This document shows positions 1 through 64,000 of a DNA stretch of 64,000 bases, in pieces. Source of the stretch: Ferroplasma sp. (GTDB taxonomy: Archaea; Thermoplasmatota; Thermoplasmata; Thermoplasmatales; Thermoplasmataceae); NCBI RefSeq assembly GCF_031200575.1, contig NZ_CP133597.1, positions 1,488,001 through 1,552,000 on the forward strand, in the 5' to 3' direction. The stretch's first letter is position 1. Every line of letters starts with the position of its first letter. The notes below the pieces were generated by a model. It was not told the origin of the DNA. It worked only from the letters and a program-made list of their open reading frames with translations, and searched no databases. A program made the position numbers and the translations under genes.

Positions 1-46
1 TGAAGAATTTAGTGATTATATAAGGTTACGATTTCTGTTAACCATG

Positions 47-310
47 TTAACAAACCTCTTTATAAGTTATCATCTCTTTGATGCTCAAACTTCCTGGATA
101 CAATCCAATACCCCCTATCCCGTTGGCAAAAGCTTCAGGGATTGCTTTTTTTATAATGTTGTATGAAGCCTGTAGGTCAGCATGCATAAGTATTCCATTT
201 GCTGACCTGAATACTCCTCTCTTTATCCTTTTTCCAGGGTAAGTTTCATGCTTCTCAATGCTTTCATTATCAAGAAAAGAGTTAATTGTATAAATGGTTA
301 TTTGAATTAT
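47..310 (-). pseudogene. TnpB (IS200/IS605-type) C-terminal remnant
   Basis: Read on the minus strand, the open stretch between an in-frame TGA (311-313) and a TAA (47-49) encodes the C-terminal tail of a TnpB/OrfB RNA-guided nuclease of the IS200/IS605 group. Visible signatures are SFLDNE, a basic GKRIKRGVFRS run, and HADLQASYNI followed by KKAIPEAFANG, the usual end of this family where the last catalytic Asp lies in the (N/H)AD(L/V) motif. Only about 85 of the usual 370-430 residues remain, there is no start codon in frame, and the upstream catalytic and zinc-finger parts are absent, so this is a decayed insertion. No TnpA or clear terminal hairpins are visible at this edge. Confidence 0.7.
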
Positions 311-363
311 TCATAATATCTATTTTAAATGATTTAATAATGGCATCTTAAAATAAGTAGGGA

Positions 364-699
364 TTAAATTCCGATCTCAATATTACCATTTTCTTCCCTA
401 ATTTCATATGCATGTAGATCCATGGCCTCCTTTCTGGTCATTGCCCGGAAGAAACCGTTGATATTTTTCATCACATGGCCGTTTTTAAGGTTGAATACAG
501 CGTGGTGCTTTGGACATATGACATTGTTATTTTCAGTTTTGCCCTTTCCCAGGTCTCCGCCCATATGGGAACAGAGGCCGTCAATGGCATATAATTTATC
601 ATCTATCCGGGATACAAGGAATTTCTTTCCATCAATTTCAAAACTTTCGTGGCTTCCGTTATTTAATTTGTCAATGCTGCATACCGTTTTCCATTCCAT
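364..699 (-). CDS. Rieske-type [2Fe-2S] ferredoxin
   Basis: Small soluble Rieske protein of about 111 residues. The two cluster-binding boxes are present as CSH and CPKH with 16 residues between them, the normal C-x-H...C-x-x-H ligand pattern. No membrane anchor or oxygenase catalytic domain is attached, so it is most like the free Rieske ferredoxins that feed electrons to oxygenases or to nitrite-reductase-like partners; the partner is not visible nearby. I place the start at the ATG giving MEWKTV. A TTG three codons upstream (706-708) is possible, and a TATA-like box near 728-735 sits close to leaderless distance for either. Confidence 0.85.
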   Translation of the reverse strand: MEWKTVCSIDKLNNGSHESFEIDGKKFLVSRIDDKLYAIDGLCSHMGGDLGKGKTENNNVICPKHHAVFNLKNGHVMKNINGFFRAMTRKEAMDLHAYEIREENGNIEIGI

Positions 700-789
700 G
701 ACTATCAAGTTAATATAAAAATTTGAGTATTTAAGCGCTTCTGTTTATATCCAAAAGAAGAAACAGAGGATCTTAAAAATAACTTCATA

Positions 790-862
790 TGCGAGTGCCG
801 GGATTTGGACCCGGGGCACGAGCTTGGCAAGCTCGCGTGTTGCCAGGCTACACCACACTCGC
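790..862 (-). tRNA. tRNA-Gly (GCC)
   Basis: On the minus strand a complete cloverleaf can be drawn: a 7-bp acceptor stem GCGAGTG/CACTCGC, a D arm, an anticodon stem CGAGC/GCTCG enclosing TTGCCAA (anticodon GCC), and a T arm CCGGG/CCCGG. The discriminator is A at 790. CCA is not encoded and no intron is present. A TATA-like element lies about 29 bases upstream (886-897). Confidence 0.95.
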
Positions 863-885
863 TTTAACTCTAAAATACAACAGGG

Positions 886-897
886 TATATATATTTT
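886..897 (-). promoter_or_regulatory. TATA-like box of tRNA-Gly
   Basis: The AT-only run tatatatatttt (minus-strand reading aaaatatatata) is centred about 29 bases upstream of the 5' end of the tRNA, the expected place for an archaeal box A. Confidence 0.55.
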
Positions 898-923
898 GAC
901 ATTAGCCTGCGGCAGTACCTATT

Positions 924-1868
924 TCAAAGCATTGATATTATTAGATGCAGCACAACAATCGATACAGGGATTGTTATGTTGTCGTCTGCCACTTTATTGG
1001 ATATGGATTCTGCGAAGGTCCCTCCCAGGGCATATATCGCAGAATAGAAATAGATAAAGAAGAATATGCCGAAGACAAAGGAAGGAATTAACATTGCCAG
1101 AAAGCCCGCTATAGATTTTTTCCTGTTGTAGAATAGCTTTCTGCTTCTTATTTTCATCCCTATAATTGTGGCGAGAGAGTCCCCAATCATTATCATGAAT
1201 GCAGAAATATATATTAACGGAAGTGACCTTGTAAATGCAAGAACCAGCAAAAATCCTGCTGCGAGGTACATGGATCCTAATCCCAGTTTTGTGTCCTCCC
1301 TTTCCATGCGGTACACAATATCTGCCAGCCTGTTTTTATTATTAAGGTACAGAATATTTCCTGCAAGGTATATGAGCAGAACTGCAAGAAGTACCAGTAC
1401 CCTTCCCTTTATCCCATCCAGAAAAAATATTAATATGGTAATTACACCGGTGGATATTTGAAAGTAGTCCCTATATGTTTCCCTTTTGATATCCTTGCCT
1501 TTTTTCTCATTGTTCATCAGATCGTATTTTTTCATATTCTTATCCAGGAACATGGATAGAAGGATTGATATTGATATTGCCGCGAAAACATACCTTACAG
1601 GAACAAAATTGCCGAATATTGCCATGACAATAAGTATAAAATCAACCGCAAATGGAAAGTAGAAGAATACCGTGTAAAGGTATGTACTTACCATCAAGGA
1701 AATAAGGTATATTGGCAGTATGTAAAAGGTTCCAGTAAGGTACACCATGATAGCCATAATCGGTATGGACACGGCTATTTTGAGGAGGAAAGATTCCCGA
1801 TTTTTGGTTAGAAGGTAAACAAGTACGACCATGAATATGCCAAGATAGGCATAGTTGAATAATTCCAT
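924..1868 (-). CDS. SEC59/DGK1/VTE5-type CTP-dependent lipid kinase-like membrane protein
   Basis: Polytopic membrane protein of about 314 residues with roughly eight to nine hydrophobic segments. The C-terminal third carries the family signature: GDSLATIIG, then NRKKSIAGFLA, and near the end DDNITIP, which match the conserved boxes of the dolichol/phytol/diacylglycerol kinase and phosphatidate cytidylyltransferase-like family. These enzymes phosphorylate polyprenols or related lipid alcohols using CTP; in an archaeon a role in polyprenol or isoprenoid-alcohol salvage is reasonable but inferred. The substrate cannot be read from the sequence. I choose the ATG giving MELFNY; a GTG six codons upstream (1886) is an alternative. 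It is monocistronic, between tRNA-Gly and the GNAT gene. Confidence 0.75.
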   Translation of the reverse strand: MELFNYAYLGIFMVVLVYLLTKNRESFLLKIAVSIPIMAIMVYLTGTFYILPIYLISLMVSTYLYTVFFYFPFAVDFILIVMAIFGNFVPVRYVFAAISISILLSMFLDKNMKKYDLMNNEKKGKDIKRETYRDYFQISTGVITILIFFLDGIKGRVLVLLAVLLIYLAGNILYLNNKNRLADIVYRMEREDTKLGLGSMYLAAGFLLVLAFTRSLPLIYISAFMIMIGDSLATIIGMKIRSRKLFYNRKKSIAGFLAMLIPSFVFGIFFFIYFYSAIYALGGTFAESISNKVADDNITIPVSIVVLHLIISML

Positions 1869-1971
1869 AAGAAACTGATTTATCACTTGGACTTAAATTT
1901 TTGTTTATTTTGAGATGCTTGGTTGCATTATGATTAGCCCATAAAGTGTTCGGCTGCATAGAAAATGCAAA

Positions 1972-2889
1972 TTACTTTTTATAGGGCAGATAATATATTA
2001 CCTCATCAGGATAATCGTCATAGACAAAACCATAGCGTTCATAGAAATCCCTTGCAAAATTTTCGGCGTTGACCCAGAGGAATACATAATGGAATGAGAG
2101 TGCCTTGAACCTGTTAAGGGCAGTGAAAAGAAGGTATTTCCCTATTCCCTTTTTTCTGTAGGACCTTTTCACAAATATTGACACTATGAATGCCCTGTCA
2201 AAGCCGAGCCTGGACGATACAACGCCACCGCTTATCCTGCCCTTGTTTTTCATGATAAATGAAACCTCCGGAATAATTTCACCGTATTCTCCATTGAACA
2301 GATTCTTTACGGTTTGAATCCTGTCCTCCCTTTTATCGCTGAACAGGTATTTGTCAGATGTGTATTTAAATGCCTCATATTCTGCATCGGAGTAAAGGTC
2401 CATGTTAAGGCCCTCTATTCCTGTTATGTCATAATTTTCTACAGTTTTCCTGTAGGAATATTTATTTAAATCAAGCACCATCCTTTTTCTTATAATGGTT
2501 TTGAATCCTAAAGTTTCAAGATATTTCTCGCTAATTTCATTCCCATTGAAAATCTGGTTCAGCATCAGCTTTTTTCTGGATTCCCTGGCTATTTCTATAA
2601 GCCAGTCAAAAAGTTCCTTGAGCCTTGCCTCCGTAATTTTTTTCGGGGATATAAATCCTATATCTGCATAGAGTCTGTCGCTCTTATCCGAGGAATCCAT
2701 TACGTATGCATAACCTATAAATTCATTCTTATTCAGTATTATTCTGGATTTTATCTTATTTTCATTAAGAAGGTTGATTATACTGGTATAGCTTCCTCTT
2801 ATATCTATATCGGGATACTTCTTTGAGAGAAAGTCGATCTCTTTTTTCAGTATAACGTCCCAGTTCAACCTGTAATTGTCAAGCTTCAT
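1972..2889 (-). CDS. GNAT-family N-acetyltransferase
   Basis: About 305 residues. The C-terminal half is a clear GNAT domain: acetyl-CoA-binding motif A appears as RSYRKKGIGKYLL, and the closing strand is WVNAENFARDFYERYGF. The N-terminal half also has GNAT-like features (FIGYAYVMD, then a segment ending YLETLGFKTIIRK), so this may be a tandem double-GNAT protein with a degenerate first copy. The start overlaps the 3' end of sua5 by 11 bases, which implies translational coupling. Substrate unknown; association with the t6A gene hints at a translation-related protein or metabolite substrate, but this is only context. Confidence 0.8.
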   Translation of the reverse strand: MKLDNYRLNWDVILKKEIDFLSKKYPDIDIRGSYTSIINLLNENKIKSRIILNKNEFIGYAYVMDSSDKSDRLYADIGFISPKKITEARLKELFDWLIEIARESRKKLMLNQIFNGNEISEKYLETLGFKTIIRKRMVLDLNKYSYRKTVENYDITGIEGLNMDLYSDAEYEAFKYTSDKYLFSDKREDRIQTVKNLFNGEYGEIIPEVSFIMKNKGRISGGVVSSRLGFDRAFIVSIFVKRSYRKKGIGKYLLFTALNRFKALSFHYVFLWVNAENFARDFYERYGFVYDDYPDEVIYYLPYKK

Positions 2890-3925
2890 TTATTACCTCA
2901 TATATTTTATCTATATTTTCTTTATCCTTTATAATGAGGAAGCTGGCCTTTCTTATCCTGTTCATAACAGCAAAGCCTATGCCTGACTCTGGGAATGACT
3001 GAATTACACCGTATTTTTTACCCGATTTGTCAAGGACCCTGAAATCATAGAATAAATTATGAGCAACCTCGTAGATATCATCTCCCAGCACCAGGGTTTC
3101 TCCGGATGCATAATGTGAATTTTTTTCAGAGCAGAGTACAAGAAAGTCTTTAGATCTGTCTGATGAAATAAACCTGATGAAATCGCCTTCATTCTCTATC
3201 AGGAACATTTTCTTTGATGGAGCATAATGCCTGTATTTCAGCCCCGGGGTAAGTGCAACCTTTGACTGGCTGTAACCCCTGGCCAGGGGATCCACATATA
3301 CCGGGCCTATCATTGATTCTATATCCTCAACTGTGAAGGCCCCCGCCCTTAGAAGCCTGTAGGGTTTCACGGTGCAGTCTATGATTGTGGATTCTACCCC
3401 GTACTTTACCCTCCCTGCATCTATGATAGCATCCACCCTGCCATCAAGCTCCTTTATGGCAGTTTCGGAATCAACTATGCTTGGCCTGGTTGAAATATTG
3501 GCACTTGGTGCAGCTATTGGGCCTGATGCATTGATCAGGTCAAGGGCTATCCTGTTGTCAGGGAACCTTATGCAGACCGTGTCAAGCCCTGCGCTTACGA
3601 TGTCAGGTACAGCATCTTTCTTTTTCAGGAGAAGTGTCAGAGGAGATGGCCATACATTTTTCATTTTATCCCTTAAATCATCATCTATGTAAGCTACCAG
3701 ATCCAGCATTTCCATACTAGATATATGAACTATTAGGGGATTGTCCGCAGGCCTCTTCTTGGCCACAAATATCTTTTTGCATGCATCCGGGTTAAATGCG
3801 TCAGCACCGAGGCCGTAGACGGTCTCTGTTGGAAACACAACAGTGCCACCAGACTTTATTGTTTCAGCGCAGTTATTTATTGAATTAAGGTAATTTTCAC
3901 TGTTAATTTTTATTATTTCGGTCAT
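2879..3925 (-). CDS. sua5: L-threonylcarbamoyladenylate synthase Sua5
   Basis: Makes threonylcarbamoyl-AMP from threonine, bicarbonate and ATP, the first step of t6A37 modification of ANN-decoding tRNAs. The YrdC-like domain occupies the first 200 residues: FPTETVYGLGADAF, the KKRPADNPLIVHI substrate-binding stretch, APSANIST and GVESTIIDC are all present. A linker (PGLKYRHYAPSK) leads to the extra C-terminal Sua5 domain, so this is the two-domain Sua5 type of about 350 residues rather than the short TsaC. First gene of a two-gene operon with the overlapping GNAT gene. Confidence 0.95.
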   Translation of the reverse strand: MTEIIKINSENYLNSINNCAETIKSGGTVVFPTETVYGLGADAFNPDACKKIFVAKKRPADNPLIVHISSMEMLDLVAYIDDDLRDKMKNVWPSPLTLLLKKKDAVPDIVSAGLDTVCIRFPDNRIALDLINASGPIAAPSANISTRPSIVDSETAIKELDGRVDAIIDAGRVKYGVESTIIDCTVKPYRLLRAGAFTVEDIESMIGPVYVDPLARGYSQSKVALTPGLKYRHYAPSKKMFLIENEGDFIRFISSDRSKDFLVLCSEKNSHYASGETLVLGDDIYEVAHNLFYDFRVLDKSGKKYGVIQSFPESGIGFAVMNRIRKASFLIIKDKENIDKIYEVINEA

Positions 3926-4043
3926 GTTTGTAAATTGCAGAATATTATTTAACCTTAAACTGGGAGGGCAGGAATAATGAAATTTTTAATTATGCATGAA
4001 AAGCCATGAAAAATCACAATTTTTATGTTTTCATGCATTGGCA

Positions 4044-4053
4044 AAAATTATAT
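4044..4053 (+). promoter_or_regulatory. TATA-like box of the M1 aminopeptidase gene
   Basis: aaaattatat is centred about 27 bases before the ATG at 4075, consistent with a leaderless transcript. Confidence 0.5.
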
Positions 4054-4074
4054 GCAACCATATGATATGGCACC

Positions 4075-6468
4075 ATGCAGATTTATAGTTATGATTTAGA
4101 TATTGACATAGACAGTGAAAAATATGCCTATTCTTGCCATGAGATAATACACTTCACGGGCAATGAGGAGAAGTTGATACTCAATTCGGTAAATCTGAAC
4201 ATTAAAAAAATCAAGGTTAACAACAGCATAAAAAATTTCAAGGAATATAAGCAGAATCAGGAGATTGTGGTTGACGGGATAATAACAAAAGATTCTGTGG
4301 CTGAAATTGATTTCACAGGCAAAATACCTGAGGAGCTTCAGGGATTCTATCTTGCAAAGACCAGCAGTGGCGATATGTTTACAACGCAGTTTGAGTCCAC
4401 AGGCGCAAGAAGGTTTTTTCCCTGCATAGACAACCCTGCATACAAGGCCACTTTTGATATTGCTGTAACAATCAATAAAGACCTTGATGCCATTTCCAAT
4501 ATGCCGGTTGATTCCACAGGGGAGAAGAATGGCAAAAAGGTGGTAAAATTTATGCAAACTCCGGTAATGTCAACATACCTGCTGTACCTCGGAATCGGAA
4601 AATTCGATGAAAGGTCAGTGGACATTCCGGGAGGCAAAAAGATAATACTTGCAGCCCAGAAGGGCCATTTAACAGAATCTAATTATCCCCTGGAAATCGC
4701 CAAAAAATCCATAGAGTATTATGAGGATTATTTCGGAATAGAGTATCCCCTTCCAAAGGAACATCTAATAGCCGTGCCGGAATTCGCTGCAGGTGCAATG
4801 GAGAACTGGGGAGCATTAACATTCAGGGAAATTTATCTGAATGTATCATCCTCCACAGGCGCGTCTGTGAAAAAAGCTGTTGGGGAGGTAATAGCCCATG
4901 AACTTGCACATCAGTGGTTCGGTGACCTGGTTACAATGAACTGGTGGGATGACCTGTGGCTCAATGAAAGCTTTGCAACTTTCATGTCATACAAGGCAAT
5001 GAACCAGCTCGAGCCCGATTACGATATGTTTGCCGATTTTCTTGTAAGTGAAACTGCAGGAGCACTGGAAGGGGATTCACTAGTAAATTCACATCCCATA
5101 GAGGTTGAGGTAAAACACCCTGATGATATTTCCCAGATATTCGATGAAATCAGCTATGGCAAGGGAGGCAGCATACTCAGAATGATAAATGCCTTCGTGA
5201 CCGATGATGTTTTCAGGGAGGGTCTACACCAGTATCTTGAAAATTTCAAGTACAGGAATGCCTCCGGATCCGACCTCTGGGAATTTATATCCAAGGTATC
5301 AGACCGCCCGGTAAGGAAGGTAATGGAATCGTTCATACAGAATATAGGCTACCCTGTAATAGAGATAAGGGAGGATAATGGAAAACTAAAGCTGAACCAG
5401 TACAGGTTCCTTCTCAATGGAAAGAAACAGAACGCACAGTGGAAAATACCGCTGACAATGAAATACACATCAGGGATCAGGAGCCAGATATTTGATTCTG
5501 ACTCAATAGAGATAGATGATGCCAGGGGATTTATCAAACTCAATGACAGTGAAACTGGATTTTATAGGGTTATGTACTCAGATTCATTATATGATAATAT
5601 AATAAAAAATATATCGATTCTTGACAACAAGGACATATTTGGAATCCTTAACGATTTACATGCATTCCTCCTTGCAGGAAAAATATCATTTGGGGATTAT
5701 TTATCCAGGACAGCAAAGTTCATGGAACTGGCTGACCCGCTTATTATCAGGGAAATATCAAATGAACTGTTTTCCCTTTATTCCATATATCCAGAAAACA
5801 GGGACATAGTTAATGCAAATATGGAATACCTTTCTTCCAGGTTGAAAGTCCTGGGAGAGAGAAGGGAAAATGAAAACATAAATATTTCACTTGCAAGGGG
5901 CGTGCTGGCAAACAGGTATGCCATAATAAATAAGGGCTATGCAGAGGAGCTTTCAAGATTTGAGAAATCACTGAACGATACAGACCCCAATATGAGGCTT
6001 GCTGTGCTTACATCCATGGCCATAGTGCACAATGATGCGAAATCAATGCTGGAGACTCTGGAAGGATTTGACCAGGACGAGGACAGGGTGAAGGTAATCC
6101 AGGCCATGGCCATGCTTGGTGGAGAGGACAATTTCAGAACAATAGAGGAGGCAATAAAAAATAGAAAAATCAAGATGCAGGATTCCCTCAGGTATTATAT
6201 GCTTGCAGCTGCCAACCCTGGCGCCAGGGAATACATATACAATAACCTGGAAAACATCATAGAAGGCATACAGAACGTTTTTGCAGGTTCCGGATATTCA
6301 TCAAGGGTCATAGAAACAGTGGTTCCGTTTATAGGGCTCAACCACCCTGATGAAATCCAGGAAAAACTGGACAAAATAAATATACGTGAGATCAGCAGGG
6401 GAATCAAAAAAGGCATGGAGTACCTGAACATCTACATAAATTTCATAGAAAGAATGGGAAAAAATTAG
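4075..6468 (+). CDS. M1 aminopeptidase, tricorn-interacting factor F2/F3 type
   Basis: Cytosolic zinc aminopeptidase of 797 residues that trims short peptides released by the proteasome and tricorn protease. The exopeptidase motif GAMENWG starts near residue 240; the zinc site is HELAH (275-279) with the third ligand Glu298 in NESFA; a downstream Tyr in the ISYGKGG region (about residue 360) fits the transition-state tyrosine. The N-terminal beta domain and the helical C-terminal domain are both present and the length equals that of Thermoplasma factors F2 and F3 (about 780 residues). Which of the two it corresponds to cannot be decided by eye. It ends tail-to-tail with the TldE gene, overlapping by four bases. 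Confidence 0.93.
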   Translation: MQIYSYDLDIDIDSEKYAYSCHEIIHFTGNEEKLILNSVNLNIKKIKVNNSIKNFKEYKQNQEIVVDGIITKDSVAEIDFTGKIPEELQGFYLAKTSSGDMFTTQFESTGARRFFPCIDNPAYKATFDIAVTINKDLDAISNMPVDSTGEKNGKKVVKFMQTPVMSTYLLYLGIGKFDERSVDIPGGKKIILAAQKGHLTESNYPLEIAKKSIEYYEDYFGIEYPLPKEHLIAVPEFAAGAMENWGALTFREIYLNVSSSTGASVKKAVGEVIAHELAHQWFGDLVTMNWWDDLWLNESFATFMSYKAMNQLEPDYDMFADFLVSETAGALEGDSLVNSHPIEVEVKHPDDISQIFDEISYGKGGSILRMINAFVTDDVFREGLHQYLENFKYRNASGSDLWEFISKVSDRPVRKVMESFIQNIGYPVIEIREDNGKLKLNQYRFLLNGKKQNAQWKIPLTMKYTSGIRSQIFDSDSIEIDDARGFIKLNDSETGFYRVMYSDSLYDNIIKNISILDNKDIFGILNDLHAFLLAGKISFGDYLSRTAKFMELADPLIIREISNELFSLYSIYPENRDIVNANMEYLSSRLKVLGERRENENINISLARGVLANRYAIINKGYAEELSRFEKSLNDTDPNMRLAVLTSMAIVHNDAKSMLETLEGFDQDEDRVKVIQAMAMLGGEDNFRTIEEAIKNRKIKMQDSLRYYMLAAANPGAREYIYNNLENIIEGIQNVFAGSGYSSRVIETVVPFIGLNHPDEIQEKLDKINIREISRGIKKGMEYLNIYINFIERMGKN

Positions 6469-7754
6469 AATCCCTTTGATATATTTACATTTTCAACCAG
6501 GGCATATGGCATAATTGATGCATGGATCTCGTCCCACCATTTTACATATTTTTCTTCCCTGGACAGTTCCCTTACATGCATCAGTATATTCAGAATTGAA
6601 TCGCTTATCCTGATTCCCTCCAGACTTCCTGATACCTCGCCATTTTCTATAAGGAATATGCCATCCCTGGGTACCGTTGAGAATGTGCCATTGCTCTCGT
6701 CCTGGAATCTTGCATACCATGAGTTGTTAATAAGAAGCCCCTTCTTCATGCCGGCTATCATATCATCCGGATTTCCACTTCCACCGGCCATGTGAATCTG
6801 CCAGGGCATGGGTTGAATTATTCCGGCATTACCGGTGCTTTGATTGCCTGATTGCCTTCCTGTTGAATACGAATGCAGGTAGCCCTTCAGGATTCCATTT
6901 TCTATAAGATTTACACGGGATGTTGCTGTCCCCTCCTGGTCTACCGGTGTGAAGCCGGCACCCCTTTTATCCAGGGGATCATCGAAAATGGTGACATTTT
7001 TTGACGCCACCACTTGTCCCGCCCTATCCAGAAATGGGCTAAGCCCAGCATTTATGCTGTAGTATGACAGGAATTCCATATTGTAGGAAAGCACGGTCCC
7101 CATGGTGTATGGGGAAAATATAACATCGTATTTCCCCTCATCTATGGATGCTTTTTTATCCGTAAGTGTTGCTGTTCTCGCAGCTGACATGCCTGCCCCA
7201 TAAGGATTTGCCGATTCCATGGAGTCCATTCCATAATGGAGGGCTTCCTGACCGCTGTTGCTTCCCTTAAATGCCCTTACTACAAGTTCAAGTGATGATT
7301 CTGAGTATTCCTGGTCGTTCCATGGAGTTATTACACGGTTTCTGAGGTTGTGAAGATATATTAATCCTGCTGCCCTGTCAGCCCCGCCGTCCCGGGCACC
7401 ATGAATCATATCTCCTGCCATTCCATGTATATCTGCATTTCTGTATTCCTGAATATTATGATAGCTGAATTTTACCGGATTTATACCATAAAAATCTGGA
7501 TTTTCAGGAGCATTCTCCAGCATATTTGAGAGTGCCCTGAGCTTGCCCTCCCACGATTCAAGGCTGTCAAGTGATGTTTCAACAATTTTCTTGCCCCTTG
7601 CAGCAAAAACGGTGTATGATGGGTTTGACCATTCACTGTCCAGGTCAATGGTGTTTTCCGAAAACCTTACCTCCTCTGTGGTACCATCCGTAACATTTAT
7701 GGCAAACTCATCGCATATTTTACCCAGATTCTTCACAAATTTATCAATTTCCAC
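6465..7754 (-). CDS. tldE: TldE/PmbA-family protein (non-catalytic partner of TldD)
   Basis: About 429 residues of the TldD/PmbA (U62) family, distal gene of the glyA-CBS-tldD-tldE set. It has the family fold landmarks (GRQSGNQSTGNAG, IHMAGGSGNPDDM, DGIFLIENGEVSGSLEGIRISD) but no HExxxH zinc motif, as expected for the E subunit. In bacteria TldD-TldE cleaves leader peptides (microcin B17) and degrades unstructured peptides inside the heterodimer; the native archaeal substrate is unknown. It follows tldD after four bases. An intracellular peptidase role fits the convergent neighbour, an aminopeptidase. Confidence 0.88.
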   Translation of the reverse strand: MEIDKFVKNLGKICDEFAINVTDGTTEEVRFSENTIDLDSEWSNPSYTVFAARGKKIVETSLDSLESWEGKLRALSNMLENAPENPDFYGINPVKFSYHNIQEYRNADIHGMAGDMIHGARDGGADRAAGLIYLHNLRNRVITPWNDQEYSESSLELVVRAFKGSNSGQEALHYGMDSMESANPYGAGMSAARTATLTDKKASIDEGKYDVIFSPYTMGTVLSYNMEFLSYYSINAGLSPFLDRAGQVVASKNVTIFDDPLDKRGAGFTPVDQEGTATSRVNLIENGILKGYLHSYSTGRQSGNQSTGNAGIIQPMPWQIHMAGGSGNPDDMIAGMKKGLLINNSWYARFQDESNGTFSTVPRDGIFLIENGEVSGSLEGIRISDSILNILMHVRELSREEKYVKWWDEIHASIMPYALVENVNISKGF

Positions 7755-7758
7755 CGGA

Positions 7759-9138
7759 TCACTTCATATACATATTTCTGAGCCTGAGATGGGGTCCCCC
7801 CATCCACACAGGCACACCCTGTTCTGGATCCCCCTTGCCGCATATTCCAGCATGGAAAACCAGGTCATCACCGGCACCATCCAGGGATGAATAAAAGTTT
7901 ACGGTATTGGTTTCCAGCACAGGCCTGCGCACCATAGATGTGATTTTTCCATTTTCGATCAGGTACGCCTCCTTTCCTACATATTTCTCATAAAACCTTG
8001 TATCATCTATGTTCCATTCCGTGAAGTTTTTCATGTAAATGCCGTGCCTTACATCCTCAATAAGTTCCTCAGGTGAAATATTTCCCGGCTCTATGTAGGT
8101 TGTGCTCATGCGGGCCAGGGGCTCCATATCCCAGTCCGATGACCTGCCGCCACCGTTGGCAGGCATTCCAGAAATTGCCGCACTCTCCCTGTTGAGTATA
8201 TAACTGTCCGTATATCCATTTCTGTAAAGGTAGCGTTTACCAGATTTTATTCCCTCATCATCGTATTCATAGTATCCAAAGCTGCCCCTGATGGATGGAT
8301 CGTCTATTAGATTTACATACTCAGAGCCTATTCTCGTTTTTCCGTCCCCTGCACCAATAAATGAACCCCCTGCCTGGGCGGCTTCTCTGCCAATTATTCT
8401 ATCATACTCCATGGGATGCCCACCAGATTCATGTGCAACTATTCCTGATATAGAAGGGCCAACAACCAGGTCATACCTTCCCGGAGATGCCCTGCCTGCA
8501 TGCAATGATTTCCTCAATTTTTTAATGTCATTGCCCACGAGATATGGAAAATCAAGTGAATCCAGATATTCATAGCCGGACGTTGAACCGTATTCCTCTG
8601 ATGATTCCTCAAAGGATCCGGAATCCCTGATTCCAGCCATGTAAACAAAATAGATTCTGGAGTATTCACCTTCAATAAGGGTACCTGAAGTATTTGCATA
8701 TGATTCCATGACAGTATCCTCTGAAAGATTTGTGAACCGTATGCTTGCACCGTTTTCCCCCATGATGCTGTCCATATCCTTTATAAATTCTATTTTCTGG
8801 CTATCGGGCACATCCATAACTTTTATCTTTCCAAGTTCTTTCCATGATTTTTTTATTCCCCCTGACATGTCTATTTTATTCTTTCCTGCTTTCATGGATT
8901 TTTCAACAAGCCTTTCCAGCTTTCCTCTGATAGAAGAAAAATCCTGATCATTGAAAAATGCCATGGCAATAGAATTATTGACACACCGGACAGCATAACC
9001 TGAACTCATGGATGTGTTCTGGCCGTCGAACTGGCCATTTCTATAGGAGTATGATTTCCCGGTGCTATCCATGTGCCGGACATCTGCAAATACTGCCCTG
9101 CCGGAAAGATATTCCAGTATATCCCCGGTATAATCCAT
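7759..9138 (-). CDS. tldD: TldD-family zinc metalloprotease
   Basis: Catalytic subunit of the TldD-TldE protease, about 459 residues. The zinc motif HESGGH (HExxxH) is at residues 236-241, preceded by VVGPSISGIVA and followed by PMEYD. The C-terminal CGKGDPEQGVPVWMGGP stretch contains the Cys that acts as a zinc ligand in this family. The start is two bases from the end of the upstream CBS gene and the stop is four bases from tldE, so the genes are almost certainly one transcript. Confidence 0.92.
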   Translation of the reverse strand: MDYTGDILEYLSGRAVFADVRHMDSTGKSYSYRNGQFDGQNTSMSSGYAVRCVNNSIAMAFFNDQDFSSIRGKLERLVEKSMKAGKNKIDMSGGIKKSWKELGKIKVMDVPDSQKIEFIKDMDSIMGENGASIRFTNLSEDTVMESYANTSGTLIEGEYSRIYFVYMAGIRDSGSFEESSEEYGSTSGYEYLDSLDFPYLVGNDIKKLRKSLHAGRASPGRYDLVVGPSISGIVAHESGGHPMEYDRIIGREAAQAGGSFIGAGDGKTRIGSEYVNLIDDPSIRGSFGYYEYDDEGIKSGKRYLYRNGYTDSYILNRESAAISGMPANGGGRSSDWDMEPLARMSTTYIEPGNISPEELIEDVRHGIYMKNFTEWNIDDTRFYEKYVGKEAYLIENGKITSMVRRPVLETNTVNFYSSLDGAGDDLVFHAGICGKGDPEQGVPVWMGGPHLRLRNMYMK

Positions 9139-9140
9139 TT

Positions 9141-10220
9141 TTACTTTCCCTTTATCCTGCTTTCATAGTTGTCCAGTATTGCCCTTATGCATTTGCCGTA
9201 GTTGTAACCGGAGCCATCATCCTCCATATGAAGTTTTGGGGTTATGAGTTTTGTCCTGACTGAATATTTGCCCTTTCCCTCTGTTTTGTATTTCCTGACA
9301 TTGAAAAGGAGTTTACCATTGTTTCCAACAATTCTTGAGATGTTTGTTATGAATTTATCTGCCATGAAGTATGTTATATCGTACAGGTCCCTGTCCTGCT
9401 CATTTAAACCGGAGATCTCAATGTAGAAACCTTCCTCATTGCCGGTTTCTATGGAATTCAGAATATCTGTAATTCCAACAACCCCTGTGAGCCTGGAGTC
9501 CTTATCGACTATGGGTATGACATGCAGGTGGTTCTTAATCATCAGTGACGCAGTATCTGTTATGACAGAATCTTCACTGCTGCTGACAGGGTTGTCCATA
9601 AGTGATGATGCAACTATTTCAACTTTAGACTTCCCTGAGGTATATTCACCGTAGCTTATTTTCTGCTTGTCCATTATCACATTGTTGATTATTTCCTTCA
9701 GCCTGAGAATTCCGGCCAGTTTACCCTTAGATGTTACAGGTATTTCATACTCGTCAAGAGTTCTGATTTTCTGTGCTGATTCCTCTATTTCATCGTTAAC
9801 ATCCACTGATATGGCATCAGCTGTCATTATTTCAAAATTTTTTGTTCTATCTGCTCTGGGATCTATCTCAGACAGGTGCCTGATTAAATCCATCCTTGTT
9901 ACAAGCCCGGTAAGCTTTTCTTTCTGGAATACTGGAAGGGCATTTAATCCACTTTCTTTTAAAAGTTTCACGGCATCCATTACATCCGCTTTTTCATCAA
10001 GCTTTGGGGCATTTATAGAAAAGTTATACACCCTGGAATTTGTCCTAACGCTTCCACGCCTCAGTATATTTTTGTATGTAAGCATGCTCACATATTTCCC
10101 ACCGGACATTACAGGGAGCTGCTGTATGTCATTATCCTTCATCTTTGAAATTGCCTCTGATATCTTGGCATCGCTATCTATAACAATAAGGTCCTTCTTC
10201 ATGATTTCTCCAACATTCAT
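9141..10220 (-). CDS. Four-CBS-domain protein
   Basis: About 359 residues made of four CBS motifs in two Bateman pairs: residues 1-60 (GEIMKKDLIVIDSDAKISEA), 65-125, 130-185 and 205-265 (VASSLMDNPVSSSEDSVI), then a roughly 95-residue C-terminal region of mixed alpha/beta character without a recognisable enzyme domain. CBS pairs bind adenine nucleotides, SAM or related ligands and act as energy or metabolite sensors. Its place between glyA and tldD, with gaps of four and two bases, suggests a regulatory partner in the same operon; the target is not evident. Confidence 0.85.
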   Translation of the reverse strand: MNVGEIMKKDLIVIDSDAKISEAISKMKDNDIQQLPVMSGGKYVSMLTYKNILRRGSVRTNSRVYNFSINAPKLDEKADVMDAVKLLKESGLNALPVFQKEKLTGLVTRMDLIRHLSEIDPRADRTKNFEIMTADAISVDVNDEIEESAQKIRTLDEYEIPVTSKGKLAGILRLKEIINNVIMDKQKISYGEYTSGKSKVEIVASSLMDNPVSSSEDSVITDTASLMIKNHLHVIPIVDKDSRLTGVVGITDILNSIETGNEEGFYIEISGLNEQDRDLYDITYFMADKFITNISRIVGNNGKLLFNVRKYKTEGKGKYSVRTKLITPKLHMEDDGSGYNYGKCIRAILDNYESRIKGK

Positions 10221-10224
10221 TGTA

Positions 10225-11397
10225 TCACCAGAATCTAAGCTTTTTTTCTGTTATCAACGTGTTAATCTCTTCTGTCTTATTTAATTTATTGGATATGCCT
10301 GAAAGGGCATCTGCAACTACATCCATACTGTTTATGCCCCACCGTGTGATTTCCTGGGTTCCAATCCTTCCAAACCTGTCTATAATTATCCTGTTATTTT
10401 CCAGTTCCACGGAAAATGAATGATTATCAAATCCTTTTTTCCTTAGGAATTGTTCATCCAGCAGCAGCTGGTGGGTTTTACTTTCCTCTGTCCCGGGCAG
10501 CAGATTGAACCCGGCTTCCCTCAGATAAGTGGAGAGATTCTTCGTATTCTCAACAACCTTTTTTGCGTACTGCTCCCCATATTTTATCATTTCCTCCACA
10601 GCAATGGAAAGTGATGCAACACGTGACAGGTTGACATTGTCCATTGTATTGAATATGGTGTTTTCATTGATGTTACCGGCAATGTCTTCTTCATTTGTAA
10701 TTATTATTCCTCCCTGGGGGCCGAAAAATGTTTTGTGGGTGGAACCATATACTATATCAGAATACTTCAATGCATCTGGCTGGAAGGCCTTCCCTGCAAG
10801 GAGCCCCATCACATGTGATGCGTCATATAAAACTTTTATTCCTGTTCTCTCCTTAATTTCATTTATTATTTTCATATTATACGGTTTTATGAACATTGAC
10901 TGCCCCAGTATGAGAATTCCGGTACCGGTTTCCCTTATTTTTGCTTCCAGGGCATCGTAATCAAGATCAAAGTTTTTGTACGGTGCATCATGGAGCCTGT
11001 ATCCAAGCACACGGTCAAGATGTTCCCTGGAATACCCGGGGTATCCTCCATCTTCCTCAGATACTGCCATGACATTTCTGTTGTGCCCCAGCACAGAGAG
11101 CAGGGATATTTCTGCTGCAATGTGGCCACTCAAGGGCCTTGACTCCGAATATTTGCTTCCAAAAAGTTTTTTTGTATTCTTTTCCAGAAGATCCAGAATG
11201 CTGTCGTAATATCCTGTACCGCCGTATGCATTGTATTCGCCAATATTTAAAGAGTATCTTGATGCCATGTCAGATGAAAGCGCTGCCCTGGCGTGTGGAC
11301 TAAGAACGTTTTCAGATGCCTGTAGATTCAGTGTGTTATTTCTGTAAGTATTATATTTTTCAATGAGATCAGCTGTATCCATTGATGTGTATCCCAT
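10225..11397 (-). CDS. glyA: Serine hydroxymethyltransferase-like PLP enzyme
   Basis: PLP-dependent enzyme interconverting serine and glycine with a pterin C1 carrier. Landmarks are LQASENVLSP near residues 25-34, the YGG turn at 58-60, YDASHVMGL (Asp192 to the PLP nitrogen, His195) and the Schiff-base lysine Lys222 in YGSTHKTFFGPQGG. At 390 residues it is shorter than bacterial GlyA (about 417), as in other archaeal members. It is the first gene of a four-gene minus-strand operon with a CBS protein, tldD and tldE. Confidence 0.9.
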   Translation of the reverse strand: MGYTSMDTADLIEKYNTYRNNTLNLQASENVLSPHARAALSSDMASRYSLNIGEYNAYGGTGYYDSILDLLEKNTKKLFGSKYSESRPLSGHIAAEISLLSVLGHNRNVMAVSEEDGGYPGYSREHLDRVLGYRLHDAPYKNFDLDYDALEAKIRETGTGILILGQSMFIKPYNMKIINEIKERTGIKVLYDASHVMGLLAGKAFQPDALKYSDIVYGSTHKTFFGPQGGIIITNEEDIAGNINENTIFNTMDNVNLSRVASLSIAVEEMIKYGEQYAKKVVENTKNLSTYLREAGFNLLPGTEESKTHQLLLDEQFLRKKGFDNHSFSVELENNRIIIDRFGRIGTQEITRWGINSMDVVADALSGISNKLNKTEEINTLITEKKLRFW

Positions 11398-11787
11398 TTC
11401 ATTATTATAATTTTTTTAGGAGCGATCCTGAAAACAATCCTTTATTATCCCCATATCACGGAATGCTAAACCGGTGTTTAGCATGAAGGTCATTTACATG
11501 ATTTAACCATAACCACAATATTTCGATTAATGACGCAGGAAATCCTTCGCCCTGTATGATATACCCGCCAGATGGACGAGAGTAGATGGTTTATATGTTC
11601 CAGGTACCCATAAATTACTGGAAACTACCCTCGAATTTTCAATATGGAAATTATAAACGTATCAACATAGGTCATGGGTCTTTACATATGGACGGTTCAA
11701 AGGCAAATATAATTTATTTAATAGCTTTAGTCCCAGAGTTAAAACGAAAGGCAAATATTAATTAAACTGTATTTGTATAGCAGACAT
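11398..11787. other. Intergenic region between divergent glyA and PLD genes
   Basis: About 390 bases without a recognisable gene. It holds the promoters of the two divergent genes, an interrupted palindrome (11463-11484), and AT-rich TATA-like stretches near 11707-11725 and 11750-11765. I see no RNA gene or coding remnant that can be supported. Confidence 0.5.
11463..11484. repeat. Inverted repeat upstream of glyA
   Basis: Perfect 8-base arms ATGCTAAA/TTTAGCAT are separated by six bases (ccggtg). The repeat lies about 66-87 bases upstream of the glyA start. It could be an operator or a short hairpin; nothing else identifies it. Confidence 0.4.
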
Positions 11788-12744
11788 ATGGCATACAGAA
11801 TATACGTGGAACCCCGGGACGGAATAAAGCCCTTAATCAGGGTGATAAACAAATCAAGGCATTTTGTTTACATAAATTCATATTTGCTTGATGATCCAAG
11901 GATACTGGAGGCAGTAAAAGATGCAGTAAAGCGGAAAGTTGATGTGAGGTTAATGGTAGATGGCCGGCCGTACGGAATCAATGGCGATGATGGCACCCAT
12001 GCCGAGATAAATGATCTGAAAAAAACTGGGGCAAAGGTTAAAATTGCTCCGGATAGATTTGAAAAGCCCAATGTTTTTGATCATGCCAAGTACATGGTAA
12101 CAGAAAAGTTTGCCGAGGTCGGCACCCCAAATTTTACTGAGGCAGGGTTTTCAAAGAACAGGGAATACTTTACCATTACCAGGAACCGGAACATAATAAA
12201 GGCACTCAAACAGATATTTCTATCTGATTTTGATGATAAAAGTGCCGGGGAGATGCCCAGAAAATATCTGATTGTTTCCCCTGGATCGGAACCTGCATTG
12301 AAGGAATTTATTTTGAGGGAAAGGAAAATAGTTGTGGAAACTGAGGAGATGGGTGACGATAAGGAAACACTACAGGCATTAATGGAGAAAGGCAAAAGGG
12401 CAAGAATCATAGTTCCGGATACAGTGTCATCAACTGATGCATCCAACCTTAAATTGCTGAAAAAACATGGAGTTAAAATAAAATACATGCCAGCGGCAAA
12501 ACTGTATATGCATGCAAAAATGATAGCAGGGAGCAGGGCATTTATAGGTTCTGAAAACTTTACAAAGTCAAGCCTCAACAGAAACAGGGAGACAGGAATA
12601 ATAATAAAGGGGTACTTTCCGGTATCAAGACTGAAAAATACATTTTCATCTGACTGGAGAAAGGCTTCAAAGAGTGTTAAAAAAGCAAAGTTGTATACCT
12701 CAAAAAACAGGAGAGGAAAAAATGCAAAAAATTCCATTAGATAG
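11788..12744 (+). CDS. Phospholipase D-superfamily protein with two HxK motifs
   Basis: About 318 residues made of two PLD-like halves. HAK motifs occur near residues 99-101 (followed by GTPNFTEAGFSKNRE) and 242-244 (followed by GSENFTKSSLNRNRE); each half thus has the His, Lys and downstream Asn/Glu of the superfamily, while the Asp of the canonical HKD box is replaced. Members act as nucleases, phosphodiesterases or phospholipid synthases; without transmembrane segments a cytosolic phosphodiesterase or nuclease seems likelier than cardiolipin synthase. I choose the ATG (MAYRIYVEP); a TTG at 11773 is possible. The C-terminus is strongly basic, which would suit nucleic acid or membrane contact. 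Confidence 0.8.
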   Translation: MAYRIYVEPRDGIKPLIRVINKSRHFVYINSYLLDDPRILEAVKDAVKRKVDVRLMVDGRPYGINGDDGTHAEINDLKKTGAKVKIAPDRFEKPNVFDHAKYMVTEKFAEVGTPNFTEAGFSKNREYFTITRNRNIIKALKQIFLSDFDDKSAGEMPRKYLIVSPGSEPALKEFILRERKIVVETEEMGDDKETLQALMEKGKRARIIVPDTVSSTDASNLKLLKKHGVKIKYMPAAKLYMHAKMIAGSRAFIGSENFTKSSLNRNRETGIIIKGYFPVSRLKNTFSSDWRKASKSVKKAKLYTSKNRRGKNAKNSIR

Positions 12745-12746
12745 TT

Positions 12747-13142
12747 TTAGTCTACCATAACCATATCCTGATAATACACCGTATATGTTTCATCTTCACT
12801 CTCTATTAACATCCGGTTTGAAAATGCCTTCTCTATATCCCCGGAAATAACCCCTTCATTTTTTGTAGTCACAATAATGTGACCTTCCACGGGAATTTCC
12901 TTTATTTGCTCTATCTCGGACTTTCCTATAATTACAGGAGTATACATAACATTATTTCCAGAATAAAATTTCAAGGGAAGATCCATAATTATTGAATCAG
13001 AATCCACAGACCTTACAATGCCAGAATATGTCATAGAGCCAGTTTTAACAAGGTATATATTATTTAACATACCATTTTTAAATGCGTCTAGGAAATCGGC
13101 ATAATCAAAAAATTTGGAAGCATTCATGAAAATAAAATACAT
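12747..13142 (-). CDS. Hypothetical protein, possible Sm-like beta repeats
   Basis: About 131 residues; an alternative ATG five codons in (13127) gives MNASKFFDY. I do not recognise the family. Two similar beta-rich stretches, GSMTYSGIVRSVDSDSIIMDL and GHIIVTTKNEGVISGDIEK followed by NRMLIESED, each look like the first strands of an Sm/LSm-type barrel, but this is a resemblance in hydrophobic pattern only. Ends two bases from the convergent PLD gene, so both genes are probably real. AT-rich flanks upstream would carry its promoter. Confidence 0.6.
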   Translation of the reverse strand: MYFIFMNASKFFDYADFLDAFKNGMLNNIYLVKTGSMTYSGIVRSVDSDSIIMDLPLKFYSGNNVMYTPVIIGKSEIEQIKEIPVEGHIIVTTKNEGVISGDIEKAFSNRMLIESEDETYTVYYQDMVMVD

Positions 13143-13288
13143 TAAATTATTAATCTGTATTTGTTTTAATGAATATATTCAAATTATCCTTAACATATTA
13201 TTCGTATAATCAAAATTTACAATCAATGGTATTGTACATTCAGAATTAAAAAAATTTCTAAGCCCGTCACGCTGCAAATATTATAAAT

Positions 13289-13618
13289 TTAAAATGTTAT
13301 TGGGACATATCCCTGTTCCAGGTAATCAGTTATAACAGTGGATACAGGCTTTAAATCGTATTTTAACTCCATGAGTTTTGTACCTATCCCACTTTTTTCA
13401 GCGTAGTTGATACACGCAACCGGTATAATTCCCCTCTCCTGAAGCTGTGTGACAAGATTGGATATCTCTGAATCGCCGGATGCCGCAAGTTTTTCACTTT
13501 CCCCGAAGAAAATTACTCTTGTGTCAGGACCCAGATGATTTGCCAGGTTAAGTGCCATTATAGCCTTGCCTTTGTCTCTTTCACCTGAAAGTATTATAAT
13601 CAAAACCTTTTTTGCCAT
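13289..13618 (-). CDS. DsrE-like small protein
   Basis: 109 residues with a DsrE/DsrF-like alpha/beta arrangement: a first strand VLIIILSGERDKGKAIMAL, a second strand TRVIFFGESEKLAA, and a third around GIIPVACINYAEKSG with the Cys that sits at the position used by this superfamily for sulfur transfer or for structural contacts. DsrE proteins handle sulfane sulfur in sulfur-oxidising and tRNA-thiolation systems, although many archaeal members are uncharacterised. Stand-alone gene; no dsr or tus genes nearby. Confidence 0.65.
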   Translation of the reverse strand: MAKKVLIIILSGERDKGKAIMALNLANHLGPDTRVIFFGESEKLAASGDSEISNLVTQLQERGIIPVACINYAEKSGIGTKLMELKYDLKPVSTVITDYLEQGYVPITF

Positions 13619-13699
13619 TTTTATGTATTGCCGCCGGATACAAATATGTGCGGTATAAAGGAATAGAACAGAATAATTATATTATAGGGAAAATGATAT

Positions 13700-14146
13700 T
13701 TAATCTGAGTTCTGTTCTTTCGGGACTAGATTAGAGGGGACAATATTTTTGTTGTCCAGCTGTATCTTTATATTATTGTAGATTCTTTCTGCATCAGGCA
13801 GATCCTTAAGAAGGTAATTTTTGGTTTTGGTAATAATGTATATTGAATGCAGATTGAATTTTCTCTGAAGGTATCCCTCCGTAATAAAAAAATCTGCAAA
13901 ATTACTGTAAACAACATTATGTGATGTGAACAGATTCTTGATGAATACATGATCATCGTATACTTCAACCCTGTAGCTCATCTTGAAGAGTATGTAAAGA
14001 ATGCTGATCAGGTATATTATTCCAAGAAATATGAGATAATTTATCAGGGTTTTATAACTTATCTCCAGAAATATTGAGAATATAACCACAAGTATGGTTA
14101 TCTTCAGCAGAGTTTTTTCTATTGATTTTACCCATAGAGCCAGCAT
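13700..14146 (-). CDS. Membrane-anchored PH-like (bPH2-type) protein
   Basis: 148 residues: two hydrophobic helices near residues 14-32 and 36-56, then a roughly 80-residue beta-rich domain (YRVEVYDDHVFIKNLF, FNLHSIYIITKTKNYLLKDL, AERIYNNI) that has the strand order and closing helix of the short bacterial PH domains found in YdbS-like proteins. The start overlaps the last 19 bases of dppF, so it is the terminal gene of the peptide transporter operon. Its role there is unknown; membrane-association of the transporter is a guess. Confidence 0.6.
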   Translation of the reverse strand: MLALWVKSIEKTLLKITILVVIFSIFLEISYKTLINYLIFLGIIYLISILYILFKMSYRVEVYDDHVFIKNLFTSHNVVYSNFADFFITEGYLQRKFNLHSIYIITKTKNYLLKDLPDAERIYNNIKIQLDNKNIVPSNLVPKEQNSD

Positions 14147-15069
14147 AATACCTTAACACCGTCTACATCCCTGAATTCAGGTTCTGTAGTTTTGCATATG
14201 TCCATAACCTTGGGGCATCTATTGGCAAATCTGCATCCAGCAGGTACATTAATAAGACTTGGAACGTCTCCAACAGGTGATTGCAGTTCCTTTTTCTCAA
14301 AATCAGGAACAGAGGCTATTAACAGCTGTGTATACGGATGCTTGGGGCTTTCCATGATCTTATGTGTGGGGCCATATTCTACGACCTTTCCTGCATATGT
14401 TACAGCAACCCTGTCAGTTATATACTTTGCCACACCCATGTTATGGGTAATGAATATATAGGTCAGGTTGTACTGTTTCTGTATGTCAAGGAGAAGATCC
14501 AGTATCTGAGCCTGTATTGACTCATCCAGGGCAGACGTGGGTTCATCAAGTATTAATAGATCAGGTGCCTTAATTAGGGCCCTGGCTATGGCAATTCTCT
14601 GAATCTGCCCGCCTGAAAGTTCCCTTGGCTCCTTATTCTTTACTTCCTCATAATCCAGTCCCACAAGGGAAAGCACCTCTGCAACTTTTTTTGGATCAAA
14701 TTTGCCCAGTGGCTCTGATACAAGCTGCTTTATTTTCATACGTGGATTTACAGATGTATATGGGTTCTGGAATACCATTGAAGTATGCTTCCTGATTGTG
14801 GTAAGATTTTTCTTGGTTATTTCCTCACCATTGAAATAAAGCTTGCCCTCAGTTGGAGTCTCGATGGTTGATATTATTTTCCCCATGGTTGTTTTGCCTG
14901 AACCAGATTCTCCTACAACTCCAAGTATTGTGCCCTTTTCTACCTCAATGGATATGTTGTCCATTGCCTTGACATATACCGGCTTTCTTCTGAAAAGTAT
15001 ATCGAGCAACTGCATTTCCTGGGTTAGGTAGTATTTTTTTATATTTTCAAGTTTAACAATTTCATTCAA
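14128..15069 (-). CDS. dppF: Dipeptide/oligopeptide ABC transporter ATPase (DppF/OppF type)
   Basis: ATPase that powers peptide import. Walker A GESGSGKTT near residue 54, Q-loop in MVFQNPYTSVNPR, signature ELSGGQIQR, Walker B LLILDEP and switch His in ITHNMGV are intact. The C-terminal extension with CRFANRCPKVMDIC and a final CW is the cysteine-rich tail typical of Opp/Dpp ATPases, some of which bind a [4Fe-4S] cluster. The start codon is TTG, overlapping dppD by eight bases. Confidence 0.92.
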   Translation of the reverse strand: MNEIVKLENIKKYYLTQEMQLLDILFRRKPVYVKAMDNISIEVEKGTILGVVGESGSGKTTMGKIISTIETPTEGKLYFNGEEITKKNLTTIRKHTSMVFQNPYTSVNPRMKIKQLVSEPLGKFDPKKVAEVLSLVGLDYEEVKNKEPRELSGGQIQRIAIARALIKAPDLLILDEPTSALDESIQAQILDLLLDIQKQYNLTYIFITHNMGVAKYITDRVAVTYAGKVVEYGPTHKIMESPKHPYTQLLIASVPDFEKKELQSPVGDVPSLINVPAGCRFANRCPKVMDICKTTEPEFRDVDGVKVLCWLYG

Positions 15070-16042
15070 AGAGCCAGCACCTCACTTTATATTCCCCGCC
15101 TTCTGATATCAGTGGGGGTTCAACCTCATGGCATTTTCCGAAGGCTTTGTCGCATCTAGGGCTGAACCTGCATCCCTTCGGAAGATTGAAAAAAGATGGA
15201 GGTGAACCATTGATATAATAAAGGCGGGAATTAGTTTTATAATCTGTTGGAACGCTTCTTAAAAGTCCAATGGTATACGGATGTCTGGGGTTTTTAACTA
15301 TTGTTTTTGATTCGTTGAATTCCATTATTGTCCCGGCATACATAACCATTATCTTATTGGAAATAACATATGCAAGGCTTAGATCATGGGTAATGAATAT
15401 AATTGACATTCCATATTCTTTATTTAACTGCTTTAACAGGTTTATAACCTGGGCCTGAATTGTGACGTCAAGTGCAGTAGTCGGTTCATCAGCTATAAGC
15501 AGCTTTGGCCTCAATATAAGCGCCATTGATATAACAACCCTCTGCACCTGCCCTCCTGAAAGCTCATGGGGGTACCTTTTCATTATCTGCTCCGGATCAG
15601 GCAGTCTTACAGATGCAAGTGCATTAAGAACAACTTTTTCCAGATCAGAGTCATTCGGTTCCTGGGTACCGTCCCTAATAGCCTTGATTCTTGCGGCTTC
15701 CATAAGCTGAAAACCAACAGTCTTGACCGGGTTCAGGCTGTTAAGCGGGTTCTGGAATATCATGAATATTTCAGTGCCCCTTATTAACGTCATTTCATCC
15801 TCAGTGAGATCGAGTAAATTTTTGCCGTTAAGCAAAATCTCTCCTGATTCTTCCCCGGACGGAGGGAGCAACCTGGTGATCGCCCCGCCAAGAGTACTTT
15901 TCCCAGAACCTGACTCACCGACTATGGATATTGAATCTCCCTTATCCAGATTCAGCTCAAAGTTGTTCAGGACTATTGATTTTCCATTTACAGTTTTGTA
16001 TGCCACCTTAAGTTCTTTAATTTCTAGAAACAATCTTTGCAC
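15062..16042 (-). CDS. dppD: Dipeptide/oligopeptide ABC transporter ATPase (DppD/OppD type)
   Basis: 326-residue partner ATPase. Walker A GESGSGKSTLGG, Q-loop IFQNPLNSLNPV, signature ELSGGQVQR, Walker B LLIADEPTTALDV and switch ITHDLSLA are all visible, as is the oligopeptide-type tail GCRFSPRCDKAFGKC ending in CW. The helical-domain insert VRLPDPEQIMKRYPHELSGG is characteristic of the D subunit. Start codon GTG, directly after dppC (one-base gap). Forms a heterodimer with the next gene. Confidence 0.92.
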   Translation of the reverse strand: MQRLFLEIKELKVAYKTVNGKSIVLNNFELNLDKGDSISIVGESGSGKSTLGGAITRLLPPSGEESGEILLNGKNLLDLTEDEMTLIRGTEIFMIFQNPLNSLNPVKTVGFQLMEAARIKAIRDGTQEPNDSDLEKVVLNALASVRLPDPEQIMKRYPHELSGGQVQRVVISMALILRPKLLIADEPTTALDVTIQAQVINLLKQLNKEYGMSIIFITHDLSLAYVISNKIMVMYAGTIMEFNESKTIVKNPRHPYTIGLLRSVPTDYKTNSRLYYINGSPPSFFNLPKGCRFSPRCDKAFGKCHEVEPPLISEGGEYKVRCWLFE

Positions 16043-16043
16043 C

Positions 16044-16973
16044 TCAGTAATCTATTCTGTTATTTATAATGTCCTGATATCTGTCTCCCACCAGAACGAA
16101 TCCTGCAACAATTATCAGTATGGCGACACTTGGGAACACTGCATACCACCAGTCTGCAGGAAGGTACCCAAGTCCGTTTGAGGCCATGGCACCAAGCTCA
16201 GGTATGGGTATGGTAAGCCCGATTCCAAGGAATGCAAGTGTTGCGTATGTCAGTATAACGTTCCCGAAGTCAAGGGCAGCATAGGCAATCACAGGATCGA
16301 TGCTGTTTAAGAATAAATACCTGAAAAACAGGCTTATTCTTTTGACGCCGTTTATTTTTGCAGCCTGCATATAGTCCATGTTCTTGATCTTTAGCGTCTG
16401 ACCCCTGAAGAACCTTGCATATGTCGGCCACCATACAATACTCAGGGCTATAATCACTGCGTTGAATCCTGCCTTTAATGGAATGGAAATTGCTATTACC
16501 AGTATAAGAGCCGGTATTGACAGGAAGGAGTCTGTCAACCTCATTATTACATTTTCCAGCCATCCACCCTTCCAGCCAGATATTATCCCCAGAAGTGACC
16601 CGATTATAATGGCGGAAAATACCACTATCAGTGCTACCATGGCATCCCTGGGCATAGAATATAGCATCCTTGACAGTATGGATTCACCCAGTGCATTGGT
16701 ACCGAATAACAGTGATAGGGACTTTGTGGATGGGCCCTCCAGCGACGCGGCAAAATTCACATGGAACGGATTCGATGGCAGTAGCAGGTATCCCAGTTTT
16801 GAATCACTGGTTATACTCGCAACTTCCTCAAGTATCCCCTGAATTAAAGACCAGATAAGGAACCATCCAACTATGATAAGTCCCAGAATTGCTGATTTAT
16901 CCCTGATGAAAGATCCAAGGTAACTCACCTTCTTGAATTCTATTTTGTCCTGATATGCATTTTCATCTATCAT
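16044..16973 (-). CDS. dppC: Dipeptide/oligopeptide ABC transporter permease (DppC type)
   Basis: 309-residue inner-membrane permease with an N-terminal helix (about 28-47), a periplasmic loop, and five further helices. The coupling motif for the ATPase appears as AAKINGVKRISLFFRYLFLNSIDP, the EAA-type loop of DppC proteins, and the N-terminal region has the typical DppC SILSRMLY/RDAMVALIVV sequence. The start overlaps the dppB stop by four bases. Confidence 0.92.
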   Translation of the reverse strand: MIDENAYQDKIEFKKVSYLGSFIRDKSAILGLIIVGWFLIWSLIQGILEEVASITSDSKLGYLLLPSNPFHVNFAASLEGPSTKSLSLLFGTNALGESILSRMLYSMPRDAMVALIVVFSAIIIGSLLGIISGWKGGWLENVIMRLTDSFLSIPALILVIAISIPLKAGFNAVIIALSIVWWPTYARFFRGQTLKIKNMDYMQAAKINGVKRISLFFRYLFLNSIDPVIAYAALDFGNVILTYATLAFLGIGLTIPIPELGAMASNGLGYLPADWWYAVFPSVAILIIVAGFVLVGDRYQDIINNRIDY

Positions 16974-18000
16974 TTTATCCTCACCCTCGGGTCTATCAAT
17001 CCATAAAGTATATCCGCTGCCAGATTTGCTATAATAATTGAAATTGCAATTATTACCGTTGTTGATAATATGGCTATATAATCAAGTGTATAAATGGAAT
17101 GAACTATAAACCACCCCATTCCATGATAGTCGAAAATATCCTCAACAACTACTGCACCTGCCACTGCATACCCGAAGGTCAGGGCAAGCAGCGTAACTAT
17201 AGGTATTGACGCATTTCTCAATGCCGCGCCGTATACTGCAGCTTTCCGGCCCACACCCTTCATTAGCTCCAGCTTGAAATAGTCAGATTCCATTGCATCA
17301 AGCATGGACGACCGGGTAATCTTGTAATTACACCGAAACTCAAAAGCGCTATGGCCATAACCGGCAGTATCATATGATGTATTAAGCTTACAAAGTAAGG
17401 CAAATCTCCTGCAATTAGTGCGTTTAACAGAGGAAAAGCTGCCACATCAGGTGGAGCTGTTAATACGGGATTAACCATGCCCGTTGAGGGCAGCAACCCA
17501 AGATCGTAAGCCAGGAACAGCTGTATCACAATTGCTATAAAGAATGGCGGTGAAGCCCACGTAACCAGGTAAACCCCTTTGACAGCCTGATCCTGTACTT
17601 TTCTGCGGTGGGAAGCACCAAAGGATCCTGTATATAATCCAAGCAGTGTGGAGATTATTATAGCAGGTATAACAAGCTCAAGTGTCCTTGGAAGGAATGT
17701 TCCTATAAGGTCTATCTCGGGAACGTGGAAAACCGGGTCATAACCTAGATTTCCCCTAAACACATTGCCTATATATAACAGCACCTGTGTGTAAAGTGGG
17801 GCATTTAAATGATACTTTGTAATAATAGCATTAATTTCAGCCTTGGTGTGATGTCCGGAACCAGCATATATACCGGCCATAGCCTGAGGCGTAGGGGCAA
17901 TTAAATGTATAAGGAAATATACAATCACTATAATAAATATTAAAGTGACAACTGCGTAAATTGCCCTTCTAACAATATACAACAGTAAATTTGTATTCAT
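16970..18000 (-). pseudogene. dppB: Dipeptide ABC transporter permease DppB, single-base frameshift
   Basis: First gene of the operon. The N-terminal part (from the ATG at 17998-18000, MNTNLLLYIVRRAIY) runs in one frame to about 17318, and the C-terminal part (MLDAMESDYFKLELMKGV... to LIDPRVRIK) continues in another. Joining the frames gives a normal DppB of about 340 residues with the expected FGVITRLTRSSMLDAM junction; the minus strand reads ttacccgg where ttaacccgg would restore the frame, i.e. one missing A in the 17316-17319 region. No other damage is seen, so either a recent inactivation or a sequence error. I prefer the ATG at 18000 because a TATA-like box (18022-18030) sits 25 bases before it. 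Confidence 0.85.
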
Positions 18001-18021
18001 GCAATTGATTGATTGAAATAT

Positions 18022-18030
18022 CATATTTAA
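18022..18030 (-). promoter_or_regulatory. TATA-like box of the dpp operon
   Basis: Minus-strand ttaaatatg is centred about 26 bases before the proposed dppB ATG, and supports that start over the TTG at 18054. Confidence 0.5.
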
Positions 18031-18370
18031 CACTTGTGTATGAGAAATTGTCAAATTTAACAGTTAAGAGATTTTTAATATTTAACTGTATAACAAAAAT
18101 GAAAATTGTGCTTATTAGATCGCCTAATATTATGGAGGGGCTTCAATGCCACATCATTAGTTAGGCTTAGAAATTCAACTTTTATGCATTATAATAGTTC
18201 TGGATGGCCATCCAGCCACAAAATTTTATGCGGAAATAAAACTTACATATACAAATTAATATAATTATTAATTTATACTTATTACAATAATATAATATTT
18301 TCATTATACATAATTATTACTAATATTTCAATAATAATAAGATTTTAATAATACGCTATAATTGCAATTT
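18031..18370. other. Intergenic region upstream of dppB and the Cys-rich small gene
   Basis: About 340 very AT-rich bases with no supportable long gene. It contains an inverted repeat at 18060-18089, a weaker 6-base pair GCCTAA/TTAGGC at 18122-18166, and a TATA-like box at 18341-18350 serving the small gene at 18371. Confidence 0.5.
18060..18089. repeat. Inverted repeat, candidate operator of the dpp operon
   Basis: Perfect 8-base arms ACAGTTAA/TTAACTGT with a 14-base AT-rich spacer, centred 75 bases upstream of the dppB ATG. The half-site spacing (22 bases centre to centre, two helical turns) suits a dimeric regulator. Confidence 0.4.
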
Positions 18371-18538
18371 ATGTGTGAAGATTGTATGGATGAGGCGTGC
18401 CAGTGTATCAAATGTTATAATTACCGCCATAATTCAGCGTGCCCGGTCTGCGGGCATACAATATTCCTTGACTGCTGCCAGGGATTCATCAGGCACCAAT
18501 ACGAGTTGAATTTTAATATTGATCATGATTCAAAATAA
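18371..18538 (+). CDS. 55-residue Cys-rich protein, probable zinc-binding
   Basis: Short open frame MCEDCMDEACQC...DHDSK. Nine of the first 36 residues are Cys: C2, C5, C10, C12, C15, C24, C27, C35 and C36, with His at 20, 29 and 42. CPVCGH is a typical half zinc-ribbon and CxxC pairs recur (C2-C5, C12-C15, C24-C27), so a small treble-clef or double-zinc fold is likely. A TATA-like box (18341-18350, ttttaataat) lies about 25 bases before the ATG, as expected for a leaderless gene. It overlaps the convergent SRPBCC gene by 16 bases. Family not recognised; function unknown. Confidence 0.65.
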   Translation: MCEDCMDEACQCIKCYNYRHNSACPVCGHTIFLDCCQGFIRHQYELNFNIDHDSK

Positions 18539-18918
18539 TCCTTTATTCTCTTAAGGGCATCCTCAGTACCCTGCTCAAAATGCCCCTGCAGTTTATTTGA
18601 AAATGCCCGCAACATTGGAGAAAGCCTTATGTTCCATATTGATACTATTTTCACCGGATTATCCCCCTCAAGATCGGTTATCTTCTCTCCTGTAAATGGC
18701 CCCTTAAAATATTTCTCAGTCAATCTGAAATTTGCATCGTCCTTCTCCAGCTTCATTTTCCCCTTGCCAGGAAAGGCAAATTGAACAAGATATGTATCTC
18801 CATCTTTTTCAATGCTCCTGGTTCCATGCCAGAATTCCGGTATCCTCTTATAATCGTTTATGAGTTCCCATATCCTGCCCTTATCTGAGTTAACTTCAAT
18901 TTCTCTTCTGAACTCCAT
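18523..18918 (-). CDS. SRPBCC (START/Bet v1-like) protein
   Basis: 131 residues with the SRPBCC order: an opening strand FRREIEVNSDKGRIWELINDYKRIPEFW, central sheet segments (GTRSIEKDGDTYLVQFAF, KIVSIWNIRLSPM), and a long C-terminal helix FEQGTEDALKRIKDYFES. Such proteins enclose a hydrophobic cavity and act as small-molecule binding or cyclase/aromatase-like proteins, or as CoQ-binding or co-chaperone factors. No ligand can be named. Monocistronic and convergent with the small Cys-rich gene. Confidence 0.75.
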   Translation of the reverse strand: MEFRREIEVNSDKGRIWELINDYKRIPEFWHGTRSIEKDGDTYLVQFAFPGKGKMKLEKDDANFRLTEKYFKGPFTGEKITDLEGDNPVKIVSIWNIRLSPMLRAFSNKLQGHFEQGTEDALKRIKDYFES

Positions 18919-18990
18919 GGCTCAGGATATCCTGTTTATATATCAACTTTTATTGATTTTCAAATTAGACATGCATAACAATTATTGTTT

Positions 18991-20526
18991 TTATTTTGGT
19001 CTTCTTCTTAAGAATACTGACATTATACCGATAATTACGATTCCAACTATAATTAATGTTATTAGAAGCTTATATCCATAATCCGGTGCCAGGGTTTTAT
19101 TAACAACTGCCGGTATTTTTGTGAATGTAACATTTACGGTTGGGGAAGTGCCATTAACCACTACTGTTCCATTATTGTTAGAAGTGCTATAACCACTGAC
19201 TGCGGCAACACTGTAATTATAGGTTCCATTGTAAAGTGTGAATACAATGCTGTGGTTATTGGAACTCAGGATAGACCCATCGACTGATACAGACCATGAT
19301 GTTCCGTTTTCAAGCCCGGTTTCATTAAATGCTACATAGTATGTTTGCCTTGTACTCATAGTATAGGACTTGCCGGCACTGAGGTTAAATTTATCCTGGA
19401 ATATTTTCTGCCCGTTTTCTGTGTACAGGCTAAAGTTATAATGCCCCGGAAATAGGGATAGATCTATTGCACTGCCTGTAAAATTAAACATAACCCGGTT
19501 CAGTGAAACATAACCGGAGGATATTCCCGGATTAAAATTCAGAATAGAAATACTGGATGATGTGTATAGTTCACCCGGGCTGCCATTTCCTGATCTAATA
19601 TCAACGGCAGGAATATTATTGTATGATACATAGTTCTCTGTTATATTGCATATTCCTTCGGCAGTGTCTGAACCGTGATTGTATGCATCTTCAACTGCCT
19701 GGTAGTTATGGCCGTTCCAGCATTCAAGATACATTATTACGTTTACATTTATAGCCCTGGTGTCAGCACCATCGCCTGGACCACCGATAATTAATCCGGC
19801 GTCTATTGGAAGATTGTTATTATTAAGCTGGTTTCCATTAACTATGAAACCATAATCTGCTGCCATATTTCCTGCAAAAGTGAAGTTTAATGTATCATAG
19901 GTAACCCATCCATTTCCACTATTGTATTCCATGTAAATATGGGGGAATCCAGATTTTATGAATGATACGCTTCTCAGCTGAAGCTGTTTATAACTGAATG
20001 ATTCGAAATATCCACCGTTAGCTCTATAATAATATAGAACTCCAGAACTTGATTTATATACTGTGCCGTTCCCTACTATGGAACTATGATGCATTTCTGA
20101 ATTTGCTGAGGTAAAGTTCCATACATTATCTATAAATGCTACCTGCCTGCTGCTGGTATTCAGGATGGCAACATTCTGAACCCAGTACGTATAATTTTGC
20201 CCGTTCAGGCTGAACCTGTAGATTAAATTTAGCTGTGTTCCTGCATTTGATGGGCATGAACTTATGGAGGAATTGTAAGTTGTTAGATTGGTAATTATAA
20301 CCCCGCCTTCAAAAGAAGTACTGTTGAAATAGAAACCATTGCTGCTGGAGTTTATGCCATAATCGGCTATCCCCATTGGAGCAGGTTCATTGTGATAATA
20401 AGCACTGGGTGATACTGTGGCAGGCAAAATATCACTTTCCTGGTGTCCGGGGGTCCCGGCATAAATTACGGTTACCATTAAAAGAGTTAATATTATGGCA
20501 ATTGCCACAGAAATATATTTAGACAT
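18991..20526 (-). CDS. Thermopsin-family (A5) protease, membrane-anchored
   Basis: 511 residues. A secretion/anchor helix spans residues 5-24, followed by the thermopsin hallmark APMGIADYGI near residue 50 and the FEGGVIITNLTTYN strand region. The A5 core covers about 45-390. Residues about 400-470 form an added beta domain (YYVAFNETGLENGTSWSVSVDG, then GTYNYSVAAVSGY) of a kind common on secreted Thermoplasmatales proteins. A second hydrophobic helix near 485-506 and RRRPK follow, so the enzyme would be tethered outside the cell by its C-terminus. Thermopsins work at very acidic pH, which matches an acidophile. Many NxS/T sites fit a glycosylated exoenzyme. It could supply peptides to the Dpp importer encoded 2.5 kb away. 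Confidence 0.85.
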   Translation of the reverse strand: MSKYISVAIAIILTLLMVTVIYAGTPGHQESDILPATVSPSAYYHNEPAPMGIADYGINSSSNGFYFNSTSFEGGVIITNLTTYNSSISSCPSNAGTQLNLIYRFSLNGQNYTYWVQNVAILNTSSRQVAFIDNVWNFTSANSEMHHSSIVGNGTVYKSSSGVLYYYRANGGYFESFSYKQLQLRSVSFIKSGFPHIYMEYNSGNGWVTYDTLNFTFAGNMAADYGFIVNGNQLNNNNLPIDAGLIIGGPGDGADTRAINVNVIMYLECWNGHNYQAVEDAYNHGSDTAEGICNITENYVSYNNIPAVDIRSGNGSPGELYTSSSISILNFNPGISSGYVSLNRVMFNFTGSAIDLSLFPGHYNFSLYTENGQKIFQDKFNLSAGKSYTMSTRQTYYVAFNETGLENGTSWSVSVDGSILSSNNHSIVFTLYNGTYNYSVAAVSGYSTSNNNGTVVVNGTSPTVNVTFTKIPAVVNKTLAPDYGYKLLITLIIVGIVIIGIMSVFLRRRPK

Positions 20527-20656
20527 TTTTCAAATTAAGTATTATATTATATAAAAATATTTTCAATTGCATGGTATTTACTTGTAACTAGAGTATTCAG
20601 ATAATTGCAGGCACCGTCCCGAATAACATGATTAACTTAATATCGCATTTAATCTT

Positions 20657-21427
20657 ATGATTTTTATGGATGAGGTGCTTATAACCAGGAAGGATAGGAT
20701 AACCATAATAACTATAAACAGGCCGGATGTTAGGAATGCTGTAAATTATAAAACATCTAAAATGCTGGAGAATGCCATGCTGGAGTTTAATTCTGACAGT
20801 ATCCAGCATATAGCCATTATAACAGGAACAGGAGGCAATTTTTCTGCAGGTGCTGATCTTTCGGATGCAGAGAAAATGGGCGGTGAGGTGTTAAATAAAA
20901 ATGGTCCTATGGGATTCTCAAGGATGGACTTTCAAAAGCCAGTGATAGCAGCAGTAGAAGGGTACTGTGTTGCCGGTGGCTTGGAAATGGCGCTGGCCGC
21001 GGATATAAGAGTTGCAGGCAAAAATGCAAAGCTTGGTTTCCTGGAAAGGCGGTTCGGGGTCCCTTTAATAGATGGAGGTACACAGCGGCTTCCACGTATA
21101 ATAGGCATGGGCAGGGCACTGGATCTCATCCTCACAGGAAAAATTATTTCGGCAGATGAGGCACATCGTATAGGGCTTATAAATTATCTCGCTGAGGGGG
21201 GCAAGGCACTTGAAAAAGCAGTAGAGATTGCCATGCTTATTGATTCATTCCCTTGGACTACTGTAGTGAACGATAGGCTTGCACTAATACAGGGAATTTC
21301 AGGTACTCTTGATGATGGATTAAGAGTGGAGGCAGAGTTTGGAAAAAAAACAATAGAAAGTGGAGTTGTGAAAGAGGGTGCAGAGAGATTCCTGTCAGGG
21401 TCCGGCAGGCATGGAAACAGGAAATAA
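20657..21427 (+). CDS. Enoyl-CoA hydratase/isomerase family protein
   Basis: About 256 residues of the crotonase family. The oxyanion-hole segment GGNFSAGADLS near residue 60, the second backbone-amide region GYCVAGGLEMALAADIRVAG near 105, and the FGVPLIDGGTQRLPR loop near 140 are present. Members hydrate or isomerise enoyl-CoA esters in fatty acid or aromatic degradation; the exact reaction is open. The start may be the ATG at 20657 or the one three codons later (20666, MDEVLITRK). Opposite-strand neighbours are an HpaB-like oxygenase and an acyl-CoA ligase, which suggests a degradation cluster. Confidence 0.88.
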   Translation: MIFMDEVLITRKDRITIITINRPDVRNAVNYKTSKMLENAMLEFNSDSIQHIAIITGTGGNFSAGADLSDAEKMGGEVLNKNGPMGFSRMDFQKPVIAAVEGYCVAGGLEMALAADIRVAGKNAKLGFLERRFGVPLIDGGTQRLPRIIGMGRALDLILTGKIISADEAHRIGLINYLAEGGKALEKAVEIAMLIDSFPWTTVVNDRLALIQGISGTLDDGLRVEAEFGKKTIESGVVKEGAERFLSGSGRHGNRK

Positions 21428-21477
21428 AGTGATTAAACCTAAATACAAAGGTAAAGCCTTGAAGTAAAAAATAATAT

Positions 21478-22941
21478 TTATTGCTTTAAGTGATCGTCTA
21501 TCCCAGAAGCATACCTGCCAAGGGCTATGCTACCGGAATAATCGTATGACCTGTTCAGCTCCAGAATGCTTGCCTCTATGGAGCCCTCAGCGTGTATCAT
21601 GCCTGCAAGGTAAAGTGCCCCGAATGATGAGATAAATTCCCTAAGAGTTTGAAATAGCCTAATCCGGTTGAGTGTTTCATCCCTATTCCTCCCTGTGAGA
21701 TATTTCAATAATGTTCCTCCCTCTGCCGGGTTTTCGAAATCCTCATATGATGGGAGTGTCGCGACCATTCCACCGGCAATGTCAACTATATTCTTTATTA
21801 CATCTGTATAATTCTGATTGGCAAACAGCTTTCCAACATTTGTATAAATTATATTCGGTATCGCCAGTTTTGACGATTTGTCATAACTGCATCTGTATGC
21901 TGCTGCTATTGCATTTGCCCTGAGTGTTTCCTTGTATTCAACCAGCACTGATAGATTTCTCCTTATGTTTGACCTATCTGCAACTCCGTTGTATTCTGCC
22001 AATAGCTTTCCTATGCCTATAAGGAAATCAGCCATGGCGGCCCGGTAGGAAAGAGCTGTGAATCTATGGAAAGTTGGGAACATCATGGCCAGAAACCCTG
22101 CAAAATCATATTCACCATTTAAAAATATTCTGTCATTCGGTATGAACACGTTATCAAATACCGTAACTGTCTCTACCTCAACATTTTTTCTCCCTATGAT
22201 TGAAAGTGTGTCATTTTTAACTGTTTCTACTTCCTTCAGCGGCCTTGCAAACATTGTAATCCCCGGTGTAGATGCGGGAATTGCAAAGGCCACAGCATAA
22301 TCCTTATCCTCGGGTCCCATATTCCGGGTAGGGATTACTATAATTTCATTGGCAGCTATCGATTGTGTTGTATGTGCCTTGGCTCCTGATACATATATCC
22401 CCTTTTCATCTCTTTTGACTATATGCACATACATATCAGGATCGCTCTGTTCTGATGGTTTTAATGATCTGTTTCCCTTTACATCGGTCTGGGCAAGTGC
22501 AAGGCTTAAATCATTTTTTGCAGAGAAATTATAGAATTTCAGCACGTTTTCATAATAATTTGTATGATATTTGTCATCTACCCTTTTTGCCACATACATA
22601 AGGGCTAATATGGCATCCGTTCCTATTGCCTTAACAATGTTGAACTGCCCCCTACCAAGTCTGGTGGTTTCATATATCAGGTCATGGCGGTGCATTAGGT
22701 CCTCAGTATTTTCTGGTATCCTGTAAAATGAACTTATTTCACCCAATCCTGGATCACTGTAACAGGTTAATTTCCCGTATTCCGGGTCCAACTGGAGTTT
22801 GTATATAGAAGATGCATGATCAACTGGAACTTTCAATGCAAAATGTTCTGCAACGTTTTTAACAGATTTCCCACGATAATAAACTACCCTTCCGTCGTTA
22901 AGGCTCCTGAGATAATCTTCTGCTTTTATAACCATAAACAT
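21478..22941 (-). CDS. 4-hydroxyphenylacetate 3-hydroxylase family (HpaB-like) flavoprotein
   Basis: About 487 residues of the HpaB / 4-hydroxybutyryl-CoA dehydratase superfamily, which has the acyl-CoA dehydrogenase fold. The middle region GAKAHTTQSIAANEIIVIPT and the NDTLSIIGRKNVEVETVTVFDNVFIPNDR flavin-binding region are typical. The FHRFTALSYRAA segment keeps the His that in dehydratases helps bind a [4Fe-4S] cluster, but the three cluster cysteines are absent, so a flavin-dependent monooxygenase is more likely than a dehydratase. HpaB enzymes need reduced FAD from a small reductase, not seen adjacent. Start probably MFMVIKAEDY; the second Met is an alternative. Faces divergently toward the acyl-CoA ligase at 23053. 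Confidence 0.82.
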   Translation of the reverse strand: MFMVIKAEDYLRSLNDGRVVYYRGKSVKNVAEHFALKVPVDHASSIYKLQLDPEYGKLTCYSDPGLGEISSFYRIPENTEDLMHRHDLIYETTRLGRGQFNIVKAIGTDAILALMYVAKRVDDKYHTNYYENVLKFYNFSAKNDLSLALAQTDVKGNRSLKPSEQSDPDMYVHIVKRDEKGIYVSGAKAHTTQSIAANEIIVIPTRNMGPEDKDYAVAFAIPASTPGITMFARPLKEVETVKNDTLSIIGRKNVEVETVTVFDNVFIPNDRIFLNGEYDFAGFLAMMFPTFHRFTALSYRAAMADFLIGIGKLLAEYNGVADRSNIRRNLSVLVEYKETLRANAIAAAYRCSYDKSSKLAIPNIIYTNVGKLFANQNYTDVIKNIVDIAGGMVATLPSYEDFENPAEGGTLLKYLTGRNRDETLNRIRLFQTLREFISSFGALYLAGMIHAEGSIEASILELNRSYDYSGSIALGRYASGIDDHLKQ

Positions 22942-23052
22942 TTAATATATTACCATTATTTAATTTTCGTATTGGAAATTAAATATCCAGCATCCATCCG
23001 TTTATCATTGTAATACTAAATAAATTTATATATCACTGTATTTTATTTCTTT

Positions 23053-24705
23053 ATGGAAAAATATGAATGGTTTAAAATCTGGCCAAATTATCTCCCTTAT
23101 ACTATAGATTATCCGCAGATGAATATATGGAAACTAATGGAGATTTCCTCAACGTTATATGGTTCCAGAGATGCAATAATATACTATGGGAATCACATAA
23201 AATATGGCGAAATTAATAAAGCTATTAAAAATTTATCACTGTTCATAAACTCCATGGAAATTTGTAAGGGAGACAGAATCGGAATAATGATGCAGAATTC
23301 CCCACAATTTATTATATCCTTCTTTGCCATTGCACGTGCCGGTGCAACAATAGTTTTAATGAGCCCTGCCCTGGATTATGACACTGCTTCCTATATTTTA
23401 AAAGAAACCGGTATGAAACTGATAATAACAACCTCTGAACTGGCAAAAGTTCCAGAAAAATTGCATGATGAATTTAAAATACCTGTTATATGCGGGTCAC
23501 TCAGTGACTATATCAAAAAACCGGATATTCCTGTTCCAGATTTTATAATGGGTAATTACCCGACCTTTGGAACCCCGTGGAACGAGGCTATAAAAGAGAG
23601 AACAGGCGAAATCAGTGTTGCTTCAAATATGGATGATGAGGCCTTAATAGCATACACATCCGGTACAACGGGTATACCAAAAGGCTGCATACATACAAAT
23701 AAATCGGTGATAGCAAATGCTATTGGCGCTTCCATATGGAGAAGACTTACATCCTCTGCTAACGAACTTGGGGCTGCCCCGTTTTTCCATGTAACCGGCC
23801 TGGCATTTTCAATGCTATCGCCTGTATACTCAGGAGCCACTGTTACAATTTTAACCAGATGGAATAGTGAAGCAGCAATTCAGGCCATAGAGAAATATAA
23901 AGTAACGCACTTTGTTTCAGTTGCGCCGATGATAGTGGACCTTTTGAATCAGAAGGATTTAGCAGAAAGGGATTTCTCTTCTATGAGATTCATAGGGGGT
24001 GGAGGAGCCGCAATGCCAAAAGTACTGGCGGAAAGAATGGAGGAATTGTTCCATATACCATTTGTGGAGGGCTACGGAATGACAGAGGCCATGGGGCAGA
24101 CCCACATAAATCCGCCGGAACATAGAAAACTACAGTGTATTGGAATTCCACAGTTTGGTTACGACGCAAAGATAGTCTCAACTGAAACAGGAAAAGTTGT
24201 TAAGGATGAAACAGGCGAAATTGTAGTTTCCGGACCCAGCTTATTTAAAGGCTACCTTAATAAGCCTGAAGATACAGAAAAAGCATTTATCACCATAGAA
24301 GGCATGAAATTCCTAAGGACAGGCGATATAGGTTATATGGATGATGATGGATCATTTTTTGTGGTGGATAGGGTAAAAAGAATGATTAACCGTGCCGGGT
24401 TCAAGGTCTGGCCTGCAGAAATTGATAGCCTTATGCTGCGTCATCCGGACATACTGGAAGTATGTACTGTAGGAACACCTGATCCCAGGGTCGGTGAGGA
24501 GGTTAAGGCATATATTGTGCTGAAAAACTCCGGGAAAGACAGGAATATAAATGAAATGGAAATAATTGCCTGGGCAAAAGAAAACATCGGTGGTTATAAA
24601 TATCCACACATAATAGAATACACGGATACATTGCCTAAAACCGCATCAGGTAAAATTGACTGGAAAAAATTACAGGATAAGGAAAGAAAAAATCAATATA
24701 AATAA
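23053..24705 (+). CDS. AMP-forming acyl-CoA synthetase (class I adenylate-forming)
   Basis: 550 residues. Activates a carboxylic acid to an acyl-CoA by way of an acyl-AMP. Conserved motifs: AYTSGTTGIPKG (ATP-binding P-loop), GYGMTEAMG, TGDIGYMDDDG, VDRVKRMINRAGFKVWPAEID hinge, and the catalytic lysine region KTASGKIDWKK at the C-terminus. The substrate cannot be read; the neighbouring HpaB-like oxygenase and enoyl-CoA hydratase suggest an aromatic or branched acid. Followed, tail to tail, by the MFS transporter gene at 24735. Confidence 0.9.
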   Translation: MEKYEWFKIWPNYLPYTIDYPQMNIWKLMEISSTLYGSRDAIIYYGNHIKYGEINKAIKNLSLFINSMEICKGDRIGIMMQNSPQFIISFFAIARAGATIVLMSPALDYDTASYILKETGMKLIITTSELAKVPEKLHDEFKIPVICGSLSDYIKKPDIPVPDFIMGNYPTFGTPWNEAIKERTGEISVASNMDDEALIAYTSGTTGIPKGCIHTNKSVIANAIGASIWRRLTSSANELGAAPFFHVTGLAFSMLSPVYSGATVTILTRWNSEAAIQAIEKYKVTHFVSVAPMIVDLLNQKDLAERDFSSMRFIGGGGAAMPKVLAERMEELFHIPFVEGYGMTEAMGQTHINPPEHRKLQCIGIPQFGYDAKIVSTETGKVVKDETGEIVVSGPSLFKGYLNKPEDTEKAFITIEGMKFLRTGDIGYMDDDGSFFVVDRVKRMINRAGFKVWPAEIDSLMLRHPDILEVCTVGTPDPRVGEEVKAYIVLKNSGKDRNINEMEIIAWAKENIGGYKYPHIIEYTDTLPKTASGKIDWKKLQDKERKNQYK

Positions 24706-24734
24706 AAATTTTAAATTAAACAACTTTTATTAAT

Positions 24735-26066
24735 TTATTCTTTAACAAAAATCGCAGAAATATCCTCCAGTTCTTTTTTGTTTGTTTCAGTTTTCTTCCC
24801 CATCCAGAATACAGTTACAATTGTTGCACCAAAACAAATAGCTGCATATGTCAGGAGCATGCCTGGTACTTTGTAATAGGTCAATAATAAAGCCCCACCC
24901 AATATTCCTATAATACCGGCTACCCTTATGCCTCCAACACTGATTCCCTGTCCGATACCTCTGATTTCGGTTGGATACAGTTCTGTAGAAAGTGAGTATA
25001 TTACCGGAATGTAAAATGATTGTATAAAACCGCCAATTGCAAGAGATATGAGCATGAGTGGAACATTAAAATACGCATGCGAAGAAAATATTACCATAGA
25101 GATCAACGATAATCCAAGTCCTACCGCTCCTATAACTATCATTTTTATCCTTCCAAGCATATCAATTAATTTGAAAGCTACAATATTCCCTATTATCACA
25201 GGAGTTACCCAGGCACCGGCCGTAAATAAAAGCGTGTTTGATTTTGGGATATGTAGGGATAATAGTAAAACCGGCGTCAGTTCAAGAAGGCCGGAAGCCG
25301 GGATATTTAATAGCATAACAAGAAATAGAGGTATAGTAACACCCCATATATATGGCTTCATGAGTTTACTTTCTGGTTCTATATATTTTTCATATTTTGG
25401 TAAATTATCCCTTGAAAGCCCTATTTCATCAATGGCCTTTTCTGCCTCAGCAATTTTGCCATGAACTGCTAACCATCTTGGGGTTTCTGGTAATTTGGAT
25501 CTAAGTACCAGTCCCATCACCGGGGGAATTACACCGAATATAAATAAAATCCTCCACTGTAATGCACCCAGTGGGACAAGCAAAAATGCGATTATATATG
25601 CAACTAAAGCACCTACATTTGCTATAATCCAGAAGAAATCAAATGATGAGCCACGCTTATCTGGCTCTACAAACTCCGATAGGAGAGTAATTGCCGGCAC
25701 ATAGTCAGCACCTATTGCAAAACCGACAATAATTCTGAATATTAACAATGAATCGTAATTCGGGGCAAGTCCTGAAAGAAGTTCGAATATAATAAACAGC
25801 AACAGAGTTAAAATGAAACTTCGTTTTCTCCCAATTTTATCAGATAGAAATCCGAAGGAAATTGCACCGAATAATCCGCCAACAAATGTCATTGAACCTA
25901 AAAGCCCGAATTCTGGTGTAGTAATTTTAAGTGACGAAATTATACTCGCAGAGGCTCCGCCAACTACACTTGTGTCAAATATATCAGTAAATGCACCAAT
26001 AGCAGTTGCAACATATAAAAGTCGTATAAATTTATTGAATAAATTATTATTTATAATTTTATCCAT
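24735..26066 (-). CDS. MFS transporter (metabolite:H+ symporter type)
   Basis: 443 residues, twelve predicted membrane helices. The loop 2-3 signature GFLSDKIGRKRSF and the middle-loop LPETPRWLAVHGK resemble the sugar/organic acid branch (SP or aromatic acid:H+ symporter), and SVGGIRVAGIIG near helix 10 is typical of it. It probably imports an organic acid or sugar with protons; placement next to an acyl-CoA ligase and an HpaB-like oxygenase favours an organic or aromatic acid. Substrate is inference. The start of the gene (MDKIINNNLF) lies next to a 319-base AT-rich region. Confidence 0.85.
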   Translation of the reverse strand: MDKIINNNLFNKFIRLLYVATAIGAFTDIFDTSVVGGASASIISSLKITTPEFGLLGSMTFVGGLFGAISFGFLSDKIGRKRSFILTLLLFIIFELLSGLAPNYDSLLIFRIIVGFAIGADYVPAITLLSEFVEPDKRGSSFDFFWIIANVGALVAYIIAFLLVPLGALQWRILFIFGVIPPVMGLVLRSKLPETPRWLAVHGKIAEAEKAIDEIGLSRDNLPKYEKYIEPESKLMKPYIWGVTIPLFLVMLLNIPASGLLELTPVLLLSLHIPKSNTLLFTAGAWVTPVIIGNIVAFKLIDMLGRIKMIVIGAVGLGLSLISMVIFSSHAYFNVPLMLISLAIGGFIQSFYIPVIYSLSTELYPTEIRGIGQGISVGGIRVAGIIGILGGALLLTYYKVPGMLLTYAAICFGATIVTVFWMGKKTETNKKELEDISAIFVKE

Positions 26067-26385
26067 AACAGCAATTTATTTCTTATATTTAAATTTATAT
26101 TTTTAAATAGATTGTTTAATTTATGATAGTAGTATATTATCTTACTAAAAAAATAACATTATAACCAAAATAGTTATCTAATTTTATATAATCTATAATG
26201 TTAATCAAAAAAACTCCTATGAATATGTATATATAAACAATATATTACAAGAATTAATAATATTATGTTATCATTCCATCAAATATTATTGGGAATCTTA
26301 TAATTTGAATATACATTTTTATTTAATATTGAATACTGAATATAAACATAAAAATAATGATATCTAATTTATATACAATGTATTT
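26067..26385. other. AT-rich intergenic region
   Basis: Over 300 bases, nearly 80 percent A+T by eye, between the two minus-strand MFS genes. It must contain the promoter of the 24735-26066 gene. I see no coding or RNA gene. Confidence 0.45.
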
Positions 26386-27840
26386 TTATTTCATACTATT
26401 TTTTTCAGAATCCAGAACAACAGCTTTTTTGCTTTTAATACCTGTTATGTATGACATTATTGCGCCTATAACAAGTACTATCATGGAAACAAGAAGCGCA
26501 GAGTGAAGCCCCACAACAAATTTTGAGGATACATTGCCCTCCAATTTATCCAGACCGAGAAATACTTCAAATGTTACGTATCTTGGGACTGTGGACGCTG
26601 CAACCGTAATTGCTATTACATAGCTGAGAAGTGTGCCAATATTGGTAAGTGTCCTGAGAAGCCCGGAGGAAGAGCCATAAAGTTCCCTTGGTGAATTGGA
26701 CATAACAGAACTCGTGTTGGAGGGCCAGAACATAGAACCTCCTAATCCAGTAATTATAGACCCGACAATTACCAGATATATGGGGCTGGTTACACCCAGG
26801 AATAGGTAGACTACAATTCCCATCGCCATTATCAAAATTCCGGTACCCGCGATTATGCCTGGTGGGATTTTATCAGAGAGTCTTCCCATTCTGGGTGATA
26901 GAAGACTGGATAACAGGTACCCTGGCACAAGTATCAGGGAGGCGTCAAAGGGGGAGAAACCCCTAACCCCCTGAAGATACATTATTAATATAAATAGAAC
27001 AGAAAGGAAGCCTATTGCCTGCAGTGTCGCTGCCATTAGTGACAGGGATAATTTTCTGTTTTTAAATGCCCTTGTATCAATAACCGGGCTTTTAGAACGC
27101 TTTTCAATGATGGCAAAGGGAACTAAGATTATAAGTCCGGCTATAACCATGGAAATATTTGTTATATTTGCACCCACCGATGCTACCTCCACAGCACCAT
27201 AGGATATTAATCCCAGTATAGCAATAATCAGTACAGTGCCAACATAATCTATTTTTACGGTGGATTTTTTGTTGTCTTTAATATACTTTTCAGCCATATA
27301 GAATCCTATCAAGCCTATAGGTACATTGATATAAAATATGTACCTCCAGCCGATGAATGTTGTTATAACCCCACCAAGGATTATTCCCAGGACACCGCCT
27401 ATACTCCATCCCATACTGGTAATTCCGAATGCCCGTCCACGCTCTCCCGCTGTAAAGTAATCGGCTATAATGGCGTTACTGTTTGCCTGCAGAAGCACTG
27501 CACCGAAACCCTGAACAATTCTCGATATAATAAGAAAATCAACGTTAGGTGATGCTCCGGCCATGGCTGATCCAACTATAAATATAAGAAAACCTGCGTT
27601 AAATATCCTTCCCCTACCGAATATATCGCCAAGCTTGCCCATCTGGGTTGTTAATGTGGCCAGTACCAGCAAGTATACAAGAATTACCCATATAGTATCC
27701 AGGAACGGAGCCTTCAAATCCACAGTCATTGTTGGAAGTGCAAGCAAAACTATGGTTGTATCGATTGCAGACATTAACATTCCTATCAAAACGCTAATTA
27801 AAATAAATGTGCGGTTTTTATATTCCGATTGCTTATTCAT
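26386..27840 (-). CDS. DHA2-type (14-helix) MFS efflux transporter
   Basis: 484 residues. The motif-C-like LIGMLMSAIDTTIVLLALPTM and loop motif GKLGDIFGRGRIFN match the EmrB/QacA (DHA2) drug:H+ antiporter group; fourteen helices are expected for that group. It is a close paralogue of the protein at 57807-59222, sharing the opening IDTT[TV]VI-ALP, GQGAVLLQANSNA-like and GRAFGITSMGWSIGG segments. Probable export of toxic organics or organic acids. Oriented divergently from the acyl-CoA synthetase at 28596, with a 755-base gap. Confidence 0.85.
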   Translation of the reverse strand: MNKQSEYKNRTFILISVLIGMLMSAIDTTIVLLALPTMTVDLKAPFLDTIWVILVYLLVLATLTTQMGKLGDIFGRGRIFNAGFLIFIVGSAMAGASPNVDFLIISRIVQGFGAVLLQANSNAIIADYFTAGERGRAFGITSMGWSIGGVLGIILGGVITTFIGWRYIFYINVPIGLIGFYMAEKYIKDNKKSTVKIDYVGTVLIIAILGLISYGAVEVASVGANITNISMVIAGLIILVPFAIIEKRSKSPVIDTRAFKNRKLSLSLMAATLQAIGFLSVLFILIMYLQGVRGFSPFDASLILVPGYLLSSLLSPRMGRLSDKIPPGIIAGTGILIMAMGIVVYLFLGVTSPIYLVIVGSIITGLGGSMFWPSNTSSVMSNSPRELYGSSSGLLRTLTNIGTLLSYVIAITVAASTVPRYVTFEVFLGLDKLEGNVSSKFVVGLHSALLVSMIVLVIGAIMSYITGIKSKKAVVLDSEKNSMK

Positions 27841-28403
27841 CGAATCACTTCACGCAGTCGGGTCACTGCAGCGGGACTTGAAAATCCCATTTATCCCATT
27901 ACAGGAAATGATAGTATAGTTATCGATTTAATTTAAATATTTTGTGAATATTCCATTGACCAACGCATAAGTATTCCTGCAGGAATAGTAAATATTGTGG
28001 AGACTATTGGCAGGGTACTATATTTATATGCCATATAGAATGCAACAGGCTATTTTTAATTCATAAGCACGGGACACAATCATAGATAGAACCCAAACTT
28101 GTCGTTCTAAAAGTATTGTGTATAAAATATGGTGTACCTGCGAAATAACAGTCTGGAAAATTCGCTTAAACATATCATTGCCATAATGTAATGGTAGGGA
28201 AAATGCAAAAATTAGATAAGAGCATGGTATGTGTTATTGATTGCCAGGTATTCACCGAATGTTCCATTTAGAGAGGTTTTGCAAAATTAAAATTATCTAA
28301 GTTCCGTAAGGACACTTATTATAATTATTTTTCTGGGAGCGTATACTAATCTCCATTTATCAAAATTTATATACAACATCTGTGTATATTTAAGGTGAAT
28401 GGA
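27841..28403. other. Intergenic region upstream of the DHA2 transporter and the small ORF
   Basis: About 560 bases without a supportable gene. Contains a weak dyad around 27908-27925 (gatagtatagttatc) near the TATA-like minus-strand stretch of the transporter, and a TATA-like tatataca near 28370 before the small ORF at 28404. Confidence 0.4.
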
Positions 28404-28568
28404 ATGTTTTTAGATAATATAAAATCCGGTTATAATGTGGAGGGCAATATACATTGTACCAATTATCCTTCAAGTATGAGTATCTATAAGGTTAAAGGCA
28501 GGGAATCCGGTATATTGAGCATTATAGTTTCAAATTTTATGATTGGCTGTTCCAGATCAAAGTACTGA
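28404..28568 (+). CDS. Small ORF of 54 residues, possible leader gene of the acyl-CoA ligase operon
   Basis: A 54-residue open frame MFLDNIKSGYNVEG...RSKY; a GTG three codons upstream (28395) is an alternative start. A TATA-like box near 28368-28376 fits a leaderless start. It ends 27 bases before the acyl-CoA synthetase gene, whose own start has a purine-rich gaggggaa just upstream, unlike the leaderless genes elsewhere, which suggests that this ORF is the first gene of a two-gene transcript. It has two Cys but no known motif, and family is not recognised. Could be noncoding. Confidence 0.35.
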   Translation: MFLDNIKSGYNVEGNIHCTNYPSSMSIYKVKGRESGILSIIVSNFMIGCSRSKY

Positions 28569-28595
28569 ATTTAGATAGGTTTGTGAGGGGAAATT

Positions 28596-30284
28596 ATGGA
28601 ATATATAAATGAACAAAATATGGATGAAATATTGCAAAAAAGTTATCCACCATGGGTACACAGGCATGTTGAGATTCCCGATATAAGCATATATCAGGCA
28701 CTGGTAAATTCCTCCTTAAAATATTCGGAACGTACAGCAATTGATTTCATGAACACAAAAATATCCTATAAAACTTTAAAAGGAGAGGTTGATGCTATTG
28801 CTTCTGACCTGGAAGGAATTGGAGTAAAAAAGGGTGATAAGGTAGCCATAATGCTTCCCAATATTCCACAATATATCACTTATTTTTTTGCCGTGCTTAA
28901 ATTGGGAGGCATTATTGTCCAGGTAAATCCACTTTATACGACCAGGGAATTAAAATATGAAATGGAGGATTCGGGGTCTAATGTAATTGTCACCTTGGAT
29001 GAATTCGTTCAAAAAGCTATGCCTCTATATCCATCTATTATCAGTAAAATTATAGTGGTACGGGTTAAGGACTACCTGCCGCCACTGATTTCCAACATAT
29101 ATGCATTGAGTACCATAAGAAAAAATACAAAAGTTGTGGCAGATAAAAATATCATTGTATCCAAAAGACCTGGAAGTGTAGGAGACACAGGTAAAGTAGC
29201 CCAGATAAGCCCAAAAGATGATGCTGCCCTTATACAGTACACAGGAGGAACTACCGGTGAGGCCAAGGGGGCAGTACTGAGCCATAGAAATCTTATTTCA
29301 AATGCCTATCAGGTAATAGAGTCACTACCTGAAACCTATAAAGAAAAAACAACATACCTTTCTGCAATTCCATTTTTTCATGTATATGGGATGATGACGG
29401 CTATGCTGACTCCCATAATCCAGGGTTCCACAATAATTCTGGTACCAGACCCCAGAAATACCAAAATGATTTTATCACTTATAGAAAAGAAAAGACCCAC
29501 CGCATTTCCTGGAATCCCGGCGATGTACCATTCACTGGTTAACTATAACAACATAAACAAATATAACTTGAAAAATGTAAAAATATGCATATCAGGTGCA
29601 TCGTCGCTTCCCGTTGAACTCCAGAAGCAGTTCGAAAAACTTACAGGATCAATACTGGTAGAAGGTTACGGATTGAGTGAGTGCTCCCCGGTTGCAAACA
29701 TCACACCACTTGTGGAGGAGGAAAGAGAAAAATACAGAAGATTTGGATCTGTGGGACTTCCAGCCCCGGATACTTATGAAAGGATAGTTTCCCTGGAAGA
29801 TGGAATTTCCGATGTGCCTGTGGGGGAGCAGGGAGAATTGCTGATTAAGGGGCCGCAGGTAATGATGGGTTACTGGAACAGACCTGAAGAAAATAAAAAA
29901 GTCTTAGATAATGGATGGCTTCACACCGGTGATATTGCCAGGATTGATAATGATGGGTATGTCTATATTGTGGACAGAAAAAAGGACTTAATCATAGCAG
30001 GCGGTTACAATATATATCCAAGGGAGGTTGAGGATGTATTATATGAGAACCCGAAAGTTTCTGAATGTGCCGTGATAGGGGTTCCAGACGAACATAGAGG
30101 TGAAAACGTTAAGGCAGTAATTGTGAAAAAAGACAGCACACTGACTGAACAGGAGGTTATAGATTTTTGCAGGGAACGGCTTGCGGTTTATAAAATCCCC
30201 AGGATAGTGGAGTTCAGGGATAGCCTTCCATTGACCCTGGTGGGAAAAATAGACAAAAAACAACTCAGAAATGAAAAAATCTAA
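28596..30284 (+). CDS. fadD: Long-chain-type acyl-CoA synthetase (AMP-forming)
   Basis: 562 residues with all adenylate-forming motifs: QYTGGTTGEAKGAV, FPGIPAMYHSL, GYGLSECSPV, TGDIARIDNDGYV, VDRKKDLIIAGGYNIYPREVED, and the catalytic lysine in LVGKIDKKQLR. The IAGGYNIYPREVE motif is typical of long-chain FadD-type ligases. Its closest relative in the window is the gene at 55025, which it matches along most of the length. It activates fatty acids or related acids for beta-oxidation; chain length unknown. Confidence 0.9.
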   Translation: MEYINEQNMDEILQKSYPPWVHRHVEIPDISIYQALVNSSLKYSERTAIDFMNTKISYKTLKGEVDAIASDLEGIGVKKGDKVAIMLPNIPQYITYFFAVLKLGGIIVQVNPLYTTRELKYEMEDSGSNVIVTLDEFVQKAMPLYPSIISKIIVVRVKDYLPPLISNIYALSTIRKNTKVVADKNIIVSKRPGSVGDTGKVAQISPKDDAALIQYTGGTTGEAKGAVLSHRNLISNAYQVIESLPETYKEKTTYLSAIPFFHVYGMMTAMLTPIIQGSTIILVPDPRNTKMILSLIEKKRPTAFPGIPAMYHSLVNYNNINKYNLKNVKICISGASSLPVELQKQFEKLTGSILVEGYGLSECSPVANITPLVEEEREKYRRFGSVGLPAPDTYERIVSLEDGISDVPVGEQGELLIKGPQVMMGYWNRPEENKKVLDNGWLHTGDIARIDNDGYVYIVDRKKDLIIAGGYNIYPREVEDVLYENPKVSECAVIGVPDEHRGENVKAVIVKKDSTLTEQEVIDFCRERLAVYKIPRIVEFRDSLPLTLVGKIDKKQLRNEKI

Positions 30285-30346
30285 TGAATAGCAGGATTAC
30301 TTAAATATCACAGGAATCCCCCCGTGGATTAAAAATAAATTCTAAA

Positions 30347-30700
30347 TTACATGAATTTTGATATTTTCTGAACAACAGCCGGGGGCATTTTCTGCATCGT
30401 TGCCTGGATCATCTTCATATCTCTTTTCTGCAGTTCTGGTGGAAGTTCAGAATTGGCCTTCATCCTCAGTGCCACGAATCCCTTCAACTGGTCATCACTG
30501 AGTTCTGATGCAATGCCCATGTTTGTTGTGCAGAGACCGATATACGTTTCATCATCTGCCTTATTTATTTCGGTTATAAGGCCCTTAATCATTTTAACTT
30601 TGGCAGCATCGTCTTCCTTGAACATCTGTGTAAATAGTTTCTGCATTGCTTCCTTTCTCTTTTCAGGATTCATTTTAGCTATTGTAATTATATCTTCCAT
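30347..30700 (-). CDS. Hypothetical helical protein
   Basis: About 117 residues (three more if the upstream ATG at 30709 is used). Predominantly helical and charged, with EDIITIAKMNPEKRKEAM at the N-terminus and MKMIQATMQKMPPAVVQK near the C-terminus, and a Met-rich composition. I do not recognise a family. A TATA-like attaaaatg... stretch lies just upstream. It is monocistronic, convergent with the acyl-CoA ligase at 28596. Confidence 0.6.
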   Translation of the reverse strand: MEDIITIAKMNPEKRKEAMQKLFTQMFKEDDAAKVKMIKGLITEINKADDETYIGLCTTNMGIASELSDDQLKGFVALRMKANSELPPELQKRDMKMIQATMQKMPPAVVQKISKFM

Positions 30701-30827
30701 TTTTATCATTTTAACATATATTCAACTGATAAAAATGTTTTCATTACATTTTCTTCACATTTATGAAATGTACAGGTTTAAACAAGCTTAATCCTTTATA
30801 TATTTGTATAAAGGAACAATATTTGAA

Positions 30828-31766
30828 TTAATTCGTAGAAATATACATATCTACACCATTTATATATTTCTTTTCTATAATTCCATTATTTTCCATATAT
30901 TTAAGATGGGCTATGGTTTCCATAATGGCAAAATTTTGCTCCATATAATTCATGCCCGTTAATTTGCGCCCATTGCTCCATTCTATTGAGGAGGCCAGAC
31001 TGAAGGCAGTTTCCTGGTGTTTAAGGCCCTTTGTCATTGCCTGGATTCTTTTCATATGATGCTGTATAATTTCATCTATCCTTCCGGTAAAGTCATCTAT
31101 ATTATCCCTGTGGCCTGGATATCCTATTTTAACATCGTATTTTCTAATTTTCTTCAGGCTTTCAATATACATTCCAAGGTAATCCGCTCCATTGCTGTAC
31201 ACGCTGATATTAGGCGATATGTTCTTCAGAACATGGTCACCGGTAATCATTGCCTGGATATCTTTAAGGTATATGGCAACTGACCCTGGAGAATGCCCAG
31301 GGACATCTATAATTTCAGTATCCACCAGATTCATATTATCCAGTATATTAAGGTCCAGTGATGAGTAATAATTTATAAACTGCATTATGGGGTTTCCCTC
31401 AAGTATTCTGGTAAAAAGGCCCTCTGGAACTCCATTAGAAATCATTAGCTCCCTGTAATCATTGAAATATTCATTCCTGTTATCTGTGATATATTTAATT
31501 GCATCATAATCATTTCTGGATATATAAACAGGGATTCCATGATTTTTTGTAAGATATAGTGCCCCTCCTATGTGATCTATGTGTAAATGTGTTATAATGC
31601 AGAAATCTATCTTGCACAGGTTCACAGATTTTTTTAGTTCATTGTAGCTGTTTTCTGACATGCCTGTATCCACAATGTAATCTGCATTGCCCGAGATATG
31701 GTAAATATTTGCAGTTTTTAGGGCCCTGATTTCTATGGGAACAGTAATTTTTTCAATAGAATTCAT
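30828..31766 (-). CDS. Metallo-beta-lactamase fold hydrolase
   Basis: 312 residues. Metal ligands in THLHIDHIGG (HxHxDH, about residues 60-65), PGHSPGSVAIY, TGDHVL and GYPGHRDNI; the layout is that of the glyoxalase II / flavin-free MBL hydrolase group. The C-terminal about 80 residues are a helical domain with an ending like a winged helix (YMENNGIIEKKYINGVDMY), common in this group. Substrate not known; thioester hydrolysis is plausible beside CoA-ester genes but inferred. Confidence 0.85.
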   Translation of the reverse strand: MNSIEKITVPIEIRALKTANIYHISGNADYIVDTGMSENSYNELKKSVNLCKIDFCIITHLHIDHIGGALYLTKNHGIPVYISRNDYDAIKYITDNRNEYFNDYRELMISNGVPEGLFTRILEGNPIMQFINYYSSLDLNILDNMNLVDTEIIDVPGHSPGSVAIYLKDIQAMITGDHVLKNISPNISVYSNGADYLGMYIESLKKIRKYDVKIGYPGHRDNIDDFTGRIDEIIQHHMKRIQAMTKGLKHQETAFSLASSIEWSNGRKLTGMNYMEQNFAIMETIAHLKYMENNGIIEKKYINGVDMYISTN

Positions 31767-31887
31767 ACTGGTTTATTGCAGGGATGGTAATTAATTATTA
31801 CATATGGATAATATATGTCCGATATTTATTTTTGCAATATATATTTCATTGATAAATTATTAATGGTATTTTACATTTAACAGTTAA

Positions 31888-33051
31888 ATGCAGAATGATA
31901 CGGGTAACATCAGGGCAAAACAATTAAGGCATATAATGGGAGCTTCAATATTCTCATTTTCCATGAATTCTACCCTGAGATTTTTTATCCCGGTACTGAT
32001 ACCATTGCTCGTCGCTTCCCTAAATATATCTGTTTATATGGCATCATTATTCATAACTTCCTACTGGATTGGATATACACTATTTCAGATTCCATCAGGC
32101 ATTATTGCGGATCGTATGGGCGTGGCAAGGGTAGCCCGACTTTCATTTCTTTTGATGGCACTGGTTTTTTCTTTTTTTTATTTCGTGAAAAATTCATATG
32201 TAGAAATTATCATCATTCAATTTTTCCTTGGATGTTTTTCAGCAACAGTTTACGTCTCTGACACATCTGTAATACAGAAATGGATTCCTGCAACTGGCAG
32301 GTCAACATTTGTTGGAATTTACCAGACAGGGTTTTTTATAGGTGCCTCACTGGGCGAATATTTTATTCTCAGGGCACTGGACATCAGTTTTGAGTTTCTT
32401 TATATTTCAATAATGTTGGTACTGGCTATTGCTGCAGTTATGAATTTTCTGTTCATAAAGGAACCACCAGTGAAAGAACGCAGGAAGCGCACCAGAATAG
32501 ACAAAAAAATTCTTTATGTTGCCATGATAAGGTTTTCTGCCGGTTTCCTGTATATTGGATTCATTACACTGTTTACAACGTTCATAGTTTTCGATCACAT
32601 AATACCATATTCAACAGCCTATCTCTATGCATGGATACCTGCAGTTGGAGGCATAATTACGTCACCCTTTGGTGGATTTATATCTTCAAAAGTAAAACGT
32701 GGGAAATCACTGGTTTCCATAATTCCAGTAATAGCCCTTGGGTCAATAGTGATATACATTAACTATGCTCCAGTTGCGGCTGTATTCGGCATTTCATTTC
32801 TTTCCGGAATGCTCTATGGGCTTTATGCAGGACCCTCGATGGGAATGGCATCAGATTTTAGTGGCGGCGATCATAACCTTGCATCAGCAAGCAGCATTCT
32901 GAATTTTAGTTCCCAGGTTGGCGGCACTGTGTCTCCCCTTATTATTGGATATTTCTTCTCCCTATATGGCAACTTCAGGCTGGCTTTCACATTTATTGCC
33001 TTAATATCGATTATTATTGTATTAATTCCATTAATAAAGATAAAATTTTAG
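31888..33051 (+). CDS. MFS transporter
   Basis: 387 residues, twelve membrane helices. The loop 2-3 motif GIIADRMGVARVARLS (G-x(3)-D-x-G-x-x-R) is recognisable, and FVGIYQTGFFIGASLGEYF resembles motif C-type GxxxG helices. There is no clear subfamily signature; a transport role for a small organic substrate is all that can be said. Its stop overlaps the convergent acyl-CoA synthetase gene by four bases. Confidence 0.8.
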   Translation: MQNDTGNIRAKQLRHIMGASIFSFSMNSTLRFFIPVLIPLLVASLNISVYMASLFITSYWIGYTLFQIPSGIIADRMGVARVARLSFLLMALVFSFFYFVKNSYVEIIIIQFFLGCFSATVYVSDTSVIQKWIPATGRSTFVGIYQTGFFIGASLGEYFILRALDISFEFLYISIMLVLAIAAVMNFLFIKEPPVKERRKRTRIDKKILYVAMIRFSAGFLYIGFITLFTTFIVFDHIIPYSTAYLYAWIPAVGGIITSPFGGFISSKVKRGKSLVSIIPVIALGSIVIYINYAPVAAVFGISFLSGMLYGLYAGPSMGMASDFSGGDHNLASASSILNFSSQVGGTVSPLIIGYFFSLYGNFRLAFTFIALISIIIVLIPLIKIKF

Positions 33052-34556
33052 TATTTTAAGGCTCTCAGAACAGCTTTATCAATTTTTCCAACGCTTGTCA
33101 TGGGCATTTCCTCAATAATACGGAAATCCACGGGAATCCACCATTTCTTGATGTGCCCAGAATCTACCCTAGAATGCATAAATTCTCTTAATTTCCCAAT
33201 ATTGATGTTTTCCGAAGCTTTAATCCAGGCTACAGGCAGCTCTCCCCATTTTTCATCAGGTATAGCGGTTACAGCACATATCTCGACTCCCGGAAATTCA
33301 GATATCATGGATTCAATAATTGATGTGGGTATCCATTCACCCCCACATTTAACCACATCCTTAATTCTGTCCAGTATTTTAATTCCCCCATCATCTGTCA
33401 AAAGTGCAACATCACCTGTTTTAAACCATCCACCTTCATATTCATTGCCATCCTTTCTATTAAGGTATTTGCCCGGCAGCCATGGGGCATTAATCCATAA
33501 TTCACCTATAGTATTATTTCCAAGGATGTTCCCTGAATCGTCTCTTATAGATACGTTAACCATGGGAACAGGGTGTGTTACAGAACGCAATGACTCTATA
33601 TCTTCTTCGCTTCCTATGGATATGGATGTTGCCAGCATATCTGTTCCTCCATATATGGTGGAGAATTTGATGTGCTTGTTTTTAAGTTTTCTGGCTATGC
33701 CACTGCTGATGGGAGAACCCCCTATCAACATTTTAATGCCGTTTAATTGATTATCCGTGTCATGTGCAAGCAGATCGTAAACCATTGTTGGTACAGCATT
33801 TATCCATGTGGCCTTATGCTTCTTTATGCTGGAAACTACATTTAACGGATTATATTTACCAGTTATTACATAATTTGCACCAAGATAGGCAGCATGAAAG
33901 GCAGATCCCCATGACCATAAGTGATAGAATGGGATCAGGGAAAGTATGGTATCGTTATATCTCAGCGATGCTGGGGATTGAAACATTCCAAGCTGGTACA
34001 GGATGCTGAGACCACCATTAACGGTCTTTTCGTTGGTGTATAAAACCTCCTTTGGTTTTCCTGTGGTTCCGGATGTGAAAAGTATAGAATAATTGTCAGG
34101 CCCGGAGGTAATTTCTTCACGGTGCTTATCGCTGACAAGCATTTCATCAAATTTTGTATATCTATTATTAGATCCCATAGAAATTACATGATCTTCCCTA
34201 AATTCTTTTCCTATACCGGCATTAAGGAAATCCCCTGATGCAAATATATACTCCGCACCGGATTCCCTTAAAGTCTCCATAGCCATATTCCATGGAAGTT
34301 TGATATTTACAGGGTAAATTATTGAACCTGTCATGCTGGCTGCGAAAAGTAGTTCCATAAATTCAATGGAATTATAATCAGCAACTGCAAACACAGTCCC
34401 TCTTGAAATCCCCATTTTATTCATTGATGTGGATATTTTTGAAACCTCATCATACATTTCCCTGTATGTCAATGTTCTCTCGGCGATTATTTTACTTTGT
34501 GGAAATAGAATCGCTGCACGTCTTAAAGTTTTAATTACAGTAAATCCCTCTCCCAT
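33048..34556 (-). CDS. AMP-forming acyl-CoA synthetase
   Basis: 502 residues. Motifs: LFTSGTTGKPKEVL, IYGGTDMLATS, TGDVALLTDDGGIKI, DRIKDVVKCGGEWIPTSIIE, and the final TSVGKIDKAVLR with the catalytic lysine. The SGGEWI(P/S)T motif marks the medium-chain or short-chain/aromatic-acid type of ligase rather than the IAGGYN FadD type. It starts nine bases after the acyl-CoA dehydrogenase gene stop, so both probably form one operon that activates and oxidises an acid. Confidence 0.87.
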   Translation of the reverse strand: MGEGFTVIKTLRRAAILFPQSKIIAERTLTYREMYDEVSKISTSMNKMGISRGTVFAVADYNSIEFMELLFAASMTGSIIYPVNIKLPWNMAMETLRESGAEYIFASGDFLNAGIGKEFREDHVISMGSNNRYTKFDEMLVSDKHREEITSGPDNYSILFTSGTTGKPKEVLYTNEKTVNGGLSILYQLGMFQSPASLRYNDTILSLIPFYHLWSWGSAFHAAYLGANYVITGKYNPLNVVSSIKKHKATWINAVPTMVYDLLAHDTDNQLNGIKMLIGGSPISSGIARKLKNKHIKFSTIYGGTDMLATSISIGSEEDIESLRSVTHPVPMVNVSIRDDSGNILGNNTIGELWINAPWLPGKYLNRKDGNEYEGGWFKTGDVALLTDDGGIKILDRIKDVVKCGGEWIPTSIIESMISEFPGVEICAVTAIPDEKWGELPVAWIKASENINIGKLREFMHSRVDSGHIKKWWIPVDFRIIEEMPMTSVGKIDKAVLRALKY

Positions 34557-34564
34557 ATTGCCAC

Positions 34565-36211
34565 CTAATTTTTCAGGCTCCTTTCCTGCCTTTCAACATG
34601 TATCAGGGACTCTGAAAATCCCATTGTGTCTGTATCATAATCCTCCTTTTTCACATACCGTTTAAAGTAAAGTTTCCCCGCTTTTATAAAATCTTCATTT
34701 CCTGTTTTGTTGCCTATATGCAGGAGCAGGATTGATGCCATGGAATTTCCCATTATATCCATTAGGTACTTAGCATGGAACTGTGCTTCAGTAGCATCCA
34801 TGGAAAGGATTTTATCTATACTTTCCCTGATAAGATTATAGCAAGAGTCTGCAATTTCTCTACCATCCCTGATTTCTGAAACAGTATTCTGAAAGTCCCG
34901 GAGCATTTTGATGTGTGCCCTCTTTCTCATTATTGCTTCAAGCATATCCAGGGCCTGAATGTTGCTTGCCCCTTCCCATATAGGTGTTATCAGGGCTTCC
35001 CTGTGCCAGCGCTCTATCGGGAATTCTGAGAGAAAACCTATCCCACCGTGAAGCTCTGTAGCCATTTGAGTTACTATTGAGGAAGATTCTGCCGTGATAT
35101 TTTTTACGATATGAGTCATCAGCCTGGTATAATTATAATCATCATCGTATGGTGGCTTTGATTTTATGGAAGCATTGAAAAGATCAATAGTTTTAAATGT
35201 TAGTGCAATTGACCCTTCGAGAAGTACTTCCATATCCAGCAAATCCCTTTTTATTCCGGGATGATCTAAAAGTAGTGAGCCGAATGTTTTCCTCTTCATT
35301 GAATAATAATAGGCTTCAAGATATGCCTTTCTTGCAATTCCACATGCCGCTGCGGCATTGTCGAGCCTTGAAACCATGAGGTCTTCTGTTATATAGTAAA
35401 TTGCCTTTCCAGCATCGCCAAGCATCTGCGCCTCTGAATTTTCCAGTTCCACTTCTCCGGATGGAACACTCTTTGTGGCGCTTTTTTCTTTGAGTCTTCT
35501 TATTCTATAGTTTAAATTGCCTTCGCCATTTCTCCTTGGGAGCACAAACAACGATAATCCCTTGGCTCCATGGTTATTATTATGAAAGGCAGATGTCAGT
35601 GAGACATCGGCAAGGCCTGCATTGCTGGCAAAATATTTATCGCCGGTCAGGTACCATAAATTATTTCCCGGTTCTGCTACTGTTTTATTTGCACCGAGAT
35701 CGCTGCCACCCTGTATTTCTGTAAACCATGTTGCACCCAGTAACAAATCACTGGAGTCCCCGGTTAATCCTGAAACGTAATCCCTGAAGTTATCAGAACC
35801 ATACTTGTGCAGTGCATATGCTGTCTGATGTGTTAGTGTAATTATACAGTAGATGCCAGGATCTGCCACAAGATAGCCCATGGCATAATGATCCAGTATA
35901 GATTTTCCATGGAAATAGGGCCTGTTTATTCCAAACTCTTTTATGAGTTTATCAAGCGTATGTTTTTCCACAGAATTTATAAGAACACTATCTATTCTTT
36001 CTCCATCAATTCCCCACATTTTCAGCACTGGCGGTGATATTTTATCTATATAATCGGTAATTTCGTAAAGCTGTTTTCCAGTATATGCTCCCAGTGGGCT
36101 GAGATTGAGCCTCTTTCCTGCGTAAAATTCAACGATTGCCTGGAATGGAAGGTCTATATCATAATGGTTCTTCCCATAAATGTTAGATATATAAGAATAC
36201 GTATCATCCAT
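34565..36211 (-). CDS. Acyl-CoA dehydrogenase, AidB-like
   Basis: 548 residues. Flavin-binding region ATWFTEIQGGSDLGANKT and WYLTGDKYFASNAG are close to the AidB-like group of acyl-CoA dehydrogenases, which have MTE-(K/I)QGGSD. C-terminal FLSEFPIERWHREALITPIWEGASNIQALDM contains the catalytic-base region typical of the family (the EGASNIQALD stretch). AidB-type flavoproteins in bacteria bind DNA in the alkylation response, but archaeal members next to an acyl-CoA ligase are more likely true dehydrogenases. Electrons would go to an ETF, whose beta subunit gene starts at the end of this window. Confidence 0.85.
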   Translation of the reverse strand: MDDTYSYISNIYGKNHYDIDLPFQAIVEFYAGKRLNLSPLGAYTGKQLYEITDYIDKISPPVLKMWGIDGERIDSVLINSVEKHTLDKLIKEFGINRPYFHGKSILDHYAMGYLVADPGIYCIITLTHQTAYALHKYGSDNFRDYVSGLTGDSSDLLLGATWFTEIQGGSDLGANKTVAEPGNNLWYLTGDKYFASNAGLADVSLTSAFHNNNHGAKGLSLFVLPRRNGEGNLNYRIRRLKEKSATKSVPSGEVELENSEAQMLGDAGKAIYYITEDLMVSRLDNAAAACGIARKAYLEAYYYSMKRKTFGSLLLDHPGIKRDLLDMEVLLEGSIALTFKTIDLFNASIKSKPPYDDDYNYTRLMTHIVKNITAESSSIVTQMATELHGGIGFLSEFPIERWHREALITPIWEGASNIQALDMLEAIMRKRAHIKMLRDFQNTVSEIRDGREIADSCYNLIRESIDKILSMDATEAQFHAKYLMDIMGNSMASILLLHIGNKTGNEDFIKAGKLYFKRYVKKEDYDTDTMGFSESLIHVERQERSLKN

Positions 36212-36312
36212 AAGAAATAAAGTGCTTGCAGTATATAAAAATATGGAAATGGATTTAATTATAGTTTAGTTTTTCTTATATATTACGGAGGCATATAGTT
36301 TAACAGTTGAAA

Positions 36313-37092
36313 ATGAACAGAATAATGAAATATCCCGGGTCCAAAATAGGTGTTATTAAGGATATCCAGGCACTTTATGATCGATCCGGGTGCAGAACCT
36401 TTGTGGATGTTTTCGGGGGTTCAGGGTCTGTATCCCTGAATATAGATTCCAGAAATATAATTTACAATGACATTAACAGGGACCTGTATGCCCTGTTCAC
36501 AGTACTGCAAAAACATTTTGCCCAGTTTTACAGGGCCGCAAATGCCCTCGCAATGGATCGTAAGCTATTCTTCGATTATTATGATAGGAGAATAGTTATG
36601 GATGCTGAAAATCCGGAAATTGAAAGGGCATTTTCCATTTTCTTTAATTTCAACACCGGTTTCGGGGGAATGGGGGAAACCTATGGAAAAAAGGATAAAT
36701 CACTTTTCGGGGGTTACAGAAAAAACGTCTCAAACCTGATTAAAGCATCACATGCTATTGGCAGGATGAAAATAGAGAATATGGATTTCAGGAGCATAAT
36801 AGAAAAGTACGATTCGCCTGAAACCTTTTTTTATCTGGATCCGCCCTACCCCGGCAAAAACTGGTATGTGCACAATTTTACTGAAGGTGATTTTATGGAT
36901 CTTGGAAGCAGTGTGATGTCTTTAGATGGAAAATATGCAATGAATTTCAATGCATCAGATGCCCTACCTGTGAAAGTTTTTGGCAAACCGTCCTTTATAA
37001 GGGAAGAAGCAAACCAGAACGGCAAGCCTGGCAAGACCCAATCCAGGAAAATAGCCTTCTATACAAATGTTGTTGCTGCAAAGATGAGGTAA
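36313..37092 (+). CDS. D12-class DNA adenine N6-methyltransferase (Dam-like)
   Basis: About 259 residues. The SAM-binding motif is DVFGGSGSVSLN near residue 36, an FNFNTGFGGMGETYG target-recognition start follows, and the catalytic motif is YLDPPYPG near residue 177. This motif order (FGGSG first, DPPY second) is that of the D12 or Dam-type N6-adenine methylases. There is no restriction endonuclease next to it, so it appears solitary. A TTG at 36307 is an alternative start. Recognition sequence unknown. It opens a run of same-strand genes that ends with the VirB4-like gene. Confidence 0.85.
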   Translation: MNRIMKYPGSKIGVIKDIQALYDRSGCRTFVDVFGGSGSVSLNIDSRNIIYNDINRDLYALFTVLQKHFAQFYRAANALAMDRKLFFDYYDRRIVMDAENPEIERAFSIFFNFNTGFGGMGETYGKKDKSLFGGYRKNVSNLIKASHAIGRMKIENMDFRSIIEKYDSPETFFYLDPPYPGKNWYVHNFTEGDFMDLGSSVMSLDGKYAMNFNASDALPVKVFGKPSFIREEANQNGKPGKTQSRKIAFYTNVVAAKMR

Positions 37093-37154
37093 ATTACCGG
37101 ATAACCCGGGTGGTAACTCTATAAATTTATTATATGTTACGGAATTATTGATAT

Positions 37155-37940
37155 ATGGAATACAGGACAGGGTGCTCAGGGTGGAGTTATGATTTCTGGC
37201 GTGGGAAAATCTATGATTTCCGTGAAGCACCTGGTAATTTTTTGAAGATTTACTCAAAACTCTTTGATACCGTTGAAATAGATTCAACTTTTTATGCTGC
37301 ACAGGGCCGGGATACTGTAAACAAATGGTACAGTTCTGTGCCAGATGGATTTCTCTTTTCCCCGAAGATGCCCAGAAAAATAACACATGAATACAGATTG
37401 CAGAATTGTGAAAAAGACCTGGATTTCTTTCTAAGTAATATTTCACTGCTAAGGGAAAAGCTTGGAATGATTCTAATCCAGCTGCCACCTGATTTCGCAT
37501 ACAGTATAGCAATATTTGAAAATTTTCTTGAAACCCTCCCGGGAGATATAAAATTCGCCGTTGAATTCAGGCATACGTCATGGTTCAGGGATGATGTGTA
37601 TTCAATGCTAAAAAAATTCAACATAACCATGGTATGGCCTGTGCTCGATTACATCAGGCCGCCTGAGGTAAAAACTACCAGGAACCTTTACATAAGATTC
37701 CTTGGGAATAAATCGCTCACAAAAAACATGCTGGGAGAGATGAGAATCAACCGCCGTAAGGAGATAGATTCGTGGACCGGGAAAATCATTGAAAACAGCC
37801 ACGGAATGGCCACTATTTACATCTATGCAAACAACCATTATGAAGGGTTCTCCCCCGAAACAGTAAAATATATCAGAAACAGGATTGGCCTTTCTGAAAA
37901 TGCTGCAACACTTGGTGAGAGGCAGAAGAAACTGTTTTAG
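37155..37940 (+). CDS. DUF72 (YecE-like) protein
   Basis: 261 residues of the DUF72 family, a TIM-barrel-like protein of unknown activity. Characteristic are the opening GCSGWSYDFWRGKIYD and FDTVEIDSTFYA, then FSPKMPRKITH, ILIQLPPDFAY, FAVEFRHTSWF, and YIRFLGN, all the standard landmarks. The family occurs in bacteria and archaea and often sits near DNA repair or metal-related genes; no activity is established. Separated by 62 bases from the methylase gene and by about 70 from the pilin-like gene. Confidence 0.85.
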   Translation: MEYRTGCSGWSYDFWRGKIYDFREAPGNFLKIYSKLFDTVEIDSTFYAAQGRDTVNKWYSSVPDGFLFSPKMPRKITHEYRLQNCEKDLDFFLSNISLLREKLGMILIQLPPDFAYSIAIFENFLETLPGDIKFAVEFRHTSWFRDDVYSMLKKFNITMVWPVLDYIRPPEVKTTRNLYIRFLGNKSLTKNMLGEMRINRRKEIDSWTGKIIENSHGMATIYIYANNHYEGFSPETVKYIRNRIGLSENAATLGERQKKLF

Positions 37941-38011
37941 ATATGTATTAAGTGTATATTATATTTACTACGTTATAAATAATATTTTATACTGCCTTTC
38001 TATTACCAAAA

Positions 38012-38269
38012 ATGTTATTTGAATATGTAATAGCATCCATAAACACAATGCTGGGCAGGATAGATGATATTGCCATCTCTGTTTCTGCTGTATTGATTAC
38101 ACTTTTATGGATTCCGGTTGCACTGAGCTTCTTTAGCACTGATGAGAACAAAAAATATATGGCAAGGGATAGGCTGAAAAACGCCACCATAGGAACAGTA
38201 ATATACATTCTGGCTGTAAGCGGGGTCCTGTATGCAGTATTTAATTATGTGGTTACCGGGAAAGCATGA
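38012..38269 (+). CDS. Small two-helix membrane protein, VirB2/TrbC/CedA1-like pilin candidate
   Basis: 85 residues: a short N-terminal segment (EYVIASINTMLGRIDD), a hydrophobic helix at about 20-40, a charged loop DENKKYMARDRLKNATIGT, and a second helix at about 58-80. Small two-helix proteins with a basic central loop, RxxLKNAxIG-type, are the form of VirB2/TrbC pilins and of the CedA1/TedC subunits of archaeal DNA-import machines. Its stop overlaps the next gene's start (ATGA). The family assignment rests on topology, the loop motif and context, not on strong sequence identity. Confidence 0.65.
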   Translation: MLFEYVIASINTMLGRIDDIAISVSAVLITLLWIPVALSFFSTDENKKYMARDRLKNATIGTVIYILAVSGVLYAVFNYVVTGKA

Positions 38270-39192
38270 ATTTGGAGATAATTCTGAAGGAACTCGCGGA
38301 CACCCTTGTTGATCTTGCAAGACCGTCTGTGATAATACTGTGGCACCTTACTGTAAATTATGGACTTGCTCCCAGGTATTCATATATACAGTTTATAGAT
38401 GGAAACCCAGCCTTTCTATCATTTTATCATTATCTGTTCAACAGCATTTATACAGACATTGTTGTTGCTGTCATGATATTCTCAGCAGTAATCATGCTTG
38501 TATATAATTCTTTCATCAAACCATATCCGGCTACAAGGCTTATAATTAAGATGGCTGTTTCCTCTGTGCTTTTTATAGAATCTTACAGGATTTCTATGCT
38601 GTTTCTGGAGGTTTCACTGGCTTTTTATAATGCCGTGTATACACTGAAACCCGACTGGTACAGTACTGTAATATCTGGACTTTCACCGGAAAATACCCTT
38701 ATATCAATACTGCTAAACGGTTCTTATATACTTGCCATTATACTCCTTTTCGGAATACTCATAATAAGGCAGGCCCTTATATTTTTCTTTATACTGTTTA
38801 TTCCAGTCATTTCCATACTGTTCATGATTCCAGGCAGTGAGAAGCATGTAATCAAGTTTTACAGGATATTTTTTGAAATCGCCTTCTTTCCATTTTTTAC
38901 TGTAATAATACTGTATCTTGTCGGCATGTTTAACAATCCATTCCTGGATATCGGGCTGATATACGTGGCAGCCACGGCACCCCTGTTTTTTGTTACAGAG
39001 GTATACAGATACTTTCAGGGAAGCTTTAACTTCCTGGAATCCGATGCAATCATGTCAGATATATCCTCATCAATGGAAGGTATCACGCCAGAATCTATGC
39101 TAAATGGAAATTTTACACTGGAAGCTGCAATTCCTGATATATCTGAGGATCTTATTCCAGGGATAACTGGCACCGGTGGTGATATTCATTAA
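38266..39192 (+). CDS. Polytopic membrane protein, VirB6/TrbL/CedA-like
   Basis: 308 residues with about six membrane helices (near 62-84, 95-122, 145-166, 168-189, 200-221, 228-246), then a soluble acidic C-terminal tail. The segment RQALIFFFILFIPVISILFMIPG followed by a basic loop (SEKHVIKFYR) matches the distinctive R-hydrophobic-P-hydrophobic-PG-x3-7-basic pattern of the conjugation VirB6/TrbL and archaeal CedA families, which form the inner-membrane channel. It lies between the pilin-like gene and the VirB4-like ATPase, overlapping both. In the Sulfolobus Ced system the equivalent protein CedA carries DNA into the cell. Confidence 0.7.
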   Translation: MNLEIILKELADTLVDLARPSVIILWHLTVNYGLAPRYSYIQFIDGNPAFLSFYHYLFNSIYTDIVVAVMIFSAVIMLVYNSFIKPYPATRLIIKMAVSSVLFIESYRISMLFLEVSLAFYNAVYTLKPDWYSTVISGLSPENTLISILLNGSYILAIILLFGILIIRQALIFFFILFIPVISILFMIPGSEKHVIKFYRIFFEIAFFPFFTVIILYLVGMFNNPFLDIGLIYVAATAPLFFVTEVYRYFQGSFNFLESDAIMSDISSSMEGITPESMLNGNFTLEAAIPDISEDLIPGITGTGGDIH

Positions 39193-39193
39193 G

Positions 39194-41230
39194 ATGCCGG
39201 CCAACGTATATAATTTCAAATCCTATATTTATGGATTACCACTGGAAAAATTTATTATAATAATTGCCGGAATATCCATTATAGCAACTGTTTTTACCAT
39301 ATCTCTCCTTGCTGCACTAATAATAGGGGTGACCTATTTCACCATCATGCTTATTCTGAGGTTCGACCCGGGAAATGTATACTTAATGAGAAAATTATAC
39401 TTTCATGGTTCAACCTATGAAATAAAGTTTATCCAAAATGGTGAGTTGTATGGAATTTCCGGGAAATTTGCCTTTACTGCCCTTGAGATAGAAAACCGGG
39501 AACTATACACAGACAGCGCCAAGAATGTAAAGATCCTCGGCATAGCCCGTGCCCTGGAAAAACTTACATGTGGCTACACTATTGTATCAAAACCGGAGGA
39601 GCATGAGAATTCTATATATTACAGAACATTTGTATTATTAAAGGCTAATGCAGGAAATTTCAACAGCGCTGTGGACACTATTAGGGAAAATATAACTGCA
39701 TTTATTTCCGGAGGCGGAGTTGGTGCAAGGCTCGTTGATGATGAGGATACTGTTTCATCTATCTTCCCTAGAAATGTAAGAACCTTCTCAAATTACTTTA
39801 AAAAGGATGGATTTTACGGTTCATGCTATGATATTGTAGATATGGACTATTCAGGAGACTATCTCTATCAGTCTATAATAGAAAAATTTGGATTCATGGT
39901 GGAATTGTATATAGATGTAAAACCACTTATGAGAAACAACTTATTCATGAAGAGGCTGATTGCCTCCAGAAAGGCAGAGCTTTCATATGCAAAAACAGGG
40001 CATTATGCATCTCTGCTGAAAAAACAGTTAAGTTCGCTTGAAGCCCTGTCCAGGCAGGATAAACTTTATAATGTTTCCATCAGATTTTCGTTGCTCTCGG
40101 ACCATCCTGCTGAACTCAGGAAAAGCAGTGATCAGTTTCTCAGGGTTATGGAATCCACAGGCTTCAAAATTAATCAATTTCATTTTTTTGGCAGGGATTC
40201 ATTTGATCCTCTGGCATATTCATCACAGGGGAAAAAATATATGATGGATGCTGAATCATTATCATCAATTTTCCCCTGCGGTTTCACGGCCATACCGGAG
40301 TCCCGCATGCAGCCTGTTGGTACCAACATAATTACGGGTAAAACAGTATATCTGAACCTGTTCAGAGGTTCATCATACAATATCGCAATAACAGGTGAAA
40401 CAGGATCTGGAAAATCCTATTTTACAGAAATGCTGCTTGGCAGCCTGGGCAATTCTTCACAGGTATACATTATAGACCCCTTAATGGAATATACAGGCGA
40501 TCAAATTGTACAGCTGGGATCCGGGGAGTATCCTGATTTTATCATGGGCACAACAGGAATAAATCATGCAGTAAAGGATGCCATAGAGGCTATTACAGGA
40601 ATACCGGATGAGAAAGTCACAATAATAATAGAAAACGCGGAGAAAAAGTACGGAGATCTCCTGTTTAGCAACTTAATATCTGAAATTATAAATTACGAAA
40701 AACGGCATTCAATTACTTTTACATCACTTGCGGGAAAAATTTTTGAGACCCCAGTAAAATTATCTGGAAAGAGGGTTGTATTCAGGTTTGATTATGCCAA
40801 TAGCCATCTACGTGATATGTTCTTCAGGCTTTGCCTTACTCTTGCCGTGCATCTGGCCGAGGGAAGTGAGGGAAATAAATTCATTGTAATAGATGAATCT
40901 CATCTTTTTCTAAAGGATAAGAAAAATGCAGAAATTGTTGATATGCTCGCCAGAAATGGGAGGCATAACATGATATCCCTTATTACAGTTACCCAGAATG
41001 TTGATGACTATTACCTTAACAATTATTCTGAATCAATACTCAGGAACTCAATGAATTATTTTATATTCAGGCAGCGCGAAAAAATTAAAAACAAGCTTTT
41101 CCTTGGCTACAATATCGACCCATCAGCACTTGCAGGTGGAAGCAATTTCGATTATTCAGAGTGTTTTTATTCTACAGGCACGCTCATAAGAAAATTGAAA
41201 ATTATTGGGGATTTGGGTAATTATAAGTAG
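39194..41230 (+). CDS. VirB4/CedB-like AAA+ ATPase of a DNA-transfer system
   Basis: About 678 residues. Two membrane helices (about 20-55) are followed by a VirB4-type N-terminal domain, then a RecA/HerA-like ATPase core: Walker A GETGSGKS (about 401-408), Walker B FIVIDES (about 563-569), the ARNGRHN segment (about 586-592) and VTQNVDD sensor-like motif (about 599-605). This arrangement is that of VirB4/TraC and CedB, the motor that powers type IV secretion and archaeal DNA import. The chosen ATG follows the previous stop codon by one base; a GTG (39176) would extend it by six residues. It is followed by a convergent UPF0173 gene. Confidence 0.82.
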   Translation: MPANVYNFKSYIYGLPLEKFIIIIAGISIIATVFTISLLAALIIGVTYFTIMLILRFDPGNVYLMRKLYFHGSTYEIKFIQNGELYGISGKFAFTALEIENRELYTDSAKNVKILGIARALEKLTCGYTIVSKPEEHENSIYYRTFVLLKANAGNFNSAVDTIRENITAFISGGGVGARLVDDEDTVSSIFPRNVRTFSNYFKKDGFYGSCYDIVDMDYSGDYLYQSIIEKFGFMVELYIDVKPLMRNNLFMKRLIASRKAELSYAKTGHYASLLKKQLSSLEALSRQDKLYNVSIRFSLLSDHPAELRKSSDQFLRVMESTGFKINQFHFFGRDSFDPLAYSSQGKKYMMDAESLSSIFPCGFTAIPESRMQPVGTNIITGKTVYLNLFRGSSYNIAITGETGSGKSYFTEMLLGSLGNSSQVYIIDPLMEYTGDQIVQLGSGEYPDFIMGTTGINHAVKDAIEAITGIPDEKVTIIIENAEKKYGDLLFSNLISEIINYEKRHSITFTSLAGKIFETPVKLSGKRVVFRFDYANSHLRDMFFRLCLTLAVHLAEGSEGNKFIVIDESHLFLKDKKNAEIVDMLARNGRHNMISLITVTQNVDDYYLNNYSESILRNSMNYFIFRQREKIKNKLFLGYNIDPSALAGGSNFDYSECFYSTGTLIRKLKIIGDLGNYK

Positions 41231-41287
41231 CAATAGCATGGTAAAGGCCTTTTACACAACCAGAGGAAAAGGGCCAAAGTTTTAAAC

Positions 41288-41962
41288 TCAAAATGTAAAA
41301 CTTTTCCCGGGTTCAGGGATGGTAACCTTTGCACCTGCCAGCTCCGCTTTCTCCTTGAATTCAGAGGCATCGGCCTTTATTGGTGGGAATGTGTTGTAAT
41401 GCATCGGTATAACCTTTTTTACACCCAGCAGTTTTATCGCCTCAACTGCGCCATCAATATCCATGGTATAATGCCCGCCTATTGGAAGCATTGCAATATC
41501 CGGCTTGAAAACGCTGCCAATGAGTTCCATATCCTTAAAGTAGGTTGTATCTCCAGCGTGGTAAATTTTAACATCCCCGTTGTCAATAATGTACCCCATG
41601 GAAGCGCCTGCATAAAGCCCATTGTAGCTGGATGAGTGTATTGCAGGGACCGCACTTATTTTAAGGTTCTGGAATTCTACTGTTCCTCCAGGATTTATAT
41701 CAATTGTCTGTGCATTTTCCTTTTTGAGGATTTCTGAAAGCTCAAATGAACATAAAATGGGAATATTGTTTTTCCTGGAAATTGCTACTGCGTCTCCAGC
41801 ATGGTCAAAATGCCCATGCGTAACAGCTATAATATCAGGATTCATGTCCTCAGCTTTCTCCTTGGCAAGTGGATTCCCGCTAAAGAATGGATCGACAAGC
41901 ACTTCCGTACTGCCTTTTATGCTGAATCCTGCATGGCCGTGCCATATAATTTCTGTTGTCAT
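41288..41962 (-). CDS. UPF0173 metal-dependent hydrolase (MBL fold)
   Basis: 224 residues of the UPF0173 family. HGHAGF at the N-terminus, [10 protein letters not shown] (metal ligands HxHxDH), YHAGDTTYF and [10 protein letters not shown] are all conserved signatures of the family, which has a metallo-beta-lactamase fold with unknown cellular substrate. Monocistronic; the promoter lies in the 34 bases before it and the glycosyltransferase. Confidence 0.88.
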
Positions 41963-41995
41963 ATATATTTTATTGCTAAATGGTATAAAATTTTT

Positions 41996-43093
41996 TCATT
42001 TATTTTTATATGCTTCAGCAAGGGCAGAGTAAAATTGCCCCACAACATTATTCCAGTCGTATGTTTTTTCTATATAATCATGCATCTTAACTTTATTGCT
42101 GAAAATTCCGGTATATTTTATCTTTTCCCTGATATCCTTCAGGGCATTTAATATCCCGGCTTCGGTAGCATCAATATATTCCAGGAATCCCATCTTTTCT
42201 GCATCGTCGAACCTCGGCTTCAACTCCCGGGATGTTATTACGTAAAGTCCTGATGAGAGTGCCTCGAGAACAACATTTCCAAAATTTTCAAGGGTGGAAG
42301 GAAAAATTAAAGCATCTGAACTTCTATAAATTTCCTGAAGTTCTGAATCAGGTATATTTTTTCTGTGCCTTACATTTTCAGGAATATCCTGTAATATATT
42401 TTCAAGGATGCCTGAACCAACAACAGTAAGATCAATATCCAGATTATGGTTTTTAAATACATTAAGTACCTTGTCTATGCCCTTTGACTTTTCCAGCCTG
42501 CCCACATACAGTAATTTCGGCCTCCCAGGCTGCCTCTCCCCGGGTGTAAATCCAGAGGAGTTTACGCCATTTGGAACACAGAATATATTTTTCATTGGAA
42601 TTAATTTGCTGTTATAACAGTTTATCAGATGCACGGCATTTATTTTCCTGAATATCAATTTATTTCGCACCATGGATGTCACAGCAGAATTAACAATGCC
42701 CACGCCGGTGTAGTTGGATGGAATATTTCCGTGCTCACTCCACACAATAAATTTGCCATGCCGAAATAAATAATAATAGTCATTGTTTGTTAGGTATATA
42801 ATATCAGATATTTTTTCTATATGCTTTACGGTCTTTAAATTAATAAGCCTGTCAAATGAAAGTATTACCGGGGCAAACATGCGTATGATAAAATTGGGTA
42901 TTCCTGAGGTCCTTATTATTAATTTTGAATATATTGATTTTATTGAATATATGTTTTCTTCCTGCATTCCTGTACCCTGAAGAATGAATTTTTGGAATCC
43001 ATCTGCCTTGTATCTGTAGTAATGTGAAATTGTTTTTTCAATGCCACCGTTAAACTCAATGCTGGCCGGTATAACGAAGGTTATTACAATCAT
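41996..43093 (-). CDS. Family 4 (GT-B) glycosyltransferase
   Basis: 365 residues. The C-terminal nucleotide-sugar domain is clear: PKLLYVGRLEKSKGIDKVL, VVGSGILEN, and the EX7E-type region FPSTLENFGNVVLEALSSG with the two glutamates. The N-terminal acceptor-binding domain is less conserved and contains a hydrophobic patch, so the acceptor may be a membrane lipid or a glycoprotein. A function in glycolipid or surface-glycan assembly is inferred; Thermoplasmatales cells lack a rigid wall and use such glycans. No glycan gene cluster is near. Confidence 0.85.
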   Translation of the reverse strand: MIVITFVIPASIEFNGGIEKTISHYYRYKADGFQKFILQGTGMQEENIYSIKSIYSKLIIRTSGIPNFIIRMFAPVILSFDRLINLKTVKHIEKISDIIYLTNNDYYYLFRHGKFIVWSEHGNIPSNYTGVGIVNSAVTSMVRNKLIFRKINAVHLINCYNSKLIPMKNIFCVPNGVNSSGFTPGERQPGRPKLLYVGRLEKSKGIDKVLNVFKNHNLDIDLTVVGSGILENILQDIPENVRHRKNIPDSELQEIYRSSDALIFPSTLENFGNVVLEALSSGLYVITSRELKPRFDDAEKMGFLEYIDATEAGILNALKDIREKIKYTGIFSNKVKMHDYIEKTYDWNNVVGQFYSALAEAYKNK

Positions 43094-43290
43094 CAGGATG
43101 TTATGCCACAGTATATATAAAAATTATCCATGATAGGATGGTTAGATTATTTAGAATATTCTGAGTGAACATAAATCCTGTTAATAAGACACTAATAAAA
43201 TAACAGTGAGAATTATGCCTTCTGCACCCGGGATGTGATAGAGAAAATACCGAAGATAAATCATGCTTTATGAATTTATAGGCACAGATA

Positions 43291-43300
43291 GTTATTTAAA
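43291..43300 (+). promoter_or_regulatory. TATA-like box of hel308
   Basis: gttatttaaa is centred about 25 bases before the ATG at 43321, in keeping with leaderless transcription. Confidence 0.5.
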
Positions 43301-43320
43301 ACATCTAATAATATTCTGTC

Positions 43321-45363
43321 ATGAAATTAAGCGAGGCTACCTCGGATGAGTTTCTCAAGGTAACTGAAAACAATGATTTTACACTTTATAAACATCAGGA
43401 AGAGGCAGTGGAAAAAATAAGGAAAAACAGGAATGTGATAGTATCAGTGCCAACAGCCTCCGGTAAAACACTTATAGGGTATATTTCCATTTATGATACA
43501 TATTTAAGGGGAAAGAAATCAATGTACATAGTTCCATTGAGATCACTGGCCATGGAAAAATTTTCTGAGCTGTCAACTCTCAGAAATCTCGGACTAAAAG
43601 TAACAATGTCCATTGGAGATTATGATATTCCCCCATCCTTTGTTAGAAATTATGATGTTATTATTGCAACCTCAGAAAGGGCAGATTCCATGCTTCACAG
43701 AGATCCCGATATTCTAAATTATTTCGGGCTAATCATAGTGGATGAAATTCATATGATATCTGATCAGAGCAGGGGCCCAAGGCTGGAAACAGTGATATCA
43801 ACGGTTCTTTACCTTAATCCTGACATCCTGATCCTGGGGCTCTCAGCAACCGTTTCCAATATAGAGGAGCTTGCGGAGTGGATGAATGCTGATACGGTTA
43901 TATCAAATTTTAGGGCTGTACCACTGGAAACCGGGATATTATTCAAGCATAACCTCATTCAGGGGAGCGATAAAAAATACATTGGAAATGAGGATGAGAT
44001 CTATCTCATAAGTGAAAGCATTGAATCTGGAGGACAGGCCCTGGTATTCAGGAACTCGAGAAGAAACGCAGAAAAATATGCAATGTCAATGGCGGCTAAA
44101 TTCGACTTTAAGAATGATGTTGCTGACATGAATGTGCCTGCTGATGTATTTAACGAGGTACAGAGCAATATGATATCGCATGGTGTTATGTTTCATCATG
44201 CAGGTCTGTCAAACGATCAGCGTGCTGAGATAGAGAGGCTTTTTAGGGAAGGGTACATAAGGGTTCTAGCCGCAACACCTACACTGGCAGCAGGGGTCAA
44301 TCTACCGGCAAGGACAGTTATAATAAGGGATATAACAAGGTATGCAGATGGATACAGCAAACCTATATCTGGGATAGAAATTCAGCAGATGATAGGCAGG
44401 GCAGGAAGGCCGAAATATGATAAAAAGGGTTATGGATATATATACGTGGCTTCTCCTTCCATGCTCAAGGTGGCCGAAGGCTATTTAAGTGGAAAGCTTG
44501 AGCCCGTAATTTCGAAGATGGATTCTAACAGCCTTATTAGATTTAATATCCTGGCCCTCATAGCATCAGGGGTGGGAAATGACTTTGAAGGCATTAATGC
44601 CTTCTATGGAAAAACACTGCTGGCAATCCAGAAAGATATTGAAGATATGGATCTGGCATTTGAAAGCGCCATATACTTTCTGAAGGAAAACGAATTCGTA
44701 CAGGAGGAAAATGGAAAATATTCAGCAACAAAGTTCGGAAGGCTTACATCGGATCTGTACATTGACCCGGTTACAGCACTTATACTGAAGCAGGCACTGG
44801 AATTTGAATATTCTGAGGAACTTTATCTTTACTTTATTTCAAAAACACCGGACATACTTACATTTAATTTCAGGGATAGCGATTATGTTTACATTGAAGA
44901 GTTTCTTGACCGGCACAATATAAGTGATTTCAGCGATGAATCAATGAAGGCCGCAAAAACTGCCATAATACTAAATGAATGGATTAATGAGGTGCCTGTA
45001 GGTACCATAGCCGAAACTTTTGGAATAGGCCCCGGGGATATCCAGGCAAGGGCGTCATCTGCGGACTGGATTTCATATTCACTTTACAGGATTTCCAGAA
45101 TGTTTGCCCCCGAACATGAAAATAAGTTAATGCACCTGAACATAAGAATCAAGGAGGGCATAAAGGAGGATATAATACGTATTATAGAGATACCTCAGGT
45201 AGGCAGGGTAAGGGCCAGGAGGCTGTATAATAATGGCTTCAATTCTCTTGAAGCCATTGCCGGGGCAAGGGTAGAGGACATATCAAAAATCTTTGGTTTC
45301 TCTGTAAAACTCGCCAGCGATATCATAGAGAATGCAAAAAAAATCAATAATAGGTATTATTAA
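43321..45363 (+). CDS. hel308: Hel308-family DNA helicase
   Basis: 680 residues, superfamily 2 Ski2-like helicase. Motif I PTASGKT is at 44-50, motif II DEIH at 141-144, motif III LGLSATVSN, and motif VI QMIGRAGRP follow. Beyond the RecA domains come the winged-helix and ratchet domains, and the C-terminal helix-hairpin-helix (PQVGRVRARRLYNNGF) that acts as an autoinhibitory or DNA-binding element in Hel308. This helicase unwinds forked DNA with a 3' overhang during replication restart and recombination. Located just after the DNA-transfer cluster, though probably independent. Confidence 0.95.
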   Translation: MKLSEATSDEFLKVTENNDFTLYKHQEEAVEKIRKNRNVIVSVPTASGKTLIGYISIYDTYLRGKKSMYIVPLRSLAMEKFSELSTLRNLGLKVTMSIGDYDIPPSFVRNYDVIIATSERADSMLHRDPDILNYFGLIIVDEIHMISDQSRGPRLETVISTVLYLNPDILILGLSATVSNIEELAEWMNADTVISNFRAVPLETGILFKHNLIQGSDKKYIGNEDEIYLISESIESGGQALVFRNSRRNAEKYAMSMAAKFDFKNDVADMNVPADVFNEVQSNMISHGVMFHHAGLSNDQRAEIERLFREGYIRVLAATPTLAAGVNLPARTVIIRDITRYADGYSKPISGIEIQQMIGRAGRPKYDKKGYGYIYVASPSMLKVAEGYLSGKLEPVISKMDSNSLIRFNILALIASGVGNDFEGINAFYGKTLLAIQKDIEDMDLAFESAIYFLKENEFVQEENGKYSATKFGRLTSDLYIDPVTALILKQALEFEYSEELYLYFISKTPDILTFNFRDSDYVYIEEFLDRHNISDFSDESMKAAKTAIILNEWINEVPVGTIAETFGIGPGDIQARASSADWISYSLYRISRMFAPEHENKLMHLNIRIKEGIKEDIIRIIEIPQVGRVRARRLYNNGFNSLEAIAGARVEDISKIFGFSVKLASDIIENAKKINNRYY

Positions 45364-45637
45364 GCTAGAAAATAAACCTGTGATAGGGATCTATAAAATA
45401 GAAAATACCGGTTAGTGAGCCTTGAAATCAGAATTAATAGATTTCCTTTAATATAATGGTAAAGCATTGTTAAATGGCGATCTTAATAAAAGAAAGTGTA
45501 ATAAAAGAGGCAATGTTATGAATTTAAATGTAATGAGGCATGATCAAAATACCCCTATCCGGGAGCTTTAGGAAGATAATAAATTTAAAGGCTGGATCAT
45601 ATGTTTAAAGAAGATTATAATTGTGAAGGCAGTGAAC

Positions 45638-46567
45638 ATGTTACATGTAAAAATTGAAAAGAAATGCGGTCAGGAAACCATAAATAAATTGAAAAGCCTG
45701 AGACTACTGGATAATAATTATAAAATATCCAGTGATGATACCTATATTTATATACCGGTTACAGGAAAACCGGATGGCTACAAGACAGTGGAAAGGGAAG
45801 CCCTGAAATCTTCCAGGATAGAACCTGAAAGGGTATCTTTTTCCTACGACATCATAGGAAGCATAGCGATAATAAAGGGGAAGAGCGTTGAGGAATCCAT
45901 GTATCTTGCCAGATTCCTGACTGAGCGAAAAAACATCAAAACGGTATACCTTGATAGCGGCATTGAGGGGGAATTCAGGACAAGAAATCTGACACTATTA
46001 TCCGGTGACCCTGTATATAGAACAATTTATCATGAAAATGGCATAAGAATGAACGTTGATGTTGGCAGGGCATATTTTTCACCTAGGCTTGCCAGCGAGC
46101 GTCTACGTATAGCAAAGGAGGTAAGGGATGGTGAAAATATAATAGATATGTTCGCAGGCATAGGCCCTTTTTCCATTCTAATAGCCAAAAATAAGCTGTG
46201 CAATATTATTGCTATTGACAAAAATCCTGCTGCCATAGAACTTCTCGATAAAAATATAGGTTTAAACAGGATGAGAGGACATATTACAGCCATTGCCGGG
46301 GATTCTGGAATTCTGGTATCAGGATATTCAGGATTTGACAGGATTATAATGAACCTGCCACATGATTCCATAAAATTTCTGCCTATAGCCATAGATGCTA
46401 TTGTATCAGGAGGATTGATAAATTATTATGAGATATGTGATCTGGATACCCTGGAATCGAGAATGGAGGAATTCAGAGACCTTGGGCTAGAAATAGTTTA
46501 TAAGAGGATAGTTCATGGGTTTTCTAAATACCTGAATATGTATTCCATAGAGCTTAAGAAGCGTTGA
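45638..46567 (+). CDS. trm5: tRNA (guanine37-N1)-methyltransferase, Trm5 type
   Basis: About 310 residues. SAM-dependent enzyme making m1G37 next to the anticodon. Motif I is IIDMFAGIGPFSILIAK (about 174-190), the acceptor motif is MNLPHDSIKFL (an N-L-P variant of the NPPY box), and the N-terminal domain with KTVEREALKSSR matches the Trm5 D1-D2 arrangement. I prefer the ATG at 45638 (MLHVKIEKK); a GTG at 45623 would add five residues. Preceded by about 270 bases of noncoding sequence with several TATA-like stretches. Confidence 0.92.
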   Translation: MLHVKIEKKCGQETINKLKSLRLLDNNYKISSDDTYIYIPVTGKPDGYKTVEREALKSSRIEPERVSFSYDIIGSIAIIKGKSVEESMYLARFLTERKNIKTVYLDSGIEGEFRTRNLTLLSGDPVYRTIYHENGIRMNVDVGRAYFSPRLASERLRIAKEVRDGENIIDMFAGIGPFSILIAKNKLCNIIAIDKNPAAIELLDKNIGLNRMRGHITAIAGDSGILVSGYSGFDRIIMNLPHDSIKFLPIAIDAIVSGGLINYYEICDLDTLESRMEEFRDLGLEIVYKRIVHGFSKYLNMYSIELKKR

Positions 46568-46779
46568 ATTCAGGTTTAATCTCTGGATGCTCTTGCATGA
46601 ATTTTATTTATTTTCCAGAATTGAGAATATTTATACATGGCTGCTGTTTATGGAATATTATAGGGGAAAACTACAGCTATTTGTCCCAAAATAATTTATC
46701 TGCTTAATGGGGTATATTATTGACTCTCAGAATTTCCATCTACGATAAATCTTAACTTTATAGATTGATTTATTAATAA

Positions 46780-46797
46780 ATAATGTATATACATTAT
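46780..46797. repeat. Perfect 18-bp palindrome in the uppS promoter region
   Basis: ATAATGTATATACATTAT is self-complementary over all 18 bases and ends five bases before the uppS ATG, between a TATA-like stretch (about 46770-46780) and the start. The position suits an operator that would block leaderless transcription. Confidence 0.5.
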
Positions 46798-46802
46798 GTA
46801 TA

Positions 46803-47579
46803 ATGAGCATTGCCAATAAAATCGGTAACATAGCCTCCGGGGTATACGAACAGGCGTTGATGGAGGAAATCCGTAAAAGCAAAGTTCCCCACCATCTGGG
46901 AATTATAACTGATGGAAACAGAAGATATGCCAGGCAGATAGGCATCTCACCAAATGAGGGGCATGTCAGGGGAAAGGATAAACTCGAGGAGGTACTGGAC
47001 TGGGCAATGGAAGTTGGAATTAAAATTGTAACAGTATATGGATTTTCCACAGAAAATTTCAAGAGGGAAACCGACGAGGTCAGGTTTTTATTTAATTTAA
47101 TAAACGATTCATTGCGTGACCTTCTTCACGATGACAGAATATATAAAAATGAGATAAAGGTCAAGGTCATAGGAGATTTCAGGGGGTTACCGGAGTATCT
47201 CATAAATACCATAAATGAGGTGGAGAAATCCACAGAAAATTTCAAAAAGTTCAGGTTCAACCTTGCTATTGGTTATGGTGGCAGGCAGGAAATAATAAGT
47301 GCTGTTAAAAACATAGCATCGGATGTGGTGAATGGGATAGTAAAACTGGATGATATTAATGAAGATCTTTTCAGGAACTATCTCTATGATAATACGCTTA
47401 CTGACCCTGATCTCATACTGAGAACCAGCGGGGAGGAAAGAATTTCAAATTTTCTTTTATGGCAATCTGCATACTCAGAACTCTATTTTTCCGATGTTAA
47501 CTGGCCTGAGCTTAAAAAGCTGGACTTTTTGAGGGCTATTTATTCATACCAGTCCAGGAAGAGGAGGTACGGGAAATAA
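46803..47579 (+). CDS. uppS: cis-prenyltransferase (UppS family)
   Basis: 258 residues. Makes long-chain Z-polyprenyl diphosphate from allylic precursor plus IPP, giving carrier lipids for glycosylation. Signatures: TDGNRRYA with the catalytic Asp at about residue 37, YGFSTENFKR, GDFRGLP, FNLAIGYGGRQEI, DPDLILRTSGEERISNFLLWQSAYSELYF. It is leaderless with a palindrome just upstream. Its stop overlaps the start of tiaS by one base, so uppS, tiaS and the kinase gene form one operon, and the lipid kinase at 924-1868 may act in the same lipid pathway. Confidence 0.94.
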   Translation: MSIANKIGNIASGVYEQALMEEIRKSKVPHHLGIITDGNRRYARQIGISPNEGHVRGKDKLEEVLDWAMEVGIKIVTVYGFSTENFKRETDEVRFLFNLINDSLRDLLHDDRIYKNEIKVKVIGDFRGLPEYLINTINEVEKSTENFKKFRFNLAIGYGGRQEIISAVKNIASDVVNGIVKLDDINEDLFRNYLYDNTLTDPDLILRTSGEERISNFLLWQSAYSELYFSDVNWPELKKLDFLRAIYSYQSRKRRYGK

Positions 47580-48895
47580 TGTTTGTGGCAATAGATGATA
47601 CTGACAGCCAGGACAGGATGTGTACTACATATCTCATATACAGGATAATTGCTGATGGCCGTTATGATATCATTGATGAGCCACAGCTTGTGAGGCTAAA
47701 CCCTAATATAGGCTATAAAACTAGAGGAAACGGTGCATTGAATATTTGCCTTGGAAAGGGCAGTGGCAAAACAAACATCATAGGAAAAATATCAGGCAAA
47801 TATGTTTATTCATACTCCAGAATAGAGGAGGAGCCGGATGTGAACCAATTGATGGATTATGTTTCCTCCATAGTGGATGAATTTTATGTTAGGGACGATG
47901 ATAAAACAAACCCCGGCATAGTCATATCAAGAACCAAATTTAATGAAGAACTGTATTCCACTGCACTGCAGGAGGATATAAATATAGAGTTCATCGAGAA
48001 TTACCTCAGGGGAAGGGCTGTGTATAAAAAATTCAAGACCGGCCACGGCATAATAGGGTCAGCAGCGTCACTGGCATGGAAAGGGCAGCGTTATACATAT
48101 GAATTGCTGGATTACAGATATCCACATTATACCGGACTAACACATGAAGAAAAGATGGAAATTAGTAAAATTCCTGAAAAATATGCATCAACATTCAACA
48201 ACATAGATACTGTTAACGGTTATCCGGCAATATTCCCAAAGCCAAAAACCCCTGTTGTTATGGGAATTAGAGGAATTGTAAAAAATGACCTTATAAACAT
48301 TTATGAGGAAATACAAAATTTCCATAAAATCCAGGATGATGGGTATATAATATACAGGACAAACCAGGGAACAGACGATCATATAATAAACAACCCGGAT
48401 TACATCTCTGATATGGGTTCCTATGCTGTTACCGGGGTAATATCAGGAAATCCCTATACCATTGAAGGCGGGCATTCATTTGTAAGCCTCAATTATAAAA
48501 ATAGGGAGATTAAACTTGCAGCCTTTGAACCCACAAAGGAGTTCAGGAAAATTTTACTATCGCTGGTGCCCGGTGACATAGTAACGGCATACGGTTCATA
48601 CATGGCCGGCACGCTAAAATTAGAAAAAATCAGGATAAGGAAGATAGCCACGCTCTATTCGCGTGAGAATCCTCTTTGCCCGGTATGCAATGTCAGGACA
48701 AAATCAAAGGGGAAGGCAGACTTCAGGTGCCCTTCCTGCCACAGAAGGTATAAAACCCCTGTTTACAGGGAAATAAATCGCAATGTAAGTGAGGGATTCT
48801 ACGAGGTTCCGGTTATAGCCAGAAGGCATCTGGCAATGCCTGTAAAACTGAACAACTATTTTTATGGTTCCGGAATACACGATGGGGTTATGTGA
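47579..48895 (+). CDS. tiaS: tRNA(Ile2) 2-agmatinylcytidine synthetase TiaS
   Basis: 438 residues. Modifies C34 of tRNA-Ile (CAU anticodon) with agmatine so that it reads AUA. The N-terminal FVAIDDTDSQ motif, TRGNGALNICLG, GHGIIGSAASLAW and the C-terminal zinc ribbon CPVCNVRTK...FRCPSC (four Cys) are all present, as is the OB-like region TGVISGNPYTIEGGHSF. Archaea-specific and generally essential. Middle gene of the uppS-tiaS-kinase operon. Confidence 0.95.
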   Translation: MFVAIDDTDSQDRMCTTYLIYRIIADGRYDIIDEPQLVRLNPNIGYKTRGNGALNICLGKGSGKTNIIGKISGKYVYSYSRIEEEPDVNQLMDYVSSIVDEFYVRDDDKTNPGIVISRTKFNEELYSTALQEDINIEFIENYLRGRAVYKKFKTGHGIIGSAASLAWKGQRYTYELLDYRYPHYTGLTHEEKMEISKIPEKYASTFNNIDTVNGYPAIFPKPKTPVVMGIRGIVKNDLINIYEEIQNFHKIQDDGYIIYRTNQGTDDHIINNPDYISDMGSYAVTGVISGNPYTIEGGHSFVSLNYKNREIKLAAFEPTKEFRKILLSLVPGDIVTAYGSYMAGTLKLEKIRIRKIATLYSRENPLCPVCNVRTKSKGKADFRCPSCHRRYKTPVYREINRNVSEGFYEVPVIARRHLAMPVKLNNYFYGSGIHDGVM

Positions 48896-49343
48896 ATTGA
48901 TCTGCATAACTGGAATACCAGGGACCGGGAAAACGTCCTTCTGCAGGATGCTAAATCTTAATGGAATAAAATGCACCGGACTAAATGAAATAGCTGAAAG
49001 ATCTGGTTTGATATCTAAGGGTGTTGTTGATGTTGACCGCCTGGCTACTGTACACATAGAGTCAGATGTAGTGGAATCACACTATTCCCATTTTATGAAC
49101 TGCAGCCATGTAATAATCCTTGTTGAGGACGAAGATGTGCTGCGCAGAAGGATGGAACTGAGAGGATACAGTACGGAGAAAATAAATGAAAACCTGGATG
49201 CGCAGCGTGCCCAGACCATATATTATGAGGCATTGGACAGGCTCCCAGCGGGGCATATATTTATTATCGAGGAAAAATCCAGAGACTTAGAATCGGTATT
49301 CTGTGATATTACCTCCATACTATCAAAGATAAATAATGCATAA
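48882..49343 (+). CDS. Archaeal AK6/Fap7-type adenylate kinase
   Basis: About 154 residues, a small P-loop kinase. GIPGTGKTS near residue 10 is the Walker A, followed by LNGIKCTGLNEIAERSGL, and the AK6-type RRRMELRGYSTEKINENLDAQR lid-like and core segments. Related to Fap7/AK6, which in eukaryotes and archaea takes part in small-subunit rRNA processing with ribosomal protein S11, and shows adenylate kinase activity in vitro. The start is uncertain: ATG at 48882 (MGLCELICITG), a farther one at 48864, or TTG at 48897. Overlaps tiaS. Confidence 0.88.
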   Translation: MGLCELICITGIPGTGKTSFCRMLNLNGIKCTGLNEIAERSGLISKGVVDVDRLATVHIESDVVESHYSHFMNCSHVIILVEDEDVLRRRMELRGYSTEKINENLDAQRAQTIYYEALDRLPAGHIFIIEEKSRDLESVFCDITSILSKINNA

Positions 49344-49458
49344 TGGCATTTACTGCATGAAATTTGTTCTCTCCTCTGAATTTCAATTTGTCTCATGTTG
49401 CTGTTAATACTAAATGCTGCATAATAAGATTAATTAATGCAAAAGCTTTTATGATTAT

Positions 49459-49701
49459 ATGTACAGATGTGAGGAAATCAAGAGCATCAATATACGTTAT
49501 ATGGATGATACAGATAGGGAGTTAACGCCTGACGAGGTCAGTGACGTATGCAAAAAGGCCAATGAAAATAACGATTCTATAGAGAGATTCTTAATGAAGA
49601 ACGAGCAGAAACCTGTAAGGTATGTACAGATCAACCTTGGGAAATATAAAACCCTCATGAACAAAGAGGGTACAGTTCTCAAACCCATGCCGCCATATTA
49701 G
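49459..49701 (+). CDS. Hypothetical 80-residue protein
   Basis: 80 residues, unusual in its many charged residues in the first half (DDTDRELTPDEVSDVCKKANENND) and ending in KPMPPY. It looks like a small soluble alpha/beta protein with a last strand VRYVQINLGKYK. The ATG has a taattaatg TATA-like stretch about 25 bases upstream, which supports a real leaderless gene. Family not recognised. It sits 116 bases after the kinase gene and 90 bases before parA. Confidence 0.6.
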   Translation: MYRCEEIKSINIRYMDDTDRELTPDEVSDVCKKANENNDSIERFLMKNEQKPVRYVQINLGKYKTLMNKEGTVLKPMPPY

Positions 49702-49761
49702 GTTATTTATCGTTTCCAAAATATTTTCAGAACTTCCCGGGCATTTAAAACCTGTGAAATA

Positions 49762-49772
49762 ATTTAAATACA
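49762..49772 (+). promoter_or_regulatory. TATA-like box of the parA gene
   Basis: aatttaaatac is centred about 25 bases before the ATG at 49792. Confidence 0.5.
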
Positions 49773-49791
49773 AACTGGCATTTTACCTCTA

Positions 49792-50649
49792 ATGGCATAT
49801 GTTATAAGCACCATTAATCTAAAGGGCGGGGTTGGCAAAACGCAGACCACAATTGCCATATCTGAATTCCTGGCATCCAGCTTTGGCAAGAGAGTACTTA
49901 TTATTGATCTTGATCCACAGACAAATGCCACAGTTTCACTAATGGATGAGACCCGCTGGCTTAACATGGATAAAAAGGGAAACACCATATTTCAGCTTTT
50001 CAGTGATAAGGTTTATGGCACTGAGGTATTCGACATTAATTCATCCATTGTCAAAAATGTATCCAATATAGATTCAGGGATTCAGAACCTGGATCTGCTT
50101 CCCTCCAGCCTGAGGCTCATAGATATACAGGATAAACTTCCGCTGGTATCAAATTCGGGATATTTTGTAAAGACCCCTATTACAATTTTGAAGGATTCAC
50201 TGGGAAGCATACTGGAAAATTATGACTATGTTATGATAGACTGCCCTCCCAATCTGGGGCTAATTACCCTTGCAGGCATATACATCTCTGATTATTATAT
50301 AATACCTACAGTGCCAGATATACTTTCGACGTACGGGATACCGCAGATTCTAACCAGAATAAACTCATTCAAAAAGGATACGGGCATTCCAATAAAGCCT
50401 CTTGGAATTGTTATATCCATGTACAGGTCCAACAACAGGCTTCATGATTCAATAATTGATTCCCTGAAATACAGGGAAAGGAAGGGTGACTACCCGAGAA
50501 TTTTTGAACCATATATACCTCTTAGCGTGAGGGTTTCAGAGGCAGCGGAATTCCAGACAGGTGCTGCAACTCTTGGGCAGAAATACGGATATGAACTTGC
50601 AGATAGATACACAAAACTTGTCAGGGAGATTATAAAATATGTTGAATAA
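49792..50649 (+). CDS. parA: ParA/Soj-type chromosome or plasmid partition ATPase
   Basis: 285 residues. Deviant Walker A KGGVGKTQTTIA at about residues 11-22, with the signature lysine, then IDLDPQTNATVSL (Walker A' region) and MIDCPPNLGLITL (Walker B). These are diagnostic of the ParA/MinD group and, with DPQTNAT, of the ParA branch. It dimerises on DNA when bound to ATP and positions cargo. The next gene, which overlaps it by 11 bases, is a likely partner but is not a ParB. It could serve chromosome segregation, like SegAB of Sulfolobus. Confidence 0.9.
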   Translation: MAYVISTINLKGGVGKTQTTIAISEFLASSFGKRVLIIDLDPQTNATVSLMDETRWLNMDKKGNTIFQLFSDKVYGTEVFDINSSIVKNVSNIDSGIQNLDLLPSSLRLIDIQDKLPLVSNSGYFVKTPITILKDSLGSILENYDYVMIDCPPNLGLITLAGIYISDYYIIPTVPDILSTYGIPQILTRINSFKKDTGIPIKPLGIVISMYRSNNRLHDSIIDSLKYRERKGDYPRIFEPYIPLSVRVSEAAEFQTGAATLGQKYGYELADRYTKLVREIIKYVE

Positions 50650-50992
50650 GTCTAAATCCAGAGAACTGCCTGAAATCCTTAGATACCTTGCCGACAGAAT
50701 TGAGCGCAATCCGGAGCTAATGGAAAATATACACATAGATGTAAGGATAAAAGAAAAAAAGGAAGCACCTGATAAAATAAAGATAACAGGATACAGGGAT
50801 GACGCTGATCTTTTGAGGATGCTTAAAAGACAGAATATAGAGAATCTAAGGGGTTTTATAAGGGATAACCGCCTTGGCAGGGAAAGCAATATAGCAGGAT
50901 TAAAAACAAGGGCAGAGCTATTGGCATATATAGAGAAAAGATTAAATGAAAGGCACCACAGGGGTGATTCTTTTACAGAAAAAAATGAATAA
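50639..50992 (+). CDS. Small ParA-partner protein, SegB-position gene
   Basis: 117 residues, coupled to parA (11-base overlap). N-terminal helix EILRYLADRIERNPELME, a beta segment (NIHIDVRIKEKKE...KIKITGY), then the helical C-terminal NIENLRGFIRDNRLGRESNIAGLKT...YIEKRL, which resembles a Rho N-terminal/SAP/HeH-like helical DNA-binding module. There is no ParB/Spo0J motif. Genes in this position in Sulfolobus (SegB, about 109 residues) bind DNA sites for the ParA. Sequence similarity to SegB is not obvious to me, so the link is by position and size. Confidence 0.65.
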   Translation: MLNKSKSRELPEILRYLADRIERNPELMENIHIDVRIKEKKEAPDKIKITGYRDDADLLRMLKRQNIENLRGFIRDNRLGRESNIAGLKTRAELLAYIEKRLNERHHRGDSFTEKNE

Positions 50993-51084
50993 AACCACCG
51001 ATGGAACTGTGAAAATAATTTTTATAATGTGAACTCCAGGAAAAAATAGAAATTATTATATTCTTTACTTGAATAAATAAAGGC

Positions 51085-51894
51085 ATGTTTGAATCCTCAA
51101 GATCATATTTTTTGAAGACGGACCATATTATTGTGCCTATGTTTAGGGGAACAAACTCCAGAAAGGCACTTAAGATATCATATGACATGGCTAAATTTTT
51201 CCATTCTGAAATTACTGCCATAACAATAAGGGAAAAAAAGGCGAATGTGGATGCCTATGGACGGTTGAACCTGGTTACTGCTGCCTACAATGATGGAAAA
51301 AAGGCCGGCATAAAGGTTGTTCCAAAAATACAGACTTTCGAGGATGCAAAGAAGGGTATTATAGCTGAGACTTCCGGCCATTACTATGACCTTTTATTCC
51401 TGTCAACCAGGAAACGATCCCTGCTTTCAAGTTCTGTGTTCGGGAATATAGGAGATTATATATTGAAGAATTCCACCTTGCCAACAGCAATACTGAGCTC
51501 GGGGGATATGGAAAGAGGTTATAATAACATACTTATCCCCCTGGCAGAATCCATAAATACAAGGGCTGCTGTATTCCTTGCAATGCAGATAGGCAGAATC
51601 TACGGTTCAGGCATTACAATCTATGACCTGAGGAAATACGACAGGGCCCCCACGCACAGATTCAAAATGCTCATGGACAATCCAGGAATGCTATCTGAGG
51701 ATAAACTGGATATTACAATTATAAAGGCTGGTGATAACAGGGGAATTAAGGAGGAACTGGGCAGCTACATAGAAGCAGAGCGCCCGGATTGTGTATTTGT
51801 GGGCACGAGAAAATCACAGAACTACCGCATGACATCTGACATAAAGCTTCTTATAAAGGACCCGGACATTGATACAATTCTTGTGAAGAAATAG
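51085..51894 (+). CDS. Tandem universal stress protein (UspA-like)
   Basis: 269 residues in two Usp-like halves. The first starts with DHIIVPMFRGTNSRKALKISYDMA and ends in the ATP-binding-like ILKNSTLPTAILS; the second begins NNILIPLAESINTRAAVFLAMQIGR and ends DTILVKK. The G-2x-G-9x-G-(S/T) nucleotide motif is only partly visible (the VFGNIGDYILKNS and GTRKSQNYRMTSD stretches). Typical double-Usp proteins bind ATP or AMP and act as stress regulators. Leaderless with ttattatatt about 25 bases before the ATG. Confidence 0.8.
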   Translation: MFESSRSYFLKTDHIIVPMFRGTNSRKALKISYDMAKFFHSEITAITIREKKANVDAYGRLNLVTAAYNDGKKAGIKVVPKIQTFEDAKKGIIAETSGHYYDLLFLSTRKRSLLSSSVFGNIGDYILKNSTLPTAILSSGDMERGYNNILIPLAESINTRAAVFLAMQIGRIYGSGITIYDLRKYDRAPTHRFKMLMDNPGMLSEDKLDITIIKAGDNRGIKEELGSYIEAERPDCVFVGTRKSQNYRMTSDIKLLIKDPDIDTILVKK

Positions 51895-51932
51895 GCGAAT
51901 AAAGATTTTATAAGTTATGGCAATTAATTAAA

Positions 51933-52589
51933 ATGGAATACGAGCTGGAAAGAAATACTGTTTTAAATGCCTGCAGGGAAATGGTCAGAAGCAATTTAAC
52001 TGTTGGCTCCTGGGGGAATATAAGCCTGAGATGTGATGATGGTAATATGGTTATTACGCCCAGCGGCACAAATTATGAGAAGAGCAGGCCTGAGGATATG
52101 GTTGTAACAGATATGTCCGGAAATATAGTAAGTGGCAGAATGAGCCCATCCAGTGAAAGGTTGATGCATTATGCCATATATAAAAATAGGCCAGATGTTA
52201 TGGCCATTGTACATACACATTCAATATACTCATCTGTTCTTTCCGTAATAGATCATAGAATACCCCCTGTTACAGAGGATACTGCCATGATCCTGGGGGA
52301 CGGTGTTGAGGTATCGGAATATGCAATTACTGGATCCCAGGAGCTTGCAGACAACGTTGTAAGAGGCCTTGGCACAAATAATGCGACTATAATGAAAAAT
52401 CATGGGGCAGTGGCAGTAGGAAGCGATATGGATAGGGCTGTAACAGCCGCCCAGGTACTGGAAAAATCATCCCACATATTCATTATGGCAAAAATGTCAG
52501 GAACGGTAAATGTCCTGCCAGACCAGGATGTAAAAAAATTAAGGGGCATGTCTGAGGCCTATCTTAACCAGTGGAAAAACTGGAAATAA
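51933..52589 (+). CDS. Class II aldolase/adducin-family protein
   Basis: 218 residues with the fold of L-fuculose-phosphate aldolase: GSWGNISLRCDD, ITPSGTNYE, the zinc-ligand motif IVHTHSIYSS (HTH), and a further His in MKNHGAVAVG near residue 155. These bind Zn2+ and cleave or isomerise sugar phosphates. Close relatives include fuculose-1-phosphate aldolase and methylthioribulose-1-phosphate dehydratase; the exact substrate cannot be told. A TATA-like gattttataa lies about 25 bases before the ATG. Confidence 0.85.
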   Translation: MEYELERNTVLNACREMVRSNLTVGSWGNISLRCDDGNMVITPSGTNYEKSRPEDMVVTDMSGNIVSGRMSPSSERLMHYAIYKNRPDVMAIVHTHSIYSSVLSVIDHRIPPVTEDTAMILGDGVEVSEYAITGSQELADNVVRGLGTNNATIMKNHGAVAVGSDMDRAVTAAQVLEKSSHIFIMAKMSGTVNVLPDQDVKKLRGMSEAYLNQWKNWK

Positions 52590-52623
52590 TTTTTAAACTG
52601 TGGGTAGAAAACCATTTCATCTA

Positions 52624-54171
52624 TTATGCAAGCTGCTTTGCCATATATGGGCCCAGCCTTTCATATCCATACTTTCTGAAATAATTCCTTACTCCTATTC
52701 CGCTTATAACAATAATTCTCTTTTTGTCATATTCTTCCAGTGAGATCCGTTCTGCCTCATCCAAGAGCTTTTTCCCAAATCCGTGGTGCTGCCAGTTTTC
52801 TGATGATTCTTCCCCTATTGGAACAATATTCCCCATTACCTTTATTTCCCGTATAACAGAGGAATTCAGTATTTCCTTTCTGTGCGCCAGATCAGATGGC
52901 ATCCTTAGCCTCAGGTAGCCGATAATATCACGCTTTGAATTTTCGAAGGAAAGGAATATCTCATCGCCATTGGAGGCCCTGTAATTCCTTCTAACCAGTT
53001 CATAATCGCTTCCGAAAGAATCCCTGGCAATCCCAACTTCCCTGCTCCTGATTTCCATGGTTTTTATCCCCATCTCCTTCAGGCGGTTGTCAACCAGGTT
53101 ATGCAGGTCGCTCCTCTTTACACCTGCCTCTATAAAGTTAACCGGTATATCTCTCTGCATCCTCATAACCCGGATCCACGGTGGCATATTTTTCATAAAA
53201 TATGTTGCCATCCGGTCAACCTTTTCTGTATCGAAGGGCACAAATTTTCCCTCCTTCCAGTACATATAGAGAGCGGTATTTTTAACAACAAGGGTAGGAT
53301 ATATTTTAAGCATGTCCGGTTTGAATCTTTCGTCATTTATAACCATATCAAAACTTTTTATATCTTCCTTGTACGAGGAGCCGTACATGCCAGGCATTAA
53401 ATGATATAAGATTTTGAATCCTGCATCTTTTGCCAGCTGGGTGGATCTGACTATTTCCGGAATGCCGTGCCCCCTTCTGTTCAGCCTGAGGACAGCGTCA
53501 TTAAGAACCTGCACACCAAGCTCCACCTTTGTTGTTCCATATGATAGGGCCTCGTCTATTTCCCTCTCATTAAACCAGTCAGGCTTGGTTTCAATAGTCA
53601 TGCCTATACATCTACGTTCAGAAAACTCATTTTCCATTATTGATTCTTCAAGGCTGCCAGATACCTTCTTATTCATGCCATCTATGCATCCCTTGACAAA
53701 GGTTTCCTGATACTCCCTGCTTCTGGCTGTGAAAGTTCCGCCCATAACAATCAGATCAACCTTGCTTGTATCATGGCCTATGGTTTCAAGTTGCTTTAAT
53801 CTGTTGAACGTTATATTATAAGAATCGTAATAGTTATTTTTACCCCTGAGAGCTGAGGGTTCATAGCCTGTATAGGACTGGGGAGAATTTGAATCAACAC
53901 CTCCCGGGCAGAATATGCATTTCCCATGGGGGCATGCCTCAGGTGATGTCATGGCTGCTACAACCGCAACCCCTGACACAGTTCTGGTGGGTTTTTTGCG
54001 CAAGAGCTGAACATACTTTCTGTTGTCCCCATAATTTAGAATTTCCACATCACTGGGAACAACGTCCAGATTAAATTTTTTTGATAATAACAACTTCTCT
54101 TTCTGAAGCTGATCCTTATTCTTAATTGTGCCATTAACTATTTCAGAGGTAATTTCCTCATAAAAATCCAT
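52624..54171 (-). CDS. elp3: Elp3 tRNA uridine(34) acetyltransferase
   Basis: 515 residues. Radical SAM plus acetyltransferase protein that modifies wobble U34 (cm5U). Radical SAM cluster motif CPHGKCIFCPGG (Cys80, Cys85 and Cys88) is present; the Elp3-specific TGYEPSALRG and GMTIETKPDWFNERE follow; the C-terminal GNAT domain spans about 390-515 with HHGFGKKLLDEAERIS and YFRKYGYERLGPYM. Archaeal Elp3 acts alone without the other Elongator subunits. Monocistronic; convergent with the aldolase gene. Confidence 0.95.
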   Translation of the reverse strand: MDFYEEITSEIVNGTIKNKDQLQKEKLLLSKKFNLDVVPSDVEILNYGDNRKYVQLLRKKPTRTVSGVAVVAAMTSPEACPHGKCIFCPGGVDSNSPQSYTGYEPSALRGKNNYYDSYNITFNRLKQLETIGHDTSKVDLIVMGGTFTARSREYQETFVKGCIDGMNKKVSGSLEESIMENEFSERRCIGMTIETKPDWFNEREIDEALSYGTTKVELGVQVLNDAVLRLNRRGHGIPEIVRSTQLAKDAGFKILYHLMPGMYGSSYKEDIKSFDMVINDERFKPDMLKIYPTLVVKNTALYMYWKEGKFVPFDTEKVDRMATYFMKNMPPWIRVMRMQRDIPVNFIEAGVKRSDLHNLVDNRLKEMGIKTMEIRSREVGIARDSFGSDYELVRRNYRASNGDEIFLSFENSKRDIIGYLRLRMPSDLAHRKEILNSSVIREIKVMGNIVPIGEESSENWQHHGFGKKLLDEAERISLEEYDKKRIIVISGIGVRNYFRKYGYERLGPYMAKQLA

Positions 54172-54192
54172 GTAAAAGATAATTGCTTATAA

Positions 54193-54876
54193 TTATAAAT
54201 TTTTATTCATTCCGTTTTCATCGTCATTTTTATGCTGCTCTATGTATTTTCTGCGCCCTATGGACCTTATTACAAATGAGAATACTATTACCAGTATCAG
54301 TATGAGGAAGTCGTAATCTGCAGGTATTCCCAGATAGCTGGAAAAAAGTATGAGAACTATGGCTATAAGGAACACAACATTGGATAGAATGGCGTATATA
54401 CGGGGCATCCTATACATGTTTCTTCTCTGTGCTGCAGATGTTCCCTGTGCACTGGGATTCCCGTATGCAGTTCTTATATATGGTGACATAACGCTCATAT
54501 ATACCACAACCGGAACCTCATCGTTCATAAAATCATATATGCCTGTAAGTGACCCCGACCCGAATGTTAGTGTTCCCACCTTAGAATCATCTGATTTGAT
54601 ATCCATCTTCCTTGAATCCCCATCCTGGTAGGGCCTGCTGAGAGAATAATTTCTTCCATTATAGTTCATTGAAAGATTTCGTGAAATTGTTCCCATTTCC
54701 ATGGACCCCTGACTGATTTTGTAACCGCCAGGTGCCTTGTCTATGTAAACATTCTGAAGACCGGAAGTACTTGTAATTTCTATGGATTTGGCACCTAAAT
54801 TGGATGAATTCGCCTTTACTTCGTAAACCTCCGTATCATCCTGGTATATCTTACCGTCCTTATATGTATATTCCAC
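54193..54876 (-). CDS. Hypothetical membrane protein with N-terminal beta domain
   Basis: 227 residues. Residues 1-150 are a beta-rich soluble domain (YTYKDGKIYQDDTEVYEVKA, GYKISQGSMEMGTISRN, KVGTLTFGSGSLTGIYD) that vaguely resembles a tubby or LURP-like small barrel; two hydrophobic helices lie near 158-180 and 184-205, followed by a charged tail (RRKYIEQHKNDDE). The membrane helices are the only clear feature. Not recognised. Its start faces an AT-rich 148-base stretch shared with the acyl-CoA ligase 3' end. Confidence 0.6.
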   Translation of the reverse strand: MEYTYKDGKIYQDDTEVYEVKANSSNLGAKSIEITSTSGLQNVYIDKAPGGYKISQGSMEMGTISRNLSMNYNGRNYSLSRPYQDGDSRKMDIKSDDSKVGTLTFGSGSLTGIYDFMNDEVPVVVYMSVMSPYIRTAYGNPSAQGTSAAQRRNMYRMPRIYAILSNVVFLIAIVLILFSSYLGIPADYDFLILILVIVFSFVIRSIGRRKYIEQHKNDDENGMNKNL

Positions 54877-55024
54877 AGTTTAACATTGAAATTTAATATA
54901 TTATACTTTCTATTATTATTTAAATACATAGAATATAAATTTGTGTGAAATAGGATTCCTGGGAATTAAAGCAAGAATTGATTATAAAAACTAATAGCAT
55001 GGGATTTAGAAGGAATACAAATAT

Positions 55025-56548
55025 TCACTCTTTCTTCAATGCCTTCTTATCTATTTTTCCCACCTGGGTAAGTGGAAGGCTATCCCTGAATTCTATTATT
55101 TTTGGTATTTTGTAAATAGATAGCTTCTGTTTACAATATTCTTTTAACTCATCCTCTGTAAGTGTTTTATCTGAGGGAACAATAAAGGCTTTTACGGTTT
55201 CTCCCCTGTGAGGGTCTGGAACACCTATAACGGCACACTCTGAGATTTTAGGATTTTGATAAAGAACCTCCTCTATTTCACGTGGATATATATTGTAACC
55301 TCCTGCAATAATTAAATCCTTCTTTCTGTCCACTATATAAAAATAGCCATCACGATCCATTCTCGCAATATCACCAGTGTGTAGCCACCCGTTCTCTAAA
55401 ACTTTTTTATTTTCCTCAGGTCTGTTCCAGTAACCCATCATTACCTGCGGCCCCTTAATAAGCAATTCACCCTCCATCCCGGGCTCGAGCTCTGTTTCCC
55501 CGTCATTTATATCTACTATTTTTTCATAGGTGCCAGGAAGTGGGAGCCCTATAGATCCCGGCCTTCTTTTATCCTTCCATTCCGGCAGCAGGGGAGATAT
55601 ATTTGTTACAGGGGAGCATTCACTTAAACCATAGCCCTCTACCAGTGTTCCACCTGTAATATCCTCAAATTTTTTTTGCAACTCCTGTGGAAGTGGCATG
55701 GCACCTGATATGCACAGTTTTATATTATCTATGCCGTATTTTTTTACATCTGGATGGTTAATAATGCTGTGGTACATTGTTGGAATCCCGGGGAATGCAG
55801 TGGGTTTCTTTTTATGAATGGCATTCAGTATCATTTTCTGGTTTCTGGGATCCGGTATAATTATGAGCCTGGAACCCTGTAGCAGAGGTGTTAGCATCGC
55901 CGTCATCATACCATAAACATGAAAATAGGGTATTGAAGCAAGATATGATATTTCATGCTTAAAATCTTCGGGAAACCATTCTATTAACTGGTTTGCATTT
56001 GCAATCAGGTTTCTATGCGTTAAAGTAGCAGCCTTTGGGACGCCCGTTGTTCCCCCTGTGTACTGCAGGAGTGCTGCATCAGTGTATGGATCTATTTTTG
56101 CATCTTCAATTTGTGTTTTGACACTTTCGTGCTTATATCTGATAATTCCCGGTTCCGCTGGCAGATGCGCCCTGCTATTCCTGTCCATTAGCCTGAAAAA
56201 GAAGGATTTCACAGGTGGCAGATAATCATCAACGCCAACAACAATTATGGTATTAAGCAGTTTTTTTCTTAATGGCAGAACCTTTTCAAGAGAGGCTGCC
56301 ATTAACACAATACTTTTTGACCCTGAGTCCCTAAGCTCATATTCTATTTCAGAGGTTGTATACAACGGGTTCATCTGAACCACTGTAATTCCAAGCTTCA
56401 TTGCAGCCATGAAAAAAATAATGTACTGCGGTAAATTGGGCAGCATTATTGTTAAACGGTCTTTATGCTTTATCCCCAGGCTGTTAAGAAATGTGGATGC
56501 TTCCTCTACTTCCTTCTTAAGTTCACTGTAGGTTATTTCCTTCCCCAT
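55025..56548 (-). CDS. fadD: Long-chain-type acyl-CoA synthetase (AMP-forming); N-terminus cut in this frame
   Basis: 507 residues from the in-frame ATG; close paralogue of the protein at 28596. Motifs QYTGGTTGVPKAA, GYGLSECSPV, TGDIARMDRDGYF, VDRKKDLIIAGGYNIYPREIEE and LTQVGKIDKKALKK are intact. The paralogue has about 55 more residues at its N-terminus, and the same residues (SLDEILIKSYPPGISRHIE...) are encoded here upstream of this ATG in the same frame, but there is no standard start codon for them. See the feature at 56549-56718. Active-site residues are complete, so a functional protein is likely if translation starts further upstream. Confidence 0.85.
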   Translation of the reverse strand: MGKEITYSELKKEVEEASTFLNSLGIKHKDRLTIMLPNLPQYIIFFMAAMKLGITVVQMNPLYTTSEIEYELRDSGSKSIVLMAASLEKVLPLRKKLLNTIIVVGVDDYLPPVKSFFFRLMDRNSRAHLPAEPGIIRYKHESVKTQIEDAKIDPYTDAALLQYTGGTTGVPKAATLTHRNLIANANQLIEWFPEDFKHEISYLASIPYFHVYGMMTAMLTPLLQGSRLIIIPDPRNQKMILNAIHKKKPTAFPGIPTMYHSIINHPDVKKYGIDNIKLCISGAMPLPQELQKKFEDITGGTLVEGYGLSECSPVTNISPLLPEWKDKRRPGSIGLPLPGTYEKIVDINDGETELEPGMEGELLIKGPQVMMGYWNRPEENKKVLENGWLHTGDIARMDRDGYFYIVDRKKDLIIAGGYNIYPREIEEVLYQNPKISECAVIGVPDPHRGETVKAFIVPSDKTLTEDELKEYCKQKLSIYKIPKIIEFRDSLPLTQVGKIDKKALKKE

Positions 56549-56718
56549 AAAGTCAATCGATACATTCCTGCTATACCTTTCAGCAGACCTGGAAAACGCC
56601 TGGTATATGCCTGTTTCAGGGATTTCTATGTGCCTGCTTATGCCAGGTGGATATGATTTTATAAGTATTTCATCAAGACTGTTTGCATTTTTTAAGGATT
56701 CCGTATTATCATCTCCAT
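56549..56718 (-). other. N-terminal extension of the 55025 ligase with probable start-codon frameshift
   Basis: The frame of the ligase stays open and homologous to its paralogue up to about residue -55, then reaches TAA at about 56725. An ATG at 56716-56718 lies in a different frame: it reads ATGGAGATGATAATACGG, while ATGGAGGATGAT (one more G) would give MEDDNTESL and join the open frame. The missing G lies at about 56711-56715. An AUU start in the existing frame cannot be excluded. Confidence 0.55.
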
Positions 56719-56839
56719 AAATTTAATGAGTTTAATTCCAGTTTAACAAACATGGATAATAAACTTAATAAGTTTCCTGTGAGCACGAAATTTAAGCGTC
56801 CGGAAACATCTAATTAATAAAGTGTATAATTACGATATA

Positions 56840-57724
56840 TTACCATTTTAGGCCGGTGATTTTCTCATACATATGGATATAAAGGTCAGAGACTGTTTTT
56901 ACCATATTCTCCGGCAGCGGTTCTATGTCCGGTTCTTTTTCATGCTTTTCCCTGGCATCCATTAGTTTTTTATGATACCCGGATTCACGGTAATACTGCC
57001 TTACCATTTCCTTACTCAATTCATTTATCTGCCCGTTATCATAGTCATTTTTATCCCAGAACCTGTCCTCATCCAGTGTTCCAAATGTATCAATAATTAC
57101 AGGGTTTCTTCCTGTTCCAAGGGCAAATTCCTTCTTCCCATCGGCATGCACAAGCCCTCTGGATTCCACGGAACTATTTATTCTTCTATCTATTTTAAAA
57201 ATTATTTCCCTTATTTCATAAAGTTCACTGAGCTTCAGCCCGGATATCTCCAGTGCCTCACTGATATTAAGATACCTGTCAAATTTTTCAAATTTCGTGG
57301 AAACCTCAAAGAATGGGTCAGGAAGCCTATCCCCGTATACGGGCATATTCTTAAATCCTAAGGAATGGTAATCAATTTCGCCTGACTTGATTCTATCAAA
57401 TAGGGACCCGGCAAGATAATAACGTGTGATAAATTCCAGTGGAACCATGAAATTGGACAAAAATGAGTATCCATGATCCAGCTGCCTGTATTTTTTCACC
57501 CTCATTTCCGAGTCAGATATAAGGCCTACCAGATCTGTGTCGACCCCGATTGATGATGCAACATTGTACCAGTAGCTTGAGGTCCTGCAGAGTGATTCCC
57601 CCTTGTGTGGTATGGCTGATGGAATAATTTTATCAAATACAGAAATTCTGTCAGAGAATTTGAATATAAGTGTTTCTCCATCATCATAAACATCCTTAAC
57701 CTTGCCTTTTCTTAGGAGCTCCAT
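56840..57724 (-). CDS. purC: SAICAR synthase (purine biosynthesis)
   Basis: 294 residues. Condenses CAIR with aspartate to give SAICAR. Signatures: KGKVKDVYDDGETLIFKFSDRISVFDKIIPSAIPHKGESL at the N-terminus, VPLEFITRYYLAGSLFDRIKSG, and GLVHADGKKEFALG with FGTLDEDRFW near the middle. Placement between an acyl-CoA ligase and an MFS carrier does not suggest a purine operon here. A monocistronic gene is likely. Confidence 0.95.
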   Translation of the reverse strand: MELLRKGKVKDVYDDGETLIFKFSDRISVFDKIIPSAIPHKGESLCRTSSYWYNVASSIGVDTDLVGLISDSEMRVKKYRQLDHGYSFLSNFMVPLEFITRYYLAGSLFDRIKSGEIDYHSLGFKNMPVYGDRLPDPFFEVSTKFEKFDRYLNISEALEISGLKLSELYEIREIIFKIDRRINSSVESRGLVHADGKKEFALGTGRNPVIIDTFGTLDEDRFWDKNDYDNGQINELSKEMVRQYYRESGYHKKLMDAREKHEKEPDIEPLPENMVKTVSDLYIHMYEKITGLKW

Positions 57725-57806
57725 GCCTGTAAATAGTTAATACGGATATAATTTTATCCTATGAACTGAAACATGGGATGCTCATAGAATTTTTCACGAT
57801 ATATTT

Positions 57807-59222
57807 TCATCTGGAATTCCTGGCAACCGATCTGTTCTCCTTCCCCCTGAAGAGTGATAATAATATTGCTACAAATATGATAATGAAGGACATTATTAGG
57901 GCGGATCGGATACCTGTCATAAACTTAGCAGCCAGCGACCCAATTATATTATGGAGCCCCAGGAATACTTCGAATGCCACGTACCGGGGTACTGTAATGG
58001 ATGCTATGGTAATGGCGAGAACATAGCTTATGAGCGTACCGATATTTGCAAATGTACGCAGAAGGCCAGATGATAATCCATAATAGCCAGGAGGTGCATT
58101 AGCCATTACAGCACTGTTATTAGCAGGATAAAAGAGCGATGAGCCGCTGCCACCTAGAATTGATGCGATTATTACAAAATACAGGGGCGTCGTAACGGAA
58201 AATGTAATGTAAACCAGTATGCCGGCAAGCATAAGGAATAATCCTGATGTGGCAGGAATCCTGGCCCCTATTTTATCTGTTAGCCTGCCGGCAAAAGGTG
58301 CAATGCAGGCTCCGATAACATAACCCGGCACCAGCAGCAGGGAAGCATCCAGCGGGCTCAAACCACGTATCCCCTGCAGATACATTATTATTATAAAAAT
58401 AACGGATAAATAACCCATACTCTCAAAAAATGAGGCAAAAAGTGAAAAGTTGAATACCCGGTTTGTAAAAACTTTCATGTTTATTATGGGGTTTTTTACC
58501 CTTTTTTCCACGGAGATAAATACTCCGAGTATGATGAGGCCAGTTATTATCAGTGATATATTGAAAGTATCAACCCCAACGCCGGTGATGTTTGCGGCAC
58601 CATATGTTGTAAGCGTTAGGGCTGCCAGAAGTGAAATTAACCCCGGAATATCAAAATATGTTTTTGTTGTTTTTCCACCTGTTATGTTTTTGATTCCAAG
58701 TATGGTTGCAGCAATCCCTATTGGAATATTTATATAAAATATATACTCCCATCCAATGAAAGTTGTAATTATTCCCCCAACAAGTATTCCTAAAGTTGCA
58801 CCTGTTGTATATCCAATAGATGTATAACCGTATGCCCTGCCCCTCTCATTTGGGGGATAAAGGTCCGCTATCAGGGCCCCACTATTTGCCTGCATCAGGG
58901 CTCCCCCGAAGGCCTGTAATGCCCTGAATCCTATGAGTTCATAAATATTGAATGATGTTCCAGCAAGCGCAGAACCCACAGTAAAAACCACAAACCCGGA
59001 ATTATATATTTTTGATCTGCCGAATGAATCGCCGAATCTTCCAAGCTGGGTAGTCATAACTGCTATTATCAGCAGATAAATAATAATAACCCAGATGGTT
59101 GTATCCAGATTTGAGTGCAAATCCAGTGTTATATCCGGCAGGGCAAGTATTACTGCGGTAGTGTCAATACCGGTCATCATTAGTCCCAGAACTATAACAA
59201 ACAACCCAACATTTCGGCTCAT
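57807..59222 (-). CDS. DHA2-type (14-helix) MFS efflux transporter, paralogue
   Basis: 471 residues, close paralogue of the protein at 26386-27840: both share LG(L/M)MMTGIDTTAVILALPDITLDL-type helix 1, GRFGDSFGRSKIYN, LQAFGGALMQANSGA and GYTTGATLGILVGGIITTF. The EmrB/QacA branch exports drugs or organic acids by proton antiport. It lies next to an acyl-CoA synthetase paralogue, as its homologue does, which suggests a duplicated functional pair rather than coincidence. Start ATG at 59220-59222 follows a TATA-like attattta. Confidence 0.85.
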   Translation of the reverse strand: MSRNVGLFVIVLGLMMTGIDTTAVILALPDITLDLHSNLDTTIWVIIIYLLIIAVMTTQLGRFGDSFGRSKIYNSGFVVFTVGSALAGTSFNIYELIGFRALQAFGGALMQANSGALIADLYPPNERGRAYGYTSIGYTTGATLGILVGGIITTFIGWEYIFYINIPIGIAATILGIKNITGGKTTKTYFDIPGLISLLAALTLTTYGAANITGVGVDTFNISLIITGLIILGVFISVEKRVKNPIINMKVFTNRVFNFSLFASFFESMGYLSVIFIIIMYLQGIRGLSPLDASLLLVPGYVIGACIAPFAGRLTDKIGARIPATSGLFLMLAGILVYITFSVTTPLYFVIIASILGGSGSSLFYPANNSAVMANAPPGYYGLSSGLLRTFANIGTLISYVLAITIASITVPRYVAFEVFLGLHNIIGSLAAKFMTGIRSALIMSFIIIFVAILLSLFRGKENRSVARNSR

Positions 59223-59313
59223 TTATTAACCATTGTATGCTTATATTTAATAATTATTTAGTCCTGAAGTTTTTCATGGCAATTTGAAGTATATATTATC
59301 TAAAATATTATTT

Positions 59314-59946
59314 ATGAAGGTAAAATATCGTGATATGTTGCTTTATTTTGTGAGGCATGGTGAGACCTATAATAATGTTGAGGCAGTATTTCCACTGGAT
59401 GATACAGAACTTACGGAAAATGGTAAAAGGGAAGCCATCCAGACCGGAAAATACTTGAAAGACATAGAATTTGATTCAGTTTTCAGCAGCCCTATATCCA
59501 GGGTGCAGAATACTCTTAAAATAATGGGTTTCGAAGAGTATACAACCACTGCACTGCTGCGGGATGTTGGTACAGGGGACCTTACAGGTAAAAAGATGGC
59601 CGATGTAACAGCGATAGACCCTGAATGGTACGCAACATTTCAGGATGGGGTTGAAAACAGGTACCACGTGGAGAAATTCTCCAGCGTGAAGAGAAGGATG
59701 CAGGAATTTACATCATCAATATCGGATCGTGATTACCGGAGAGTTTTAATTGGTACCCATCTGGAACCAATAAGGGCCATGTTTTCAATAGCGACCACCA
59801 CTGAGGGTATGCCACTGACTAAACTGGAAATAGGAAACTGCTCAATATCTGTCTTTTCACTTCATGGTAACACCGTGGAGCTAAAAGGTTTTAACTGGTA
59901 CCCTCTTGAAAGATATAGAGATTCAAAAAATAAATCATTTAATTAA
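59314..59946 (+). CDS. Histidine phosphatase (phosphoglycerate mutase-like)
   Basis: About 210 residues. The catalytic RHG motif is in LLYFVRHGETYNN, and DDTELTENGKREAIQTGKYLK, FSSPISRVQNTL and the C-terminal VLIGTHLEPIRA (second His) complete the active site. The family includes PGAM, phosphatases and others; the DDTELTENG stretch marks the general group. Three in-frame starts are possible: ATG 59335 (MLLYFVRHG), ATG 59314 (MKVKYRDM, preferred because of the tatatattatc box about 25 bases upstream), or the earlier TTG 59284. Its 3' end overlaps the convergent cysteine synthase gene. Confidence 0.82.
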   Translation: MKVKYRDMLLYFVRHGETYNNVEAVFPLDDTELTENGKREAIQTGKYLKDIEFDSVFSSPISRVQNTLKIMGFEEYTTTALLRDVGTGDLTGKKMADVTAIDPEWYATFQDGVENRYHVEKFSSVKRRMQEFTSSISDRDYRRVLIGTHLEPIRAMFSIATTTEGMPLTKLEIGNCSISVFSLHGNTVELKGFNWYPLERYRDSKNKSFN

Positions 59947-60832
59947 CTGCATTTTTGTGTAGATATCTACATATTTAGTGTAATCGTCTGGAAACACAGT
60001 TACAGTTGTGGCATATTTGCCCGATGACCTCAAAGCCCCGGCATAATTAGCACCCGATGAAGGGCCGACAAAATAAATTATATTTTTCCTGGATCTCCCT
60101 GACACCCCTGTATGCATCATCCTGTGATACTGTTATAATTTCATCTATATAATTACTGTATTTTTCTATTATTGACCTATAATCGGATTTGAACGGGTTG
60201 CGGAGGCCGGTGATGTGTGAACCCTCCTCGGGGATTATCCCTGTCACCGTTGTATTGCCATGATCCTTGAAGAATCTCGATAATCCTGTAATGGTTCCAC
60301 CTGTACCTATTCCTATGACCAGATGATCAGGATCTGGAATTTCCCTTGCTATTTCCGGACCTGTGCCATAGTAATGGGCATTTGAGTTCATTTCATTTTC
60401 ATGCTGACCCGGGCGGTAATATTTATCCGGGTTGCCACGAGCCTTTTCTATGGCATAATTGATAGAATTTTCTGTACTGTTTCCAGGTGTTATGATAACA
60501 TCTGCACCATATTCTTTCAGTGTCCTTACTGTTTCATACGGGGCAGATTCCGGGACAACTATCTCGCTGTGAAATCCAAGGAGATTTGAAATTCCGGCAA
60601 GGGCAATTCCAGTATTCCCGGAAGAACCCTCTATAATGGTCATTCCTTTTTTCAGCCTGCCGGTTTTCATTGCATAATCCAGCATGAAGAATGCTGCCCG
60701 GTCCTTGATTGAATGGAAGCGATTAAGGTACTCCAGTTTTGAATAAATTCCACTGTTTCCGAGCCTGAAAAGTGGTGTGTTCCCTATTCCGATTTTATTT
60801 GAATCTGCTGCGATTTCAGTTAATAATGACAT
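59935..60832 (-). pseudogene. Cysteine synthase-like PLP enzyme, single-base frameshift
   Basis: The N-terminal about 250 residues are in one frame (from MSLLTEIAADSNKI) and the last about 45 in another (VGPSSGANYAGALRSSGKYATT...). Joined they form one normal OASS/CBS-family enzyme of about 295 residues. PLP lysine is in FHSIKDRAA, SSGNTG and the GTGGTITG loop follow. At 60070-60073 the plus strand has aaaa where aaa would keep the frame (YNLFVGPSSG instead of YNLFCRPFIGC-stop). The N-terminal part would lack its last strand and helix and is unlikely to fold normally. It could use O-acetylserine or O-phosphoserine with sulfide. Confidence 0.85.
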
Positions 60833-60986
60833 GTATCTAGATTACATTTATCATAATTAATATTTGGAATGGATACTTTCTATCCATATTTGTCCTGTTT
60901 AAAACATAGAATATTTGACTAGGACCAGATATTTAACATATAGCAAATTATGGCAATAATTATAATAAATCATTATAATAATAAAT

Positions 60987-62120
60987 TTATTTCCTGTCCT
61001 CTATTTTTATGAAATCCCTTTTATCAGGCCCTGTGTAAACTGCCCTCGGCCTGATCAGCCTTTCCTCCTCTTCTACATATTCTGTTACGTGGGCAAGCCA
61101 TCCAAGGACCCTTGAAAAGCCAAACAGGGTGGTAAACATATATATGGGAAAACCGATTTCATTGAAAACTATCCCAGAGTAATAATCTGTGTTTGGATAT
61201 ATTCCCTTGGCGCCGAATTCTTTAACACCGAGATCTTCAAGCCTTTTGGCTATTTCAAAATATTTTTTCTGCTCCTCGTTCTGATCAAGTTCCGTGGCAA
61301 GCCTCTTGAAAATCTTCATTCTCGGGTCATATGTCCTGTAAACCCTGTGCCCGAATCCCATGAGCCTCTTTTTGCCATCCAGTATGTTGGTTTTAAACCA
61401 GTTCTCCACATTATCTGGGGTGCCTATATCCAGCAGCTGCTTATATGCGGCCTCCGCAGCACCACCATGAAGTGGGCCCTTAAGTGCTGCAGTTGCAGCC
61501 GTTATGCAGGAGTACATATCTGAAAGTGTTGATGATGCAACCAGGGCTGCTGTGGTGGATGCTGGAACCTCGTGGTCAACGTAAATAACCAGTGCAGCAT
61601 TCATTGCCATTATTTTCTTTTCATCGGCTTTTCCGAAACAGTTCATGAGAAATGCCTCTGCGTAATCGTATTTAGGGTCAGGATTCTTGAGTTCCATACC
61701 CATTTTATGCCTGTAAATATTTGAAATTATCCCGAGATTTTCTCCCAGTATTACCGGTACCTGTTTGCTATCATTTTCCTTGCTCCATTTATAATCACCT
61801 GATGAAAGGGATGCAAAGGCTGTCTCCATCATTGTCAGTGTATCTGCATCCCTGGGGAGCACTGAAATAAGATCGAGAACATGCTCTGGAAGTGCATAAT
61901 GTTCTTTTATGGACGCCTTAAATTCTTCAAGCTGCTTTTTGCTGGGTAATTCTCCCCGGGTCATTAAGTAGCAGACCTCCTCGAAACTGGTATGCTCTAC
62001 CAGATCATTGACATCATATCCGCGGTATCTTAAAACCCCCGCATTGCCATCTATATATGTTAATCCTGTGTATTTTATGAATACATCCTCGAGTCCCAAA
62101 CTCACTGCCATTTTAATCAC
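60987..62120 (-). CDS. gltA: Citrate synthase
   Basis: 377 residues. Condenses oxaloacetate and acetyl-CoA. The first His lies in LKGPLHGGAAEAA, the second in LMGFGHRVYRTYDPRMK, and the C-terminal YSGIVFNEIGFP with the Asp region (NTDYYSG) is intact. This length is that of the thermoacidophile enzymes (about 385 residues). It overlaps the CBS gene by eight bases, which suggests an operon with a nucleotide-sensing partner. Same operon order (CBS then citrate synthase) puts the CBS first. Confidence 0.96.
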   Translation of the reverse strand: MIKMAVSLGLEDVFIKYTGLTYIDGNAGVLRYRGYDVNDLVEHTSFEEVCYLMTRGELPSKKQLEEFKASIKEHYALPEHVLDLISVLPRDADTLTMMETAFASLSSGDYKWSKENDSKQVPVILGENLGIISNIYRHKMGMELKNPDPKYDYAEAFLMNCFGKADEKKIMAMNAALVIYVDHEVPASTTAALVASSTLSDMYSCITAATAALKGPLHGGAAEAAYKQLLDIGTPDNVENWFKTNILDGKKRLMGFGHRVYRTYDPRMKIFKRLATELDQNEEQKKYFEIAKRLEDLGVKEFGAKGIYPNTDYYSGIVFNEIGFPIYMFTTLFGFSRVLGWLAHVTEYVEEEERLIRPRAVYTGPDKRDFIKIEDRK

Positions 62121-62538
62121 TTCCGAACCAATCTGAATTCTTTACATTTGCAAGTTCCTTCAACGTCTGGCTCTCTCTCATTAGGTCCCTGGTTGAAAGA
62201 ATGCCTGAAACAGCTCCGGTGCTGGATTTAACAATAAGGTGCCTTATATTGTGTTTGCTCATAAGCACTGCAGCCTTGGTAATGGAGTCATCCTCATGAA
62301 TAAATATGAGGTTCTCCTTTGTAGCCACATTTCCCAGAGAAGTGTCCAGCTTTTTGCCTTCGGCAATTGCCTTTATGATGTTGCGTTCTGTAATAATCCC
62401 CCTCAGAGATGTTGGCTCACCAAGAAGTATGGAGCCTTTATTTGCCTCTGACATTTTCTTTGCGCCATCATATACAGTTGCATTTTCATCCATGTATATA
62501 GGCTGTTTCTGCATGATATTTTTGATTTCAAGAGCCAT
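62113..62538 (-). CDS. Two-CBS-domain protein
   Basis: 141 residues forming one Bateman pair: IKNIMQKQPIYMDENATVYDGAKKMSEANKGSILL with GIITERNIIKAIAEGK, and NVATKENLIFIHEDDSITKAAVLM with GILSTRDLMRE. It has no other domain. Coupled to citrate synthase by an eight-base overlap, so a role in energy-dependent control of that enzyme or its expression is possible but not shown. Upstream is a TATA-like minus-strand stretch about 25 bases before the ATG. Confidence 0.88.
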   Translation of the reverse strand: MALEIKNIMQKQPIYMDENATVYDGAKKMSEANKGSILLGEPTSLRGIITERNIIKAIAEGKKLDTSLGNVATKENLIFIHEDDSITKAAVLMSKHNIRHLIVKSSTGAVSGILSTRDLMRESQTLKELANVKNSDWFGSD

Positions 62539-62663
62539 GCTTGTAATATAGTTCGATTTAATTTAAAGATTATGTTTGGGAAAAATAGCCCTTTAAGATG
62601 AAAATATCTCAATTAAAATACGTCAATTAATGAAATATGCACAAAATGAAAACAGTTATGTAA

Positions 62664-62680
62664 TTTGCATATATTGCAAA
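62664..62680. repeat. Interrupted palindrome upstream of the CPAC membrane protein gene
   Basis: TTTGCA and TGCAAA flank tatat, ending four bases before the ATG at 62685. Its place resembles the uppS palindrome, and a promoter-proximal operator is possible. Confidence 0.4.
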
Positions 62681-62684
62681 TACA

Positions 62685-63419
62685 ATGAAAAACGGCAATA
62701 TTATAATTACTATGGTGGGCATCTTACTCATTCTTAATGGATATGAAATATATTCACGGTTCGGAAACCTATTTTATCCATCGCCCTTTAATTATTCTGT
62801 TACCGCTGCCACTGCCAGATTCTATACATCACTGGATGATGCAATAATTATAGCCGGTGCGGCCCTCATAGGATTTGCAGTTTACAGGGCACTAAAAAGC
62901 AGGTATACTCTGCCTGTGTTGAACCATTTCTATCCGATTCTTGCAATTTATACTGTAATTCTTGCCATAGCCGGTGGAATGATACATATAATGCCTTCAG
63001 GATATCATTATCCTCATTATGTCTCCTTTTTCTACGGGCTCCCCATGTTTACACCGGATTTTCTTGTCTACTATTCACATTTTATTGGGGTATACCTGTA
63101 TCCTTTCCAGATCATTTCTCTAATAGCTGCAGCCATCACAGGTAGCGCTATATTTTCTTATTCCATAAAGGGCATGAAACTTAAAAAGGCCACACCAATG
63201 TCAATTATTGGTGCTGTGGGGGTTTGCCCCGCATGTGCAACAGGAACCTTTTTTGGTATAATAATAGGTGCAAGCCCCTTCCTGAGTAATGTATACCTTG
63301 ACCAGATTTATGGAAGTACCCTGAATGAAATAACCATAAGCATGGTGTCCATTGCACTGATGTTAGGAGTGTTTATTTACATGATAAGAAAATATCGCAT
63401 TTCCTTCAGGACTCAGTGA
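62685..63419 (+). CDS. Polytopic membrane protein with CPAC motif, family unknown
   Basis: 244 residues, about seven membrane helices. Between helices 5 and 6 lies GAVGVCPACATGTFFGI, a C-x-x-C pair just outside or in the membrane; a His-rich loop (IHIMPSGYHYPHYV) comes earlier, near residues 100-113. The pairing of a CxxC with several His suggests metal or redox binding, but no family is recognised. A 113-base gap separates it from the downstream etfB gene, on the same strand. Candidates include a metal transporter or a quinone/electron-chain component. Confidence 0.65.
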   Translation: MKNGNIIITMVGILLILNGYEIYSRFGNLFYPSPFNYSVTAATARFYTSLDDAIIIAGAALIGFAVYRALKSRYTLPVLNHFYPILAIYTVILAIAGGMIHIMPSGYHYPHYVSFFYGLPMFTPDFLVYYSHFIGVYLYPFQIISLIAAAITGSAIFSYSIKGMKLKKATPMSIIGAVGVCPACATGTFFGIIIGASPFLSNVYLDQIYGSTLNEITISMVSIALMLGVFIYMIRKYRISFRTQ

Positions 63420-63531
63420 TCTGCTATTTTTCCGGCATTATGGCAGTACCGGTTATATTGCTTTTTATACTGTGAAATTTATTGTTATTTCCCTTCGAAA
63501 AGATTTTTAATAGCACTTTGCATATACTCCC

Positions 63532-64000
63532 ATGAAAGGCATTAATATTGTTGTTGCTGTGAAGCAGGTTCCGGATGCCGATGATTTGAGAATTGACCCG
63601 GTAACCAATAACCTTGTCAGAGAGGGAGTACCCGCAATTATAAACCCTCCTGACCTGCATGCCATAGAAGAGGCACTCAGGATAAAAGAAAAATATGGCG
63701 GAACAGTTTCTATTGTTTCAATGGGCCCACCCAAGGGCGACCTTACATTAAGGGATGCCGTGGCAATGGGCGCAGATAACATATATCTCATAACAGACGC
63801 AGCAATGGTTGGATCAGATACATGGGCAACATCATACACCGTTTCAAGAGGAATAGACAAGATAGGGAAGCCAGATATAATATTATTCGGGAGGCGTGCC
63901 CTGGATGGGGAAACCCAGCAGGTTGGGCCGCAGACAGCTATGTGGCTGGGCATTCCGGAAATAGCATATACAGATAAAATACTGGATATAAATATGGAAA
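63532..64000 (+). CDS. etfB: Electron transfer flavoprotein beta subunit (partial, runs off the right edge)
   Basis: The ATG at 63532 starts MKGINIVVAVKQVPDA..., and the frame stays open to the window end, giving 156 residues. INIVVAVKQVPDADDLRID, NPPDLHAIEEALRIKE, VSIVSMGPPKGDLTLRDAVAMGAD, and LFGRRALDGETQQVGPQTA are classic EtfB (FixA) signatures. ETF carries electrons from acyl-CoA dehydrogenases such as that at 34565 to the quinone pool through an ETF:quinone oxidoreductase. The C-terminus and the expected etfA lie beyond the window. Confidence 0.93.
   Translation, partial: MKGINIVVAVKQVPDADDLRIDPVTNNLVREGVPAIINPPDLHAIEEALRIKEKYGGTVSIVSMGPPKGDLTLRDAVAMGADNIYLITDAAMVGSDTWATSYTVSRGIDKIGKPDIILFGRRALDGETQQVGPQTAMWLGIPEIAYTDKILDINME

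Follow-up and report, generated by a model that had tools for sequence, protein, structure and literature searches.

A chromosomal, conjugation-derived type IV secretion core in Ferroplasma and related Thermoplasmata, probably for DNA exchange between cells

Our data show that three adjacent genes of Ferroplasma sp., here called A, B and C, form a chromosomal, vertically inherited and conjugation-derived core of a minimal type IV secretion system (T4SS). This conclusion follows from the identities of the three parts, from their kept order, single copy and housekeeping site, and from the absence of VirD4, as judged by Pfam models, and of close plasmid or viral relatives. Since a coupling ATPase is missing and almost every member keeps the operon at a set place amid housekeeping genes, its most likely function is the transfer of chromosomal DNA from cell to cell, probably as import. 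With a probability of roughly 0.6, we read the operon as a domesticated minimal T4SS, drawn from conjugation machinery of the monoderm type, which moves chromosomal DNA between kin cells and serves the recipient as an importer. In such a machine A would polymerise to give a mating pilus or conduit that is thin and hollow, B would provide the membrane channel, and C, held under this channel by its VirB3-like N-terminus, would power both pilus assembly and DNA movement; chromosomal DNA would be carried between kin cells with the importer on the recipient side, as in Ced, for recombination and repair. A core of this make-up, i.e. a pilin conduit, a VirB6-type channel and a VirB4-type motor, has been published for Ced and Ted (PMC9905601); pilus formation, DNA as the substrate, the import direction and the link to repair are what we infer for the Ferroplasma operon.

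The operon lies in a window of 64,000 nucleotides, by which we mean the whole stretch of DNA that was analysed (table 1). The preliminary description of this DNA had drawn three tightly packed open reading frames, and their coordinates and strand, the ATGA overlap of A and B and the position of the C ATG one base past the stop of B were all verified; a GTG 18 nt upstream of the ATG at 39194 is a possible alternative start of C. With dN/dS values of 0.04–0.18 against two congeners, A, B and C are genuine genes under purifying selection. The conserved TATA-like box 5' of A is followed, before A, by ATTACCAAAAATG, which is conserved in an alignment of seven Ferroplasma-genus loci, and together these elements suggest that a transcription unit starts at A, the spacing of the box fitting a leaderless transcript. 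Neither RNA families nor element-end repeats were found at the locus. Upstream of the operon there is a gene for a D12-class DNA adenine methyltransferase, at a site shared with five other Ferroplasma-genus loci.

Table 1. Positions of the operon and of features discussed in the text. Plain numbers below the first row count from the first letter of the window; other positions carry the handle of their locus (L) or genome (G).
Feature	Position	Strand	Remarks
Operon window	1488001-1552000		within one contig of 1.859 Mb
Gene A, VirB2-like T4SS pilin, 85 aa	38012..38269	+	PF18895 E 6e-5; AF2 hairpin
Gene B, VirB6/TrbL-like polytopic channel protein, 308 aa	38266..39192	+	Foldseek and profile link
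Gene C, VirB4 ATPase, 678 aa	39194..41230	+	AAA_10, TraC and VirB4_plasma matches
TATA-like box TAATATTTTATA, conserved	37980..37991	+	about 26 nt 5' of A start codon
D12-class DNA adenine methyltransferase	36307-37092
Large proteins bearing the pilin hairpin (f5)	L055:11829-15999 (G040); L057:6911-8758; L060		four in tandem in L055
Large protein adjoining pilin gene (f7)	L081:10482-15923		1814 aa; PKD domains; secreted-looking
Protein adjoining pilin gene (f7)	L078:9610-11325		572 aa
Pilin region inside a 1112-aa ORF (f7)	L082:9572-12907		fusion
Extra ATPase, 677-679 aa (f3)	L053:2071-4107; also L056, L058, L064, L070, L071		directly after C
VirD4-like protein	G040:C1:975199-976371		Aciduliprofundum-like genome
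Two-TM protein, examples	G000:C1:255418-255630; L034:12050-12289
Pilin-like ORF, 94 aa	L143:7217-7498		Thermoproteota genome

That the three proteins are a pilin, a VirB6-type channel and a VirB4 ATPase, as the preliminary description had proposed, is borne out by Pfam, Foldseek and profile evidence. C carries all the ATPase motifs that had been read in it, namely Walker A (GETGSGKS, 401), Walker B (IVIDESH, 564), RNGRH (587) and TQN (600), and these are invariant or almost so across the family. Its matches include AAA_10 (1e-10), TraC (5e-20), VirB4_plasma (2e-18) and the CD1110-VirB4 model, the best solved relative found with the family profile is the VirB4-like 4ag5 (E 6e-13), and hhalign against the pCF10 VirB4 (PrgJ) gives an E of 5.5e-10 over 434 columns. 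By its sequence, C is assigned as a VirB4 ATPase with the VirB4 N-terminal domain. In front of this domain and the ATPase, residues 13–65, which include two transmembrane (TM) segments (residues 21–58), resemble a VirB3/PrgI membrane anchor: the two Pfam families found most often with this N-terminus are VirB3 and PrgI, each in three of 28 members, with weak E values of 0.001–0.1 (0.001–0.004 for VirB3), and a profile comparison with pCF10 PrgI only reached the level of the negative controls. VirB3 homologues have been stated to be absent in archaea (PMC11868833), a statement on which this N-terminus bears, if with matches that are weak so far.

B has about six TM segments and a near-invariant R168...P180...P239 pattern, and its family has no direct match in Pfam. 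Its AF2 model (pLDDT 78, pTM 0.69, with residues 1–240 mostly at 80–94) was compared by Foldseek with 350,542 PDB chains, and ranks 1–4 as well as 8, 10 and 13 all went to R388 TrwI/VirB6; since E values and TM-scores are low (best E 0.17, TM about 0.24–0.28), it is the ranking and not the score that counts as evidence here. The preliminary description had named placement in an unrelated family as what would speak against it; the B model fell in with VirB6 and with no unrelated family. Independently of the fold, a search with the B profile turned up a thaumarchaeal protein (hhalign E 2e-6) for which Pfam in turn gives TrbL/VirB6 in the corresponding region (E 0.0013); a comparison of B with pCF10 PrgH remained at negative-control level. 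Fold ranking and this transitive profile link together classify B as VirB6-like.

A is predicted to have two TM helices (20–38 and 63–81) and no evident signal peptide. Its best Pfam family is T4SS_pilin (PF18895), with an E of 6e-5 and a score that falls just short of the curated Pfam cut-off, and this family matches 29 of 31 members of the A family (best E 9.9e-8), among which there is also one TrbC/VirB2 match; from NCBIfam, the pilin Mbov_0395 of a mycoplasma integrative conjugative element (ICE) is a weak match. The AF2 model of A (pLDDT 73) is a two-helix hairpin with long helices at 2–42 and 51–82, which found no match in a fold search, as is to be expected of a helical hairpin, and profile comparisons of A with pCF10 PrgF and with B gave only negative-control levels. 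Judged by its family matches, A belongs with the T4SS pilins of the VirB2 type.

The operon has the distribution of a core gene set. C was found in 52 of 61 relatives and is missing from none of the ten genomes of the genus, its own included; of the 33 sampled family genomes, 32 have, by the B profile, a single copy of the operon. Among 295 genomes sampled across the phylum, 63 match the B profile; beyond its own family these include the majority of genomes in three further families of the order, many members of family f7 in the class and, weakly, one of f18, and the profile finds nothing in many other families of the class. Some genomes of the Aciduliprofundum-like family lack the operon. Iterated HMMs place A, B and C next to each other and on the same strand at essentially each locus, order-wide and also in families of the class beyond this order, and their gene order is the same in essentially all of more than 40 related loci, which is far beyond chance. 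Outside Ferroplasma, the loci of the family mostly share one address, with thioesterase and rpiA-like genes on one flank and mptD-like, kinase, trm1, ubiA-like, GGGP synthase-like and purL-like genes on the other (all names except that of the thioesterase being read from sequence); the Ferroplasma operon occupies a different housekeeping site, which is common to six loci. Adjacent relaxase and integrase genes in related genomes had also been named in advance as evidence for an integrative element: the neighbours there are housekeeping genes, and the flanking genes scanned include no match to an integrase or relaxase family. Viral contigs yielded no relatives of the operon and plasmids only remote VirB4s (11 records, weak, about 22% identity). 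The parts themselves vary between lineages. In many genera two ORFs take the place of C, one VirB3-like/N-terminal and one for the ATPase, and the pilins of some families have an N-terminal signal-like segment whereas those of others, Ferroplasma included, do not, a contrast which also divides TedC from CedA1 (PMC9905601).

In its design the operon is like Ced and Ted, yet by sequence it is classed as a member of neither. With Ced of the Sulfolobales it shares a chromosomal VirB2, VirB6 and VirB4 core, with no relaxase noted and a pilin without signal peptide (PMC9905601, PMC11868833). Here, however, the three genes form one tight operon and the VirB4 is a single VirB3-like/VirB4 fusion, whereas Ced has CedB and CedD and requires CedA2, CedE and Ups as further parts (PMC11868833); neither Ups nor damage induction is known for the Thermoplasmata operon. 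Ted of the Thermoproteales (TedC, TedA and TedB) has the same three-part core, but its pilin and channel show no detectable sequence similarity to those described here, and Ted loci carry HerA/Rad50/ParA, whereas in Ferroplasma nurA-herA-mre11-rad50 sits elsewhere in the genome. Membership of Ced or Ted, which the preliminary description had suggested, is not supported. CedA1 and TedC gave no match in the PDB for the operon proteins, and in 349 genomes of the Thermoproteota phylum the B profile has no CedA/TedA-like match; it matches five genomes, and the one match examined is a thaumarchaeal TrbL/VirB6. Against the CedB model NF041017 of NCBIfam, C reaches 25.6 bits, the cut-off being 700 bits. 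In a VirB4 tree, a quick build with long bacterial branches in which TraC falls inside the clade that includes C, CedB forms a clade separate from C, and forcing the two together is weakly disfavoured (p-AU 0.08); monophyly of the Thermoplasmata ATPases is compatible with the data (AU test, p-AU 0.495), though not demonstrated by the tree. As a separate observation, one Thermoproteota genome has a two-TM pilin-like ORF beside VirB4-like ATPases, which resembles a CedA1/TedC-type pilin.

The monoderm machinery of the MPF_FATA type (pCF10 Prg, mycoplasma ICE, T4SS of Patescibacteria) is where the best matches of A (T4SS_pilin, Mbov_0395) and C (VirB4_plasma, CD1110, TraC) lie, and in pCF10 the VirB6, VirB3 and VirB4 genes are adjacent and in the same order as here. 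Unlike these systems, the operon has no VirD4/TcpA, VirB8, VirB1 or relaxase adjoining and is not on a mobile element. Among the B-profile matches examined, the sole relative of B outside the phylum is the VirB6 of thaumarchaeal integrative conjugative elements, which, in contrast to the operon, are mobile and carry VirD4, and the VirB4s of which belong to another clade together with that of plasmid pT33-3 (PMC6563490).

A different function for the same core would be that of a surface machine which only builds pili or displays adhesins, e.g. in biofilms or cell contact, and moves no DNA; we consider this unlikely, even though VirB4, VirB6 and a pilin are in principle enough for filament assembly and the operon contains no DNA-processing gene. 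Some relatives speak for it: in f5 genomes the pilin hairpin stands at the C-terminus of secreted-looking proteins of 320–616 aa, possibly conjugative pilins with an ectodomain, and in f7 the large proteins at the pilin gene, such as the one with PKD domains, are candidate mating adhesins; Aciduliprofundum-like and f7 relatives have pilins with large ectodomains or, next to the pilin, the 1814-aa PKD-domain protein. The A protein of Ferroplasma, however, has no ectodomain, and the core is the same as in Ced and Ted, for which DNA transfer has been shown (Ced) or proposed (Ted).

Rather improbable, too, is that the operon serves to donate DNA or to pass chromosomal DNA in both directions by conjugation, the DNA being fed out by HerA or by VirB4 itself. 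The preliminary description had spoken of an import machine and not a conjugative element, and the second half of this statement stands, the operon being vertically inherited, housekeeping-sited and not mobile; the direction has no sign in the sequence, and import is what we infer. VirB4, VirB6 and VirB2 serve export in bacteria, and in Sulfolobales CedA1 and CedE are used for export as well (PMC11868833). VirD4, which had been reported missing from the window, is absent from the whole genome for the models tried (PF02534, PF12696, PF19044 and AAA_10). The one PF02534 match is not VirD4 but HerA, inside the nurA-herA-mre11-rad50 operon. By end resection, this set has been proposed to supply the single-stranded DNA that archaea transfer (PMC9905601). 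With PF02534, no VirD4 appears in the Ferroplasma, Thermoplasma or Cuniculiplasma-like genomes searched, which argues against export, although the search missed a separate VirD4-family ATPase named in a report on Cuniculiplasma (PMC5155288); genome G032 has one weak, unassigned partial match. A clear VirD4-like protein (PF02534 E 1.5e-25), encoded apart from the operon, occurs in the Aciduliprofundum-like genome G040 alone, the other 11 genomes searched being without one. In family f3, moreover, an extra ATPase that abuts C and forms a long separate branch of the ATPase tree is a candidate coupling protein. Because of these two ATPases, some lineages may export.

Competence, i.e. the uptake of free environmental DNA in a manner comparable to Helicobacter ComB, is a very unlikely reading. 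ComB is a VirB-type machine which works without VirD4, just as a coupling ATPase is absent here, and the wall-less, single-membrane cell counts for this view, whereas the short life of extracellular DNA in hot acid counts against it. Least credible of all is the leftover of an integrated conjugative element, since, although all modules of this kind presumably go back to conjugative elements (PMC9905601), the operon is kept across families in single copy, under purifying selection and at fixed addresses, in a pattern that is neither patchy nor shifting, and shows no element-end repeats or mobile genes among the flanks scanned and no close plasmid or viral relatives.

Parts of this machinery have been seen before. 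Golyshina et al. listed a VirB4, a multipass protein and two membrane proteins of Cuniculiplasma as 'type IV secretion components', a cluster (CSP5_1185-1189) named in 2016 by arCOG (PMC5155288), which is very probably orthologous to A-B-C. In contrast to the present analysis, their report makes no pilin or channel assignment, gives no DNA-exchange reading and contains no class-wide survey, and we found no other paper in the literature that offers pilin and channel assignments, class-wide conservation or such a reading. New are the class-wide conservation, the VirB2 and VirB6 assignments and the existence of lineages in which the pilins are giant and adhesin-like or a further ATPase is present. 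According to Beltran et al. 2023, no case of conjugation domesticated for chromosomal DNA exchange was known beyond the crenarchaea (PMC9905601). Such a system in the core genome, spread over a euryarchaeal class and present in Thermoplasma, Ferroplasma and Cuniculiplasma-like organisms among others, would provide a means by which the reported recombination of these populations could come about. Structural studies would gain a minimal T4SS of only three genes, and the number of times that conjugation machines have been captured by cells would be seen in a new light. Going further, we propose tentatively, at slightly less than even odds, that the Thermoplasmata took an ancient chromosomal DNA-exchange machine of their own from conjugation, independently of Ced and Ted, and have inherited it since the early days of the class, and that in some lineages pilins with giant ectodomains are conduit and adhesin at once; if this is true, archaea would have turned repeatedly to domesticated conjugation for DNA repair and sex.

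A further gene, which lies convergent beside C in about 20 loci and encodes two TM segments, was considered as a component and rejected as a mere neighbour, since it is conserved also in genomes that do not have the operon and is located elsewhere in Ferroplasma. Its product, a protein of 63–87 aa with a W..D.G..S motif, is found order-wide, and in most of the family's genera its gene and C are convergent.
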